Positions 1 to 64,000 of a stretch of DNA of 64,000 bases are shown here, one piece after another. A model generated the notes under the pieces. The model made no database searches, had not been told where the DNA came from, and was given only the letters and a program-made list of their open reading frames with translations. A program made the translations under genes and the position numbers. This DNA comes from Hyphomonas sp. (GTDB taxonomy: Bacteria > Pseudomonadota > Alphaproteobacteria > Caulobacterales > Hyphomonadaceae), in the NCBI RefSeq assembly GCF_022844445.1, contig NZ_JALHLS010000001.1:248001-312000 (forward strand), written 5' to 3'. Positions within the stretch are counted from its first letter, which is position 1. Every line of letters begins with the position of its first letter.

Positions 1-29
1 CGCCCAGTATATCGCTGGCTGATCCGGCC

Positions 30-473
30 TCACCCGGCGCGCTGGCGCCGGGTGAGCCAGACGACCGCGATGACGGCGGCAACCACCCAGAGCCCCGAGG
101 CGAGAAGGAACCAGCCTGCAAACAGGCTGAGCCCGATGCGTTGAACGACGGACAGGCGCTGCCAGATCGCCCGGATCGCCTCTGCAAAGTTGCGCGCCTC
201 CTGAGCGGGGGCTGCGGTCCGCGGTGCCGTCGCAGAACGCGGTTCGCGCGGCGGCGCCTGGGACAGGCGCTCAGGCTGCGCGCGCAGCGCGGCCAGCGGA
301 TCAGTCTCGCGTCGCGCAAAGCCGCCAAAAATCGATCCCGGCCGCTCGACCAGGATGGTTTCCCTTGCGCTCACCTGCGCGGCGGGACGCATCGCAATCG
401 GGTCGACGCAGTCTGCGCCGAGATCCATGCGCACACCAAACGTGTCGTCATAGCGGGGCCGCTTACCGAACAT
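30..473 (-). CDS. Hypothetical protein with C-terminal transmembrane segment
   Basis: ORF 30..524; internal Met (MFGKRPRYDDTFGVRMD) is a plausible start; hydrophobic C-terminus IGLSLFAGWFLLASGLWVVAAVIAVVWL. Confidence 0.5.
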   Translation of the reverse strand: MFGKRPRYDDTFGVRMDLGADCVDPIAMRPAAQVSARETILVERPGSIFGGFARRETDPLAALRAQPERLSQAPPREPRSATAPRTAAPAQEARNFAEAIRAIWQRLSVVQRIGLSLFAGWFLLASGLWVVAAVIAVVWLTRRQRAG

Positions 474-536
474 GGGTGCGTGGGTCCTCTGTCTGCCGCC
501 GGGAGAATGCCGCGCGATGATCAAGAATAGCCTAAC

Positions 537-980
537 TTAAACCTCGGGCCGCCAACCCGGCGGCGCAAGGGTGAAGCCGGAAAACTCGAATCCTGGTGCA
601 ACGATACACGACACCAGCGTCCAGTGGCCTAGCGTTTCCGCCGTCTGCCAGTAATGGGCCGGGACGATGGCCTGCGGCCGCTGCCCGGCGCGTAAATCCG
701 GGCCGAGTGTCATTGCCGACGCCCCCTTCCCGTCCGGGGGTGACAGCGTCAACGCCAGCGGGCCGCCCGCATGCCAGAGCCAGGCCTCTTGCGCATCAAC
801 TCGGTGCCAGGCCGACAGCTCGTCCGCCTGCAGAAGGTAATAGATGGCTGTCATCGTTGCGCGGCCCTCGCCCGCCGCACGAAAGGTTTCCGCATAGTGG
901 CCGCCTTCGGGATGCCTGCGCATGTCCAGTAGACGGATGATTTCACCAACGCCCAGATCACCGGCCAGGGCCATCCCCAT
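537..980 (-). CDS. Cupin domain protein (DUF985 family)
   Basis: Motifs RRHPEGGHYAETFR, AIYYLLQADELSAWHRVDAQEAWLWHAGGPL, SCIVAPGFEFSGF typical of DUF985 cupins. Confidence 0.88.
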   Translation of the reverse strand: MGMALAGDLGVGEIIRLLDMRRHPEGGHYAETFRAAGEGRATMTAIYYLLQADELSAWHRVDAQEAWLWHAGGPLALTLSPPDGKGASAMTLGPDLRAGQRPQAIVPAHYWQTAETLGHWTLVSCIVAPGFEFSGFTLAPPGWRPEV

Positions 981-1750
981 CAGAACCGGTCCTTCCGGCC
1001 ACGGATTTCCCCGAATGTCGCCGCCGCATTACCTGGATGGCCCATCGCGAGCTGCATCTCCGGCAGATCGGCGCGCAGGAAGGGATTGGTCGCCAGTTCC
1101 CGCTCCAGCAGCGCCGGTACGGTGGGCAGGTTGTTCGCCCGCTGCCTTTCGATCCAGCCGACATAGTCCTTTAGCGCCTTGTTCTCCGGCTCGACGGTCA
1201 CGGCAAAGCGGGCATTCGAAGCCGTGTATTCGTGTGCGCAGTAGAGCTGCGTCTTGGCGGGCAGCGCCTTGATGCGCTGCAGGCTTTGCCACATCATCTC
1301 CATCGTGCCTTCAAAGACGCGTCCGCAGCCGAGCGCAAAAACGGTATCACCGACGAAAGCGACCGACTGCGGGCCAAAGTGAAATGCGACATGTCCGAGC
1401 GTATGGCCCGGCACATCGATCACCGCCGCCCGCGCGGCACCAAGGTGCAAGACATCGCCGCCCTTCACAGCCAGGTCGAGGCCTGGGATCTTCGCCGCCT
1501 CTCCCGCCGGGCCGATAACGCGGCAGCCCATCTCCTGCTTGAGGCGAAGGTTGCCGCCCGCGTGATCGGGATGCCAGTGGGTGTTCCAGATCTGCGTGAT
1601 GGTCCAGCCGCGCAGTTTCGCCTCGGCGACGTAGCGCTCGGCGTCCGGCGTATCAATCGCTGCCGTCTCGCCGGAGTCCGGTTCGTGAACCAGATATCCG
1701 TAATTGTCGTTCAGGCAGGGAAACTGGTGTATGTCGAGGAAGATGCCCAT
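980..1750 (-). CDS. gloB: Hydroxyacylglutathione hydrolase (glyoxalase II)
   Basis: Metallo-beta-lactamase motif THWHPDHAGG; YCAHEYTASNARFA and C-terminal HAGH-like domain. Confidence 0.93.
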   Translation of the reverse strand: MGIFLDIHQFPCLNDNYGYLVHEPDSGETAAIDTPDAERYVAEAKLRGWTITQIWNTHWHPDHAGGNLRLKQEMGCRVIGPAGEAAKIPGLDLAVKGGDVLHLGAARAAVIDVPGHTLGHVAFHFGPQSVAFVGDTVFALGCGRVFEGTMEMMWQSLQRIKALPAKTQLYCAHEYTASNARFAVTVEPENKALKDYVGWIERQRANNLPTVPALLERELATNPFLRADLPEMQLAMGHPGNAAATFGEIRGRKDRF

Positions 1751-1794
1751 GTGCCCATTATCCCGTGTTGCGGTCTGAGAGACGACTTTAGACC

Positions 1795-2538
1795 ATGCGT
1801 CAGGACGCCGTCACCCTCGAACGCTTTTACGCTTCCCCGCTCGGCCGGGCCGCGAGCCGCGTGATCGCCGGCAAGCTGGTGGATCTATGGGGTGAAGCGC
1901 ACGGTCTGACCATGCTCGGGCTCGGATATGCGATCCCCGCGCTAGACGCTTTCGGCACCGGGCCAGGCCGCCGGATCGCAGCGATTCCCTACGAGCACGG
2001 CCCGGTCAGCTGGCAGGCCAGCGAACGCGGCAATGCCTCGGTGGCCGTCGGCGATCCCCGCCTGCCCTTCCCGGATGCCTTCTTCGACCGGGTTATCGTG
2101 CTGCACGGCCTTGAGGAGACGGGCGATCCGCGCGCCTACCTGCGCGAGATCTGGCGTGTGACCGCGCCAGAGGGCCGCATCGTGCTCGCCGCCGCCAATC
2201 GCGCAGGCCTGTGGTCGCGCGCAACTCAGACACCGTTCGGGCAGGGAAGGCCCTGGACGCGAAGCCAGCTGTCGAACCTCCTCGCCAGCGGCCTCTTCCA
2301 GGTGACAGCCTCTTCCAGTGCTCTTTACATGCCTCCGGTGAGCCACGGACTTGTGACCTCCGCAGCGGAAGGCTGGGAGGCCATTGGACGCATGCTGACG
2401 CCCGGCTTCGGCGGCGTCGTACTGATCGAAGCGGTCAAAAGACTGTATGCACCGCCAGGCGGCGGGGCGGTTGCCCCGGTGACAGAGCGCATCCGGATTG
2501 CCCGCCCCGCGAGGGCCGCGCGCCGTGAAGAGCATTGA
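1795..2538 (+). CDS. Class I SAM-dependent methyltransferase-like protein
   Basis: LPFPDAFFDRVIVLHGLEETGDPRAYLREIWRVTAPEGRIVLAAANR; divergent from gloB. Confidence 0.85.
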   Translation: MRQDAVTLERFYASPLGRAASRVIAGKLVDLWGEAHGLTMLGLGYAIPALDAFGTGPGRRIAAIPYEHGPVSWQASERGNASVAVGDPRLPFPDAFFDRVIVLHGLEETGDPRAYLREIWRVTAPEGRIVLAAANRAGLWSRATQTPFGQGRPWTRSQLSNLLASGLFQVTASSSALYMPPVSHGLVTSAAEGWEAIGRMLTPGFGGVVLIEAVKRLYAPPGGGAVAPVTERIRIARPARAARREEH

Positions 2539-2601
2539 CGCACCGATTTGCAACATTATTTTCGCAACTGCAGCATCTGCAAGGCGCAAGGACCTAGCCT
2601 C

Positions 2602-2946
2602 ATGAAACTCATCACTGCCGTGTTCAAGCCGAGCCGCCTCGATGCAGTGATCGAAGCCATCTCGGAAGCAGGCGCCACAGGCCTGACGGTGACCGAAGTG
2701 CGCGGCTATGGCCGCCAGCAGGGCAAGACGGAAGTCTATCGCGGCGCTGAATACGAAGTGCGCCTGCTGCCGAAGGTGAAAGTCGAACTCGCCTGCGCCG
2801 ATGACGACACCGAACGCCTGATCGAGGCGATCACCGCCGCAGCCAATACAGGCACCATCGGTGACGGCAAGATCTTCGTCCACGACCTCGAAAGCATCCT
2901 GCGCATCCGCACCGGGGAGCGGGACGCGCAGGCGATCTCCGGCTGA
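2602..2946 (+). CDS. PII family nitrogen regulatory protein
   Basis: MKLITAVFKPSRLDAV..., T-loop GYGRQQGKTEVYRGAEYEV, GTIGDGKIFVHDLESILRIRTGE. Confidence 0.92.
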   Translation: MKLITAVFKPSRLDAVIEAISEAGATGLTVTEVRGYGRQQGKTEVYRGAEYEVRLLPKVKVELACADDDTERLIEAITAAANTGTIGDGKIFVHDLESILRIRTGERDAQAISG

Positions 2947-2965
2947 GCGGCCCGCTGGCGCCCGT

Positions 2966-4078
2966 CTATTCGATGATCTCGTAGCCTTCCGGAATAATGA
3001 AGGGTTCGACCGAGGCGACGCCGATTTCCGGCTCGAGCTGTTCACCGGGGCCATTCTGACGGCGCTCATAGGCCGCCACGAGCGAGAGGTAGGGCGCTAC
3101 GTGCACCCAGCCGTGACCGGCCGTGTTCTGAACAATCTCGAAGTGAAGGTGGATCGTCGTCGGCGTGCCGCCGAAATCGTTTGACACATAGCCGATCAGG
3201 TCACCGGCCTTGACGTTCTGGCCGGCCGTGACGGCGAGGCGCTTCATGTTCAGGTGCATGTAATTGTAGATCGAACCTTCGCTGCGCAGCTTGACAGTAT
3301 AGGTGCCGATCGAAGTGATGATGCCGTCCTCGACTGCGATCACCTCGTGCAGGCCCCGCTCCGCTGCAGACTGCCGGCGCAGCGCACTGCAATCAGCCGC
3401 TGTGCCGACGCGGATGTCCTGGCCCTGGTGGATCTTGGCCGTGGGGCAGAAGGGCGTTGTGCGGTTGGCCGAGCGGGTTTCGCAGAAATTGTCGCGCCAG
3501 GGTGCTGAGTAGTTTCGCGCGTCGCATTGGTCACCGCCGGCCACGCCGCCGCCAAATGCAAACACCTGCGACTGCAACACTGCCGGCGCAGACTTGATCG
3601 GAAAAAGCATGTTCGGCACGTGCACGATCTGCTCGGGGAAGCCACCACCGGAGCCGGGCAGCAGGGCGCCCGGCTGGTAATAGCTGAACACCGGCGCCAC
3701 GGGCTCTGGTGTAACGACAGGCGGACCCGGCTCAGGCTGCGGCTCGGGCTCGGCGGGCACAGGCTCTTCGACCGGCACTTCGACATCCGGTGGTGTTGTG
3801 GGATCCGTCGCATCGACCGGATCGGGCGCCGGCGTCGTGCCGTCATCCGGCGCACCTGGCTCGGCTGGCGTTTCGTCAACCGGTTGCTCGACGGGCGTTT
3901 CGAATTCGGAATCGTCCACATCCGGCGGCGGCGGTCCGGGCGCGCCCGGGGGCAGGGGTTCTGGTGCTTCGGGCGTGGTCGGTGGCGGTCCGCCATCGCC
4001 AGGAAAACGTACGAAGTCGCAGGCAGCCAGTGAAGTCAGAAGCAGCGCGGCGGCCGCTGCAGCCAGTGTATGTCGCAT
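2966..4078 (-). CDS. M23/LytM family metallopeptidase lipoprotein with Pro/Glu-rich linker
   Basis: Lipobox LLTSLAAC; M23 metal-ligand motifs HQGQD and HLHFE; ATG overlaps the upstream gene's stop (TGATG). Confidence 0.85.
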   Translation of the reverse strand: MRHTLAAAAAALLLTSLAACDFVRFPGDGGPPPTTPEAPEPLPPGAPGPPPPDVDDSEFETPVEQPVDETPAEPGAPDDGTTPAPDPVDATDPTTPPDVEVPVEEPVPAEPEPQPEPGPPVVTPEPVAPVFSYYQPGALLPGSGGGFPEQIVHVPNMLFPIKSAPAVLQSQVFAFGGGVAGGDQCDARNYSAPWRDNFCETRSANRTTPFCPTAKIHQGQDIRVGTAADCSALRRQSAAERGLHEVIAVEDGIITSIGTYTVKLRSEGSIYNYMHLNMKRLAVTAGQNVKAGDLIGYVSNDFGGTPTTIHLHFEIVQNTAGHGWVHVAPYLSLVAAYERRQNGPGEQLEPEIGVASVEPFIIPEGYEIIE

Positions 4079-4716
4079 CAACGGGTTCCTGAAATCGCGA
4101 GGTCGCGTGCGAAGGCGACCGCCTCGTCCTCGGTGATGCAGGCGGGCAGCCCGTTCACCAGTTCCTTGCATTCGAATTCGACCAAATAGTCCGCGCCATA
4201 GCGCGAGAAGGAGACCTGTGCGCCAGTCGTGGTGGGCTGGAAATTGAACGCGTCCGTACGCGAAGGCGGTGCGGCGCCCGGCTCGGCCATCACGACATTC
4301 GTGCCGTTGACAATGATGTCGTAGGTCTCAGTCGGGAAGAACGCGTAATAGCCGTCGCTCGTCGGCTGGAAGCGTACTGCGACATCACCGCTCTGCGCGG
4401 CCACTGGGCCTGCCGGCAGGAAGACCGGTACGGGCGGCGCCTCGCCGCCAGACTGCACCTGGAAGCTTCCTTCTCGCTCCTCGAGCGGGCGCGCCGCAAG
4501 GTCACGGCGGGCGCCTTCCCAGTCGATTGTGGTACCACTGGCCGCCATCGCTGGGCGGACCGGCAGCTCCACTTCGTCAGTCGCCGGAACATCTGTGCTG
4601 TCAGCCGGCACGGCGGTCTCGCCCGAGGTGTCGGCCGGGCGCTGGAAAACGCGGTCGCAGGCCGTCAGCGCGAACGTGCTGGCGATAAAGGCAGTCAGAA
4701 GTAGCGTACGGTTCAT
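4078..4716 (-). CDS. Hypothetical lipoprotein
   Basis: Signal MNRTLLLTAFIASTFALTAC (lipobox); no family recognised. Confidence 0.7.
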   Translation of the reverse strand: MNRTLLLTAFIASTFALTACDRVFQRPADTSGETAVPADSTDVPATDEVELPVRPAMAASGTTIDWEGARRDLAARPLEEREGSFQVQSGGEAPPVPVFLPAGPVAAQSGDVAVRFQPTSDGYYAFFPTETYDIIVNGTNVVMAEPGAAPPSRTDAFNFQPTTTGAQVSFSRYGADYLVEFECKELVNGLPACITEDEAVAFARDLAISGTR

Positions 4717-4721
4717 CAGGT

Positions 4722-5300
4722 TCAGTCCTTGCCGGGGTGGGCCACATAGTCAGGGTCTGCGTAAGAGACGCCTTCGATCTTGAGAAGGCGGTCCTGGACC
4801 GCGCGGATTTCCTCCGGCGTCGCCGGTATGCCGGGCGGCATCTGGTAGGCGAGCTTTATCTCGCCGGAATAGCTCGCCCCTGCCAGCGTAAAGGCGCTGA
4901 GGCCTGGCAGCCGCGTGACAAGCTCCTGCCAAGCGGCCTGCGCAGCCGCCGGTTCACGCTTGAAGTTGCGCGTTATGGTGTCGATTTCCGGCGCACCCTT
5001 AAGACGGACGATGAACTGCACTTCCGTGCCATCTGCCCGCGCCGGGCGCTCCACCGGGGCCACGGGCACCGACTCCACCTGCGCAAGTTCCACGTCGTCG
5101 CGCCCGAAATCGGGATCGGACGCAGCCGGGGATTGAATGTCGACGCTGAGCGCCGGTGCAGCAGCCGGCGCCTCGCCGGGCGGCGGCGGCGGATCATTGT
5201 TGATCGCCGCAATCGCAAGCGCGACCGCACCGCCCACACAGCCAAGTCCCAGCGCGCCGAGTGGCCCTCCCAAATGCAACGGCGCGCGGGTTCCCGTCAT
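4722..5300 (-). CDS. Membrane-anchored protein with inhibitor I9 / S8 propeptide-like domain
   Basis: N-terminal hydrophobic segment GALGLGCVGGAVALAIAAI; C-terminal VQFIVRLKGAPE...IRAVQDRLLKIEGVSYADPDYVAHP resembles the I9 pattern ending V-x-Y-x-x-P/D-D. Confidence 0.6.
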   Translation of the reverse strand: MTGTRAPLHLGGPLGALGLGCVGGAVALAIAAINNDPPPPPGEAPAAAPALSVDIQSPAASDPDFGRDDVELAQVESVPVAPVERPARADGTEVQFIVRLKGAPEIDTITRNFKREPAAAQAAWQELVTRLPGLSAFTLAGASYSGEIKLAYQMPPGIPATPEEIRAVQDRLLKIEGVSYADPDYVAHPGKD

Positions 5301-5301
5301 G

Positions 5302-7623
5302 TCAGCGTCCTCCCCCGCCTGTCGCAGCGGCCGGTATGCTGGAAAGATTGAGCAGGCCGGTGCCGCAGGGCCGGGCACACATGTCCGGATTGCCGGTCAG
5401 CGGAGTAGTGCCGGGATATTGGCTGCACAGGCCAGAACATTGGAGCGGCTGGCGCGGATCCAGCGCGCCTGTCAGCGTCGCGATCAGTTCTTCCTTTGTG
5501 GCCGAAGGCGCCCGCGCCTTCAGCAGCGCCAACGCCGCAGACACATGCGGCGCCGCCATGCTGGTGCCCTGCTCATAGGCATAGAAGCAGTTGGCAACGC
5601 TCGCACCCGTCACCGGGTCGTAGCAGTTCGTGGCCGCCTTGGTCGACAGAACGCCATCTGGCTTGCCGTCACCATTGTCATCGCGTGTAAGGTCACCGCC
5701 AGGAGCAAGGAGCGTGACTTCCGGCCCGTAGTTCGAATACGGCGTGATCTGTCCGCGCGCATCGCTCGCCGCCACCGTGACAACACCACGGCACCCAGCC
5801 GGCGCATAGAAGCTCGTGGACATGCGGGCATTGCCGGCTGCCGAGACGACGATCGCGCCGCGCTCCGTGACCGCATCGATCGCGTCCTGTAGTGAGGCCG
5901 GGCAGGCGCCGAGCAGGCCGATCGACAGGTTGATGATGTCGGCCGGGTTCTCGTTCCAAACTTCGGTATCAGCCGGGCCTTCGGCCGGGATAAGACCGGC
6001 CGCCCAGCGTATCGCATCGTTGATGTCCGAAAGACGCCCGCCGCACTTGCCAAGCGCCCGCACCGGCACGACGCGGACATTCCACGCGCCGCCAGCAACG
6101 CCGGCGCCGTTGTTTGTCGAGGCGGCGCCGACGGTTCCCGCCACATGCGTGCCATGGAAACTGTCGGCGGCATAAGGTTTGGTCGGGTCACACATGTCGC
6201 CCGGATCGTTCGCGTCACTGTCACGTCCGTCGCCGTCATTGCCCATGCGCGGATCGGAGACCATGTCCCAGCCAGGCATGATGTTGGGCGATCCGGCAAT
6301 GTCCGGATGCGTCATCTGCAGGCCGGTATCGATCACGGCGACAACCACGCTGCGGGATCCAGCCGTGCCCTGGCGGGCCCAGAAGGATTCAAAGCCTGCC
6401 CCGCCGGCCGTGCGCCCGTCGGCCGCGCCACGGTCACGGAAGTGCCACTGCAACGTCCAGAGCGGATCGTTCGGCAAGAAGTTCGCCGGGGTGGTGGAAG
6501 TCGGCGGCTTCGTCGAGCTACCGGTCGTGCCCCCCGATCCAGCAGGGGGCGGGGCATCCTTCGTCCGCCGCACAAACTGGTTCTGGAAGATGAAATCCGG
6601 CTCGACATACTCGAACTGTCCGGACGCCCGGAGGTCGCGCACCACGCAGGCAGTCGCCAAGGCCAGATCGCCGGCCACTTCACTCGGCTGAATGCCTTCA
6701 GGGCAAGCGGCAGCGTCTGCCCTTGCGAGGAAATCTGCAGGCCCGATTCCGGCGCCCCGGAATTGGGTCGGGCTCGCGCCGTCCGCACCGATCTGGATCA
6801 CCATCTGTCCCTGGCGGGACAGGGCCACCTCACCACCGATGCCATACTTTGTCATCGTGTCGAGCATCACCGAGTTGGCATCAATCTGCGCCTTGATCGT
6901 GTCGCGCGAGACGGGCGCCCGGCGGGCAAGCTTGCGCATCTCGGCCTTTTCCTCGACCGGCAGCGCCTTGAACTCCTCACGGGTGAGCCCCTTCAGGCGG
7001 CGCTGGGCAAGCGGCTCCTCGGCGACCATCTTGTCGATGTCTGCGCCCGCTTGCGCGATTTCGCGCTCGGACTTGGCGACCGCGCGGGGATCGAGGGTGA
7101 TCTTGGGCAGCACCTGCTCCGGTTTCACCGCTTCTTCGATGGGCGCGCGCGAACTTGCAGCATCCGGCGCGGAGGCGGGGGGTGGCAGGGACTCCAGCAC
7201 CTCACCCGAGCCGGGCGATTCCTCATAATAGTACTCTTCCTCAAAGTACTCGAGCTCTTCCGCAGACAGGGCCGTATCTTCCATGGCAAGCGCCGACGTC
7301 GGCGGAATATCGATCGGCTTCGCGATGATCGAGCCGATGGCAAACATCGGGCGCTCTTCCTCGTCGACGACGAACTCGGCCATCACAGTGCCCGCGAGGG
7401 CCCGGTCTTCGGTAGATGCCGTCTGCAGGTTGCTTGCGCCGGAATCCACGATGGTTTCGCCGCTGATCTGGCCCGCCGAGGTCTCGGCAACTTCCTTCGC
7501 TCTGTCGATCCGCTCGGTGATCTGGCCGCACCCGGCCAGCAGGATTGTACCTGCCAAGCCAGACAGGATAACCCGGCGCAGGTGCCGCTCTGTCAGTCGA
7601 TTCAACATGTTGGTGGTCCCCAT
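5302..7623 (-). CDS. S8 (subtilisin-like) serine peptidase, lipoprotein
   Basis: Catalytic motifs VVVAVIDTGLQMTHPDI (Asp), FHGTHVAGTVGA (His), GTSMAAPHVSAALALLKA (Ser); lipobox ILLAGC; prodomain end FEYVEPDFIF. Start at 7623 or 7608. Confidence 0.92.
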   Translation of the reverse strand: MGTTNMLNRLTERHLRRVILSGLAGTILLAGCGQITERIDRAKEVAETSAGQISGETIVDSGASNLQTASTEDRALAGTVMAEFVVDEEERPMFAIGSIIAKPIDIPPTSALAMEDTALSAEELEYFEEEYYYEESPGSGEVLESLPPPASAPDAASSRAPIEEAVKPEQVLPKITLDPRAVAKSEREIAQAGADIDKMVAEEPLAQRRLKGLTREEFKALPVEEKAEMRKLARRAPVSRDTIKAQIDANSVMLDTMTKYGIGGEVALSRQGQMVIQIGADGASPTQFRGAGIGPADFLARADAAACPEGIQPSEVAGDLALATACVVRDLRASGQFEYVEPDFIFQNQFVRRTKDAPPPAGSGGTTGSSTKPPTSTTPANFLPNDPLWTLQWHFRDRGAADGRTAGGAGFESFWARQGTAGSRSVVVAVIDTGLQMTHPDIAGSPNIMPGWDMVSDPRMGNDGDGRDSDANDPGDMCDPTKPYAADSFHGTHVAGTVGAASTNNGAGVAGGAWNVRVVPVRALGKCGGRLSDINDAIRWAAGLIPAEGPADTEVWNENPADIINLSIGLLGACPASLQDAIDAVTERGAIVVSAAGNARMSTSFYAPAGCRGVVTVAASDARGQITPYSNYGPEVTLLAPGGDLTRDDNGDGKPDGVLSTKAATNCYDPVTGASVANCFYAYEQGTSMAAPHVSAALALLKARAPSATKEELIATLTGALDPRQPLQCSGLCSQYPGTTPLTGNPDMCARPCGTGLLNLSSIPAAATGGGGR

Positions 7624-7723
7624 GCGATTGCCAATGAACGCCCCAGCCCCATAGGTTAACGCTGCGATGAGATTATGACGAGGTTGAGGCGGTGTCCAAC
7701 CCCTTGAAGCGGCGGAGCAAGAA

Positions 7724-8506
7724 TTGACCCAGACCATCCGGCTAGAAATCGCCGCGCCCCTTGCCGAGATTATCCTGGACCAGCCACAGCGCCGCAACGC
7801 CCTCTCGCTCGAGATGTGGGCCGCCCTGCCCCGGCGGGTTGCAGAGGCGAATGCGGACCCGCACGTGAAGGTCATCCTGCTGCATGGCGGCGGAGGCGGT
7901 GTGTTTGCAGCAGGCGCCGACATTTCCGAATTCCCGGTGATTTACGGCAGCGAGGCGGCAGCGCGCCAGACCGGCGCAACCATAGCCCGGGCCCTCGCCG
8001 CACTAGAAGAGAGCCCCAAGCCCGTCATTGCCGCCATCGAGGGCGCCTGTGTGGGCGGCGGCGTCAGCCTCGCGGTTGCCTCGGATATCCGGGTGGCGAC
8101 AGCCACCGCCGGCCTCGGGATCACCCCGGCAAAGCTCGGCCTCGTCTATCCGCCGGGCGACATGGCGCGCCTCGTGCGCCTCGTAGGCCTGGGCGCCGCC
8201 AAACGCCTCCTCTTCACAGGCCGCATCTTCAGCGCCGGCGAGGCGCTCGCCATGGGCCTTGTGGATGAGATCGTGGACGCGTCCTGCATTCTGCCTGCCG
8301 CCCGCGCGCTGGGGCTCGACATCGCTGCCCAGTCGCAATGGTCCGTGCGCGCCACCAAGCGGATGATGCGCGGCTTCGAAGCGGGCTTTGGGCCGGGCTC
8401 CTCCGAAGCTGAAGCCCTCTTCCTCGAAGGCTTCGCCAACCCCGATTTCCGAGAAGGCGTCAGCGCCTTTCTCGGCAAGCGCAAGCCGGACTGGAAAGTA
8501 ACATGA
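7724..8506 (+). CDS. Enoyl-CoA hydratase/isomerase family protein
   Basis: Crotonase motifs FAAGADISEF, IEGACVGGGVSLAVASDIRVAT; TTG start. Confidence 0.92.
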   Translation: MTQTIRLEIAAPLAEIILDQPQRRNALSLEMWAALPRRVAEANADPHVKVILLHGGGGGVFAAGADISEFPVIYGSEAAARQTGATIARALAALEESPKPVIAAIEGACVGGGVSLAVASDIRVATATAGLGITPAKLGLVYPPGDMARLVRLVGLGAAKRLLFTGRIFSAGEALAMGLVDEIVDASCILPAARALGLDIAAQSQWSVRATKRMMRGFEAGFGPGSSEAEALFLEGFANPDFREGVSAFLGKRKPDWKVT

Positions 8507-9747
8507 ATCTCGCCGCCGACCTCGCCGCCTTCCGCTCAAGCCTGCCGCAACGCGCCCGCCTCTTCGTCGGCGGCTGCAGCGGCGAGCCGCTCGGCCTGGC
8601 CGAAGCCTTCCGCGCCAGGCCCGACCTTGCCCAAGGTGTCACTTTCGTCGGCCAATGGGTGCCCGGCATCAACCAGACCGACTGGGCAAGCCTGCACCCG
8701 ACCGCCGAGGCCGAAACCACTTTCCTCGCTCCTGCCTTGCGCCCCTCCTTCGAGGGCGGGCGCACGCGCATTCTGCCCATGACCTATTTCCAATCCTGGG
8801 ACTGGATCGGATGCACCCCGCTTGATGGCGGCATCCTGCTCGTCTCTCCTCCGGATACGGACGGTAACGTCACCTTTGGCGTCAGCGCCGATTTCGGCCC
8901 GGCCCTCGCCGCGCGCCCAGAAGTGCCGCTGCTCGCCGTGATCAATCCGCATATGCCTGCCCCGCCGCACACCCCGCGCGTGCCGCTGTCACGCTTCTCG
9001 CAGGTCACGGAAGACCTGGGACCACTGCTCAGCGTCCCGCCGGCCCCACTCGCACCCGCCTTCGCCGACATTGCGCGGCACATCTCTGTCCTGGTGCCGG
9101 ACGGCGCCGCCTTGCAGTTTGGCATTGGCAACGTCCAGCAAGCCGTGCTGACCGAACTCGCCGGACGCAAGGGCCTCTCCATCTGGTCCGGCATCGTGTC
9201 GGACCCCGTCATCGGCATGCTCGAAGCCGATCCTTCGCTTCAAGTCACCACCGGCGTTGCCGTCGGCACCGACGCCCTCTACAATCGTCTCGCCGCCGAG
9301 CCACGAGTCCGCTTCGAGCCGGTGATCGTCACCCACAACATCCTGCGCCTGGCGGAACTGGAGAAGTTCACCGCCATCAATTCCGCCCTCGAAGTTGATC
9401 TATTCGGGCAGGCCAATTCGGAGTTCATCAGCGGACGGCAGATTTCCGGCACTGGCGGCTCGACCGACTTCCTGCGCGGCGCCCGCGTCTCTCGCGGCGG
9501 CACCGGCATCATCGCCCTCGCAGCCACGGCGCGCGGCGGCGCCGTCAGCCGTATTGTCCCGCGTCTCGCGCCTGACGCCACAAGCATCGCCCGAGCCGAC
9601 ATGGATGTCGTCATCACCGAATTCGGCGCCGCCCGCCTGCAGGGCCTCGATCTCGACGCCCGCGCCGCCGCCCTCATCGCCATCGCTGACCCTGTCCATT
9701 GCAGCGCCCTCTCCAACGCCTGGGACGACATGCGGCGCGGGATGTAG
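8503..9747 (+). CDS. Acetyl-CoA hydrolase/transferase family protein
   Basis: LQFGIGNVQQAVLTEL, EVDLFGQANSEFISGRQISGTGGSTDFLRGARVSRGG typical of CoA transferase family I/CAT1-like proteins; overlaps preceding stop. Confidence 0.9.
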   Translation: MNLAADLAAFRSSLPQRARLFVGGCSGEPLGLAEAFRARPDLAQGVTFVGQWVPGINQTDWASLHPTAEAETTFLAPALRPSFEGGRTRILPMTYFQSWDWIGCTPLDGGILLVSPPDTDGNVTFGVSADFGPALAARPEVPLLAVINPHMPAPPHTPRVPLSRFSQVTEDLGPLLSVPPAPLAPAFADIARHISVLVPDGAALQFGIGNVQQAVLTELAGRKGLSIWSGIVSDPVIGMLEADPSLQVTTGVAVGTDALYNRLAAEPRVRFEPVIVTHNILRLAELEKFTAINSALEVDLFGQANSEFISGRQISGTGGSTDFLRGARVSRGGTGIIALAATARGGAVSRIVPRLAPDATSIARADMDVVITEFGAARLQGLDLDARAAALIAIADPVHCSALSNAWDDMRRGM

Positions 9748-9764
9748 CCGAATGAGGATTGGAT

Positions 9765-10166
9765 TCAGAGATTCATCTGAGACTGCGTGGTAAGCGCGAC
9801 GAGCTTGCCTTCCGCGGTTTCGATCCGCGTTTGCCAGACCTGCAGGCGCCGGCCGATGCTGACGGGCTCTGCGGTCACCATGAGCACACTGCCCACAGGC
9901 GCCGCCGCGATCAGGTTCGTCTTGCTCTCGGTCGTTGTTGTACCCTTCGCTCCTTCCGGCAGGTTGAGGAAGGCGCCAATCGCGCCGGCACAATCGGCCA
10001 GCGTCATCAGGAAGCCGCCGTGTGCGATCCTCCCGGCGGTGCAATGGTCTGCGCCCACCGTAACCGTGGCTCGCACACGCGCCTTGTCCGCATCGATGAA
10101 GTTCAGCCCGACCAGTTTCGCGAAGGGCATGGAGGCGCCGAGCACCTCCAGTCGGGCGTCACTCAT
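9765..10166 (-). CDS. PaaI-family hotdog thioesterase
   Basis: IAHGGFLMTLADCAGAIGAFLNLP and hotdog length. Confidence 0.88.
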   Translation of the reverse strand: MSDARLEVLGASMPFAKLVGLNFIDADKARVRATVTVGADHCTAGRIAHGGFLMTLADCAGAIGAFLNLPEGAKGTTTTESKTNLIAAAPVGSVLMVTAEPVSIGRRLQVWQTRIETAEGKLVALTTQSQMNL

Positions 10167-10717
10167 TTTTGCTCGGTTTCCTTAAGCAGGCTAAGATCAT
10201 ACCCCGCGGTGACGGCAGCTGCATCCAGCTTGGCACGCATGTCCGGCGTGACCGTGGGCGTGCGCGACAGCATCCAGAGGAAGCGGCCTGATGGCTCGCC
10301 GATGAGGGCATGGCGATAGTCCGCATCCAGATAGATGATCCAGTAATTCCCTCGCCCTGCTGGCAGCGGGATCGGCGCAAAGTTCACGAAGATCCGCGCG
10401 CCGTTCGAGCCGTCCATCACGCGCGCCACCGCTGCCGCCGATCGCGGCTTGCCGTCCTTGGTCCCGAACCGGCAAGTGTTCAGCACATCCACCTTGCCAT
10501 CCGCGCGCAACGTGTACTCGGCGGTCGTGCCCTCGCAGTCCCTCTGAAAACTCGTCGGATAGCGGGCGATCTCGTACCAGAGACCCATGTACCGCGGAAC
10601 ATCGACTGAGGCGACCGCCTCGAGCGCCGTCGCATCCTTCGCCCGGCCCGAAGGGCCTGCAATACAGGCTGAAACAGAGGCGGAAAGCAGAATAATAGTC
10701 AGCAGCCGGAACATCAT
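10163..10717 (-). CDS. Lipocalin family protein (Blc-like)
   Basis: VDVPRYMGLWYEIARYPTSFQRDCEGTTAEYTL; YWIIYLDADYRHALIGEPSGRFLWMLSRTP; signal peptide with Cys. Confidence 0.92.
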   Translation of the reverse strand: MMFRLLTIILLSASVSACIAGPSGRAKDATALEAVASVDVPRYMGLWYEIARYPTSFQRDCEGTTAEYTLRADGKVDVLNTCRFGTKDGKPRSAAAVARVMDGSNGARIFVNFAPIPLPAGRGNYWIIYLDADYRHALIGEPSGRFLWMLSRTPTVTPDMRAKLDAAAVTAGYDLSLLKETEQK

Positions 10718-11904
10718 GCGGGATTCCTCTTGATCAGCTGCTTGGCGATGATGATCCGTTGCAGCTCATTGGTGCCTTCGCCGATGCAGAGCAGCGGCGC
10801 GTCGCGGTACAGCCGCTCGAGCACGTACTCGGTGGAGTAGCCATAACCACCATGAATACGCATAGCTTCCGTAGCCACTTCGAGCGCCGTCTCGGAGGCG
10901 AACCATTTCGCCATGCCGGCTTCCATGTCCACCCTCTCGCCGCCGTCGTAAGCGCGCGCCGCATCTTCGACGAGCAGTTCCGCCGCGCGTGTCTTGGCGG
11001 CCATCTCGCCCAGCTTCAGCTGGATCGCCTGGTGCTCGCAGATCGGCTTGCCCATCGTCTGGCGCACCTGGGAATAGGCGACGCTCTCGCGCAGGGCCCG
11101 GCGCGCGATGCCGACGCCGCGCGCGGCGATGTTGATCCGGCCAAGCTCCAGCCCGCCGGTCGCCATATAGAAGCCCTCGCCTTCCTTGCCGCCGACGAGG
11201 CAGAGACTCGCATCGCACTCATAGTCCTCGAAAATGAACTCGCCAGAATCGATGCCCTTGTAGCCGAGCTTACCGAGCTTGCGCCCGTTGTGCACACCCG
11301 CGAGGGGCTTGCGGGTTTCGGGATCGATCTTTGGCACGATCAGCATCGACATGCCCCGGTGACGCGGCACCGCGTCCGGATCAGTCTTCACCAGCAGCGC
11401 CACGCAGTGGCCCTCGATGGCATTGGAAATCCATGTCTTCGTTCCGTTCACGACGTACTTGTCACCCTTGCGTTTGGCCACCGTGCGGATCCCCTGCAGG
11501 TCGCTGCCAGCATCCGGTTCGGTCAGGCCAAGCCCGCCGCGCATCTCGCCGCTGGCAAACTTCGGCAGCCAGTATGACTTCTGCGCTTCCGTTCCGAATT
11601 TCTGCACGATGATCGCCATCATCATGTGTGTGTTGAAGATGCCCGTCAGGCTCATCCACTCCTCGGAAATCAGCGAGACGATGCGCGTATAGGTCGTCGC
11701 AGAAAGCCCAAGCCCGCCATAGTCCGGATGGACCAGTGCGCCAAACAGGCCAAGCTCGGTCATGTCGGCGACAAGGTCCGCTGGCCATTCATTGTCATGC
11801 TCAAGCTTCAGCGCGACGGGCGCCACCTTCTTTTCGAGCCATTTCTGGATCGAGGCCAGCATCTGGCGCTCGTCGGCTTCGGAATGCACAATCGTATCGG
11901 CCAT
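10714..11904 (-). CDS. Acyl-CoA dehydrogenase
   Basis: GGLGLTEPDAGSDLQGIRTVAKR, MRIHGGYGYSTEYVLERLYRDAPLLCIGEGTNELQ. Confidence 0.95.
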   Translation of the reverse strand: MADTIVHSEADERQMLASIQKWLEKKVAPVALKLEHDNEWPADLVADMTELGLFGALVHPDYGGLGLSATTYTRIVSLISEEWMSLTGIFNTHMMMAIIVQKFGTEAQKSYWLPKFASGEMRGGLGLTEPDAGSDLQGIRTVAKRKGDKYVVNGTKTWISNAIEGHCVALLVKTDPDAVPRHRGMSMLIVPKIDPETRKPLAGVHNGRKLGKLGYKGIDSGEFIFEDYECDASLCLVGGKEGEGFYMATGGLELGRINIAARGVGIARRALRESVAYSQVRQTMGKPICEHQAIQLKLGEMAAKTRAAELLVEDAARAYDGGERVDMEAGMAKWFASETALEVATEAMRIHGGYGYSTEYVLERLYRDAPLLCIGEGTNELQRIIIAKQLIKRNPA

Positions 11905-11922
11905 GGCCGGGTTCCTTCAGGT

Positions 11923-12417
11923 CTACCAATAATCTTTCATGAGTTCGCGCGACCAGTCCGGCTGGCGAACTTCTCCGCGTGGCAGGAATTCCCGCATCAC
12001 GGGCTTGATGTCGAGCACCGGCGTGCCGTCGATGGCATCAAGGCCTTCAACTTCAATCTCGCGGCCGTTGACCGAAACGATCTGGCAGACCGTGACGCCG
12101 ATCCGATTAGGACGATTCTTGCCGCGCTGCGCAAAGATGCCCACAGGCGGCCAGTCCGGATTGCCGCGCGGGCGGCGCGCGCCGGTCTCGACCTTGCCAT
12201 CCGGCACGAGATGGAATTGGAAAACAATTTCGGCATGGCTGAAGGCGTCGAGGCCGAACAACGCCTCCGGCGCGAATGCGTCCGCAAGCACGATCACGGA
12301 GCGCTCGCTTCCCCAGTGGTCGTCTTGCGGCGCAACCCGCCCGCCGCGCACATGGGCAACTGGAGAGACGGGTACGGAGGACATCTTGGGACTCCCGGTT
12401 TCAGGTTCAACGGACAC
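11923..12417 (-). CDS. TsaA/TrmO-like (UPF0066) SAM-dependent methyltransferase family protein
   Basis: GLDAFSHAEIVFQFH, GIFAQRGKNRPNRIGVTV, DGTPVLDIKP. Confidence 0.83.
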   Translation of the reverse strand: MSVEPETGSPKMSSVPVSPVAHVRGGRVAPQDDHWGSERSVIVLADAFAPEALFGLDAFSHAEIVFQFHLVPDGKVETGARRPRGNPDWPPVGIFAQRGKNRPNRIGVTVCQIVSVNGREIEVEGLDAIDGTPVLDIKPVMREFLPRGEVRQPDWSRELMKDYW

Positions 12418-13222
12418 TCGCGAGCAGGCGTTCCGCAGCGAGGATGACAGGACGGTCGATCATTTTTCCCTTGTGGAGCGCAACGCCGCCGCCGGCTGCG
12501 TCCATCGCTGCCAGCACTGCGCGCGCGTCGGCGATCTCCTCGGCGCTCGGCGTGTAAACGGCGTTCACCGCCGCCACCTGCCCCGGATGAATGCAGGCGC
12601 GGCCGGAAAAGCCCATCGCTTTCGCCTTTCGGGTCGAGGTCGTGAGACCGTCCGTATCCGCCGTATCGAGAAAGGGCACGTCATAGGCCGGCACGCCACC
12701 CGATCCGCAAGCCGCCGCAATGGTGCCGCGCGCGGTCAGCATTGCATCCCAGTCGGAAAGATCTGCGCCGAGGCTCGCGGAAAAATCGACGCCCCCGAAC
12801 AACACTCCGCCGGTCGCCTGTTTCGCGATCTCGAAGGCGTTCGCCAGGGCGCGGCCGCTTTCAATAATCGGAATCAATGGAATCTTCCGGCCGAGGGCTT
12901 CGGCGACGATCTCCAGATCGACTGCCGTCTCCGCCTTTGGGATCACGAGGAAATCCGCCCGCGTGGCCGCTGCCGAACCCGCGAGCGCGGCAAGGTCGGC
13001 GCAGCCAAACGCCGTGCGCGGGGAATTGATGCGCAGACCCAAGTGGCGCCCGCGCCAGGCGCCGAGCCAGGTTAGCGTGTCGGTGCGGGCCTGCGCCTTG
13101 TCCACCGGCAGCACCGCGTCCTCTAGGTCGATGATCACGGCGTCGGCGCCCGCGGCGACGGCCTTCCCAAACCGGTCGAATCGGGCGCCGGGCACGAACA
13201 GAAAGGAGCGATAGACGAACAC
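12407..13222 (-). CDS. HpcH/HpaI aldolase / CitE-like CoA ester lyase
   Basis: YRSFLFVPGARFDRFGKAVAAGADAVIIDLEDAVLP; GRACIHPGQVAAVN. Probable GTG start near 13222 (ORF open to 13339). Confidence 0.88.
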   Translation of the reverse strand: MFVYRSFLFVPGARFDRFGKAVAAGADAVIIDLEDAVLPVDKAQARTDTLTWLGAWRGRHLGLRINSPRTAFGCADLAALAGSAAATRADFLVIPKAETAVDLEIVAEALGRKIPLIPIIESGRALANAFEIAKQATGGVLFGGVDFSASLGADLSDWDAMLTARGTIAAACGSGGVPAYDVPFLDTADTDGLTTSTRKAKAMGFSGRACIHPGQVAAVNAVYTPSAEEIADARAVLAAMDAAGGGVALHKGKMIDRPVILAAERLLASVR

Positions 13223-13392
13223 GAGGCAGGCCTTCCGATATTCGGTCCATCCGGTATCGGACCGTCGGATTGGGGTCAAACGGAAACCCGCCGGACAGGG
13301 GAATTGCGCCCGAGCGCCAATCACGCCACCCTGTCGCATGGGAATGGGAGAGATATGTGATTTCGATCCACTATCTGGGGTCAGAACGCATC

Positions 13393-13857
13393 ATGCAACT
13401 TGGCCTAGCCGAGCTGCGGGGCGCGAGCATCGAGCAGCAGGATTTCCTGCGCGCCGACCTCAGCGGGCGCGACCTCTCGGGCGCCGTGTTCCGGGACTGC
13501 GAACTGCGGGCCGCATGCCTCGACTGGGCGAACCTCGAAGGCGCCCGTTTCGACTATGCACGGCTGATGTCGGCCACCTTCCGGCATGCCCACCTTCGCG
13601 GCGCGTCCCTGCGCCATGCGACGCTCAAGGGCGCAGACCTCTCTGCCGCCTGCCTGATCGGGGCAGACTTCACAGGAGCGACGCTGCGCCTGGCGAACCT
13701 CTCCGGCGCCAACCTCTGCGGAGCGATCTGCCTCTGGAATGAAAGTGAGGATCTGACGCTTGCGGGCGCGCTCTATGACGGAGATACAATCCTGCCGCCC
13801 GCCTTCCAACCTGAAGCGCAGGGCATGATCCGCCGCCTTACCGCTGGCCGCGCTTGA
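13393..13857 (+). CDS. Pentapeptide repeat protein
   Basis: Repeated A(D/N)LxG units: FLRADLSGRDLSGAVF...ASLRHATLKGADLSAACLIGADFTGATLRLANLSGANL. Confidence 0.9.
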   Translation: MQLGLAELRGASIEQQDFLRADLSGRDLSGAVFRDCELRAACLDWANLEGARFDYARLMSATFRHAHLRGASLRHATLKGADLSAACLIGADFTGATLRLANLSGANLCGAICLWNESEDLTLAGALYDGDTILPPAFQPEAQGMIRRLTAGRA

Positions 13858-13891
13858 CTTAAGCTCGCGCCGTCCCCACCCCTTCCCGCAC

Positions 13892-16624
13892 ATGACCACG
13901 CTCAAGGCCATCCTCGGCCCCACCAATACCGGCAAGACCCATTATGCGATCGAGCGGATGCTCGCGCATGGCACCGGCATGATCGGCCTTCCGCTGCGCC
14001 TGCTGGCGCGCGAGGTGTATGACCGCGTCGTTGCCGCCAAGGGCGCGGCTTATGCAGCGCTGCTAACCGGCGAGGAGCGCATCCATCCGCCTACCGCACG
14101 CTATTTTGTCTGCACGGTGGAATCGATGCCGGTCGACGTACGTGCCGATTTTGTCGCCATCGACGAGATCCAGCTCGCCGAGGACGAAGACCGGGGCCAC
14201 GTGTTCACCGACCGGATCCTGCACATGCGCGGCAACCATGAAACGCTGCTGCTCGGCGCCGACACGATGCGCGGCTTGCTGAAGGCGCTGAGGCTTGGGG
14301 TCGAGACAGAACCGCGCCCGCGCTTTTCGGAACTGCGGTATGCGGGCCATGTGAAGATCACCAAGCTGCCGAAGCGCACCGCCATTGTCGCGTTCAGCGC
14401 GGAGGAAGTCTACGCGATTGCCGAACTCCTCCGCCGGCAGAAGGGCGGCGCGGCGGTCGTCATGGGCGCGCTGAGCCCGCGCACCCGCAATGCGCAGGTG
14501 GCGCTCTACCAGTCCGGCGAAGTTGACTACATCGTCGCCACCGATGCCATCGGCATGGGGCTGAACCTGGATGTCGGCCGCGTCGTGTTCGCCTCGCGCA
14601 CCAAGTATGACGGGCGCCGCCACCGGCCGCTGACACTTGCGGAATGCGCGCAGATCGCGGGACGTGCCGGACGGTTCCGCACCGACGGCGAGTTCGGCGA
14701 GACCGGCAGCTGCCCGCCCTTCGCGGACGAAGAATGGAGAGCCATAGAAGGCCACCACTTCGATCCGGTGGACGCCGTTCAGTGGCGCAATTCCGCACTC
14801 GATTACGCCAGCCTCAAATCCCTGATCCGCTCGCTGGAGCGCCCGTCCGGCAATCCCGTGCTGATCCACAATCCGCGTGCGCTCGACGAATGGGTACTAC
14901 GCCGCATGAGCGAGGACGGCGCCATCGGACCAAACGTTACCGGCGACCGGAAAGTCCGCCGCCTCTGGGATCTCGCCCGCCTGCCGGACTTCCGCAAGGC
15001 CGGCCCGGAAGGCCACGGCCGCCTTGTCCTCGGCCTTGCCGAAACGCTTGCCGACCCGGATGCGCGCCTCTCCGACGAAGGCCTGCGCCGCCGCATGGAC
15101 GACCTCGCCTCGGTGCGCGGCGACATCAACCAGCTGCAGCAACGCCTCGCCGCGATCCGCACCTGGACCTATGCCGCCAACCGCGAGGACTGGCTCGAGA
15201 ACCCTGCCTATTGGCGAGAGAAGACCCGGGAGATTGAAGACTCCCTGTCAGACGCGCTACACGTTGCGCTGACCGCCCGTTTCGTGGACAGGCGGACCAC
15301 TGCCCTTCTCGCAAGCCTGAGGAAAGAAGATGCGCTCGTGACTGACCTGACGCCAAACGGCGACGTGACCGTGGAGGGCCATCTGGTCGGCCGCCTGCGA
15401 GGCCTAACTTTCGAGCCCGCCGTCGATGCGCGCACGCTCGAAGGCAAGGCCGTGCGCGGCGCCGCGATGGCCGCCGTCCGCCCGATGCTGAGCGCGCGTC
15501 TTGCCGAAATCGCGGTAGCGCCGGCTGAAGCCTTCAAGCTGACCGAAGCGGCCGAGATCGAATTCAAGGAAGCGCCGGTCGCCCGCCTCACCAAGGGGCA
15601 GCAATGGATGACGCCCCGCACCGAACTGATTGGCGCCATCGAGGCTGAGGCGGCCGAGCGGCAAGCCGCGCTGACCCGGATCGAGGAATGGGTGCGCGGC
15701 GAAATCGGCCGCGTGCTGCCGACACATGCCAAGCTGGCCTTCGCCAAAACCGGCGAAGCGCTTGAAGGTCTGCTGCGCGGCCTTGCCTTCCGCATTCTCG
15801 AGAGCGGCGCCTCGATTGATCTTCGTACGGATGAATCGGCCCCTCGCCTCAATCCCGAGCAGCGCGAGGCCCTGAAGTCCGCCGGCATCCGAGTTGGCCG
15901 CGTCGCTGCCTATGCGCCTGATGCGCAGAAGCCGGCTGCGCAGAAGATGATTGCAATCCTGAAAGCGGTTGAAGCGGCCACGGAATATCCCCTCGCCCCG
16001 GAAGGCGCCGGCTCGTTTGGCCTTGATGGCACCTGGCCGGAAGACGCGCTTGCCGCCAATGGCTACCTGCGTTTTGGCCGCCGCGCCGTTCGCGCAGACC
16101 TAGCCGAACGCCTCGGTTGGGAACTCGCCAAGCGCCGCAAGGACGCTGCCAAGGCCGTGTTCGAAATACCGATCGACCTTGCTTCGGTCGTCTCCTGCCC
16201 TGCCGAAGACTGGCCCGCCGTGCTGAAAGGCTTCGGCATCGCGCCCGCCGAGAAGAATTCCGAGACCGGGGCGGTGACTTTGTGGCGCTATGTGGCGCGC
16301 GCCCGTCCAGATACGGACGAAAAGCCTGCGCGTCGTCCGCCGCGTGCAGACGCCGACAAGCCCGAAGGCGCGCCGCGCCAGGACCGACGCCCAGATAGCC
16401 GCGGCAGCCAACGTCCGGATCGCCGCCCGGACAATCGCAAGAGCGGCGCTTCTCAGGTCCAGGAACGCCGTCCAAAGCCGCTAGACCCGGACAGCCCCTT
16501 CGCAGCGCTTGCGGCCCTGCTTCCTCCGCCGAAGCCTGAGAAACCCCCGCGCCCGCCTAGGCAGAAAAAGCCTCCCGCCGAGGCCCGCGCGCCTGCCGCC
16601 TTCCGGTACCGCCCGTTCAGATGA
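13892..16624 (+). CDS. SUV3-like helicase with low-complexity basic/proline-rich C-terminal tail
   Basis: ILGPTNTGKTHYAIERM Walker A, AIDEIQLAED Walker B, ATDAIGMGLNLDVGRVVFAS, QIAGRAGRF. Confidence 0.92.
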   Translation: MTTLKAILGPTNTGKTHYAIERMLAHGTGMIGLPLRLLAREVYDRVVAAKGAAYAALLTGEERIHPPTARYFVCTVESMPVDVRADFVAIDEIQLAEDEDRGHVFTDRILHMRGNHETLLLGADTMRGLLKALRLGVETEPRPRFSELRYAGHVKITKLPKRTAIVAFSAEEVYAIAELLRRQKGGAAVVMGALSPRTRNAQVALYQSGEVDYIVATDAIGMGLNLDVGRVVFASRTKYDGRRHRPLTLAECAQIAGRAGRFRTDGEFGETGSCPPFADEEWRAIEGHHFDPVDAVQWRNSALDYASLKSLIRSLERPSGNPVLIHNPRALDEWVLRRMSEDGAIGPNVTGDRKVRRLWDLARLPDFRKAGPEGHGRLVLGLAETLADPDARLSDEGLRRRMDDLASVRGDINQLQQRLAAIRTWTYAANREDWLENPAYWREKTREIEDSLSDALHVALTARFVDRRTTALLASLRKEDALVTDLTPNGDVTVEGHLVGRLRGLTFEPAVDARTLEGKAVRGAAMAAVRPMLSARLAEIAVAPAEAFKLTEAAEIEFKEAPVARLTKGQQWMTPRTELIGAIEAEAAERQAALTRIEEWVRGEIGRVLPTHAKLAFAKTGEALEGLLRGLAFRILESGASIDLRTDESAPRLNPEQREALKSAGIRVGRVAAYAPDAQKPAAQKMIAILKAVEAATEYPLAPEGAGSFGLDGTWPEDALAANGYLRFGRRAVRADLAERLGWELAKRRKDAAKAVFEIPIDLASVVSCPAEDWPAVLKGFGIAPAEKNSETGAVTLWRYVARARPDTDEKPARRPPRADADKPEGAPRQDRRPDSRGSQRPDRRPDNRKSGASQVQERRPKPLDPDSPFAALAALLPPPKPEKPPRPPRQKKPPAEARAPAAFRYRPFR

Positions 16625-16640
16625 CGCCAGAGATGTGCAG

Positions 16641-16940
16641 ATGACGCCAGACGCCGCCGGTGATACGTCGGTGCGCGCGGATGTGTGGCTTTGGCGGGCT
16701 CGGTTTTTCCGCACGCGGGCCCTCTCCGCTGCCCATGTACGCCAGTCCGGCCTGCGCGTTTCGCATGGCGGACTGATCCGGCGCACCGACAAACCTGGCG
16801 CGCCGCTGGCAGTCGGCGACATCGTGACATTCGGGAAAGGCGCGGATATTCTCAGCGTCGAAGTGCTGGACCTTGGATCAAGGCGAGGACCGGCAGACGA
16901 GGCGCGGGCGCTCTACCGGCCGCTGGAGTCCGATCCATGA
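16641..16940 (+). CDS. S4 domain RNA-binding protein (Hsp15-like)
   Basis: VRADVWLWRARFFRTRALSAAHVRQSGLRVSHGG; follows helicase. Confidence 0.88.
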   Translation: MTPDAAGDTSVRADVWLWRARFFRTRALSAAHVRQSGLRVSHGGLIRRTDKPGAPLAVGDIVTFGKGADILSVEVLDLGSRRGPADEARALYRPLESDP

Positions 16941-17383
16941 TGAAATCAATCAAGAACCTGTTCTCCCCGAAAACGCCCGCCGAGCTGCCGATGGCGCCGG
17001 AAGTGGCCGTTGGGGCATTGCTGGTTGAAGCGGCGCTGATCGACGGCGTTTATGTGAACATCGAGAGCGACATGATCGCCGAGATACTGCTCGAATCCTT
17101 CGACTTCGACGCTGACAAGGCCGACGCGGTGCTGGCCCAGGCCGAAACCCTCGCGGAAGAAGCAGTCGGCAGCCATCAGTTTACCAAACACGCAAAAAAG
17201 CTCGCTATGGCCGACCGAGTGAAGGTCGTCGAGGCGATCTACCGGGTGATCTTCTCAGACGGCGAGCGATCGGACATCGAGGATTCCTATGTCCGCCATG
17301 TTGCAGGCCTGCTGCATGTCGATGACCTGGCCCGTGCCGAAGCGCGCAGGCGGGCCGAGGGCCGCGCCGCCAGTGCAGGTTGA
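16937..17383 (+). CDS. TerB-like domain protein
   Basis: VAVGALLVEAALIDGVYVNIESDMIAEILLESFDFD...VVEAIYRVIFSDGERSDIEDSYVRHVAGLLHV; ATGA overlap with the preceding gene. Confidence 0.85.
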   Translation: MMKSIKNLFSPKTPAELPMAPEVAVGALLVEAALIDGVYVNIESDMIAEILLESFDFDADKADAVLAQAETLAEEAVGSHQFTKHAKKLAMADRVKVVEAIYRVIFSDGERSDIEDSYVRHVAGLLHVDDLARAEARRRAEGRAASAG

Positions 17384-17480
17384 GGGAATCTGCACGCCCG
17401 ATTGAGCCTTCAACATTGACACTCACCGGCGCCGCCGCCAATTGGCGTGCCTGACAACCTCCCGCGAGACTGACCTGCCT

Positions 17481-17822
17481 ATGACCTACATCGTCGTCGA
17501 TGCCTGCATCCGCTGCAAATATATGGACTGTGTCGAGGTCTGCCCCGTCGACTGTTTCTACGAAGGCGAGAACATGCTCGTCATCCACCCTGATGAGTGC
17601 ATCGATTGCGGCGTATGCGAGCCGGAATGCCCGGTCGAGGCGATCAAGCCCGATACCGAAGACGATCCGGACAGCAAATGGCTGAAACTGAACACCGAAT
17701 ACGCGAAAATCTGGCCCAACATCACCCGGATGAAGGCCCCGCCAGAGGATCGGGAGGCGTTTGCTCAGGAAACGGGAAAACTGGAGAAATACTTCAGCCC
17801 GAACCCCGGAACTGGTGACTGA
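17481..17822 (+). CDS. fdxA: Ferredoxin FdxA (7Fe-type)
   Basis: [55 protein letters not shown]. Confidence 0.95.
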
Positions 17823-18082
17823 ACGGCCTCCCGGGCCTGATTCTCCCTGCAGCTGCAGCAGCTTCCAAGGTGCCTCAAACGTTAACGAGGCGCTTGATTC
17901 TTATGCGTTTACTTTTCGTCAGCACCTGCGCGCACCTGTTGTAAATGCGCCAAATTCGTGTTACGTCTTTGGTCTGATCAATAATCATAGAGAAGCGGGA
18001 ATTCCTAACTCGGTACCTAAATCAGGGAACGGGGCCGGGAAGACGTCGCTTACGTGTGTGTAGAAAAAGGGTCAATTCAGAT

Positions 18083-18607
18083 ATGGCGAAAAAAGCAGAG
18101 ACTCGGGCACTGGCGTTCGAGGTCGGGCAAAGCGTTGTCTACCCGGCCCACGGCGTCGGCAAAATCACGGCCGTCGAGAAACAGACGGTCGCAGGCATGG
18201 CGCTCGAAGTCTATGTCGTCGCTTTCGACCAGGACAAGATGATCCTGCGCGTCCCGACCAACCGGGCCGAAGCCTCGGGCATGCGTGCCCTGGCCGGCTC
18301 GAAGCTGGTCGATGACGCCCTGAAAACCCTCGGCGGCAAGGCCCGCATCAAGCGCACCATGTGGTCGCGCCGTGCCCAGGAATACGAAGCGAAGATCAAT
18401 TCCGGCGACCTGATCTCGATCGCGGAGGTCGTGCGCGACCTGCACCGCGGTGATGACCAGCCGGAACAGTCCTATTCGGAGCGCCAGCTCTATGAGAGCG
18501 CGCTGGACCGGATGGCCCGCGAGCTCGCGGCGGTCGAGAACATCGACAAGGGCAAGGCGATGGAAAAACTCGCCAAGTCGCTGGCCAAAAAGAAGATCGC
18601 CGCCTGA
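18083..18607 (+). CDS. carD: CarD family transcriptional regulator
   Basis: FEVGQSVVYPAHGVGKITAVEKQTVAGMALEVYVVAF...ILRVPTNRAEASGMR. Confidence 0.93.
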   Translation: MAKKAETRALAFEVGQSVVYPAHGVGKITAVEKQTVAGMALEVYVVAFDQDKMILRVPTNRAEASGMRALAGSKLVDDALKTLGGKARIKRTMWSRRAQEYEAKINSGDLISIAEVVRDLHRGDDQPEQSYSERQLYESALDRMARELAAVENIDKGKAMEKLAKSLAKKKIAA

Positions 18608-18635
18608 AATCAGGCTTCGGCAAAGTAAACCGTGG

Positions 18636-18675
18636 AAATCCCCGTAGGTCCCGGACCTGCGGGGATTTTCCTTTT
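18636..18675 (+). terminator. Rho-independent terminator downstream of carD
   Basis: aaatccccgtaggtcc / ggacctgcggggattt stem followed by a T-rich tract (ttttccttttg). Confidence 0.85.
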
Positions 18676-18732
18676 GACTTGGGTCGGGACCGATGGCATT
18701 TTGAACAAAACATGAACAATTCAGAGGGTGTT

Positions 18733-19137
18733 ATGGCGATCACGGGCGGCTGTCACTGCGGAGCCATCCGCTACGAACTCGGCGCGGCGCCAGACAGGGT
18801 CTCGATCTGCCATTGCCGGGACTGCCAGTTGAGTGCGGGTGCACCAATGGTGTCCTGGGCCGTAATGCCGGCCGCAAACCTCAAGATCACCAAGGGCACG
18901 CCGGCGACGATCAATTCGTCCGGAGACAGTTTCCGCCGCTTCTGCAGCCGCTGCGGCACGGGCCTCTTCTACGTGAACGAGACCTACCTGCCAGCCCTCG
19001 TGGATGTGCAGTCGATTACGCTGGACGACCCGTCCGCCTTTCCGCCGCAGGCGCAGGTCCAGACGGCGGAACAGCCATCCTGGATGGCTCATATCCACAC
19101 CCTACCGGCATATCCACGCTATCCGGGCACGGAATAG
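18733..19137 (+). CDS. GFA family (glutathione-dependent formaldehyde-activating enzyme-like) protein
   Basis: GGCHCGAIRYEL, ICHCRDCQLSAGAPMVSW, FCSRCGTGLFY. Confidence 0.92.
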   Translation: MAITGGCHCGAIRYELGAAPDRVSICHCRDCQLSAGAPMVSWAVMPAANLKITKGTPATINSSGDSFRRFCSRCGTGLFYVNETYLPALVDVQSITLDDPSAFPPQAQVQTAEQPSWMAHIHTLPAYPRYPGTE

Positions 19138-19332
19138 ACTTCCCGTCTTCCTAACGCATTGCCCGGCGCGCTTAACCAAGCCGCCAGGAACCCTTCGCCA
19201 AATTAACCATGTTCCAATGCATCCGCGTCACGTTTCATCCGTTGCCGGATGGTCCGGCAGGTGATTGGGCCGCAGCCCGGACATGGGGAAATCCCGGCCA
19301 GCTTGCGGCAGGTGTTACAAGGACGAAGTCAA

Positions 19333-19602
19333 ATGGCCTATTCAGACATACCCGTCGCGCCCGGAGCCCTGCTCGGCGCACATTCCCAGCCCGACGATCT
19401 TTATCGCGCCGGCCTTGCCTATGCGACCGGCACGGGCGCCGAGGTCAATCTCGTTGAAGCCCACAAATGGTTCAATCTCGCCGCTGTGCGCGGTCATGAG
19501 GACGCCCGCGTCCAGCGCCAGGACATGGCCGAGATGCTCACCACCGAGGAAGTGAAGCTTGCCCTGCAAGCCGCCCGCGCCTGGATGAAACTCGCGAACT
19601 GA
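19333..19602 (+). CDS. Small Sel1-like repeat protein
   Basis: DDLYRAGLAYATGTGAEVNLVEAHKWFNLAAVRGHEDARVQRQDMAEML. Confidence 0.82.
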   Translation: MAYSDIPVAPGALLGAHSQPDDLYRAGLAYATGTGAEVNLVEAHKWFNLAAVRGHEDARVQRQDMAEMLTTEEVKLALQAARAWMKLAN

Positions 19603-19636
19603 ATGCCAGCCCGGCAGGTCGACGCCCGCCGCAGAG

Positions 19637-21205
19637 TTATCCCACCCGCCGTGTCATGCCTTTCCAGTAGGGCTCGCGCAGGTCCTTGCGAAGGATCTTG
19701 CCGGAGGGGTTGCGCGGCAGGGCCTCGATGAAGTCCACCGTCTTCGGCGCCTTGTAGGCAGCGATGCGCTCCTTCGCCCAGGCGATGATACTCTCCGGAG
19801 ACGGATCTTCGCCGGGCTTTTTGACGACGATGGCTTTCACCGCCTCGCCCCACTTCTCGTCGGGCACGCCGATCACCGCGACATCGGCCACGCCCGGCGC
19901 GCCAAAGATCGCGTTCTCGACCTCTGCCGGATAGACGTTCTCGCCGCCGGAGACGATCATGTCCTTCACGCGGTCGTGGATGTAGAGGAAGCCATCCTCG
20001 TCGAAGTATCCTGCGTCGCCGGTATGAAAGAAGCCGTTGCGCACAGCATCCGCCGTCGCATCCGCGCGGTTCCAGTAGCCCTTCATCACGAAGCCCGACT
20101 TGACAACGATCTCGCCCACTTCGCCCGTCGGCACGGGCTTGCCCGCCGCGTCCACCACGCGCACCACCGCACCCGGCCAGGGAACGCCGCACGAGCGCAG
20201 CTTGCCCCAGGCGGGGTCATGCGCTTCCGGCGGCAGGAAGGTTCCTGCGCCGACTGTTTCGGTCAGTCCGTAGAGCTGAGTGAAGCGCGCATCCATGATC
20301 TCGACCGCCGTGCGCAGCAACGCCTCGGAAATCGGCGAGGCGCCGTAGAAGACCTGCTTCAGGCTGGAGAAATCCACCTCACGGATATTCTTCTGCTGCG
20401 TCAGCATGAGGATCACCGCCGGCACCCAGAAAGCGTGCGCGATTCTGTGTTCCGGGATCAGCTTGAGGATCAGCTGCGGATCGATTTCGCGCAGGATCAC
20501 GGTCTTGGCGCCCTGCAGAGACGCCAGAAGGCCTACATTGACGCCCGCCACGTGGAACTGTGGCATGGCATTCATCACCGCCTCGCCGGCATCATAGCTC
20601 GACCATTCCAACATCGCGCCCTGCGTGAAGAAGGCGCGGTAATTGTCATTCGTCAGCTGCACGCCCTTCGGCAGGCCGGTCGTGCCGGACGTGTAGAGCT
20701 GGATCACGTCATCATCGCCTTCTGGCGCAAGGCCCGGATTGGTCACCGGCTTGGAGCCGCGCCAGGACGGATAGAAATCCCAGTCCTCGCGGTCGCCGTC
20801 GAGCGTGATGATCCGCTTCAGGTCCGGCAATTCGCCCTTGATCTGGTCAATCATGGCGTAGAATTCCTTACCGACGAACAGCACCTTGGCGCGCGCGTCC
20901 GACAGTATGAACTTAACCTCCGGCGGGGCGAGGCGCGTATTGACGCCGTTCATCACCGCGCGGGCCTTCGCGGCGCCGAACAGCATCTCGTAGTACACGT
21001 CCGTGTTCTTCGCGAGATAGCCGATCCGGTCGCCTGGCTGAATGCCCAGCGCAAGGAGGCCATTTGCAACCTGGTTAGTGCGCGCGTCCAGCTCGGCATA
21101 GGTCGTCACCTTGCCTTCGAACCAGAGGGCCGCATCGGCCGGCCGCAGCGCGGCCTGCACGCGCGGAATATCCGCAAGGTAAGGCATCGCCTCAATGTCG
21201 ATCAT
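19637..21205 (-). CDS. Fatty acid-CoA ligase (AMP-binding)
   Basis: YTSGTTGLPKGVQLTN, YGLTET, PRNPSGKILRKDLRE. Confidence 0.92.
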   Translation of the reverse strand: MIDIEAMPYLADIPRVQAALRPADAALWFEGKVTTYAELDARTNQVANGLLALGIQPGDRIGYLAKNTDVYYEMLFGAAKARAVMNGVNTRLAPPEVKFILSDARAKVLFVGKEFYAMIDQIKGELPDLKRIITLDGDREDWDFYPSWRGSKPVTNPGLAPEGDDDVIQLYTSGTTGLPKGVQLTNDNYRAFFTQGAMLEWSSYDAGEAVMNAMPQFHVAGVNVGLLASLQGAKTVILREIDPQLILKLIPEHRIAHAFWVPAVILMLTQQKNIREVDFSSLKQVFYGASPISEALLRTAVEIMDARFTQLYGLTETVGAGTFLPPEAHDPAWGKLRSCGVPWPGAVVRVVDAAGKPVPTGEVGEIVVKSGFVMKGYWNRADATADAVRNGFFHTGDAGYFDEDGFLYIHDRVKDMIVSGGENVYPAEVENAIFGAPGVADVAVIGVPDEKWGEAVKAIVVKKPGEDPSPESIIAWAKERIAAYKAPKTVDFIEALPRNPSGKILRKDLREPYWKGMTRRVG

Positions 21206-21408
21206 CGTTTCCTCCCGGGAGCTTCAGCCAAGACCTGTGACCCGTCTTGTCGTGACTGAACTTAAGGCATTTCCGGCACCTGTCAGCCCCTGCCCCGCTG
21301 CGCGCGCTGTTCGCCGCTCTGCCACCTCTTTGGCAACTGCCAATTCTGTGCAAACGTTCCCCTGACGCGCGAGCCGAAAACTCCGGCGCGCGGGCGGGGG
21401 CAAGACCA

Positions 21409-23139
<1,731 letters not shown>

Positions 23140-23142
23140 CAG

Positions 23143-24087
23143 GTGGGACAGCTTCTGGCTCTAAACAGCCTGCTTTGTAGCCTCTGTCTGATTGCGGCCT
23201 GCTCAAGCGCGCCGGTCACAGCCACGCGGATCGAACCGGAGGTGAGGGCTGTCCCCTGCCCGCCGGCCGCAAGCCTCGCCGATATCGGTGACGAGCGCGC
23301 GCGCAGCGAGGCCATTCTCGACATGGACCCGGTTGCGCGCGAAGATCTCGCCTTGGCGCTGGCGGCCTGTCTCGGCGATCCGGACCCGAACCTTCGCGAC
23401 GGTGTGGCCTACGTCGCCCTCTCCCAGATGCTGCGCTCGCAGCTCGTCAGCATCGAGACGGTGATGCGGCTGGAAGCGGACCTGCGCGCCCGTCTTGCCC
23501 AGCCCGCCAATGCGGACGGCTTTGAGGCACCCTTTGCGGCGCTCGTGCTGTCGGAAGTCGCGCGCACCGACCGCATCACGCCCTGGATGGGCCCGGAGGA
23601 GCGCGACCGGCTGATCGCGGCAACCCACGCCTATCTGAGCACACTCAGTGACTTTCGCGGTTTTTCGGACGGCGACGGCTGGCGCCACAGCGTTGCTCAT
23701 GCGTCCGACATCCTTATGCAGCTGTCGCTGAACCCGCAGCTGAACAAGCCGCAGGCCGAGGCCATACTCGCGGCCATCGCGCTCAAGGTCGGCACGCCGG
23801 ATCACGCCTATATCCACGGCGAAAGCGAACGCCTCGCCGCGCCGGTCACTTATCTCGCCATCAAGGAAACCTTCACGGCCGAGGAGTGGAGCGAATGGTT
23901 CGCCAGCCTCTGGCCGCAGGGCGACCCGCTTCGCGAGGAAGCCTACAGATCCGAAGCCGCCCTGATTAAGCTGCATAATCTGCAGGCCTTCGCCCAATCG
24001 GTCTACATCAATGCGATGGCCAGCAATGATGACAGGATGAAGCCTGTGGCCGGCGCCGCCTTCGAATTCCTGAACCAGCTGCCCTGA
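23143..24087 (+). CDS. Putative lipoprotein, DUF2785-like
   Basis: Lipobox LCLIAAC; RDGVAYVALSQML, GDGWRHSVAHASDILMQL. GTG start 3 bp after the TIR gene stop. Confidence 0.72.
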   Translation: MGQLLALNSLLCSLCLIAACSSAPVTATRIEPEVRAVPCPPAASLADIGDERARSEAILDMDPVAREDLALALAACLGDPDPNLRDGVAYVALSQMLRSQLVSIETVMRLEADLRARLAQPANADGFEAPFAALVLSEVARTDRITPWMGPEERDRLIAATHAYLSTLSDFRGFSDGDGWRHSVAHASDILMQLSLNPQLNKPQAEAILAAIALKVGTPDHAYIHGESERLAAPVTYLAIKETFTAEEWSEWFASLWPQGDPLREEAYRSEAALIKLHNLQAFAQSVYINAMASNDDRMKPVAGAAFEFLNQLP

Positions 24088-24134
24088 GCCAAACCTTGCG
24101 GCAGGCGCCCATTTGCGGCACATCCCTGCCTGTC

Positions 24135-25421
24135 ATGACCCTTGCCACGCCGCCCCCCGACGCCGCCCTCGCCGAGCATATGCACGCCATGGGCACGCGC
24201 GCCCGCGCCGCCTCGCGCGCGCTGGGCCTGATGACGGCTGCGGACCGCACGCGCGGCCTCACTGCCATCGCCGCCGCGCTCCGCGCCGCCGCGCCGGAAA
24301 TCCTCGAGGCCAATTCCGAGGACATGACAGCCGCGAAGGCCAAAGGCCTCTCGCCCGCCATGCTTGACCGGCTAGCGCTTGACGCTGCGCGGATCGAGGC
24401 GATTGCGGCCGGGGTCGAAATCGTCGCCGCCCTGCCCGATCCCGTCGGCCGCGAGCTGGCGCGCTGGACCCCGCCTAACGGTCTGGACATCGCCCGCGTC
24501 GCCATTCCCCTCGGCGTCATCGGCATCATCTATGAGAGCCGCCCGAACGTGACCGCGGATGCCGGTGCGCTGTGCCTGCGCTCCGGCAACGCCGCAATCC
24601 TGCGCGGCGGCTCCGAAAGCATCCATTCCTCCCGCGCCCTCGCCGGCGCGATGCGCGCCGCGCTCATGCAGGAAGGTCTCCCGGTCGATGCAATCCAACT
24701 CGTCGAAACCATCAACCGCGACGCGGTTGGCCACATGCTCGCGGGCCTCGACGGCGCGCTCGACGTAATCGTGCCACGCGGCGGGCGTACCCTCGTGGAG
24801 CGCGTGCAGGCCGAAGCGCGCGTGCCCGTGATCGGGCACCTCGAAGGCCTCTGCCATACCTATGTCGACGGTGCGGCTGATCCGTCCAAGGCAGTCGACA
24901 TAGTCGTCAACGCCAAGATGCGCCGCACCGGCGTGTGCGGCTCGACAGAGACGCTGCTGATCGACGTCGCCTGCGCCGCCACACTGCTGCCGAAGATCGC
25001 CGCCGCGCTGGAAGCCGCGGGCTGCGAACTGCGCGGCGACCGGCGCAGCCGCGCGCTGCTGCCGCATATCAACGCCGCGACCGAAGAAGACTGGGCGACC
25101 GAGTACCTCGCGCCGATCCTGTCCGTCGCCGTCGTGGACGGACTCGAAGGCGCGCTCGTCCACATTGCGCGCTGGTCCTCCGGCCATACGGATGCGATCA
25201 TCACCGAGGACACCGCCGCCGCCGAGGCGTTCCTGGCGCGCGTCGACAGCGCCATCGTCCTGCACAACGCCTCCACCCAGTTTGCCGATGGCGGCGAGTT
25301 CGGCTTTGGCGCCGAGATCGGCATCGCCACGGGCCGCATCCATGCGCGCGGGCCTGTCGGCGCCGACCAGCTGACCACCTACAAATATGCCGTACGCGGC
25401 ACCGGCCAGGTCCGGCCTTGA
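24135..25421 (+). CDS. proA: Glutamate-5-semialdehyde dehydrogenase
   Basis: GVIGIIYESRPNVTADAGALCLRSGNAAILRGGSE, VIVPRGGRTLVERVQ, GPVGADQLTTYKYAVRGTGQ. Confidence 0.95.
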   Translation: MTLATPPPDAALAEHMHAMGTRARAASRALGLMTAADRTRGLTAIAAALRAAAPEILEANSEDMTAAKAKGLSPAMLDRLALDAARIEAIAAGVEIVAALPDPVGRELARWTPPNGLDIARVAIPLGVIGIIYESRPNVTADAGALCLRSGNAAILRGGSESIHSSRALAGAMRAALMQEGLPVDAIQLVETINRDAVGHMLAGLDGALDVIVPRGGRTLVERVQAEARVPVIGHLEGLCHTYVDGAADPSKAVDIVVNAKMRRTGVCGSTETLLIDVACAATLLPKIAAALEAAGCELRGDRRSRALLPHINAATEEDWATEYLAPILSVAVVDGLEGALVHIARWSSGHTDAIITEDTAAAEAFLARVDSAIVLHNASTQFADGGEFGFGAEIGIATGRIHARGPVGADQLTTYKYAVRGTGQVRP

Positions 25422-26005
25422 CGCGCGCGCGCCTGCCCGGCCCCGCTGCCGGCCAGCGGATCGGCCTTCTCGGCGGCAGTTTCCATCCCGCCCATGACGG
25501 CCACCTTCACGTGGCCGAAACTGCCATGAGGCGCCTGCGCCTCGACGGCGTCTGGTGGATCGTCGCGCGTGGCAATCCGCTCAAATCCGAACACGGATCA
25601 TTTGACGAGCGCTTCGCCTCCGCCTGCAGGGTCGCGCTCACGCCGGGCATGCACGTCACCGATATCGAACGCCAGCTGGACCTCACCTTCACGGTCGACA
25701 CCCTCGCCGCGCTGCAGGCTGCCGAGCCGGCGGCGCAGTTTGTCTGGCTGATGGGCGCCGACAGCGCTGCGAGCTTCCATCGCTGGAAAGACTGGGAAGG
25801 CATCGCCGCGCGCGTGCCCATCGCCATCGTCTCGCGGCCAGGCACGCGCGTCTCGGGCGCGCTGCCCTTCGTGAAACGGTTCGCAGACGCACGCCTGCCC
25901 GAACGCGACGCTCGCACCCTGCCCGGCCATACAACGCCCGCCTGGGTGTATCTCCGGGCGCCGGGCAATACACTTTCCTCTACGGCACTGAGGGCGGCGC
26001 AGTGA
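25418..26005 (+). CDS. nadD: Nicotinate-nucleotide adenylyltransferase
   Basis: IGLLGGSFHPAHDGHLHVAETAMRRL, VWWIVARGNPLK, VWLMGADSAASFHRWKDW; TTG start overlaps proA stop. Confidence 0.93.
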   Translation: MTRARLPGPAAGQRIGLLGGSFHPAHDGHLHVAETAMRRLRLDGVWWIVARGNPLKSEHGSFDERFASACRVALTPGMHVTDIERQLDLTFTVDTLAALQAAEPAAQFVWLMGADSAASFHRWKDWEGIAARVPIAIVSRPGTRVSGALPFVKRFADARLPERDARTLPGHTTPAWVYLRAPGNTLSSTALRAAQ

Positions 26006-26742
26006 GCCTGACGCCGGAAGAACTCGAACGCCACAAGCGCCACATCCTGCTCAAGGAAATCGGCGGGCCCGGCGTTCAGAAAATCCGCGCCGCCTCGGTT
26101 TCAATCATGGGTTCTGGCGCGCTCGGGGGGCCTTGTGCGCTCTACCTCGCCGCCGCCGGCATCGGGCAGATCGAACTCTGGGACGACGACCGCGTCGACC
26201 GTTCCAACCTGCAACGCCAGATTCAGTTCGCGGACGCCGATACCGGCCGGGAGAAAGTTGAGCGCCTTGCCGCGCGGCTCCGGGCAATTGACCCTGTACT
26301 TAAGGTTACCGCCGTCTCGCGCCGCGCCTCAGAAAGCGACGCGCCCACGGGCGCCATCCTTGTCGATGCCACCGACAATTTTCCCGCCCGCTTCGCGCTG
26401 AACCACCTCGCACATACGACGCACCGCCCTCTCGTTTCCGGTGCGGCCAGTGGGTGGTCCGGTCAGGTAAGCGTCTTCGCCTCAGGCACAGTAGACAGCG
26501 CGCCCTGCTACCAGTGCTGGGTGCCGGAAGCGCCACCCGCTGCCGAAGCTTGCGACGAGGTCGGCGTCGCCGGTCCTGTTACCGGAATGACCGGATCGGC
26601 GATGGCGCTGGAAGTGCTGAAGCTCGTCACCGGCGCTGGCACGCCGCTGATCGGCCGCCTCCTGCTGATCGACGGGCTCGCCGGTTCAACCCGGACGGTC
26701 AATCTGCGCCGCGATCTGCAGTGTCCAATATGTAATGGATGA
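26002..26742 (+). CDS. HesA/MoeB/ThiF family E1-like adenylyltransferase
   Basis: ELERHKRHILLKEIGGPGVQKI, VSIMGSGALGGPCALYLAAAG, CYQC...CPIC zinc ligands; GTG start overlaps nadD stop. Confidence 0.93.
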   Translation: MSLTPEELERHKRHILLKEIGGPGVQKIRAASVSIMGSGALGGPCALYLAAAGIGQIELWDDDRVDRSNLQRQIQFADADTGREKVERLAARLRAIDPVLKVTAVSRRASESDAPTGAILVDATDNFPARFALNHLAHTTHRPLVSGAASGWSGQVSVFASGTVDSAPCYQCWVPEAPPAAEACDEVGVAGPVTGMTGSAMALEVLKLVTGAGTPLIGRLLLIDGLAGSTRTVNLRRDLQCPICNG

Positions 26743-26815
26743 TCTCAGCGTTTGACACCGCGCCATCTGAAGGCGTTATCTTCGGCAGATTCAAGTTTCA
26801 CAAAAGCATATCCGC

Positions 26816-27820
26816 ATGATCCGACGCCTACTTGCTGTCATCGTCACTTTGGGAGTCATCCTCGGCGCCGGCTGGCTGACGCTCCGGCGCGGAGACATTC
26901 CATTCGAACAGCTGGAGTCAGTCTACGCCAATGCCGACAGCCGCTATCTTGCGTTTGGCGACGACATGCGCGTGCACTTCCGCGACGTTGGCCCGCGCGA
27001 CGGGAAAGTGATTGTGCTGGTTCACGGATTTTCCGCCTCGCTGCACACTTGGGAAGACTGGGTCGACAATCTGAAGCGAGACTACCGCGTTATCACGCTT
27101 GACCTGCCGGGCCACGGCCTCTCGCGTTGCATGGACAACAACGAGATCGGACCCGCCCAGTTCGTCGAGACCATCAACCGCGTCGTCAATACGCTTGAGA
27201 TCGAACACTTCACACTTGCCGGAAACTCGATGGGCGGCGCCGCCGCTTGGAACTATGCTTTGGCGCACCCGGACCGGCTCGAAGGCCTTGTGCTCATCGA
27301 TGCTGCCGGCTGGCCGCGCACCGAGGTTGAGGGCGATTCACGCCCGCTCGTTTTCCGCCTGCTGGAGATCGGCCTCGCCCGCAGAGTGATGCAGGACCTT
27401 GACCTCTCGACGCTGATCAAGGGCGGTCTCGAGGACAGTTTCGGCGATCCTTCCTTCGTTACGGATGAAATGGTGGAACGCTACGCAACGCTCGCCCGCG
27501 CCCCCTGCCACCGCGAAGCCTTGCTTGCGCTGACTTCTAGCCGCGACGAACGCCGCGTGGCGACACCCGAGCAACTCGCCTCCATCACCACACCGACACT
27601 GGTAATGCACGGCGAACTCGACAACCTGATCCCCGCTGAACACGGCCGCCAGTTCGCCGCCGCCATTCCCGGCGCGGACCTCAAACTCTATCCCGGTGTC
27701 GGCCACCTGCCTCATGAAGAGATCGCCGACCTCTCTGCCAGCGACCTGCGCGCCTTCCTCACCACCCGCGTGCACGGCGTACAGGACGTTGCCCTTGAGG
27801 ACACCGGCGCCACGAACTGA
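26816..27820 (+). CDS. Alpha/beta hydrolase
   Basis: VLVHGFSASLHTWEDW, LAGNSMGGAAAWNYALAHPDRL nucleophile elbow, VMHGELDNLIPAEH. Confidence 0.93.
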   Translation: MIRRLLAVIVTLGVILGAGWLTLRRGDIPFEQLESVYANADSRYLAFGDDMRVHFRDVGPRDGKVIVLVHGFSASLHTWEDWVDNLKRDYRVITLDLPGHGLSRCMDNNEIGPAQFVETINRVVNTLEIEHFTLAGNSMGGAAAWNYALAHPDRLEGLVLIDAAGWPRTEVEGDSRPLVFRLLEIGLARRVMQDLDLSTLIKGGLEDSFGDPSFVTDEMVERYATLARAPCHREALLALTSSRDERRVATPEQLASITTPTLVMHGELDNLIPAEHGRQFAAAIPGADLKLYPGVGHLPHEEIADLSASDLRAFLTTRVHGVQDVALEDTGATN

Positions 27821-27829
27821 CGCGCACCG

Positions 27830-28085
27830 CTATTTGACCGGCAGGTGTTTCTGCAGGAAGGCCGCAGGTGCGGCGGCTTTCTTCAGCGCGACCTCGATCC
27901 GCTCCGACTGCTCTATCGGCACAACCTCGTCGTCCTTGCCGTGAACCCGCAGAACCGGGAAAACGAACCGGTCTGCGATCAGTGCCGGCGAGACCGATTC
28001 CAAATCCGCCCCGTCTTGCTGCGGATGGCCGATGCTCGCAGCCAAGGCCACGTCATTGACAGGATACGGGACCGGATTCGGAGGT
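27830..28085 (-). pseudogene. Remnant of S9/prolyl oligopeptidase-type peptidase C-terminus
   Basis: Minus-strand reading NPVPYPVNDVALAASIGHPQQDGADLESVSPALIADRFVFPVLRVHGKDDEVVPIEQSERIEVALKKAAAPAAFLQKHLPVK*; the frame is closed upstream by TGA. Confidence 0.65.
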
Positions 28086-28119
28086 CAATTGCAGATAGTG
28101 GGAGCGGCTACCCGCCGCC

Positions 28120-29136
28120 TCAGAGGATGGCCGGGATCACACGATCGGGCGGACGGTGGCCGTCGGCGAAGGTCTTGATGTTGATGATGACCTTCTCGCC
28201 CATCTCGGTGCGTCCTTCGATGGTGGACGAGCCCATGTGGGGCAGCAGAAGTACATTCGGCAAGCCGAGCAGGTCTGGGTTCACCGACGGCTCGCGCTCG
28301 AACACGTCGAGCCCTGCGCCCGCGAGCTTACCACCGCGAATGGCACGCGCCAGCGCGGCCTCGTCGATCACTTCACCGCGTGCCGTGTTGATGATGTAGG
28401 CCTCCGGCTTCATCAGCGCGAGACGGCGGGCATTGATCAGGTGGAACGTGGCCGGCGTGTGCGGGCAGTTGACCGAGACAATGTCCATCCGCGCGAGCAT
28501 CTGGTCGAGCGAATCCCAGTAGGTCGCCTCGAGGCCTTCTTCGATGCGCGGGCCGACCGGCTTGCGGTTGTGATAGTGGATCTGCATGCCGAACGCCTTG
28601 GCGCGGCGGGCAACGGCCTGGCCGATTCGGCCCATGCCGATGATGCCCAGACGCTTGCCGGAAAGGCGGCGTCCCATCATCCAGGTCGGCGTCCAGCCAT
28701 CGAACTTGCCGCTCTCCATGATCTGCACGCCTTCATGCAGGCGGCGCGGCACTGCCAAGATCAGCGCCATGGCGACGTCCGCCGTGTCATCCGTCAGCAC
28801 GCCCGGCGTGTTGGTCACGGTGATGCCGCGCTGCACGGCGCTGGCGACATCAATGTTATCCACCCCTGCCCCGAACTGGGCGATCAATCGCAGCTGCTGG
28901 CCAGCCCGGGCCATCAGGCGCCCGTCGATCCGGTCTGTCACGGTCGGCACCAGCACATCTGCCGTCTGCATCGCCTCGGCGAGCTGCTCGGTGGTCAGCG
29001 GGGTGTCAGCCTCGTTCAATCGGGCGTCGAACAGCTCTTTCATCCGCAATTCCACCGGGGCCGGCAGCTTGCGGGTGACGACGACTTTCAGCTTCGATGC
29101 CGGCATGGGACTCCCGTAGATCTTTCTTATTGTCAT
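28120..29136 (-). CDS. D-2-hydroxyacid dehydrogenase (glyoxylate reductase-like)
   Basis: IAQFGAGVDNIDVASAVQRGITVTNTPGVLTDDTADVAMALILA, LGIIGMGRIGQAVARRAKAFGM. Confidence 0.93.
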   Translation of the reverse strand: MTIRKIYGSPMPASKLKVVVTRKLPAPVELRMKELFDARLNEADTPLTTEQLAEAMQTADVLVPTVTDRIDGRLMARAGQQLRLIAQFGAGVDNIDVASAVQRGITVTNTPGVLTDDTADVAMALILAVPRRLHEGVQIMESGKFDGWTPTWMMGRRLSGKRLGIIGMGRIGQAVARRAKAFGMQIHYHNRKPVGPRIEEGLEATYWDSLDQMLARMDIVSVNCPHTPATFHLINARRLALMKPEAYIINTARGEVIDEAALARAIRGGKLAGAGLDVFEREPSVNPDLLGLPNVLLLPHMGSSTIEGRTEMGEKVIINIKTFADGHRPPDRVIPAIL

Positions 29137-29243
29137 TGCCGCTTACCAGAGCATCTGCGCCGCGCCAATGACCCGCTGTTTTACCTCGGATTCATGTAGG
29201 GCGTAGTAGAGGTTCGTCTTCCAGAATTTCAGGATCGCTGCAC

Positions 29244-29747
29244 ATGAAACGGGCAGTTCTTGCACTCGCCGTGCTGTTGGCCGGCCCGTCCCTGCCTTTC
29301 GCCTCGGCCGAGGGTCAGGAAGAGGTTCAGATCAGCCGGTTTTCGGGCAAGCCCGTGCCGCGTTTCGAGACCCTGCGGCATGAGAAGGTCAACGGCCGAG
29401 TCGGCCCCAGCAAGGACCATAAGGTCCAGTGGGAGTATAAGCGCCGCGGCCTGCCGATGCTGATCCTCAAGGAGAGTGGCGACTGGCGCTATGTGCGCGA
29501 CCCGCAGGGCGACGAGGTCTGGATCGAGCGCACCCAGCTGGCGGCCCAGCAGAACGCCGTTGCGTTGGCGGATTTCGTGCTGAAGGCCGGGCGGGCGTCC
29601 GACAGCGCCGATGTCGCCACGGTTTCCGAAGGCGCGCTGCTGGAGCTTGGCACCTGCGATGCCAGCATGTGCCAGGTCACCGCCGGCGGCTTTCGTGGCT
29701 GGGCGCCGCGCCGCCAGCTCTGGGGGGCCACCGCGACAAAAGGTTGA
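29244..29747 (+). CDS. Secreted bacterial SH3-domain protein
   Basis: Signal peptide; FSGKPVPRFETLRHEKVNGRVGPSKDHKVQWEYKRRGLPMLILKESGDWRYVRDPQGDEVWIERT. Confidence 0.88.
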   Translation: MKRAVLALAVLLAGPSLPFASAEGQEEVQISRFSGKPVPRFETLRHEKVNGRVGPSKDHKVQWEYKRRGLPMLILKESGDWRYVRDPQGDEVWIERTQLAAQQNAVALADFVLKAGRASDSADVATVSEGALLELGTCDASMCQVTAGGFRGWAPRRQLWGATATKG

Positions 29748-29800
29748 CTTTGATCCCGGCACCGGGTGGGAAGGCGCCTGACTTCTGAGCCTTTCACAGG

Positions 29801-30346
29801 ATGCCGCCCATGTCCGGTCCCCACGATTTCCACACGCCCAAATCGTCCTACACCAAGGAAGATCTGCTCCAGTCCGGCAAGGGTGGCTATTTCGGCCCCG
29901 GCAACGCGCAGCTCCCCGAGCCGCCGATGCTGATGATGGACCGGATCACCGAGATCAGCGTCGATGGCGGCCCGTTCGGCAAGGGCCACGTTGTCGGCGA
30001 ACTCGATATACATCCGGACCTCTGGTTCTTCAAATGCCACTTCCCGGGCGACCCCGTGATGCCCGGCTGCCTCGGCCTCGACGCGATGTGGCAGGCCGTG
30101 GGCTACTGGCTCGGCTGGTCGGGCAGCCCCGGCAAGGGCCGGGCGCTGGGCGTAGGCGAAGTGAAGTTCACCGGCGAGATCACGCCGGACAAGAAACTCG
30201 TGCGCTACGAGATCGACATCAAGCGTGTGCGCCGTGGCAAGCTTAACCTCGGCATTGCCGACGGTCGCGTCTATGTCGACGGCGAGCATGTCTACACCGC
30301 CCTCGATATGAAAGTCGGCCTCAAGAACCTCGAAGCCGAGGGCTGA
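29801..30346 (+). CDS. fabA: 3-hydroxydecanoyl-ACP dehydratase
   Basis: [35 protein letters not shown]. Confidence 0.95.
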
Positions 30347-30654
30347 GCCCGGCCAAAAGCCGTCCACAAAGCGGCGTGCCGATCGCCCTGATCGTTGGAC
30401 GCAACTCGCCTTTGAGGCGAATTTCAACCGCGTGCGGGATCAGGTGCCGGGGATGGCCAGCGACCAGGCCGGCTCGAGAAAGATCGCGATGATCACGAAG
30501 AGGGCGATGGCGAGGCGCATGACGTCGTCCGGAAAGCTGGCGGGCGGGCCGCCCGGTTCGCGGGTGTATTTGCAGGAAACATGCCGGAAACTTGACGCGC
30601 CCCGCAGGCCCGCCTAGCCCAAACCGTATAGCAAAAACTTCGAGGGAGCCTGCG

Positions 30655-31473
30655 ATGGCCGATGAGTGGAACATGCCCAAGGGCGACCTGATGAAGGGCA
30701 AGCGCGGCGTCGTGATGGGCGTTGCGAACCAGAACTCGATCGCCTGGGGCATTGCCAGCCAGCTCGCCGCGCAGGGCGCCGAGATCGCCTTCACCTATCA
30801 GGGCGAAAACCTCGAGCGCCGCGTGCGCCCGCTGGTCGAATCAATCGGCATGGACACGATGATCTCTGCCGACGTGACGGATGACGCCTCGATGGACGCC
30901 GCCTTTGCCGCCATCAAGGCAAAGTGGGGCAAGATCGATTTTCTCGTTCACTCCATCGCCTTTGCCGGCAAGGACGAGCTCCAGGGCTCGATGGTGGCGA
31001 ATACCACTCGCGAGGGCTTCCGCCGCGCGATGGATATCTCCGTGTACAGCTTTATCGACTGCGCGCGCCGCGCCTCGGATATCATGCCGGATGGCGGCTC
31101 GATCATCTGCATGACCTATCTCGGCGCCGAGCGCACCGTGCCGTCCTACAACGTGATGGGCGTCGCCAAGGCCGCGCTGGAAGCCTCTACACGCTACGCC
31201 GCGCGCGACCTTGGCCCGAAGGGCATCCGCGTCAACGCGATCTCGGCCGGCGCCATGCGCACGCTGTCGCTCGCCGGCATCAAGGGTGGCAAGAGCCTGA
31301 TGGGCACGGGGCGCAACTGGTCGCTGCTGAAGGAAGATACCAGCATGGAAGGCGTCGCGGGCTGCGCGCTCTACCTCCTCTCCCCGCTCGGCCGCTCCAT
31401 CGCGGGCGAAGTGATCCACGTCGATGCCGGTTTCCACGTGGTGGGCGTGCCGGATGCGGGCGAAGAGGAATAG
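30655..31473 (+). CDS. fabI: Enoyl-ACP reductase
   Basis: MKGKRGVVMGVANQNSIAWGIASQLAAQGAEIAFTYQGE, YNVMGVAKAALEASTRYAARDLGPKGIRVNAISAG. Confidence 0.95.
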   Translation: MADEWNMPKGDLMKGKRGVVMGVANQNSIAWGIASQLAAQGAEIAFTYQGENLERRVRPLVESIGMDTMISADVTDDASMDAAFAAIKAKWGKIDFLVHSIAFAGKDELQGSMVANTTREGFRRAMDISVYSFIDCARRASDIMPDGGSIICMTYLGAERTVPSYNVMGVAKAALEASTRYAARDLGPKGIRVNAISAGAMRTLSLAGIKGGKSLMGTGRNWSLLKEDTSMEGVAGCALYLLSPLGRSIAGEVIHVDAGFHVVGVPDAGEEE

Positions 31474-31498
31474 TCCTCCGCCTGCTCACAGCTTGACA

Positions 31499-31539
31499 TC
31501 ACTTCGCGGAGTCCCGAAATTCAGCGCTCCGCGAGGTGA
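31499..31539. other. Inverted repeat / stem-loop I in fabI-yjhX intergenic region
   Basis: TCACTTCGCGGAG ... CTCCGCGAGGTGA: 13-bp arms with one mismatch (G-U compatible). Confidence 0.75.
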
Positions 31540-31573
31540 ATATGCGTTCTACCCTGTCCGAGTCCCGCTGAAG

Positions 31574-31614
31574 GGCCTGCCGTTCCCGCACGGATGATCC
31601 GTGCAAGGCAGGCC
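31574..31614. other. Nested inverted repeat / stem-loop II upstream of yjhX-like gene
   Basis: GGCCTGCC-gttccc-GCACGGAT-g-ATCCGTGC-aa-GGCAGGCC: two nested perfect 8-bp arms. Confidence 0.85.
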
Positions 31615-31708
31615 GGCAAGAGCGAACCCCTGGCACGCGCTGCGTGCCGGTTACGTTTTTGTGCGTCCCTTCCTCCGCGGCGGGGCGCGGCATCGGACAC
31701 TTACTCCA

Positions 31709-31966
31709 ATGGACATCTCACGCGCCGAACAGCGCATCCTCCACCTGCTCGCGCAAGGCGGGCGGATTGAACTCATTCGCGACGACAACAAAAAGCTCGC
31801 GGACGTTCATTGCTACACCCGCGACGGCTGGCGACTTGCCGGCCTCGACATGGACCTCTTCCGCAAGCTGAAGCGGCGGCGCACCATCGCCTCGCAGGGC
31901 GGCAAGCCCTACCGCATCACGCGGCGCGGCCTGCAACTCGTCCGGTCGCAACCGGACAATTGCTAA
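31709..31966 (+). CDS. YjhX family (UPF0386) putative toxin-like protein
   Basis: MDISRAEQRILHLLAQGGRIELIRDDNKKLADVHCYTRDGWRLAGLDMDLFRKLKRRRTIASQGGKPYRITRRGLQLVRSQPDN matches the UPF0386/YjhX pattern. Confidence 0.88.
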   Translation: MDISRAEQRILHLLAQGGRIELIRDDNKKLADVHCYTRDGWRLAGLDMDLFRKLKRRRTIASQGGKPYRITRRGLQLVRSQPDNC

Positions 31967-32035
31967 AGACGGCCCTCTTGCCTCCCTGCCGGTTTTGGCG
32001 GACGCTTCTGTCCAGCGCTGGCGGGGAGGCATTTC

Positions 32036-32806
32036 ATGTACCGGGTAACCGCGCGCCTCAGCGCCCCTTTCCTCGGCCTCGCACTGCTGATGCCGGGCTG
32101 CGCCTCGGCGCCCGCGGCGCCCCGTCTCGTGGACGCCTCCGGCCAGTTATGCCCGGGCGCCGGAACGTTCGATGTGACCAAGATCAAGACCGCGAACACT
32201 GCCGAGACCGCCGAGCGCGCCGCCTGGATCACCCAGTATACCGCCATCACGCCCCTGCCGCCCGGCGCGGAGGCCGCAGAGACGCGAATTCGTGTGCGCG
32301 TGCCGCCAACCGGGATGTGGGGGCAGGATTCGCGCGTCACGCTCTGGAAAGTTGCCGGTGGCGCCTGGCAGATCGCGACCGACAACAAGGGCCCGCCCTC
32401 TCCGCCGCCGCCACCTCCCCCACCGCCGCCGGTGGACGCGAACGGCAACCGCCTTCCCGGCTTCGAGAACTGGCAGCCCTCGCCGCCGCCACTACCACCG
32501 CCGCCCTATCTCACCTCGGCGCTCGCGCCCGAGATCGCGGCGGAACTCGACACCGCGCTCGCCGATCCCTGTTTCGTCAACGGGCCGGACAGCCTGCCCT
32601 ATTTAGTGCCGTATGGGCGGGCGGACGAGGATGGCCGCGATGTCTGGCTCTGCCCGCCGGACTCCGCCACGTACATGGCCGAGGTAAAGCAGCCGGGCCT
32701 GCCGACGCGCTATATCTCCCATGCCTGCTATATGGACTTCGCTGTCTCGACGCTCCTGACACGGATGACCTACCTGAAGGCCGCGCCCGCCTCAGCAAGC
32801 GATTAG
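32036..32806 (+). CDS. Hypothetical lipoprotein with two polyproline segments
   Basis: Lipobox LALLMPGCAS; PPSPPPPPPPPPP and PSPPPLPPPP. Confidence 0.65.
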   Translation: MYRVTARLSAPFLGLALLMPGCASAPAAPRLVDASGQLCPGAGTFDVTKIKTANTAETAERAAWITQYTAITPLPPGAEAAETRIRVRVPPTGMWGQDSRVTLWKVAGGAWQIATDNKGPPSPPPPPPPPPPVDANGNRLPGFENWQPSPPPLPPPPYLTSALAPEIAAELDTALADPCFVNGPDSLPYLVPYGRADEDGRDVWLCPPDSATYMAEVKQPGLPTRYISHACYMDFAVSTLLTRMTYLKAAPASASD

Positions 32807-32810
32807 CACC

Positions 32811-33132
32811 GTGACTACCCGCACCGCCATCTGCCGGTGCGGCCAACTTCAAGCCACTTGCCGGGGCGAGCCGGTACGCGTCTCGGTCTGCCTTTGCCCC
32901 GCTTGTCAGCGGCGCACTTGCCGCTTTTGTCCCGTATCCGGATCAACGGTTGCCTGAACAATCGAAGGCTGGTCGGGCGTCACCGCCATTCCCCACGGCG
33001 CCATAGCGGGAACGGAAATGCCGGCCCCCGGCTCTTCCGGGTACGAAGGCCGCCGCCATGCCTGGGTGGATATCCTCCGCGAGGTCGCGCTCAACCTCCG
33101 ACAGCGCGGCGCGAAACACGGGACTCAACCTG
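32811..33132 (+). pseudogene. Decayed GFA family gene (internal deletion plus in-frame TGA)
   Basis: Frame from GTG 32811: VTTRTAICRCGQLQATCRGEPVRVSVCLCPACQRRT-CRFCPVSGSTVA*TIEGWSGVTAIPHGAIAG...YEGRRHAWVDI; TGA falls where GFA proteins commonly have an aromatic residue. Confidence 0.75.
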
Positions 33133-33133
33133 C

Positions 33134-33964
33134 TCAGTTCTCGAGCGTCACCGCCGGGCCCAGAAACCTGATCCAGTAGAACGAGAGCGGATCGTCCCCC
33201 GGCTGGGTCGCGTAGGCGGCGAGGCGCGCGTCACCCGTGCGCGCGGGCAAATGTGCCTCCGGGATCGGCTCACCCGCCTCCGTGACCAGATCAAACCGAA
33301 CAAAGGACCAGCCCTGGAGGCCGTGTGGCGCGCGTAGCGAATCATCCGCCGAGAGGCGCAGTGGCGCAGCTTCCGGCAGCGTGCCCGATAGCCGCAGGAA
33401 TACCTGAGTGACCCAGACGCCGCCCTTCGTGCGCACCACGCCGAATGCAACATGCGTTGCCTTCGGGTGCAGGATGTTTGCCCGGTGGCCGGGGCTGTCC
33501 ATGAGGTTGCGGTGCAGGCGCCTGAGCGCAAAGTCCGGGTCCATACGGCCGGTGGACTTCGACACGGTCGCAACATTCTCGGCGGAGAAATCGGCGAGCG
33601 CCGTGCGGTCGAGGGCGGCGATCCGGTCCGGTCCGTCGCGCCCGTCCGGGCCCTGATGGCCGAAGAAGACGTTGTAGGCCATGTCGAGGCTGTGGAAGCG
33701 GGCCGCCGCACGCAGGGCCGGCCGCGTTTCGAGCGGCGGCAGGCCCTCGTCCAGGCGCGCCGCGTTAACCAGTTTCAGGAAGCCGGCTTCCAGGTCCTCG
33801 TCGAAGGCATAGCCCTCGGGCGGCATGGCGAGACAGGCCCCTGCCTCTTCGACATAGCCCGCCACATCGCCCGGCCGTTCCGTCGTGCGCACATCACAGG
33901 CGTAGGCGGGAACGCCCACGAGAACCATGAGGACAAGAAGCAACAGGCCGCGCATGCTGGCCAA
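33134..33964 (-). CDS. Secreted CAP/SCP domain protein (YkwD-like)
   Basis: LVNAARLDEGLPPLETRPALRAAARFHSLDMA, FFGHQGPDG, SAENVATV, NLMDSPGHRANILHPKATHVAFGVV. Confidence 0.9.
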   Translation of the reverse strand: MASMRGLLLLVLMVLVGVPAYACDVRTTERPGDVAGYVEEAGACLAMPPEGYAFDEDLEAGFLKLVNAARLDEGLPPLETRPALRAAARFHSLDMAYNVFFGHQGPDGRDGPDRIAALDRTALADFSAENVATVSKSTGRMDPDFALRRLHRNLMDSPGHRANILHPKATHVAFGVVRTKGGVWVTQVFLRLSGTLPEAAPLRLSADDSLRAPHGLQGWSFVRFDLVTEAGEPIPEAHLPARTGDARLAAYATQPGDDPLSFYWIRFLGPAVTLEN

Positions 33965-34014
33965 TTGCTAGCATGACTCGAGGCGCCCTTCACAGGGCCG
34001 CGTTGCACAGGGTG

Positions 34015-34701
34015 TCAGATCGCGCCGGCCGTCTGCAGCCGCGTCAGCACCGGCGCCATCATCCGGTCGATCGCCTCGGCCGAGGGCTTCACATCGCCGT
34101 AGGCCGGCACGCCTTCGTCCGCGATCACGAGATCGGCCTCGAACATGGCTGGATAGGTGAAGCGGTAATGCGCCGCGCGCACGGTTGACATGTACTGCAG
34201 CAGCACGGAATCCACCGACCGTCCGCGCTCGATCACATCGCGCCGGATGCGGCGCGCGAGACGCAGGTCGTCTGGCGTATCGACATAGACTGACAGGTCA
34301 ATCAGCGAGCGGATCTTCGGCATCGACAAAGCGTGGATGCCTTCCAGGATCAGCACCGGCGCGGACTCAATCCGGCGCGTCTTCTTCGAGCGGTCATGCT
34401 TTTCGTAGTCATAGATCGGCTGGTCCACCGCTTCGCCCGCCTTTAGCGCGCGCAGGTCCGAGACGAGGTGATCCACCTCTTTCGATTTCGGGTCGTCATA
34501 ATTGATGCCGGCCACCAGGGCATGGCGCTCAGCATCGGTCTTCGGCGCGCCGTAATAGCTCATCGGATGGTAATAGGCGTCCTCGCCGAACATCACCGCC
34601 TTGCCGGGCCCCAGCCGCTCCAGCAGCGCCACCGCCAGCGTCGACTTGCCGGACCCCGAGCCCCCGGACATCGCGATCAGGAATGATCTCTTCTTCGACA
34701 T
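34015..34701 (-). CDS. udk: Uridine kinase family protein
   Basis: IAMSGGSGSGKSTLAVALLERLG, INYDDPKSKEVDHLVSDLRAL, PVLILEGIHAL. Confidence 0.87.
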   Translation of the reverse strand: MSKKRSFLIAMSGGSGSGKSTLAVALLERLGPGKAVMFGEDAYYHPMSYYGAPKTDAERHALVAGINYDDPKSKEVDHLVSDLRALKAGEAVDQPIYDYEKHDRSKKTRRIESAPVLILEGIHALSMPKIRSLIDLSVYVDTPDDLRLARRIRRDVIERGRSVDSVLLQYMSTVRAAHYRFTYPAMFEADLVIADEGVPAYGDVKPSAEAIDRMMAPVLTRLQTAGAI

Positions 34702-34741
34702 GACAAACGCCTTTTAGTCCCCAAACACGCTTTCCTTCCCA

Positions 34742-34775
34742 TGAAAAAGGGCCGCCCCACAAGGAGCGGCCCTTC
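34742..34775 (-). terminator. Rho-independent terminator of pnp
   Basis: Minus strand AAGGGCCGC-tccttgtggg-GCGGCCCTT followed by TTTTCAT. Confidence 0.85.
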
Positions 34776-34799
34776 CTCAATTTCAGAAGTGCGGGGCGA

Positions 34800-36929
34800 T
34801 TATTCGCCGGCGTCGGCGCCTTCGATTTCCTTGCCAGTCTCTTGGTCAACGACTTTCATCGACAGGCGCACCTTGCCGCGCTCATCGAGGCCCATCAGCT
34901 TGACCCAGACCTTGTCGCCCTCTTTGACCATCTCTTTCGGGTGGCCGATGCGTTTGTTGGCCATCTGGGAGACGTGGACAAGACCGTCCTTGGGACCGAA
35001 GAAGTTCACGAAGATGCCGAAGTCTTTCATCGACACTACCTTGCCTTCGTAGATCTGGCCGATCTCGGCTTCCGCCGTGATGCCTCGGATCATCTTGATG
35101 GCGGCGTCGATCGACTTGCGATCCATCGCCGAAATCTGGACCGTGCCATCATCATCAATGTTCACTTTGGCGCCCGTCTCGTCGACGATGCCGCGGATGA
35201 CCTTGCCGCCCGAACCGATAACGTCACGGATCTTGTCGACCGGGACTTTCATGATTTCCATCTGGGGTGCGGTATCGGCGAGCTTGCCGCGTGCAGCGGA
35301 GAGGCCTTTCGCCATTTCGCCGAGGATATGATGGCGGCCACCTTTCGCCTGATCCAGGGCCTTGCCCATGATCTCGCGCGTGATGCCGGCCACCTTGATA
35401 TCCATCTGGAGGGACGTGATGCCCTTCTCTGTACCGGCCACCTTGAAGTCCATGTCGCCGAGGTGATCTTCGTCACCCAGGATGTCGGAGAGGACCGCGA
35501 AGTCCTTGCCTTCCAGGATGAGGCCCATCGCGATGCCGGAAACCGGACGCGTGATCGGCACACCGGCGTCCATCATGGCGAGCGAGCAACCGCAAACTGT
35601 CGCCATCGACGAGGAGCCGTTGGACTCAGTGATCTCGGAGACGAGACGGATCGTGTACGGAAAGTCTTCATGCTTTGGCAGAACGGCCTGAAGTGCGCGC
35701 CAGGCCAGTTTGCCGTGGCCGATTTCGCGGCGGCCCGCGCCGCCGAGGCGGCCCGTCTCCCCGACCGAGTAGGGCGGGAAATTGTAGTGGAGCATGAACT
35801 TCTCTTTCCGGGTGCCGTCCAGGCCTTCGATGTACTGCTCGTCGTCGGACGTCCCCAGCGTGGTGACGCAGATTGCCTGCGTCTCGCCGCGCGTAAACAG
35901 AGCTGAGCCGTGCGTGCGGGGCAGGAAGCCTGCCTCGGCGAGGATCGGACGTATCTGGTCGAGCTTGCGGCCGTCGATGCGTTCACCGGTTTTCAGGATG
36001 TCGCCACGAACCACGGAGGCTTCAGCTTCCTTGAACGCAGTCTTGAAAAGCTCGGCGGTCATTTCGCCCGGCGCTTCTTCGGTGCCGACGAGCGCAGCTT
36101 TCGCCTTGTCGCGGGCTACGCCAACAGCAGCATAACGCTCGCCCTTGGCGGTGATCTTGTAGGCTTTCGACAGGTCCTTGCCGACAATCTTCTCAATCGC
36201 TTTCACGGCGACGGAATTGTCTTCGGCTTCGAACTCGAACGGGGCGTTAGCGGCTTTCTCGGCGAGTTGGATGATCGCGTCGATCACTGGCTGCATCGCG
36301 TCATGGCCAGCAACAACGGCGCCAAGCATGATTTCTTCCGAAAGCTCGTAGGCTTCCGATTCCACCATCATCACGGCGTCGGACGTGCCGGCGAGGACGA
36401 GGTCGAGATCGGAATCTTCCAGTTCGGCGATGGTCGGGTTGATGACATACTGGCCGTTGATGTAGCCGACGCGGGCGGCGCCGATCGGGCCCATGAAGGG
36501 GGCGCCGGACAGCACCAGCGCCGCGGAGGCGCCAATCATGCCGATCACGTCAGCATCGTTCTCAAGGTCATATGAGAGAACGGTGATGATAACCTGGACT
36601 TCGTTCTTGAAGCCGTTGACGAACAGCGGGCGGATCGGACGGTCGATGAGGCGCGAGGTCAGCGTCTCTTTTTCGGTGGGGCGGCCTTCACGTTTGAAGA
36701 AGCCGCCGGGGATACGACCGGCTGCGAAGTATTTTTCCTGGTAGTTTACGGTCAGGGGGAAGAAATCCTGACCCGGCTTGGCCGACTTTGCGAAGACGGC
36801 GGTCGCGAGGAGCGTGGTGTCGCCATAGGTAACCATGACGGCGCCATCGGCCTGACGCGCCACATGGCCCGTCTCGATCGTGAGTGTGCGGCCGGCCCAT
36901 TCCAGCGACACGGATTGCTTATTGAACAT
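34800..36929 (-). CDS. pnp: Polyribonucleotide nucleotidyltransferase
   Basis: 709 aa; [24 protein letters not shown] ([18 protein letters not shown]) and S1 domains. Confidence 0.98.
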
Positions 36930-36950
36930 GTCTGTCTTTCTTTCACATAC

Positions 36951-36988
36951 GAAAAGCCCGCCGCGGCCCTATTGCCCGGCGGGCTTGT
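36951..36988 (-). terminator. Terminator-like hairpin between rpsO and pnp
   Basis: Minus strand AAGCCCGCCG-ggcaataggg-CCGCGGCGGGCTT followed by TTCG. Confidence 0.75.
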
Positions 36989-36995
36989 TTCGGAA

Positions 36996-37265
36996 CTAGC
37001 GGCGGATGCCGAGTTCCGTGATGAGCTTGGTATACCGCGCTTCATCCTTGCCCTTGACGTAATCAAGGAGCTTCCGGCGGGTGGCGACCATGGTCAGCAG
37101 GCCCCGGCGGGAGTGATTGTCTTTTTTGTTGGCCTTGAAGTGGTCCGTGAGGCCATTGATGCGCTCGGTGAGGATCGCAACCTGGACTTCCGGCGAGCCC
37201 GTATCGCCCGGTTTGGTGGCGAACTTCTTGATGAGCTCTTGCTTCTTTTCGGCGGTAATCGACAT
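36996..37265 (-). CDS. rpsO: 30S ribosomal protein S15
   Basis: 89 aa; [57 protein letters not shown]. Confidence 0.98.
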
Positions 37266-37510
37266 CGGATAAGCCTTCTTGCAGCACGCCCGCAGGCGCT
37301 GGGTTCACTAATCGCCTGAATTGGCGGGGTTTTTTGGGAACGGGCCTGATCAGGTGGCCACAGCCGGGATGTCGTCCAGCAGGGTCAAGAGACAGTGCCT
37401 CCGCCCCAAAAACGGGCTTATGACTCAAATGGGGGGGATTGGGAAGGGCTTGGGGTGATTCTGGCGGCAAACACGCTAGACTCTGCAAGGATTCTCCCCG
37501 GACCCCCACC

Positions 37511-37978
37511 ATGCCCGAAACCACCCTGCCCTCCGACATTGCCCACATCATCCAGTTAGCCATTGCACCGGTATTCACGCTCGCCGGCATCGGCGCGCTG
37601 CTGAACGTGATGGCCAACCGCCTCGCCCGCGTCGTCGACCGCTGGCGGGCGCTGGAGGACGGCCTGGCCTCGGAAGACGAGTTGTCCCGGCGCGCTCACC
37701 ATACCGAGCTCGGTGTGCTCGACCGGCGCATGGTGCACATCCACCGCGCGATCGGCCTGTGCACCCTGGCCGCCCTGATGATCTGCCTTGTTATCATCCT
37801 GCTGTTCACCGGCCAGCTGGTCGCGGTGCCGGTCGCGGCGGCCGTCTCGCTCCTGTTCGTCGTCTCGATGAGCCTCCTCGTCGTTGCGCTGATCTCCTTC
37901 TACATCGAAGTGCGGATTGCCAGCCGCATCCTGCGCGTGACGCGGGCTGTGCTGGAGGCGGGGAAGACGCCCCTGTAA
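37511..37978 (+). CDS. DUF2721 family membrane protein
   Basis: IAHIIQLAIAPVFTLAGIGALLNVMANRLARVVDRWR...LDRRMVHIHRAIGLCTLAALMICLVIILLF. Confidence 0.88.
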   Translation: MPETTLPSDIAHIIQLAIAPVFTLAGIGALLNVMANRLARVVDRWRALEDGLASEDELSRRAHHTELGVLDRRMVHIHRAIGLCTLAALMICLVIILLFTGQLVAVPVAAAVSLLFVVSMSLLVVALISFYIEVRIASRILRVTRAVLEAGKTPL

Positions 37979-37985
37979 TCTGCTC

Positions 37986-38049
37986 ATCCCCGCGCAGGCA
38001 GGGATCATAACCAGCAAGAGCCTCGCGAGATCCCTGCCTGCGCGGGGAT
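37986..38049. repeat. 21-bp perfect inverted repeat, REP-like
   Basis: ATCCCCGCGCAGGCAGGGATC (37986-38006) / GATCCCTGCCTGCGCGGGGAT (38029-38049), 22-nt loop. Confidence 0.9.
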
Positions 38050-38127
38050 AAACGGCTTTTGGGGCTTGCTCTGGACTTCCCCTCGCCCCGGTGAAACGTT
38101 GGGACAAACAGATAGGGAGATCACGCC

Positions 38128-39168
38128 ATGCAAGTCGCCGCCTATGCCACACAGGGCCCCACCGACCCCCTGAAGCCCTTCGAGATCACCCGGCGCGACC
38201 TGCAGCCAGATGACGTGCTGATCGACATCACCCATTGCGGCATCTGCCACAGCGACATCCACTCCGCCCGCAACGAATGGGGCCGCGCAAAATATCCCTT
38301 CGTGCCGGGCCACGAAATCATCGGGCGAGTCAGCGCCGTCGGCGGAAAAGTGACCAAGCACAAGGTCGGTAACCTGGTCGGCGTCGGCTGCCTTGTGGAT
38401 TCCTGCCTGAAATGCTCCGCCTGCCATGACGGCGATGAGCAGTACTGCGAGAAGGGCTCGGTCGGCACCTATGGCGGTACCGAGCCGGTGATCGGCGGGC
38501 CGACCTTCGGCGGCTATTCGAAACAGATCGTCGTGCGCGACGCCTTCGTGCTGAAGATTTCGGAGAAGCTCGACCCCGCTGCCGCCGCGCCCTTGCTCTG
38601 CGCCGGCATCACCAGTTGGTCGCCGCTCAAGCACTGGGGCATCGGCAAGGGCGACAAGGTCGGCGTCATCGGTCTCGGCGGCCTCGGCCATATGGGCATC
38701 AAGTTCGCTGTGGCCCTGGGCGCCGAGGTCGTGATGATCACGACCTCGCCGGAGAAAGGCGCCGACGCACGCCGCCTCGGCGTCTCGGATGTGCTCGTCT
38801 CGAAAGACCGTGAACAGATGAAAGCGCATCGCGGCAGTTTCGATTTCCTGCTCAACACCGTGCCGGTGAAGCACGACCTCAACCCCTATCTCGGCCTGCT
38901 CGCCCGCAACGGCACCATGGTGATCGTCGGTGCGATTGAGCCGCTGGAGCCGATGCACGGCGGTATCCTGCTGGCGAACCGCCGCAGTGTTGCGGGCTCC
39001 GGCATCGGCGGCATCGCGGAGACGCAGGAGATGCTCGACTTCTGCGCCGAGCACGGCATCGTCTGCGACATCGAGATGATCGACATGAAGGACGTGAACC
39101 CCGCCTATGACCGCGTGGTCAAGGGCGACGTAAAGTACCGCTTCGTGATCGACATGGCGACGCTTTAA
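38128..39168 (+). CDS. Zinc-dependent NAD(P)-dependent alcohol dehydrogenase (CAD/YahK-like)
   Basis: THCGICHSDIHSARNEWGRAKYPFVPGHEIIGRV, CLKCSACHDGDEQYC, GVIGLGGLGHMGIKFA. Confidence 0.95.
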   Translation: MQVAAYATQGPTDPLKPFEITRRDLQPDDVLIDITHCGICHSDIHSARNEWGRAKYPFVPGHEIIGRVSAVGGKVTKHKVGNLVGVGCLVDSCLKCSACHDGDEQYCEKGSVGTYGGTEPVIGGPTFGGYSKQIVVRDAFVLKISEKLDPAAAAPLLCAGITSWSPLKHWGIGKGDKVGVIGLGGLGHMGIKFAVALGAEVVMITTSPEKGADARRLGVSDVLVSKDREQMKAHRGSFDFLLNTVPVKHDLNPYLGLLARNGTMVIVGAIEPLEPMHGGILLANRRSVAGSGIGGIAETQEMLDFCAEHGIVCDIEMIDMKDVNPAYDRVVKGDVKYRFVIDMATL

Positions 39169-40118
39169 CCAGCAAACACCCGCACGGGCTCGAAATGCCC
39201 GGCCCGAACTTCGCCCAGCGCCACGGCATCATCTCCCGCCAGCGCCAGCGCCAGGCGGTCGTCGTCCTCGCCGCGCCCCTCGCGCCAGCGCTCGACCACA
39301 TGCGGCAGCAGCATGATTGTCCGCCCCTGCCGCAGGTTGCCGGCATCCTGCACCGTGACCTGAAGGTGCGGCATGGAATTAAGCACCGCGTGCAGAGGCT
39401 TCAGATGTCCAAACAGTCCCGCACGGTCTTCCGCTAGAGCCTGCAGGTCCGCGACCGAGACTGCACCTGCCGCATCGAACGCGCCGACGCGCGTGCGGCG
39501 CAGCTGACTGATATAACCCTCGGCACCGAGATCAGCGGCCAGGTCACGCGCCATCGCGCGCACATAGAATCCCTTTCCGGAAACGACATGAATCACCGAA
39601 TGATCCGCGTCCGGCATGCCGATCACCTTCGCCGCGTGGACATCCACTTCGCGCGCTTCCAGCTCGAACACCTCACCGCCGCGGGCGAGGTCATAGGCGC
39701 GCTCGCCGGCCACCTTGATGGCGGAGTATTTCGGCGGGATCTGGTGGATGGTGCCGACATAGTTTTTGAGTGCGGCCTCGACTGCTTCGCGCGACGGGCG
39801 CACTTCAGACGTCGCGGTCACTTCAGCTTCGGCATCCTGACTGGCGGTGGAGACGCCCCAGCGGATGGTGAAGACATACTCTTTCTCGGCGTCCATCGCC
39901 CACTGGACGGTCTTGGTCGCTTCGCCCAGGGCGATCGGCAGGATGCCATCGGCCAGCGGATCGAGCGTGCCGCCGTGGCCCACTTTCTCGGCATTGAACA
40001 GGCGCTTGATGATGGCAACGGCCTGGGTGGACGTCATGTCCACCGGCTTGAACAGGTTGAGCCAGCCCGTGACGGGCTCGCCTTTGCGTTTTCTCTGACG
40101 GGACAAGGCAGTCTCCAA
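39165..40118 (-). CDS. truB: tRNA pseudouridine(55) synthase
   Basis: GWLNLFKPVDMTSTQAVAIIKRLFNAEKVGHGGTLDPLADGILPIALGEATK. Confidence 0.96.
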   Translation of the reverse strand: METALSRQRKRKGEPVTGWLNLFKPVDMTSTQAVAIIKRLFNAEKVGHGGTLDPLADGILPIALGEATKTVQWAMDAEKEYVFTIRWGVSTASQDAEAEVTATSEVRPSREAVEAALKNYVGTIHQIPPKYSAIKVAGERAYDLARGGEVFELEAREVDVHAAKVIGMPDADHSVIHVVSGKGFYVRAMARDLAADLGAEGYISQLRRTRVGAFDAAGAVSVADLQALAEDRAGLFGHLKPLHAVLNSMPHLQVTVQDAGNLRQGRTIMLLPHVVERWREGRGEDDDRLALALAGDDAVALGEVRAGHFEPVRVFAG

Positions 40119-40293
40119 AGGGTCCGGGCGGGCGGGTCGAACGCGCGTCCGGATCGGATAGTGAAGCCGCCGCTTATCCGGTGCCGGGCGCCTTCGTCAA
40201 TCCATCCGGCTGTGGCCCAAGTCTGAAGGACGCTCAATTGGATTGCGTCATCGTCAATCCACCCCATATTCATCGAGCACAAGGACATCGCTC

Positions 40294-40731
40294 ATGGCCG
40301 ACGCCGAAGACCCCCTCCTCCTCGACAACCAGCTCTGCTTCGCCCTGTATTCGGCGTCCCTGCAGATGACCAAGCTCTACAAGCCGCTGCTGGACGAGAT
40401 CGGACTGACCTATCCGCAATACGTCACCATGCTGAGCCTCTGGGAGACGGACGGCGTCACCGTCGGTGCGCTGGGTGAGCGGCTTTTCCTCGATTCCGGT
40501 ACGCTGACGCCGCTGCTGAAGCGTCTGGAGGTCGCCGGACTCCTCACCCGCACCCGCAATGCCGAGGACGAACGCCAGGTGCTGATCCGCCTGACGCCCA
40601 AGGGCCGCGCGCTGAAGCAGAAGGCCGCCTGCATCCCGGCTGCGATCGGCGTACGGGGCGGGCTGACGGTTCAGGAGTTCCTGACCCTGCGCAAAACCCT
40701 GAAGAAACTTCGGGCCGCGCTGGCGGCCTAG
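40294..40731 (+). CDS. ohrR: MarR family regulator, OhrR-type
   Basis: LLDNQLCFALYSASLQMTKLYKPLLDEIGLTYPQYVTMLSLWE with conserved N-terminal Cys; ohr follows. Confidence 0.9.
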   Translation: MADAEDPLLLDNQLCFALYSASLQMTKLYKPLLDEIGLTYPQYVTMLSLWETDGVTVGALGERLFLDSGTLTPLLKRLEVAGLLTRTRNAEDERQVLIRLTPKGRALKQKAACIPAAIGVRGGLTVQEFLTLRKTLKKLRAALAA

Positions 40732-40948
40732 AGTTGCGCGGGACCGATCTGCCAGACCATGCACCACTCATCCTGATTTACATCGAAGGATAAGCTACAC
40801 AAAGCAAAGCCAGGGCTGGCTATCCTTTGACTTTTCTCAGGATCAGCCGCCCGGGAACGCGGGCTTACCTCATCCGGCGAAGAGACAGATCACGCCGCCG
40901 GTCGCAGCTTTTCCCGGCTCCAAACTCGGTCAGGAAAAAGTCATCCCC

Positions 40949-40966
40949 ATTGTATTGCGCACAATA
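40949..40966. promoter_or_regulatory. Candidate OhrR operator upstream of ohr
   Basis: ATTGTATTGCGCACAATA containing TATTG-cgca-CAATA; related ATTGGATTGCG at 40237-40247 upstream of ohrR. Confidence 0.5.
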
Positions 40967-41010
40967 TAATTGGTTACTATATGACTATCGCCAGCAGCAA
41001 GGAGCCGCGC

Positions 41011-41433
41011 ATGACCATCCTCTATACAGCCCACGCCACATCCTCAGGCGGTCGCACAGGCGAAGCCAAAACCAATGATGGACGCCTCAGCGTCACGCTC
41101 GACACAGTGAAGGAGTTCGGCGGCGCCGGCGGCGCAGGCACGAACCCGGAGCAACTCTTCGCGGCCGGCTACTCCGCTTGCTTCCACTCGGCACTGAAGT
41201 TCGTTGCCGGGCAGAAGAAAGTGAAAGTCCCCGCGGATTCTTCCGTCACCGCACATGTCGGAATCGGCCAGAACCCGACAGGAAAAGGCTTTGCGCTCGA
41301 CGTGACGCTTGAAGTTTCACTTCCCGGCATTGCGCGCGCCGAAGCCGAAGCCCTCGTCCATGAAGCCCATGAAGTCTGCCCCTACTCGAACGCGACGCGG
41401 GGCAATGTCGACGTCCAGCTGCGCGTCGTCTGA
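41011..41433 (+). CDS. ohr: Organic hydroperoxide resistance protein
   Basis: GTNPEQLFAAGYSACFHSALKFVA; VHEAHEVCPYSNATRGNVDVQL. Confidence 0.95.
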   Translation: MTILYTAHATSSGGRTGEAKTNDGRLSVTLDTVKEFGGAGGAGTNPEQLFAAGYSACFHSALKFVAGQKKVKVPADSSVTAHVGIGQNPTGKGFALDVTLEVSLPGIARAEAEALVHEAHEVCPYSNATRGNVDVQLRVV

Positions 41434-41442
41434 CACGGCGCC

Positions 41443-42072
41443 TTATGCCTTCCCAGCGGCCGGATAGTCTGCCGGGGGGGCGTCTTCCTCTTCGTCGAAC
41501 ACGTCGGCCTCAATCGAGCGCGGCGCAGGCGCCGCCACGCCTTTTGGCAGGCGGAGGTTCACGATGTCGAGGTTAAGGTCGAAATCGCCGGTGACGGTCG
41601 TGTCGCCGGTATCCATCTTGTGACGGATCACATCGCGAATCTTGGTGAGGACTTCGCGGTTATTGTCCACCAGCGGGATCTGCCGGCCATCGGAGGTTCC
41701 GATCAGCAGGCGGAAATAAGGTTCTTGCTTCTTCAGTTTCACCGCGATCATCGCAGCGCGAACGCCGAGGATGAGACCGAGGAACATCAGCACGACACCA
41801 GCCATAAGGCCGATCACACCGTCACCCTGCGCAGGGCGGATCGCCCACCATGCAAAGCCGACAAGGCCGAAGAACAGCATTCCGACACAGAAGGTGGCAT
41901 ACATGCTCTGTGTTTTGCGATTGGCTGGCGTGTCCCAGGGAAAGAACTCATGGCGTTCGACGGACATGGTGGCGATGCGCCGGATGGCGATCGTGTCGTC
42001 CGCGAGCTGCAGCGACGCCGACGAAACTTCGCCCTGGCGTGCGCCTTCCTGATCGATAGTCTGGCGTTCCAT
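41443..42072 (-). CDS. Membrane protein, DUF6232-like
   Basis: DDTIAIRRIATM, two hydrophobic segments, YFRLLIGTSDGRQIPLVDNNREVLTKIRDVIRHKM. Confidence 0.6.
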   Translation of the reverse strand: MERQTIDQEGARQGEVSSASLQLADDTIAIRRIATMSVERHEFFPWDTPANRKTQSMYATFCVGMLFFGLVGFAWWAIRPAQGDGVIGLMAGVVLMFLGLILGVRAAMIAVKLKKQEPYFRLLIGTSDGRQIPLVDNNREVLTKIRDVIRHKMDTGDTTVTGDFDLNLDIVNLRLPKGVAAPAPRSIEADVFDEEEDAPPADYPAAGKA

Positions 42073-42177
42073 GCCCTAATTCCCCGGCTTCTTGCCCAAT
42101 GGTGGTGTCGATACTGGGCGAGGACCTGTCAAATGACAAAGCATCAAGGCAGAAACGCGGCAAACCGCTTCCGGCTC

Positions 42178-42579
42178 TCAGCCCTCGACATCGCGCCGGA
42201 CGCGGGGGTCCGACAGGAGGCGGTCGATCGCGGTCGCCTCATCATACGACTTGTCGGCGATGAAATGCAGTTCGGGCGTGAACTTCAGCTCGATCTCACG
42301 CCCGAGACGTCCGCGCAGGAAAGTCGCCGCGCGGTTCAACGCGCCGGCCAGCCGGGTGCGGCCCGCCTCGGAATCGTCACCCAGCGGGGTGACGTAGACC
42401 TTGGCGCGTTTCAGGTCCGGTGAGCAGCGCACTTCGCCAACCGTCACAAGCACGCCGGTGAGATCGGGATCGCGCAGGTCCTCGCGCGAGATGATCTCGG
42501 CGAGGGCATGGCGGATGATCTCGCCAGCACGCAACTGGCGCTGGGACGGAAGGCCGGGATTGGCAGGTTTCTTGGCCAT
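42178..42579 (-). CDS. rbfA: Ribosome-binding factor A
   Basis: RQLRAGEIIRHALAEIISREDLRDPDLTGVLVTVGEVRCSPDLKRAKVYVTPLG. Confidence 0.95.
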   Translation of the reverse strand: MAKKPANPGLPSQRQLRAGEIIRHALAEIISREDLRDPDLTGVLVTVGEVRCSPDLKRAKVYVTPLGDDSEAGRTRLAGALNRAATFLRGRLGREIELKFTPELHFIADKSYDEATAIDRLLSDPRVRRDVEG

Positions 42580-42585
42580 CAGGAT

Positions 42586-45150
42586 CTAGGCCAGCGTCCT
42601 TGCGATTTCCTCGACCTGGAAGCACTCGATCTTGTCGCCGACGCGGATGTCTTCGTAGCGTTCGAAGGCCATGCCGCACTCCATGCCGGCGTTGACTTCC
42701 GACACTTCGTCCTTGAAGCGCTTGAGCGTCTTGAGCTTGCCTTCGTGGATGACGACGTTCTCGCGCAGCAGGCGCACACCGCAACCACGCAAGACCTTGC
42801 CTTCGGATATCCGGCAGCCGGCAACCTTGCCGACCTTCGTGATGTTGAAGACTTCCAGGATGTCGGCATAGCCGAGGAAGGTTTCGCGCTTCTCCGGGGC
42901 GAGCATGCCCGACAGCGTCGACTTCACATCGTCCAGCAGGTCGTAGATCACCGAATAGTAGCGGATCTCAACGCCTTCGCGTTCGGCCAGGTCGCGCGCC
43001 TGTTTATTGGCGCGGACGTTGAACGCGAAGATAGGCGCGTTCGACGACCGGGCGAGCAGCACGTCCGATTCCGAAATACCGCCGACAGCACCGTGGATGA
43101 CCTTGGCGCGGACTTCTTCAGTGGAGATCTTGTCGAGCGACATCGAGATCGCCTCGACGGAGCCCTGCACGTCGCCCTTGAGAACAATCGGCAGTTCGCG
43201 CGTTTCGACCGTGCCATCCTTGAGACGGCTGAGCAGCTGGTCGAGCGAAGCACGGGCGGCCGCACCGGCGCCGCCGGAAATCTGGCGTTTTGTCCGGATA
43301 CGGTATTCCGTGATCTCGCGGGCGCGGGATTCGGAATCAACCACAACCATGGCCTCGCCCGGATCTGGCGCTCCATCCATGCCGAGCACTTCGACCGGCA
43401 GCGAGGGACCTGCGCCTTCAAGCTGCTGTCCGCGCTCGTCGACGAGCGCGCGCACCTTGCCCCACTGGGCTCCGGCCACGACGATGTCGCCGCGCTTCAG
43501 CGTACCGCGTTTGACCAGCACGGTGGCGACCGGACCGCGGCCTTTGTCGAGCTTCGATTCGATCACGACGCCGTCTGCATCGCGGTTCGGGTTGGCTTTC
43601 AGTTCGAGCACTTCGGCCTGCAGCGAGATCGCGTCGGTCAGCGCGTCCAGACCTTCACCGGTCTTGGCGGAAACCTTGATGGCCATCGTCACGCCACCCA
43701 TCGATTCCACCTGGATGTCGTGCTGCAGGAGGTCTGTCAGCACCTTGTCCGGGTTGGCATCGTAAAGGTCGATCTTGGTGACGGCGACGATGATCGGGAC
43801 GCCGGCGGCCTTGGCATGATTGATGGACTCGATCGTCTGCGGCATCACCGAGTCGTTGGCCGCGACCACGAGGACAGCAATGTCCGTCGCGTTGGCGCCG
43901 CGGGCGCGCATCGCGGTGAACGCCGCGTGGCCCGGCGTATCGAGGAAGGTGATCCGCTCGCCGGATTTCAGCTGAACCTGGTATGCGCCGATATGCTGCG
44001 TGATGCCGCCGGCTTCGCCGGAGACGACATCGGTTTTGCGCAGGGCATCGAGCAGCGAGGTCTTGCCGTGGTCGACGTGGCCCATGATCGTGACGATCGG
44101 GGCGCGCGGTTGCAGGTCGGTATCGTCATCGGCAATGCCTTCGAGACCAATCTCTACATCGGCTTCGGACACGCGTTTCACGGTGTGGCCGAATTCCGAG
44201 GCAATCAGCTCTGCTGTGTCGGCATCGACGATATCGTTGCCGCGCAGCATTTCGCCCTGCTTGAACATGAACTTCACGACGTCAGCGACGCGCTCGTTCA
44301 TGCGGCCGGCGAGGTCCTGCAGCGTGATGGTTTCAGGAAGCGTGACTTCGACGGCGACCTTGTCGCGGTCTCCGCTGCCGCCCATCTTGCGTTCGCGTTC
44401 GCGTTCGCGGGCCCGGCGAACCGACGCAAGCGAGCGCTGGCGATCGGCATCGTCGCCGAGCGCGGAGGCGATCGTCAGTTTGCCCTGACGGCGCGCGCCG
44501 GCATCGCGGCTGCGGGCCGCCGCTTCGCGGGCACGGTCTCCCGCGCCGCGGTCGTCCTTGACCGGCTTGCCACCACCGCCGCGCTTGGCGCGGCCGGCAT
44601 CTTCTTCCTCCAGCGGAACCACTGCAGCGGGCGTTGCCGCCGGACGGACCTTGGCGGGCCGGTCAACGGTGCGCTCCGGACGGGCCAGCGCCGCAGCCTC
44701 TGCGACCTTGCGGGCTTCCTCTTCGGCCTTGCGGCGGGCTTCCGCTTCATCGCGGTCGCGCACTTCCTGGGCCTTGCGTTCCTGTTCGGTACGCAGACGA
44801 TCCTGAGAGGCCTTTTCCTTTTCCTGATCCTTAGCGCGCGCGGTCTCTTCCGACTTACGCTGCTCGAGGACTTTCTGGCGGGCCTTAAGCTCGGCGACTG
44901 TGATGCCGAGCTTCGACGCGAGTGCGACGAGCTTGGCTTCCATGGACTCGCTGGCGGGCGTGGCCGTCTCGGCTTGCTGTCCGGGCGCAGGTGAGCCTCC
45001 CGCCGTCACCGGCCGGCGTTTCTTGGTCTCGACCACGACCTGCTTGGAGCGGCCATGGCTGAAACTCTGCTTCACCGTGCCGGAGGTTTTCCGCACGACG
45101 GTCAGCGGCTTGCGGCCACCGGAATTGTCTTGATCGTTGCTGTCGCTCAT
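42586..45150 (-). CDS. infB: Translation initiation factor IF-2
   Basis: 854 aa; [43 protein letters not shown]. Confidence 0.98.
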
Positions 45151-45205
45151 TCGTCCTACATATCACATTCTGAGCCGGGCCGCCCATGCGCCCCGGCAAA
45201 ATCCG

Positions 45206-45889
45206 TTACCGATCCGGTTCTGGGAACCAGTCAAGTTCGGGGGCCGCTCTGAAGCCGGTGAGGCGCCGATAGGCGATTTCCCAGTTCTTCGCGATGGCGC
45301 CCCGGCGGACGAGGCCGTGTATCACACGGTCGCGCCCGAAAGCCATGCCCAATTCCTGTGCGCTGAGCGCACCCGCCACTTTCACGTCGCTATATATGGC
45401 TTTGGCGAGAAAATACACCTTGTTCCGCCCATCCTCTGCACCATCGCTGGCCTCGAGGAGGAAGGCCGGTTCCTTGCCGCGCAGTGCATCGCGCACCTGG
45501 TCGTGGCCCTGGATGGCAAGGCCGGCCTTGCGGGCGAGGCCGAGCAGCTCCACGCAGCGCTTCACGAGCAGCCGTTCCGTCAGATCCGACAGGCCTTCCG
45601 GCACCGTTACGGCGCCCTTGAAGCCGCGCGCGAACGCGCCTTTCGCAGCCGCCGTGTCGACGTGACGGCGCTCAGCCGCCACCCAGACGCCCCTGCCCGG
45701 CAAGCGGGCGGCGATGTCGGGCGCAACCACATTGTCCGGAGACAGAACAAAACGTATCATCGCCTCCTTCGGGAGGCGCTCGCGCGTGACGGCGCACTGA
45801 CGCTCCGGCGATGCCGAAGCATCGCCGTCGTCAGCCTCTTCATTGTCGGGGATCAGACCCGGTTCACTGCTCGGGTACGGCTTCTTCAT
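45206..45889 (-). CDS. YlxR (DUF448) plus L7Ae-like RNA-binding protein
   Basis: ERQCAVTRERLPKEAMIRFVLSPDNVVAPDIAARLPGRGVWV; between nusA and infB. Confidence 0.92.
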   Translation of the reverse strand: MKKPYPSSEPGLIPDNEEADDGDASASPERQCAVTRERLPKEAMIRFVLSPDNVVAPDIAARLPGRGVWVAAERRHVDTAAAKGAFARGFKGAVTVPEGLSDLTERLLVKRCVELLGLARKAGLAIQGHDQVRDALRGKEPAFLLEASDGAEDGRNKVYFLAKAIYSDVKVAGALSAQELGMAFGRDRVIHGLVRRGAIAKNWEIAYRRLTGFRAAPELDWFPEPDR

Positions 45890-47633
45890 CGCCGCCCTCC
45901 GTCTGCAGGTCGGCGAGGTCGATACCGAGCTCTTCAGCCAGCGCTTCCTCATCGTCGTCGTCGTTGTTGTTGCCCAACTCGCCCAGGGCGAGGAGCGCGC
46001 GCTCCTCCTCGGTCAGCTCAGGGGCCTCTTCGTCGCCGGCCTGCTGGGCCAGCAGCGCGTCGACGGCTTCCTGTTCGATCCAGCCCGCGATGACGCGCGC
46101 CTTCATGATGAACATCTGGGCGTCATCCTTGCGCATTTCGCTCTTCTTGAGGATGCCTTCGACCCAGACCGGCTTTCCATCCGGGCCCGGCTCGCGATAG
46201 CCGGTGATGTCGTCCGGCACGAGGCCGGCGACGTCTTCGACCGACTTCACACCCTGCTCGCCGAGCTTTACGGCGAAGGACGGCGTCATGCCTTCGAGTT
46301 CCATCACGTCATCCTCGACGCCGAGTTCGCGGCGCTTAGCGTCGTTCTCGGCAGCCAGCTGGTCGAGAAAGTCACGGGCGCGTTGCTGCAGCTCTTCGGC
46401 CACATCCTTGTCGAAGCCTTCGATAGTGATGAAGTCTTCCGGCGCGACGAAGGCGATCTCCTCGACCGACTCGAAGCCTTCCGAAGCAAGCAGCTGGGCG
46501 AGCGTTTCGTCCGCATCCAGAGCTTTCATGAACAGGGCCGTGCGCTCCTGGAATTCCTTCTGGTAGCGCTCGGAATCGGCCGACTCGGTGATCAGGTCGA
46601 TCTGCCAGCCGGTGAGCTGCGAGGCGAGGCGTACGTTCTGGCCGCGGCGGCCAATGGCCAGCGGAAATTGGTCGTCGGCAACGACCACCTCAACGCGGCG
46701 CTCGTCTTCGTCGAGTACCACTTTCGAGACTTCAGCCGGCTGCAGCGCGTTCACGATGAACGTGGCGGCGTCATAGTTCCACGGAATGATGTCGATCTTC
46801 TCGCCCGAAAGCTCGCCGACAACCGCCTGCACGCGCGCACCACGCATGCCAACGCAGGCGCCGACGGGATCAATGGAGGAATCGTTCGAAATGACACCGA
46901 TCTTGGCCCGCGAGCCCGGGTCGCGGGCGCAGGCCTTGATCTGGATGACGCCTTCGTAGACCTCCGGCACTTCCTGCGCGAACAGTTTGCGCATGAAGTC
47001 TGGCGCAGCGCGCGACAGGAATATCTGCGGACCCTTCAGCTCGCGGCTGACCTTGTAGAGATAGGCGCGGACGCGGTCGTTCGGCTGGAAGTTCTCGCGC
47101 GGGATACCGTCATTGCGGCGGATGATGCCTTCGGCTCGGCCAAGGTCGACGATGACGTGGCCATATTCGACGCGCTTGACGATGCCGTTGATGACCTCGC
47201 CGACACGGTCCTTGTATTCATTGTACTGACGTTCACGCTCGGCATCGCGCACTTTTTGCGTGATGACCTGCTTGGCGGTCTGGGCGGCGACGCGGCCGAA
47301 GTCGAAGGGCGGAAGCTCTTCTTTCAGTTCGCTGCCGACGACGAGCGTGGGATCGATTTTCTTCGCTTCGGCGAGACGAAGCTGTTTCGCTTCGTCCTCG
47401 AAATTCTCCTCGGCGACGACCGTCTGCACGCGCCACAGCGTCTGCTCGCCGGTCGCTGGATCGATCTTCGCCCGGATATCATGCTCCTGGCCGTATTTTG
47501 CCTTGGCGGCTTTCTCGATGGCTTCCTGCATCGCTTCGATCACGATGCGCTGGTCGATCGATTTCTCTTCCGCAACCGCCTTGGCGATCTGCAGGATTTC
47601 AAGCCGGTTGGCGGAAACGCCTACGGTGGTCAT
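45864..47633 (-). CDS. nusA: Transcription termination/antitermination factor NusA
   Basis: [38 protein letters not shown]1/KH regions; acidic C-terminus. Confidence 0.97.
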
Positions 47634-48241
47634 TGGAGATCTCCTGTCTCTTCTTCGTCTGTATCTTCGCTCTCGTCGATCTCGAAACCTTCAAGATCGT
47701 CATCTTCGTCCGGCTGGGGTGGCAAATTGCCGGCCGCGCGCGCCGCTTCGATCAGTTCGTCGGTGAGCACGAGGCTGGCCCGGCTCATTTCATGGACGCC
47801 AGCGACCAGTTCGGTCTCATCGTCGAGTTCAATATGCGCCCCGTCCTCCCCTTCCGACACAATCGTGCCAGTGAAGCGGCGGCGCCCGTCTATGGGGCGG
47901 GCGAGTTCGATCCGTACCGCGTGGCCGACCCAGCGGCCGAAATCACCCGGGCGGGTAAGCGGCCGGTCGATGCCGGGGGTCGAGACCTCAAGGATGTAGG
48001 CCTCCGAGATCGGATCGGCCTCCTCCAGGACCGGGCCCATGGCCCGGCTGAGACGGGCGCAGTCCTCGACATCGGTCGGCGCCCCGCCGGCTTTCTCAGC
48101 CATCACCTGAAGGTGGGGCCGGCGGCCGCCCGAGACACGAAGGCGCACGACTTCCATGCCGAGACGGTCCGCAACGGGGCGGATGATGTCCAGCAGGCGG
48201 CGTTCCTGTTCAGTCAGGGCAATCATGCGAGGGCGAGGCAA
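47630..48241 (-). CDS. rimP: Ribosome maturation factor RimP
   Basis: DIIRPVADRLGMEVVRLRVSGGRRPHLQVMAEK, YILEVSTPGIDRPLTRPGDF. Confidence 0.94.
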   Translation of the reverse strand: MPRPRMIALTEQERRLLDIIRPVADRLGMEVVRLRVSGGRRPHLQVMAEKAGGAPTDVEDCARLSRAMGPVLEEADPISEAYILEVSTPGIDRPLTRPGDFGRWVGHAVRIELARPIDGRRRFTGTIVSEGEDGAHIELDDETELVAGVHEMSRASLVLTDELIEAARAAGNLPPQPDEDDDLEGFEIDESEDTDEEETGDLQ

Positions 48242-48253
48242 TCCCGGATAAAG

Positions 48254-48287
48254 AAAAACGGCGGACCCGTTTCCGGACCCGCCGCCG
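48254..48287 (-). terminator. Terminator-like hairpin upstream of rimP
   Basis: Minus strand CGGCGG...CCGCCG followed by TTTTTC. Confidence 0.6.
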
Positions 48288-48360
48288 ATATATTTCGACT
48301 TGGCGGCTAGATAGTCGCAGTTTTGCCCTTTGTCGAGAGGGTTGCTGACCGGAACGAATA

Positions 48361-48386
48361 CGGCGGCTGGATTGCTCCAGCCGCCG
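48361..48386 (-). terminator. Strong hairpin downstream of csp
   Basis: CGGCGGCTGG-attgct-CCAGCCGCCG, perfect 10-bp stem; weak T tract. Confidence 0.6.
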
Positions 48387-48416
48387 CGTCATCACTCCTG
48401 ACGGAGCAAAAATGCC

Positions 48417-48626
48417 TTAGAGGACTTTCAGATCGACAGCCGAGGTTTTGCCGCGGCGTTCGTCCTTGTGCAGTTCATACTGGATCGCCTGGTTTTCTGC
48501 GAGCGTGCGCAGGCCCGAGCGCTCAACGGCGGAGATGTGTACGAACACGTCTGCACCACCCTCGTCCGGCTTGATGAAGCCGAAGCCTTTTTGGTCGTTG
48601 AACCACTTAACTTTTCCGGTTGCCAT
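48417..48626 (-). CDS. Cold shock protein (CspA family)
   Basis: MATGKVKWFNDQKGFGFIKPDEGGADVFVHISAVERSGL. Confidence 0.97.
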   Translation of the reverse strand: MATGKVKWFNDQKGFGFIKPDEGGADVFVHISAVERSGLRTLAENQAIQYELHKDERRGKTSAVDLKVL

Positions 48627-48809
48627 ATGGCCTTCCTTTACCGTTCGGGCCGCGGCAAACACGGGATTGTGCCGTGCCGGTGCCCATCGAAAGCGGGGGA
48701 GGGAAAGTCATTGCCGTCGGTCTGACGGGGTCTTGATATTCAGACCGACCGGTTTCGATGCGGCCTAAAGGCACACAAACAGGCCAAAATGTCAAGATTG
48801 TCTGCAGTT

Positions 48810-49511
48810 TCAGGTGCAGATCAGATCGTACCAAATCGGGTCACAATCGCCGAGCCGCTTGGACTCGTAGCGGGTGGTGACATGGTCCGCGGGCGGACGG
48901 CGCCAGTCGTCTGCCCGCGTAGCGTTCCATTCGAGTTCGCCATTCCCCAGAAAGGCGAGCAGCGCCTCATCGGCGTAACTGGAGACGTCGGTGGCAAAGC
49001 GCAGACGAGCGCCGGGCGCGAGGACGCGGACAAGCTCGGTTACGAAATCCGGCTGCACTAGGCGCCGTTTCTGCTGGCGGCGTTTCGGCCAGGGGTCCGG
49101 GAAGAGGATGAAGGCACGGGCAATCGAGCGATCTGGCAGGGCCGCAAGTAACAGACGGGCATCATCTGGCCACAGACGGACATTGGCAAGGGCGTTATCC
49201 TCGATGCCGGCGATGGCCTTGGCAACGCCTTCCACGAAAGGCTCGCAGCCGATGAAGCCATTGCCCGGATGCGCCTTTGCCTGCGCCACAAGATGCTCGC
49301 CGCCGCCGAAGCCGATTTCCAGCCAGACCTCACGGGCTGCCGGAAACAGGCCGCGCGGATCGAGCGGCGCGCCGGCAGGATCCGGCACGCGCCAGTGGTC
49401 GAGGCGGGTTTCGTAAAGCTGTTGCTGGCGGGGCGAAAGCGCGCGCCCGCCGGTTCGCCCGAAGGTACGGATCGGGCGATCCCGGAAGGCGTCCTTTTCA
49501 GGGTTCTCCAT
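48810..49511 (-). CDS. trmB: tRNA (guanine-N7-)-methyltransferase
   Basis: WLEIGFGGGEHLVAQAKAHPGNGFIGCEPFVEGVAKA, FPDPWPKRRQQKRRLVQPDFV. Confidence 0.95.
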   Translation of the reverse strand: MENPEKDAFRDRPIRTFGRTGGRALSPRQQQLYETRLDHWRVPDPAGAPLDPRGLFPAAREVWLEIGFGGGEHLVAQAKAHPGNGFIGCEPFVEGVAKAIAGIEDNALANVRLWPDDARLLLAALPDRSIARAFILFPDPWPKRRQQKRRLVQPDFVTELVRVLAPGARLRFATDVSSYADEALLAFLGNGELEWNATRADDWRRPPADHVTTRYESKRLGDCDPIWYDLICT

Positions 49512-49523
49512 CAGACGCGCCGG

Positions 49524-49949
49524 TCAATCCGGGCCGGAGGCGCGCTGGTCGAAGGCGGAGGCGGCCGCCCGCACTGTGTTCAGCAGCGACTTGCGCAGCG
49601 ACAGGTCTTCAATCTTCTGGAAGGCGGAGATCAGCTCCAGCGTTTCCGGGGTCATCACAGGTGGGTGGGGATCTTCGTCATCCTCGGCGAACTCTGCATG
49701 TTCTGCTTCGAGGAATTCCTCCGCACCTTCGAAGAAGTAATTGATCGGCACGCCGAGCACACCGGCGATCTCGTAAAGGCGCCCGGCCGAGACGCGGTTG
49801 ACGCCCTTTTCGTACTTCTGGACCTGCTGGAATGTCAGCTCAAGGAGTTCCCCGAGACGTTCCTGCGTGAGCTTCAGTTCCCGGCGGCGCCACCGGATGC
49901 GCTGGCCGACGACGCGGTCAATGCCGCTCGGAAGTTTGCTGTCCGTCAT
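49524..49949 (-). CDS. XRE family helix-turn-helix regulator
   Basis: VGQRIRWRRRELKLTQERLGELLELTFQQVQKYEKGVNRVSAGRLYEIAGVLGVPINYFF. Confidence 0.93.
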   Translation of the reverse strand: MTDSKLPSGIDRVVGQRIRWRRRELKLTQERLGELLELTFQQVQKYEKGVNRVSAGRLYEIAGVLGVPINYFFEGAEEFLEAEHAEFAEDDEDPHPPVMTPETLELISAFQKIEDLSLRKSLLNTVRAAASAFDQRASGPD

Positions 49950-49993
49950 CGTCAACCCGATCCTCTTCCGGTGCCTGGGCTTTCCCCAAGGAC

Positions 49994-51637
49994 TTAACGC
50001 CTCCAGGTAAGGAAGGCCAGTAGCGCAAACAGGCACAGGCTGAACCAGAAAAGCCCGGCGCCCAGGCGCGTCTGGAACACGGTCACCGGTGCCGGTTCCG
50101 GGATGCGGTCGCGGCCATAGGTGGTCGACCAGCCTTCGGGCGCGGTCTCGGCCGGCAGGGTGCGCATCGTCTCGCGGCCATAGCCATCGACGATGCCTGA
50201 GGCGCCGCGGTTGGCCGCGCGCACGAGCGGCAGGCCGGTCTCGATAGCGCGGTAGCGATTCTGCGCATAGTGCTGGGCCGGGCCCATGCCGGCGCCGAAC
50301 CAGGCATCATTGGAGACGAGCACGATCCATTGCGCGCGGTCGGTGAGGTTAGCGTTGCGCGTGATTTCCGGGAACAGTCCCTCGTAGCAGATCAGCGCCA
50401 CGAAGGGTGGCAAGCGCCCGTTCTGAATGGCAGTGGCCCCTGCCCCGGGCCGGAAACCGGAAGCGGCAAGGCGCTGGGTAGTGGGAGGTAGCAAGGAGGC
50501 GAATTCGCGTCCGAAAGGGATGAAGTCCACCGCCGCAAGCTCGCCGAACGGCACGAGGCGGTGCTTGTCATAGAGCGAGATCGGGCCGGTCTCGTTGGCG
50601 GAAGCGTCGAGTACGGCGAGGCTGTTGTAATAGACGGGCGTGTCTTCGGTGAACCACTCATAGCGGGTGGCGCCGACGATCAGCGTGCGCTCGCCGATGT
50701 AGGAGGAGATGGCGTCCAGCGAGTCCGACTCCTGCAGCAGGAAGCCAGGCACAGCGCCTTCAGGCCAGACGACGATGTCGCCGGGGCGGCTGTCTGGATA
50801 GGTCAGCATACGGACATATTCGACCAGTACGGCGCCGGGCTCCATCCTGTCCCAGTCGGCCTGCGGCACACCGGCATCCATAATGACGACCTGCTGGTCA
50901 GTCATCGCGGAGGGCGCGGCGGTACGCTCGGCGCCCCATGCCCAGCCGAGCGCCAGCGCAAGTACGGCGGCAAAGGACGGCGCGAGGCGCAGGCCGAGGC
51001 CTTTGGCATCGCGCGTGTCGACGAGGGCGGCCGGCGCAGCCATGACGAACACGGTGAGCAGGGTCAGCCAGTAGACCCCGCCGAGCGAGGCGGCTTGCGA
51101 GAGCGCACCACCAGGAATCCATGTGGTGCCCGGAACATTCCAGGGAAAGCCGCCGAAGAGATGGCCACGCAGCCATTCGGCCAGCGCGAAGAAGGCGGCA
51201 AAGACGAAGATACGCGAGGGCGAGGCCGACCAGAAAGCGCCGGCCATCGCGGCGCAGGCGCCCCAGATCAGGCCCATGCCTGCCGGTAGTACGATCAGCG
51301 GCAACCAGATAAAGGCGAGATGCTGTTCCGGGTTCACGAGGAACGGCATCGCCGTCCAGTGCATGCTGACGAGGAAAAAGCCCGCGCCGAAGGCCCAGCC
51401 GCGCAGTGCGACTTGTCGGCCCCAGCGGGCATGGCTGCGCGCGCCATCAATCATCCAGACGAGCGCCGTGAACGAGATGACGAGCACCGCGCTGAAATGG
51501 AAAGGGGCGAAAGCAAAGGCGGCGAGCGCCCCGAACATGGCGGCGGCGGCGGCAGCGCGCCAGCCGGTCAGTCGGGCGAGTGACTCGTGCAGAGGCCCCA
51601 GAGCCGTGAAGCCGTGGCTGCGGACAGCGGTGGACAT
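49994..51637 (-). CDS. lnt: Apolipoprotein N-acyltransferase
   Basis: VVWPEGAVPGFLLQE nitrilase-type Glu motif, ALICYEGLFPEITR, multiple TM segments. Confidence 0.94.
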   Translation of the reverse strand: MSTAVRSHGFTALGPLHESLARLTGWRAAAAAAMFGALAAFAFAPFHFSAVLVISFTALVWMIDGARSHARWGRQVALRGWAFGAGFFLVSMHWTAMPFLVNPEQHLAFIWLPLIVLPAGMGLIWGACAAMAGAFWSASPSRIFVFAAFFALAEWLRGHLFGGFPWNVPGTTWIPGGALSQAASLGGVYWLTLLTVFVMAAPAALVDTRDAKGLGLRLAPSFAAVLALALGWAWGAERTAAPSAMTDQQVVIMDAGVPQADWDRMEPGAVLVEYVRMLTYPDSRPGDIVVWPEGAVPGFLLQESDSLDAISSYIGERTLIVGATRYEWFTEDTPVYYNSLAVLDASANETGPISLYDKHRLVPFGELAAVDFIPFGREFASLLPPTTQRLAASGFRPGAGATAIQNGRLPPFVALICYEGLFPEITRNANLTDRAQWIVLVSNDAWFGAGMGPAQHYAQNRYRAIETGLPLVRAANRGASGIVDGYGRETMRTLPAETAPEGWSTTYGRDRIPEPAPVTVFQTRLGAGLFWFSLCLFALLAFLTWRR

Positions 51638-51644
51638 GGAAACT

Positions 51645-52505
51645 CTACTCCTCGGGAGACGGGGATGCGGGCGGCTCCGGCAACCGGAGTTTCAGTCGCC
51701 GGATGCGGCGTGTGTCGGCTTCCATGATTTCCAACTCGGCACCAGAGGGATGACGCAGGATCTCGCCGCGCACAGGCACCTTACCGGCGAGCGCCACCGC
51801 GATGCCGCCGAGCGTATCGATTTCCACGTCGCTGTCGGCGAGGCCCAGATCGACGCCGGCTTCCTCGGCAAATTCATCGACTTCCATGCGGCCATCCACC
51901 TCCCAGACGCGGGTACTGCGGCGCAGGAACATCGGCTCGTCATCGTCATGTTCGTCCTCGATGTCGCCGACGATGACCTCAACGAGGTCTTCCAGCGTGA
52001 GCAGGCCGTCTGTGCCGCCATACTCGTCCACGACCAACGCCAGATGAATGCGAGTGGCCTGCATCTTCACGAGCAGGTCGGTGAGCTTCATCGAGGGAGG
52101 GACGTAGAGCACTTCGCGGTGAAGCCGTTCCAGAGGGCGTTTCGGTGGCAGGCCATCCTTGGCCAGCTCGCTGACAACGTCCTTGATGTGGACGAAGCCG
52201 ATCGGATCATCGAGCGTTTCGCGAAAGACTGGAAGGCGCGAATGCGTGACTTCGGCGAAGAATTTCAAGAGTTCCGGAAACTCGGTTCCTGCTTCGACGG
52301 CTTTCATGTCGGCGCGCGGGACCATGACGTCGTAGACGCGCAGTTTCTGGAATTCGGCGAGGCGGGTGCGCATCGCCTGGGGCGCGGCTTCCGCAGCGGT
52401 GGCGGCATGGGACGTCTCCGGCTGGGGCGCCGCTTTGCGCCGGAAGCCGAAGAGGCCGCGTAATCGCCCGGATGAAGCGGCGTCGGAAGAATCAGAATCA
52501 CTCAT
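51645..52505 (-). CDS. CBS/CorC_HlyC domain hemolysin-like protein
   Basis: [48 protein letters not shown]. Confidence 0.94.
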
Positions 52506-52965
52506 TTGGGCCTGTGTCGCTCAAGAGATAGGGATTGGCTATACCGAGGGCGGCCAGCGCGCGGATCTCGCGGGCCTCCATCTCGCTCGCATCGGCGGGG
52601 CTCTCGTGGTCATGCCCGAGGAGGTGAAGATAGCCATGGATCAGGAGGTGGGTCAGGTGGTTGCCCAGCGTCTTGCCTTGCCCGGCGGCGTCCCGGGCCG
52701 CGACACCATAAGCCACCGCAATGTCACCAAGCAACGGACGGTCCATCGGCAGGGCCGGGAAGGAAAGCACGTCAGTCGGCTTGTCCTTGCCGCGGAAGTC
52801 CCGGTTTAGTTGCTGCAGTTCGCCGTCATCGGTGAGGAGCAGGGAGACGAGGCCTTCGGCAGGCTCTTCCTTTGCTGCGGCGGCGAAGGCTCGGCGGCTG
52901 AGGGCATCAATATCCCCGAGGGCGGACCAGTCCTTCCCTTCGACGATAAGCGCGACATCGATCAT
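52498..52965 (-). CDS. ybeY: rRNA maturation RNase YbeY
   Basis: [34 protein letters not shown] zinc site. Confidence 0.95.
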
Positions 52966-52973
52966 GGCCAGGC

Positions 52974-53960
52974 TCAGCTCTCGCCCGCAGCGGCGTAAGC
53001 GTCGATGATCCGGCTGACGAGCCCGTGGCGGACAACGTCTGCGGCCGTCAGGTGATGGGCAGCGATGCCCTCGACATGCTCAAGGATGCGAAGCGCATGT
53101 TTGAGGCCGGAGGTCTGGCTACCGGGCAGGTCGACTTGGCCGGGATCGCCGGTGACGACCATGCGGCTGTCGCGCCCGAGGCGGGTCAGCACCATCTTCA
53201 TCTGGGCGACGGTAGTGTTCTGCGCTTCGTCGACGATGACGAAGGCATTCTTGAGAGTACGCCCGCGCATGAATGCGATCGGCGCGACCTCGATTTCGCC
53301 GCGCGACATGCGCCGCTCCATCTGCTCCTGACCCATCAGTTCGCGGAGCGAATCCCAGATGGGCAGCATGTAGGGGTCGACCTTTTCCTCAAGCGTGCCA
53401 GGCAGGAAGCCGAGTTTTTCGCCTGCCTCCACGGCGGGGCGGGTAACGATCAGGCGCTGGCGGATGCCGGCCTGCAACTCGGCAACGCCGGTGGCGACCG
53501 CGAGGAAGGTCTTGCCGGTGCCGGCAGGGCCGACGCCGAAGATCAATGCGTTGTCGGCATTGGTCAGCAGCTCGATATACTTTGCCTGACCACGCGTCAT
53601 CGCGGTGACGGGTTTGCGCAGGCCCTTCAAGCCGGTGAAGTTCTGGGCTGGCGATTGGGCGGCCTGCAGCGCGCCATCCAGTTCCATCTCGGTCGGCTCG
53701 GCGCCGCTGCGCAGACGGCGCTCGAAATCGGCCAGCGCCGCTTCGGCGACCGAGACCCCCTCCTCCATGCCATCGAGCCGAATACCGCCGCCCTGGCTTT
53801 CGGCGCGCAGATTGTACAGCTTGAGGCGGGTTTCGAGCAGGGCAAGGTGGCGGTGATGCGGTCCGCACAGATCGCGCAGGCGCTCGGCCTGAGAAACCTG
53901 GTAGACCCGGCTGACGGTATCGGAAGTTGCCGTTCCGGCAGGGGGGCGTTTCGCGCTCAC
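52974..53960 (-). CDS. PhoH family ATPase
   Basis: [43 protein letters not shown]. Confidence 0.95.
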
Positions 53961-55333
53961 GCAGCAGTCTCGCGAACACGCACCAGGTCGCCGGAAAGGG
54001 AATTAAGGCTGGCCGCAAGGATCTGCACGTCGACCAACGCGCCGAGCTGGGTTTCGGTTCCCTCAAAATGGACCGCCTGAAGATAAGGCGAGCGGCCGTG
54101 CATCTGTCCCGGATTGCGCCCCTTGCCGGTGACAAGCACCGGAATCGTGCGGCCGATGCAGGACTGGTTGAACGCCGTCTGTTGATCGCGCAGCAGCGAC
54201 TGCAGCGCCTGCAGGCGCGCGTCCTTCACGTCTTCACTGAGATGGCCGTGCATTCCGGTCGCCGGCGTGCCGGGGCGAGCGGAATACTTGAACGAATAGG
54301 CGATGGCATAGCCGACATCGCGGGCGAGCTGCATCGTCGCCTCGAAGTCCGCATCGCTTTCACCTGGAAAGCCGACGATGAAGTCGGTGGCAAGCGCTAT
54401 GTCGGGCCGGGCCTTGCGGACGCGGGCAATAATGTCCCGGTAGTGGTCTGCGGTGTGGCCGCGGTTCATGGCCTTGAGAATGCGGTCGGAACCGGACTGC
54501 ACGGGCAGGTGCAGGAAAGGCATCATCGCGGCCGTGTCGCCGTGCGCGGCGATCAGGTCGGCGTCCATGTCGCGCGGATGGCTGGTCGTATAGCGGATAC
54601 GCTCAATGCCGCCGATTTTGGATAGATGACGGACGAGTTGGCCAAGCGTCCAGTCTGCGCCGCCTTCGAGACGGGGCGCGGCGCCATGAAAGGCGTTGAC
54701 GTTCTGGCCGAGCAGGGTGACCTCGCGCACACCCTTGGCGGCGAGGTCGCGCACTTCGGCCACGATGTCGTCCACGCTGCGGGACATCTCGGCGCCGCGT
54801 GTGTAAGGAACCACGCAGAAGGTACAGAACTTGTCGCAGCCTTCCTGAACCGAGACGAAGGCAGCGGGGCCGTCCGGGTCGCGGGTTTTCGGCAGGGCGT
54901 CGAACTTCTCGATCGTGTCGAACTCAGTTTCGAGGCGGTCGCCGACAGCGCGGCTGGCACGGGCAATCATCTCGGGAAGTTTGTGATAGGCCTGCGGGCC
55001 TAGGACAAGGTCCACGGCGGGCTGACGGCGGATGATTTCCGCGCCTTCGGCTTGGGCAACGCAGCCGGCGACCGCAATAGTCATTTTCCCGCCGGAGGCG
55101 AGTTTCATCTGCTTTAGCCTGCCAAGCTCGGAATAGACCTTCTCGGTCGCCTTCTCGCGAATGTGGCAGGTGTTGATAACGACGAGGTCTGCTCCTTCCG
55201 GAGCGTCAACCGGCGCGTAGCCGAGCGGCTTCAGCACATCGCGGATGCGCTCGGAGTCGTAGACATTCATCTGGCAGCCGTGGGTCCTTATAAACAGGCC
55301 CTTGAGCGGCTTGGCGTCGGGGGTAGCGGTCAT
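53957..55333 (-). CDS. miaB: tRNA-2-methylthio-N6-dimethylallyladenosine synthase
   Basis: [31 protein letters not shown] radical SAM CxxxCxxC; TRAM-like C-terminus. Confidence 0.96.
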
Positions 55334-55478
55334 CGACCGGCTTATGCCTCAAAAGGGGGCAGGCTGAAAGAACCTTCCTCCATCCAGCAAGAGCAACGGC
55401 ATTCAGCGCCTTCACGGAAGATCAAACAGGGTTAGGGTGCCCCGGAATTGACATTTTCGGCCGGGGAGGCCCTTCAAC

Positions 55479-57083
55479 ATGTTCGACAAGTTCTTAGCCG
55501 AATTCGAAGCAGGCGTGAGCAATGTCAGTGGCTTCATCTGGGCCGGGGAATGGAACGGCCAGAGCCTCTTGCCGCTTGGCCCGATCATAGTCCTGTTGCT
55601 GGGCACAGGGATCTACTTCATGTTCCGGATCGGATTCCGGCCGATCCGTCGGCTTGTGCCTGCAATCGGTGAAGTATGGGCCGGCCGGAAGGGCAATGGT
55701 GATCCGAGCGCCATCACGCCTTTCCAGGCGCTGACGACGGCCCTGTCCGGCCAGGTTGGTACCGGCAACATCGTGGGTGTCGCGACCGCCATCACCCTTG
55801 GCGGGCCGGGCGCGGTGTTCTGGATGTGGATCACGGCCATTTTCGGCATGGCGCTCGCCTTCGCGGAAAGCTCTCTGGCAATCAAATACCGTGAGCGCGA
55901 CGAGTTCGGGCGGCTGAACGGCGGCCCTATGTACTACATCACCAACGGCCTTGGTAAGCACTGGAAGTGGCTCGCAATCCTGTTCTGCATCGGGACGATC
56001 TTCTCCGCGACCGCGACCGGGGGCATGGTTCAGGCGAACGGCATCACGCAAAACCTGGTCGAAACCATCGGTACTGAAATCGGCCGTCAAGGGCTCAGCT
56101 TTACGTCCGTCAATGTCGGAGGGATTGATCTTGTTCTCGCAAAGGTCGTCATAGGGGCCGTGATGGCGCTCTGCGTGTTCATCATCATTGTCGGCGGCAT
56201 CAAATCCATCGGCACGGTAGCCGAAAAACTCGTCCCGGCGATGGCGCTGATCTATGTAGTGATGAGCCTCGTGGTTCTGGGCCTGAACTTTCAGGAGATC
56301 CCGGACGCGTTTGCGATGATCTTCACGTCTGCGCTCGGTCTGCAGCAAGCGGCCGGCGGACTTGCAGGATATGCGGTGCTTTCGGCCATCAGATTCGGCG
56401 TGGCGCGGGGCTTGTTCTCCAATGAAGCCGGCCAAGGCTCCGCGCCTATCGCACACGCGGCATCGCAAATGAAAAACCCGGCGACGCAGGGCGAAATCGC
56501 CATGATCGGTGTGTTCGTCGATACGCTAATCATCTGTACCATGACGGCGCTGGTGATCATCACGGCGGAGGGTAGCTTCCGCACGGCACCAGACCTGCTG
56601 GCCAATGCCGACATGGTCGCGGCGGGGCTGACAGAGACGACCTCCCACCTTTGGATGGCCCACGACGCTAACCCGGCTACGCTGACCAACCGCGCCTTCA
56701 CAGATGCGATTCCCGGACCTGTCGGCGGCTGGATAGTGACGCTTTGCCTGACGCTGTTCGCCTTCACGACGATCATCGGCTGGTCTTACTATGCCGAACA
56801 GGCGGTGACCTACCTCATCGGCGAATGGGCAACCATGCCGTTCCGCTACATCTGGTGCGTGGTAATCTTCATCGGCGCCCTGGCACAGGTGAACTTCGTC
56901 TGGATGTTCGGCGATATGGCCAATGCCTCGATGGCAATTCCGAACTTGATCGCGATCCTGGCACTATCTGGCGTCGTGATTGCAATCCACCGAGCCAACG
57001 GAGATCCTGATACGGCTAACGGCGAGAGCATCATTCCATTGTCGGACAAGGCCGCCGCACAAGCAAACGCGCCAGCCCAATAG
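55479..57083 (+). CDS. Sodium:alanine symporter (AGCS) family protein
   Basis: FQALTTALSGQVGTGNIVGVATAITLGGPGAVFWMW; FSNEAGQGSAPIAHAA. Confidence 0.95.
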   Translation: MFDKFLAEFEAGVSNVSGFIWAGEWNGQSLLPLGPIIVLLLGTGIYFMFRIGFRPIRRLVPAIGEVWAGRKGNGDPSAITPFQALTTALSGQVGTGNIVGVATAITLGGPGAVFWMWITAIFGMALAFAESSLAIKYRERDEFGRLNGGPMYYITNGLGKHWKWLAILFCIGTIFSATATGGMVQANGITQNLVETIGTEIGRQGLSFTSVNVGGIDLVLAKVVIGAVMALCVFIIIVGGIKSIGTVAEKLVPAMALIYVVMSLVVLGLNFQEIPDAFAMIFTSALGLQQAAGGLAGYAVLSAIRFGVARGLFSNEAGQGSAPIAHAASQMKNPATQGEIAMIGVFVDTLIICTMTALVIITAEGSFRTAPDLLANADMVAAGLTETTSHLWMAHDANPATLTNRAFTDAIPGPVGGWIVTLCLTLFAFTTIIGWSYYAEQAVTYLIGEWATMPFRYIWCVVIFIGALAQVNFVWMFGDMANASMAIPNLIAILALSGVVIAIHRANGDPDTANGESIIPLSDKAAAQANAPAQ

Positions 57084-57091
57084 GCTGGCGC
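57069..57091 (+). terminator. Hairpin overlapping the symporter stop codon
   Basis: GCGCCAGCC-caata-GGCTGGCGC perfect 9-bp stem, stop TAG 57081-57083 lies within it; no strong T tract. Confidence 0.5.
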
Positions 57092-57120
57092 GCGCTGTCG
57101 TTCCGAAAGCGGCCGGGCGC

Positions 57121-58125
57121 CTAAATCGTCAGGACGATCTTGCCGAAGTGCTGCTGGCTGGCCTGGTGGGCAAAGGCGGCAGCGATCTGGTCCAGCGGAA
57201 AGCGGCTGTCGATCACCGGTTTGAAGCCCGTCGCATCGATGGCTTCAACCATGTCTTCCTGATGGCGGCGTGAGCCGACCGTGATGCCAGAGACGGTGAT
57301 GTTGCGCGAGAACAGCGCCGCCGTCGGCACTTCTCCGGAGACGCCGGTGAGTACGCCGATCAGCGAGATGTGGCCGCCCGGACGGCAGGCATTGATCGAC
57401 TGCGCCATGGTGCCCGGACCGCCGATCTCGACGACCTCATCAACGCCGCGGCCGCCGGTCAGCTCGAAGGCCTTCTTACCCCAGTCCGGCACCTCCTTGT
57501 AGTTGATTACATGGTCAGCGCCGAGGGCGCGGAGCTTCTCGAGTTTGGCTTCTGAAGACGAGGTGGCGATGACGCGCGCGCCGGTCGCCTTGGCGAACTG
57601 CAACGCGAAGATCGAGACGCCGCCGGTGCCCTGCACAAGGACCCAGTCGCCGGGCTTCGTCTTGGTCTCGACATACATACCGCGCCAGGCGGTGAGCGCC
57701 GCGCAGGGGAGCGTGGCGGCTTCGTCAAAGGTCCAGCCGGCCGGCATTCGGGTGAACGAGGTTTCCGGCGCCGCGACAAGTTCTGCGCCAAAGCCGTCTG
57801 CGCCGTCACCCGGCACGCTGGCAAAGCCTGCGGCTTCTATCTGGCCGGATTGCCAGCTGGGGAAGAAGAGCGAGATGACCTTGTCGCCGACTTTCCATTT
57901 GGTGACGCCTTCGCCCACAGCGACGACTTCGCCGGCGCCGTCCGACATGGGAATCCGGCCATCGGGCGTAGGGATGCCACCGAGTGCGACGATGAAGTCG
58001 TGATAGTTCAGCGAACTGGCGCGCACGCGCACCAGCACTTCGCCGGCCTTCGGCTTCGGATCAGGGCGTGTCTCGATGACGAGGTTTCCCAGGCCACCCG
58101 GTTTCTTGACGGCTGCAACTTTCAT
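57121..58125 (-). CDS. Zinc-binding dehydrogenase / quinone oxidoreductase-like MDR
   Basis: VRVRASSLNYHDFIVALGGIPTPDGRIPMSDGAGEV; VLVQGTGGVSIFALQFAKATGARVIATSSS. Confidence 0.92.
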   Translation of the reverse strand: MKVAAVKKPGGLGNLVIETRPDPKPKAGEVLVRVRASSLNYHDFIVALGGIPTPDGRIPMSDGAGEVVAVGEGVTKWKVGDKVISLFFPSWQSGQIEAAGFASVPGDGADGFGAELVAAPETSFTRMPAGWTFDEAATLPCAALTAWRGMYVETKTKPGDWVLVQGTGGVSIFALQFAKATGARVIATSSSEAKLEKLRALGADHVINYKEVPDWGKKAFELTGGRGVDEVVEIGGPGTMAQSINACRPGGHISLIGVLTGVSGEVPTAALFSRNITVSGITVGSRRHQEDMVEAIDATGFKPVIDSRFPLDQIAAAFAHQASQQHFGKIVLTI

Positions 58126-58177
58126 GGTTCGGTCCTCCCGTGTTTCTTCCACGGGAGGGATGCCGCCCTAAGGGAAG

Positions 58178-59635
58178 TCAAGTCGCCGCGAGGCGGGCTT
58201 CCCTTAGGGCCTTCCGGCGAACCTTGCCGGCATCGTCGCGGACGGGCTCTTGCACATACTCGAAACTCTTCGGCACCTTGTAGCGCACGAGCCGTTCGGC
58301 GAGATGGGCCTCCATCGCTTTCGGGTCGGCGGGGCCTTCCGGGCGGTCGATCACGGCGTGCAGGCGCGCGCCCATGTCCTCGTCCGGCAAGCCGATAACG
58401 GCGGAGGAGCGCACGCCAGGGAAGGCATCAATCGCAGCCTCGACTTCGGCGGGATAGATGTTAGCGCCGCCGACCAGGATCATGTCGGACAAGCGATCCG
58501 TGAGATAGAGAAAACCTTCTGCGTCCATCCAGCCCATGTCGCCGAGGCTTTCCCAGCCGCCTTCAATGGATTTAGCTTCGGCGCCGATATAGCGATAAGT
58601 CGTGCCGGCGCCCGCGAGCGGGCGGATAAAAACCTCGCCGACCTCGCCGGGCGGGAGGGTTTGGCCATCCTCGCCAACGACCTTCATCTCGCAGGTCTCG
58701 ACCGGGCGACCTACCGAGCCCTTGTGGGTCAACCAGTCCGTACCCTGAATGGTGGTGGAGCCCTGCCCCTCCGTGCCTCCATAGAGTTCCCAGATCACTT
58801 TCGGGCCGAGCCACTCGATGAAGCACTCTTTCAGCCAGGGCGGACACGGCGCAGCGAGGTGCCAGAGCGCCTTCAGACTGGAGAGGTCGTACCGCGTACG
58901 GACTTCATCGGGCAGCGCCCAGATGCGGCGCATCATGGTCGGCACAGTATAGATGACATCCACTTTATGCGCCTCGATGAGGCGCAGGGTCTCTTCCGCA
59001 TCGAAGCGGGTAGTAACGATGACACTGCACCCCTTGAACAGGGCGGTCATCGCCCAGAGGAATGGGCCATTGTGGTAGAGCGGGCCCGGAATGAGCATGC
59101 AGCCCTGTTGCGGAATTTCGAGCAGCGGTAAGTCCGGATCCGTGGCGGCGGGCTGTTTCGAGACGATGAGTTTTGGCCGGCCGGTCGAGCCGCCCGAGGT
59201 CATCGCCTTGTAGCTTGCGGCGGTGACTTCCAGGAGCGGTGCATCGGAGAGCGCGGCGTCCGGTTCGTAGCCAATCGGCAGGCAGGCAATCGGCGCATAC
59301 TCACCAGCATCAACGCCGACTACGAGGCTCGGCGTGCCGACCTCGACAATCTGGTCACGCTCGAACTTCGGCAGGCGGGAGGAGACCGGCTGTGGCGTGG
59401 CGCCGGCTTTCCAGGTGGCAAGGCACGCCTCGAAGAACTCGATGCCGTTCGGCAGGGCGATCGTGACGAAGTCATCCGGCTTCACGCCAAACGCCTGATA
59501 GGCGCGCGCGAGCCGGTTGGTGCGCGCCTCCAGTTCGGCCCACGTTACATCGCGCCCTTCATGGCTGAGCGCCTTGCGCCCAGGCTGTATGGCCGTCCAG
59601 TGCGCAATGATCCGCGACAGTGAAATGGTGGCCAT
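58178..59635 (-). CDS. AMP-binding acyl-CoA synthetase
   Basis: AMTSGGSTGRPKLIVSKQP; YGGTEGQGSTTI; LSDMILVGGANIYPAEVEAAI. Confidence 0.92.
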   Translation of the reverse strand: MATISLSRIIAHWTAIQPGRKALSHEGRDVTWAELEARTNRLARAYQAFGVKPDDFVTIALPNGIEFFEACLATWKAGATPQPVSSRLPKFERDQIVEVGTPSLVVGVDAGEYAPIACLPIGYEPDAALSDAPLLEVTAASYKAMTSGGSTGRPKLIVSKQPAATDPDLPLLEIPQQGCMLIPGPLYHNGPFLWAMTALFKGCSVIVTTRFDAEETLRLIEAHKVDVIYTVPTMMRRIWALPDEVRTRYDLSSLKALWHLAAPCPPWLKECFIEWLGPKVIWELYGGTEGQGSTTIQGTDWLTHKGSVGRPVETCEMKVVGEDGQTLPPGEVGEVFIRPLAGAGTTYRYIGAEAKSIEGGWESLGDMGWMDAEGFLYLTDRLSDMILVGGANIYPAEVEAAIDAFPGVRSSAVIGLPDEDMGARLHAVIDRPEGPADPKAMEAHLAERLVRYKVPKSFEYVQEPVRDDAGKVRRKALREARLAAT

Positions 59636-59677
59636 ATATCTCTCCCCTTTATTCTTCTTTTTTCCGTGTCGTGAGCA

Positions 59678-60628
59678 TCAGATCCCGGCGCGCTTCAGCA
59701 GTCGCTGGAAGCCCGACCAGAACTCGGCGCGCCGGTCGTCGGTCTCCATCAGAATCTCGTGCATCGCGCCTTCAACCATGATGTGCTCGCAATCCTTGAG
59801 GCGGCGGCAGATGTCGGCATGGCTGGCATTGTCGACCAGCTTCTCCTCTCCGGCCGAGGCGACGAAAACCGGGATGGTGACCTTTGCCAGCGCCTTTGGC
59901 CTGGTGAATGTGGCCAGGATGTCCAGCGAGGCGCCGAGCCATCCCCAGGTAACCGGGCCAACCTCAAGGTCCGGCGCGGCGTCGACCAGGTCGCGCTGCA
60001 ATTCCCAGCGGCGCTTGTCATGTGTGACGATGTTGGTCTCGAATTTTTCCGGCGGGCCGGGCTGGATGGCATAGTCTCCGGAGCGGCCCGTCGCGCGCAT
60101 CGCCCAGACGAGATAGCTCATCCCGAAGAATTTCGACTTGAGGCCCCACATCGGCGCGCAGAAGGCAGCCGCCTCGACCTTCACGAGGTCCTGCGCGATG
60201 GCGGCGAGTGCAATTGCGCCGCCCATCGAATGAGCCAGCGCCACATGCGGCTTGGGCAGGCGGTCCTCCAACTCCTCGAGACCGTTTGCGAGCGCCCCCA
60301 TGAAGGTCTCGAACCGGTCGATATGTCCCTTCTTGCTGTCGCCTAGCAGGCGATCGGAGAGTCCCTGCCCCGGCCAATCAAGAATCAGGATGGCAAAACC
60401 CATCTGCTGGAGCTCGCGGCCAACCTCGAAATACTTCTCGATGAACTCCGTCCGGCCCGGACAGACGATCACAGTGCCACGAGGCTTGACCTTCGACAGC
60501 GCCGGCGCGGCGCAGGCGCGCAGCTCGCGCCCGCCCTCGCCCTTGAACCAGACGACCGCCGCCCCCTCGGGCGCCAGGTTGCCCTTGAGGTTCACAAAGG
60601 CGGTCTGTTTTGCCGGCGCGTCAGTCAT
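59678..60628 (-). CDS. Alpha/beta hydrolase (lysophospholipase-like)
   Basis: ILDWPGQGLSDRL; VALAHSMGGAIALAAI nucleophile elbow. Confidence 0.9.
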   Translation of the reverse strand: MTDAPAKQTAFVNLKGNLAPEGAAVVWFKGEGGRELRACAAPALSKVKPRGTVIVCPGRTEFIEKYFEVGRELQQMGFAILILDWPGQGLSDRLLGDSKKGHIDRFETFMGALANGLEELEDRLPKPHVALAHSMGGAIALAAIAQDLVKVEAAAFCAPMWGLKSKFFGMSYLVWAMRATGRSGDYAIQPGPPEKFETNIVTHDKRRWELQRDLVDAAPDLEVGPVTWGWLGASLDILATFTRPKALAKVTIPVFVASAGEEKLVDNASHADICRRLKDCEHIMVEGAMHEILMETDDRRAEFWSGFQRLLKRAGI

Positions 60629-60639
60629 GTCGTCCTTCC

Positions 60640-60676
60640 AAAAAAGGAAAGCCGCCCGAAGCTGTCTCCGGGCGGC
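60640..60676 (-). terminator. Terminator downstream of the SCP2 gene
   Basis: Minus strand GCCGCCCG-gagacagctt-CGGGCGGC followed by TTTCCTTTTTT. Confidence 0.75.
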
Positions 60677-60707
60677 CTCTCAGGTCAATGCCTTTGGGCA
60701 GGCCGGA

Positions 60708-61013
60708 TCAGCCGGCGAGCTTCTTCATCAGGCTCTGGAGCTGCATGGCGACTGACATGTCGCCGGCCACTTTCAGCTTGCCTTGCATGAAGGCCATCGT
60801 CGGGTCCATCGCGCCGGAAGAGATCTTGGTGAAGTCATCCCAAGTCACGGAGATGGTAGCATCGGCCGGATCGTCGGAATTATCGACCTTGCCGTTGGCG
60901 CCGTCGATCAGCAGCTTGCCGACGCTGCCGAAATCGAACTTCACCTTTTTCTTGAAATCGCTGCCGCCCGACAGGGCTTCCGAAGCGCGAGCCGTAAGTT
61001 GTGCGAGATCCAT
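60708..61013 (-). CDS. SCP2 sterol-binding domain protein
   Basis: 101 aa; ATISVTWDDFTKISSGAMDPTMAFMQGKLKVAGDMSVAMQLQSLMKKL. Confidence 0.92.
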   Translation of the reverse strand: MDLAQLTARASEALSGGSDFKKKVKFDFGSVGKLLIDGANGKVDNSDDPADATISVTWDDFTKISSGAMDPTMAFMQGKLKVAGDMSVAMQLQSLMKKLAG

Positions 61014-61125
61014 CCGGGGTTCCTCCTTGGGAATTGGGTCTGGACGGGGATAAAGCAAACCGGAACGCGAGGAGCAAGAAGATTCCCGTTGACGGGCGCG
61101 GCGGTAAGGGGGGCACCTGTTTGCC

Positions 61126-62673
61126 ATGAGTTGGGAAAAAGCGATTGAAGAGCTTCGCCGGCGCGAGCGCCTGGCCGAGCATATGGGCGGGGAAGAACCG
61201 GTCGAACGCCAGCGAGGGCGGGGTAAGCTGACCGTGCGGGAACGGGTCGCGTTCCTCGCGGATCCGGGCAGTTTCCATGAAATCGGCAAGATTGCCGGCA
61301 AGGCGACCTACGGGCCGGATGATGAGCTTCTGGGCTTCACGCCGTCCACCTCTGTCACCGGGCGGGCGCGCCTTGAGGGCCGGCCGGTGGTGATTCTCGC
61401 CGACGACTTCACTGTCCGCGGCGGGGCGTCGGACGCCTCGATCTGGCAGAAAATGGTCCAGATGATCAAGATGGCGACCGAGTACCGGATGCCGCTGGTG
61501 CAGATGATCGACGGCACGGGCGGCGGCGGCTCGGTGAAAGCGCTGGAGAAAGACCCCCGCACCTACATTCCGGAGACGCCCGGCTGGAACGAGATTGTCA
61601 CGGGCCTGTCACAAGTACCCTTCGTCACGCTCGCGCTGGGGCCATGCGCGGGCATGGGCGCGGGCCGGCTGGCCGCGAGCCATTTCAGCATCATGGTGAA
61701 GGAGCTGTCGCAGGTTTTCGTGGCCGGGCCACCGGTCGCCATCGCGCTAGGCGAGAACGTTACTAAGGAAGAACTGGGCGGCTGGAAGATTCAAGGCCAG
61801 AACGGCACCGTGGACAATGTTGTCGATAGCGAGGCGGATGCCTTCGCCGCCGCGCGGCGCTTCCTCTCCTACCTGCCCCCGTCGGTGCACCACCTGCCCG
61901 AACGCCTTCAGCCCACGGACGACCCGAAGCGCAAGGAGGCGAGCCTCATTTCCCTCGTGCCCAAGGATGGCCGCACACCCTACAAGCCGCGCAAGATCAT
62001 CGAGGCGACGGTCGATAAGGGCAGTTTCTTCGAGATTGGCCATGACTGGGGCCGAGGCATCGTAACCGGCCTTGCCCGGATCGATGGCTACGCCGTCGGC
62101 ATCATGGCGGGCGATCCGTTCTTCCTCGACGGGGCCTGGACCGCGGACGTGTGCGACAAGGTCACGCGCCACATGGACCTCTGCTCGACCTTCCACCTGC
62201 CAGTGATCCACTTTGTCGATTGCCCCGGCTTCGCCGTCGGCGTGAAGGCGGAGACGGCAGGGGTAACGCGCGCGGGCGTGCGGGCGATGACGGCGGTCTA
62301 CCAGGCCGATGTGCCGGTCTGCTCGGTAGTGATTCGCAAAGCTTACGGCCTTGCAGGTTCGGCGATGATGAACCAGTCGAAGACCAAGTGGCGCTATTGC
62401 TGGCCGAGCGGCGACTGGGGCTCGCTGCCGATGGCAGGCGGTATCGAAGCGGCGTTCCGGAAGGAGTTGTCCGAGGCGGAGAACCCGGAGGAGCTGAAAG
62501 CGGCGCTCTACAAAAAGTTCGAGGCGATCCGCTCGCCCTTCCGCACGGCAGAGAGCTTCCTCGCCGAGGAGATCATCGACCCGCGCGAGACACGCTCCCT
62601 GCTCGTGGACTTTGCCCATCATGCCCAGCGTACCCTGACGGCGGGCGAGCGGCGGGTAACGTTCCGGCCTTAG
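61126..62673 (+). CDS. Acyl-CoA carboxylase carboxyltransferase (beta) subunit
   Basis: RQRGRGKLTVRERVAFLADPGSFHEIG; GPCAGMGAGRLAASHFSIMV; HFVDCPGFAVGVKAE. Confidence 0.92.
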   Translation: MSWEKAIEELRRRERLAEHMGGEEPVERQRGRGKLTVRERVAFLADPGSFHEIGKIAGKATYGPDDELLGFTPSTSVTGRARLEGRPVVILADDFTVRGGASDASIWQKMVQMIKMATEYRMPLVQMIDGTGGGGSVKALEKDPRTYIPETPGWNEIVTGLSQVPFVTLALGPCAGMGAGRLAASHFSIMVKELSQVFVAGPPVAIALGENVTKEELGGWKIQGQNGTVDNVVDSEADAFAAARRFLSYLPPSVHHLPERLQPTDDPKRKEASLISLVPKDGRTPYKPRKIIEATVDKGSFFEIGHDWGRGIVTGLARIDGYAVGIMAGDPFFLDGAWTADVCDKVTRHMDLCSTFHLPVIHFVDCPGFAVGVKAETAGVTRAGVRAMTAVYQADVPVCSVVIRKAYGLAGSAMMNQSKTKWRYCWPSGDWGSLPMAGGIEAAFRKELSEAENPEELKAALYKKFEAIRSPFRTAESFLAEEIIDPRETRSLLVDFAHHAQRTLTAGERRVTFRP

Positions 62674-62771
62674 TGGGCGCCGATGTGCCTCAACTCTCCC
62701 TGAAAGCGGCGCGCTCTTGCCATTTTCGGAGCGATGATGCGTGAGTATCCGCTCCGGGGAGGAACGCACGC

Positions 62772-63677
62772 ATGAAACTCAACATCTGGCTTTTGGCAGC
62801 CACATCTGCCGCGGCACTTGCCGCCTGTGGTTCGCCGAACCGCGACTATGAATCGAGCCCCGCCATGGCGCCGCCCGCGCCTGAAATGGCAAAGATGGCC
62901 GACGCGGACTACATGGCCGAAGAGGCTGAGGCCGGCGGAGAGGCCGCACCAGATGCAGCGGCAGCCGTCCAGTATATCGCTTATGCCCACTCGGTCGGGC
63001 TGCGCATCCCGGTCAAGACCATCGAGCCGACGATGCAGGCGCATATCGACGCTTGCAACAAGGCGGGGCCGGCGGTTTGCGTGGTCACGAACTCCTGGCT
63101 TAACGCCTATTCGGAGGACGAAGCCTCCGCCTCGCTGAACCTGCGCGCGACGCCGGCCTGGATCGAGACCTTCCTTAGCGGGATCGAGGCGGAAGCCGAG
63201 GCCGCGAAAGGCGAAGTGACCAATCGTCAGACCACGGCCGAAGATCTGACCGTCTCGATCATCGACACCGACGCCCGCCTGAAAGCGCAGGAAACCCTGC
63301 GCGGACGGTTGGAGCAGCTGCTGGAAAGCCGGCCCGGCGAACTGAAGGACGTTCTCGAGACCGAACGCGAACTTGCCCGCGTCAACGGCGAAATCGACTC
63401 TCTGAAGTCGAGCCTCGCCGCCCTGCGCCAGCGCGTTGACATGAGCCAGCTCTCCGTCAGCTACGAGACGAAGCGCAACCCGGTGTCACAGGGCGCGTTG
63501 TCGCCGCTGGGCGATGCGTTCGGAAACTTCTTCTACAACCTGTCGAGCGCCATTGCGGCCGTGATCACCGCCTTTGCGGTCGGCCTGCCCTGGCTTCTCC
63601 TGATCGGTGCCTTGCTCTGGATCTGGCTGCGCCTGATCTGGCCGCGCATCCGGCGGAAGAAACCGCCGGTCACCTGA
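62772..63677 (+). CDS. DUF4349 domain lipoprotein
   Basis: Lipobox ALAAC; AEDLTVSIIDTDARLKAQETLRGRLEQLLESRPGELKDVLETERELARVNGEIDSLKSSLAALRQRVDMSQLSVSYE; C-terminal TM. Confidence 0.9.
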   Translation: MKLNIWLLAATSAAALAACGSPNRDYESSPAMAPPAPEMAKMADADYMAEEAEAGGEAAPDAAAAVQYIAYAHSVGLRIPVKTIEPTMQAHIDACNKAGPAVCVVTNSWLNAYSEDEASASLNLRATPAWIETFLSGIEAEAEAAKGEVTNRQTTAEDLTVSIIDTDARLKAQETLRGRLEQLLESRPGELKDVLETERELARVNGEIDSLKSSLAALRQRVDMSQLSVSYETKRNPVSQGALSPLGDAFGNFFYNLSSAIAAVITAFAVGLPWLLLIGALLWIWLRLIWPRIRRKKPPVT

Positions 63678-63699
63678 CTTTGAGTAGACAGGCCGGGCG

Positions 63700-64000
63700 C
63701 TAGGCGCGCTCGGCCTGTTTCTTTTTCGCAGGCGGTTTGCGGGCGAGCAGGATCGAGGCGACTTCTTTCGGGACGATCATCAGCATCTGGCCGAGGGTCA
63801 CCTCCCAGTTGTCGAGAAGGTCGCGCGCGCGGAGGGACCCAGTGCGGCGACCGTGCTCCTCTATCAAGGCCTTTGCCTCGCCGATGTGGTCTTCCGACAT
63901 CTCACCGAGCGGATACCAGTCGATCGAATCCGGGTTCACAACCTGCGCGAACCGGTCGGACGGGTCCCAGATGTATGCGGCGCCGCCGGTCATCCCGGCC
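63700..64000 (-). CDS. gltB: Glutamate synthase large subunit, C-terminal part (runs off window)
   Basis: MTGGAAYIWDPSDRFAQVVNPDSIDWYPL...ALIEEHGRRTGSLRARDLLDNWEVTLGQMLMIVPKEV matches the GltB C-terminus; ORF open at window edge. Confidence 0.85.
   Translation of the reverse strand, partial: AGMTGGAAYIWDPSDRFAQVVNPDSIDWYPLGEMSEDHIGEAKALIEEHGRRTGSLRARDLLDNWEVTLGQMLMIVPKEVASILLARKPPAKKKQAERA

Follow-up and report, generated by a model that had tools for sequence, protein, structure and literature searches.

A four-gene envelope operon of Hyphomonas that combines a subtilase lipoprotein and a stand-alone prodomain-like protein with an M23 peptidase and its partner lipoprotein

Introduction

Peptidoglycan hydrolases need restraint, and the proteolytic controls of these enzymes that have been described in Gram-negative bacteria use S41 proteases with lipoprotein adaptors (PMC11021448). 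CtpA-LbcA of Pseudomonas aeruginosa and Prc-NlpI of Escherichia coli control peptidoglycan endopeptidases in this way, with MepM among the substrates (PMC11021448). Subtilases, on the other side, have stand-alone mimics of their prodomains, including SUB1-ProM of Plasmodium, MIC5 of Toxoplasma and proteinase A inhibitor 1 of Pleurotus as well as the yeast proteinase B inhibitor and SPI-1 of Arabidopsis (PMC6993865). In Hyphomonas neptunium, shape is controlled by the M23 enzyme LmdC and its regulatory partner, the bactofilin BacA, which are encoded in a tight operon (PMC10945521).

Here we describe a four-gene block in a Hyphomonas sp. (in "the window", i.e., the 64,000 nucleotides at positions 248,001 to 312,000 of contig NZ_JALHLS010000001.1) that encodes a subtilase lipoprotein (S8), a putative stand-alone subtilase prodomain (I9), a lipoprotein of no known family (LP) and an M23 peptidase lipoprotein (M23). 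Like CtpA-LbcA and Prc-NlpI, the block combines an envelope serine protease, a lipoprotein and an M23-type hydrolase; this resemblance is one of function between unrelated parts, with the substrate of S8 a presumed one. The protease belongs to S41 in the two described systems and to S8 here, LbcA is helical and of TPR type whereas LP is predicted to be beta-rich, and LP is tied to the hydrolase rather than to the protease, with a stand-alone prodomain added. Hydrolase control of the CtpA/Prc type (S41 protease with TPR lipoprotein adaptor) was rejected as an identity for the block, given an S8 protease and a mostly beta predicted LP structure with no TPR match. Like the prodomain mimics, I9 has a gene of its own and the predicted subtilase prodomain fold, and SUB1-ProM likewise adjoins subtilase genes; unlike them, I9 is bacterial, membrane anchored and part of an operon with a protease and a cell-wall enzyme, and its inhibitory action is a prediction.

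With regard to the individual enzymes, the solved catalytic domains closest to that of S8 are those of a Pseudoalteromonas arctica subtilase (5yl7) and of Dichelobacter AprV2, BprV and AprB2, which share the same mature N-terminal stretch; the Dichelobacter subtilases are described as extracellular, whereas S8 appears to be lipid-anchored via a long pro-region. LmdC resembles the window M23 in being an M23 enzyme of the same genus encoded in a tight operon with a partner, but it is a bitopic protein that contains a coiled coil and works with a cytoskeletal partner; a separate LmdC homologue lies elsewhere in the window genome (G000:C2:28834-28947), and six Hyphomonas genomes contain exact matches to the LmdC peptide of H. 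neptunium. Finally, LytM, LasA and ShyA share the M23 catalytic domain, with weak similarity (best E=3.5e-6), and differ from the window M23 in that the latter belongs to a subfamily with invariant extra cysteines and the motif YPWRDNFCE.

Results

The original prediction of four minus-strand genes with near-zero gaps or overlap was borne out for ORFs, strand and junctions alike: S8 and I9 are separated by 1 bp and I9 and LP by 5 bp, while LP and M23 overlap by 1 bp (TGATG, 4076-4080). The features of the operon are as follows.

5302-7623, minus strand: S8 subtilase lipoprotein, 773 aa (P0001), with lipobox LAGC32, a pro-region of ~350 aa and a catalytic domain at residues ~384-720
6519-6623, minus strand: last part of the S8 pro-region, which holds the I9-type motif VVRDLRASGQFEYVEPDFIFQ, residues ~334-368 (hhalign)
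5470-6354, minus strand: S8 catalytic domain, residues 424-718 (Pfam PF00082, Peptidase_S8, E=2e-52)
6328-6330, 6154-6156 and 5560-5562, minus strand: codons of the S8 triad D432, H490 and S688 (triad conservation)
4722-5300, minus strand: I9-like putative stand-alone subtilase prodomain, 192 aa (P0002), with an N-terminal TM anchor
4731-5027, minus strand: I9-like domain, residues 92-190, predicted beta-alpha-alpha-beta-beta-alpha-beta, with the C-terminal tail YADPDYVAHPG
4078-4716, minus strand: LP, the M23-partner lipoprotein, 212 aa (P0003), LTAC20-D, no known family
2966-4078, minus strand: M23 peptidase lipoprotein, 370 aa (P0004), LAAC20-D, with a Pro/Glu-rich linker followed by the M23 domain
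3428-3430, 3416-3418, 3149-3151 and 3143-3145, minus strand: codons of the M23 catalytic residues H217, D221, H310 and H312

The four genes are probably co-transcribed as one unit; a scan of the operon for promoters and terminators gave nothing exceeding shuffled background. Three of the proteins were expected to carry lipoboxes and one an N-terminal TM helix, which agrees with the orthologues: lipobox-type signals were found for S8 (53/56), LP (53/61) and M23 (47/64) and in 5 of the 53 I9 orthologues, many of the non-matches being truncated or mis-started ORFs. Because such signals are so rare in I9, this protein is read as TM-anchored and not as a lipoprotein.

Asp at position +2, after the lipid-bearing Cys, is an inner-membrane retention signal, a rule derived from E. 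coli. Most S8, LP and M23 orthologues have this residue, which, with the TM helix of I9, points to a single membrane compartment for the predicted products. The window S8 has Gly at this position (CGQ) and 43 of the 53 S8 orthologues have Asp; the E. coli origin of the rule and the Gly of the window protein count against the model favoured below.

The catalytic residues of both enzymes, claimed to be intact, are present in the window proteins, and the orthologues keep them. Among 56 aligned S8 rows, D432 and H490 each have 55 letters and one gap and S688 and the oxyanion residue N598 are each found in 56/56, i.e., the Asp-His-Ser triad that defines peptidase family S8 is conserved wherever a row has a letter. 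Identity of S8 as a type VII mycosin (TIGR03921) of a T7SS was rejected (99.5 bits against a cut-off of 278.75), and PADLOC gave merely generic subtilase matches. Mature PDB chains of the Pseudoalteromonas and Dichelobacter subtilases start at S8 residue 384, which places the lipobox on the pro-region and the predicted mature N-terminus near this residue; proteolytic activity is likewise predicted to follow removal of the pro-region, and with the anchor on the pro-region, maturation would free the catalytic domain from its lipid anchor, after which the anchored I9 protein could retain it. When the pro-region was compared with the I9 family by hhalign, only the VVRDLRASGQFEYVEPDFIFQ motif aligned (E=5e-4, Prob 31%). 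By sequence, S8 is thus a protein with its own prodomain-like region, ending in an I9-type motif, and the I9 protein would consequently be a second prodomain.

The window I9 protein matched no Pfam or NCBIfam family. Its AlphaFold2 model (pLDDT ~93-98 over residues 91-180) has the topology beta-alpha-alpha-beta-beta-alpha-beta, i.e., the two helices on an antiparallel sheet that are characteristic of subtilase prodomains, and Foldseek searches with this model placed one entry for a subtilase and two prodomain chains of convertases at ranks 1, 3 and 5 (best E=0.034). The best PDB match of the I9 profile was the BPN' prosegment (1spb_P, E=0.093), with the C-terminal tail in register, and 7 of 42 I9 orthologues, the window protein not among them, matched the Pfam subtilase-prodomain model Fervidolysin_NPro-like (best 1.5e-4). 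Acidic residues have a helix-capping role in subtilase prodomains (PMC6993865). The tail of I9 lies in the cleft register with acidic residues at the positions of BPN' Glu69 and Asp71: residue 182 (Glu69) is D or E in 42/42 orthologues and position 184 is D in 32/42, the P4-equivalent A187 is found in 41/42, and the tail extends one or more residues beyond the P1 position. These signals are each weak but concordant, and fold, BPN' register and conserved acidic and Ala residues together support the earlier propeptide-like call, and with it the reading of I9 as a genuine stand-alone subtilase prodomain. I9 may inhibit a subtilase. Given the prodomain-like region of S8 itself, I9 may also be a chaperone, adaptor or substrate, a point that counts against the favoured model.

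In LP, which matched no Pfam or NCBIfam family, the C-terminal domain is conserved and includes two invariant cysteines, C183 and C193, that a disulfide may join. RseB/MucB identity was rejected; RseB provided the top Foldseek matches (E=0.026), but hhalign gave a Prob of 0.7% and PF17188 did not match. The original prediction treated this lipoprotein as an orphan, a description that has to be replaced. When the LP profile was searched across the order and the class and the matched loci were read, the gene adjoining LP at the loci found encoded an M23 protein of the subfamily to which the window M23 belongs; in the reverse test, at loci picked by M23 alone and without detectable LP, an LP was directly upstream or fused in all but one locus, the exception being masked upstream. 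In all fetched loci, 105 M23 genes were preceded by LP, two LP-M23 fusions were found, two loci were at contig ends and one was masked upstream. Throughout Alphaproteobacteria, the pairing of LP with this M23 subfamily is obligate. One further M23 in the fetched loci was a giant caspase-domain protein.

The M23 protein matches Pfam Peptidase_M23 (E=4.5e-10); H217, D221, H275, H310 and H312 are invariant in 64/64 orthologues, and the HxxxD and HxH motifs of the family are invariant in these and in 31 broad sequences. From these motifs, M23 would be expected to hydrolyse peptidoglycan cross-links. The subfamily, marked by the invariant extra cysteines and YPWRDNFCE, is found throughout the genus, mostly with one strong copy per genome, and LP genes are duplicated in some lineages. 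LP-M23 also occurs without S8-I9 in most Caulobacterales families. The LP-M23 unit being the more widespread, S8-I9 is an addition, i.e., a lineage-specific upstream layer, and S8 appears dispensable for the basic function of LP-M23.

I9 was found in 36 of the 37 genomes of a first Hyphomonas sample, and the order S8-I9-LP-M23 on one strand was seen in nearly all searched Hyphomonas genomes for which neighbourhoods were fetched, the exceptions being contigs that end inside the block. Identical gene order was found in eight more Hyphomonadaceae genera, Henriciella and Hirschia among them (named relatives that carry LP are Hyphomonas, Henriciella and Hirschia species), and the complete block is also present in a genome of a neighbouring family (G058), where I9 was spotted only on reading the gap. 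At four loci I9 was too diverged for BLAST and was recovered by gap reading; one of the I9 genes (L127) appears frame-disrupted. Since the flanking genes vary from genus to genus, it is the block itself that is conserved. In 289 genomes sampled across the class, I9 occurred in Hyphomonas only, and outside this sample it was seen only in other Hyphomonadaceae and in two genomes of other families (G058 and G304); we thus rejected I9 as a widespread alphaproteobacterial protein. I9 paralogues occur without a neighbouring S8, which indicates that I9 is not strictly tied to the S8 of the operon.

Among 105 Hyphomonadaceae genomes, 82 had both LP and I9, 10 had I9 without LP, 13 lacked both and none had LP without I9 (Fisher p=8e-11, a test that ignores kinship). 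Confinement of the synteny to one genome and failure of the genes to co-occur in other species had been named as grounds for giving up the original prediction; the order is instead kept across genera and in a neighbouring family, and co-occurrence extends to these 82 genomes. The four-gene module is real and not local, and the genomic part of the claim of a self-contained envelope module (subtilase, propeptide-like regulator and hydrolase) is upheld. That unrelated exported proteins are neighbours here by chance, as the close packing of genes in compact genomes might suggest, is hardly credible and was ruled out by this synteny, kept across genera and families while the flanks change.

In Henriciella genomes that lack the operon, the usual flanking genes adjoin each other. 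A lipoprotein of ~65 aa resembling the S8 N-terminus remains in the gap in 7 of 8 such genomes checked, and several gaps also keep a short peptide that matches the I9 membrane anchor, while LP and M23 are missing entirely, as are the functional parts of S8 and I9; one genome (G067) retains a nearly full I9. With only their anchor remnants left at the site, S8 and I9 appear to have lost their functional domains together. The small remnant lipoprotein shows third-codon-position bias and may therefore have been kept for a purpose.

Discussion

The model that we favour, and to which we give about even chances, is that a membrane-tethered, doubly controlled subtilase regulates the M23/partner peptidoglycan hydrolase. 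At its core, the M23 lipoprotein would be bound by its dedicated LP, which would control or position M23 activity. Hyphomonadaceae and a neighbouring family would have an added layer, in which the subtilase is made as a lipid-anchored zymogen with the anchor on its own pro-region, while the separately encoded, membrane-anchored I9 binds the active site in trans and keeps the enzyme inactive at the membrane until I9 is displaced or degraded. Freed subtilase would then cut LP and/or M23, the proline-rich linker of M23 being the obvious target, and this cleavage would turn cell-wall cleavage on or off. Against this model count the occurrence of LP-M23 in most lineages without S8-I9, the I9 paralogues away from an S8 gene and the negative promoter and terminator scan. 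We hold more tentatively, as a possibility that we would sooner doubt than accept, the specific reading of a two-key switch, in which a subtilase anchored by its pro-region and locked in trans by a membrane prodomain encoded next to it acts on M23 via LP, and in which LP would found a new protein family, wide in Caulobacterales and sporadic in other Alphaproteobacteria.

The main rival, which we consider rather unlikely, is that S8 and I9 are an independent periplasmic quality-control protease and its inhibitor, co-transcribed through a shared envelope programme, with LP and M23 not being substrates. The occurrence of LP-M23 without S8-I9 in most Caulobacterales families and of I9 paralogues elsewhere would fit such independence, but S8 and I9 adjoin LP-M23 at all of the complete loci that were examined, and at the Henriciella site the functional domains vanished jointly; genes that did no more than share a regulon could lie apart. 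It is less probable still that the stand-alone I9 serves mainly as a folding chaperone in trans or as a membrane tether for S8 rather than as a regulatory inhibitor; its membrane anchor is in keeping with tethering, but the S8 pro-region already ends in a prodomain-like motif and characterised stand-alone propeptide mimics are inhibitors (PMC6993865). A toxin-immunity pair, in which an exported M23 cuts the walls of rivals, LP inhibits it and S8 processes the exported enzyme, is very improbable: obligate two-gene pairing and LP duplication in some lineages would be expected of such a pair, but M23 is a lipoprotein with Asp+2, is found genus-wide, with a single strong copy in most genomes, the LP-M23 fusions would join toxin and immunity in one chain, and no secretion-system genes were recognised beside LP-M23.

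In the literature searched, outside of which most subscription journals lie, no published description of the four-gene operon or of the M23 partner lipoprotein was found, and stand-alone subtilase inhibitor domains encoded as proteins of their own were found for parasites, fungi, yeast and plants and none for bacteria. The gene combination and a stand-alone membrane-anchored bacterial prodomain thus appear new, all components but LP being in known families. If the favoured model is true, this is a subtilase-based form of hydrolase control, with the inhibitor domain split off as a membrane protein of its own. Two unannotated genes become a candidate inhibitor (I9) and a candidate M23 partner (LP), and the LP-M23 pair, natural fusions included, can be annotated as a new unit in many alphaproteobacterial genomes. 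The bacteria of the Hyphomonas family that share the block are marine and divide by budding. The stalked budding growth of Hyphomonas requires localised wall synthesis (PMC10945521), and the operon, as far as its sequence can be read, resembles a controlled switch by which the cell wall would be remodelled.

Relatives of the operon's components at other loci

A second M23 domain of the kind found in P0004, the M23 peptidase lipoprotein of the window, is present in the same genome, on another contig, as part of a much larger protein.
G000:C2, locus L061:4061-10966, 2301-aa WD40/M23/caspase protein

Besides WD40 repeats and TM segments, this protein contains an M23 domain and, at its C-terminus, a caspase domain (C14; 1.2e-17). 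Its M23 domain shares 46% identity with P0004 and carries STSIVRI and LGIGFE, with the catalytic H/D and HxH replaced; neighbouring genes encode FGE-sulfatase, TIR and AAA proteins. The locus looks like a conflict system in which an M23 domain of the P0004 kind was captured as a pseudoenzyme.

The gene for the M23-partner lipoprotein (LP) was also found fused to that for M23, as a natural gene fusion, at two loci.
L281:1701-3338, LP-M23 fusion, one ORF, ~545 aa
L301:3371-5011, LP-M23 fusion, one ORF, ~545 aa

At L065, L066 and L067 (family f5), MotA-like and OmpA/MotB-like genes adjoin LP-M23 in place of the subtilase (S8) and prodomain-like (I9) genes. A second LP gene precedes the LP-M23 pair in L147, L149, L151, L157, L169 and L170, which suggests that LP paralogues divide roles there. 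Membrane-anchored I9 paralogues with no adjoining S8 gene occur at L253-L264, several of them adjoining a Rieske-like gene or lying amid metabolic genes.

Remnants of the operon in Henriciella

Where Henriciella has lost the operon, a small conserved lipoprotein is left, often accompanied by a short I9-anchor peptide.
L292-L298, flanked by the alpha/beta-hydrolase gene and the gene that follows it, ~65-aa lipoprotein (CDRQQERLDRVQDIAEGVSEQV...)

Third-position codon bias in its gene suggests that this lipoprotein is still under selection.
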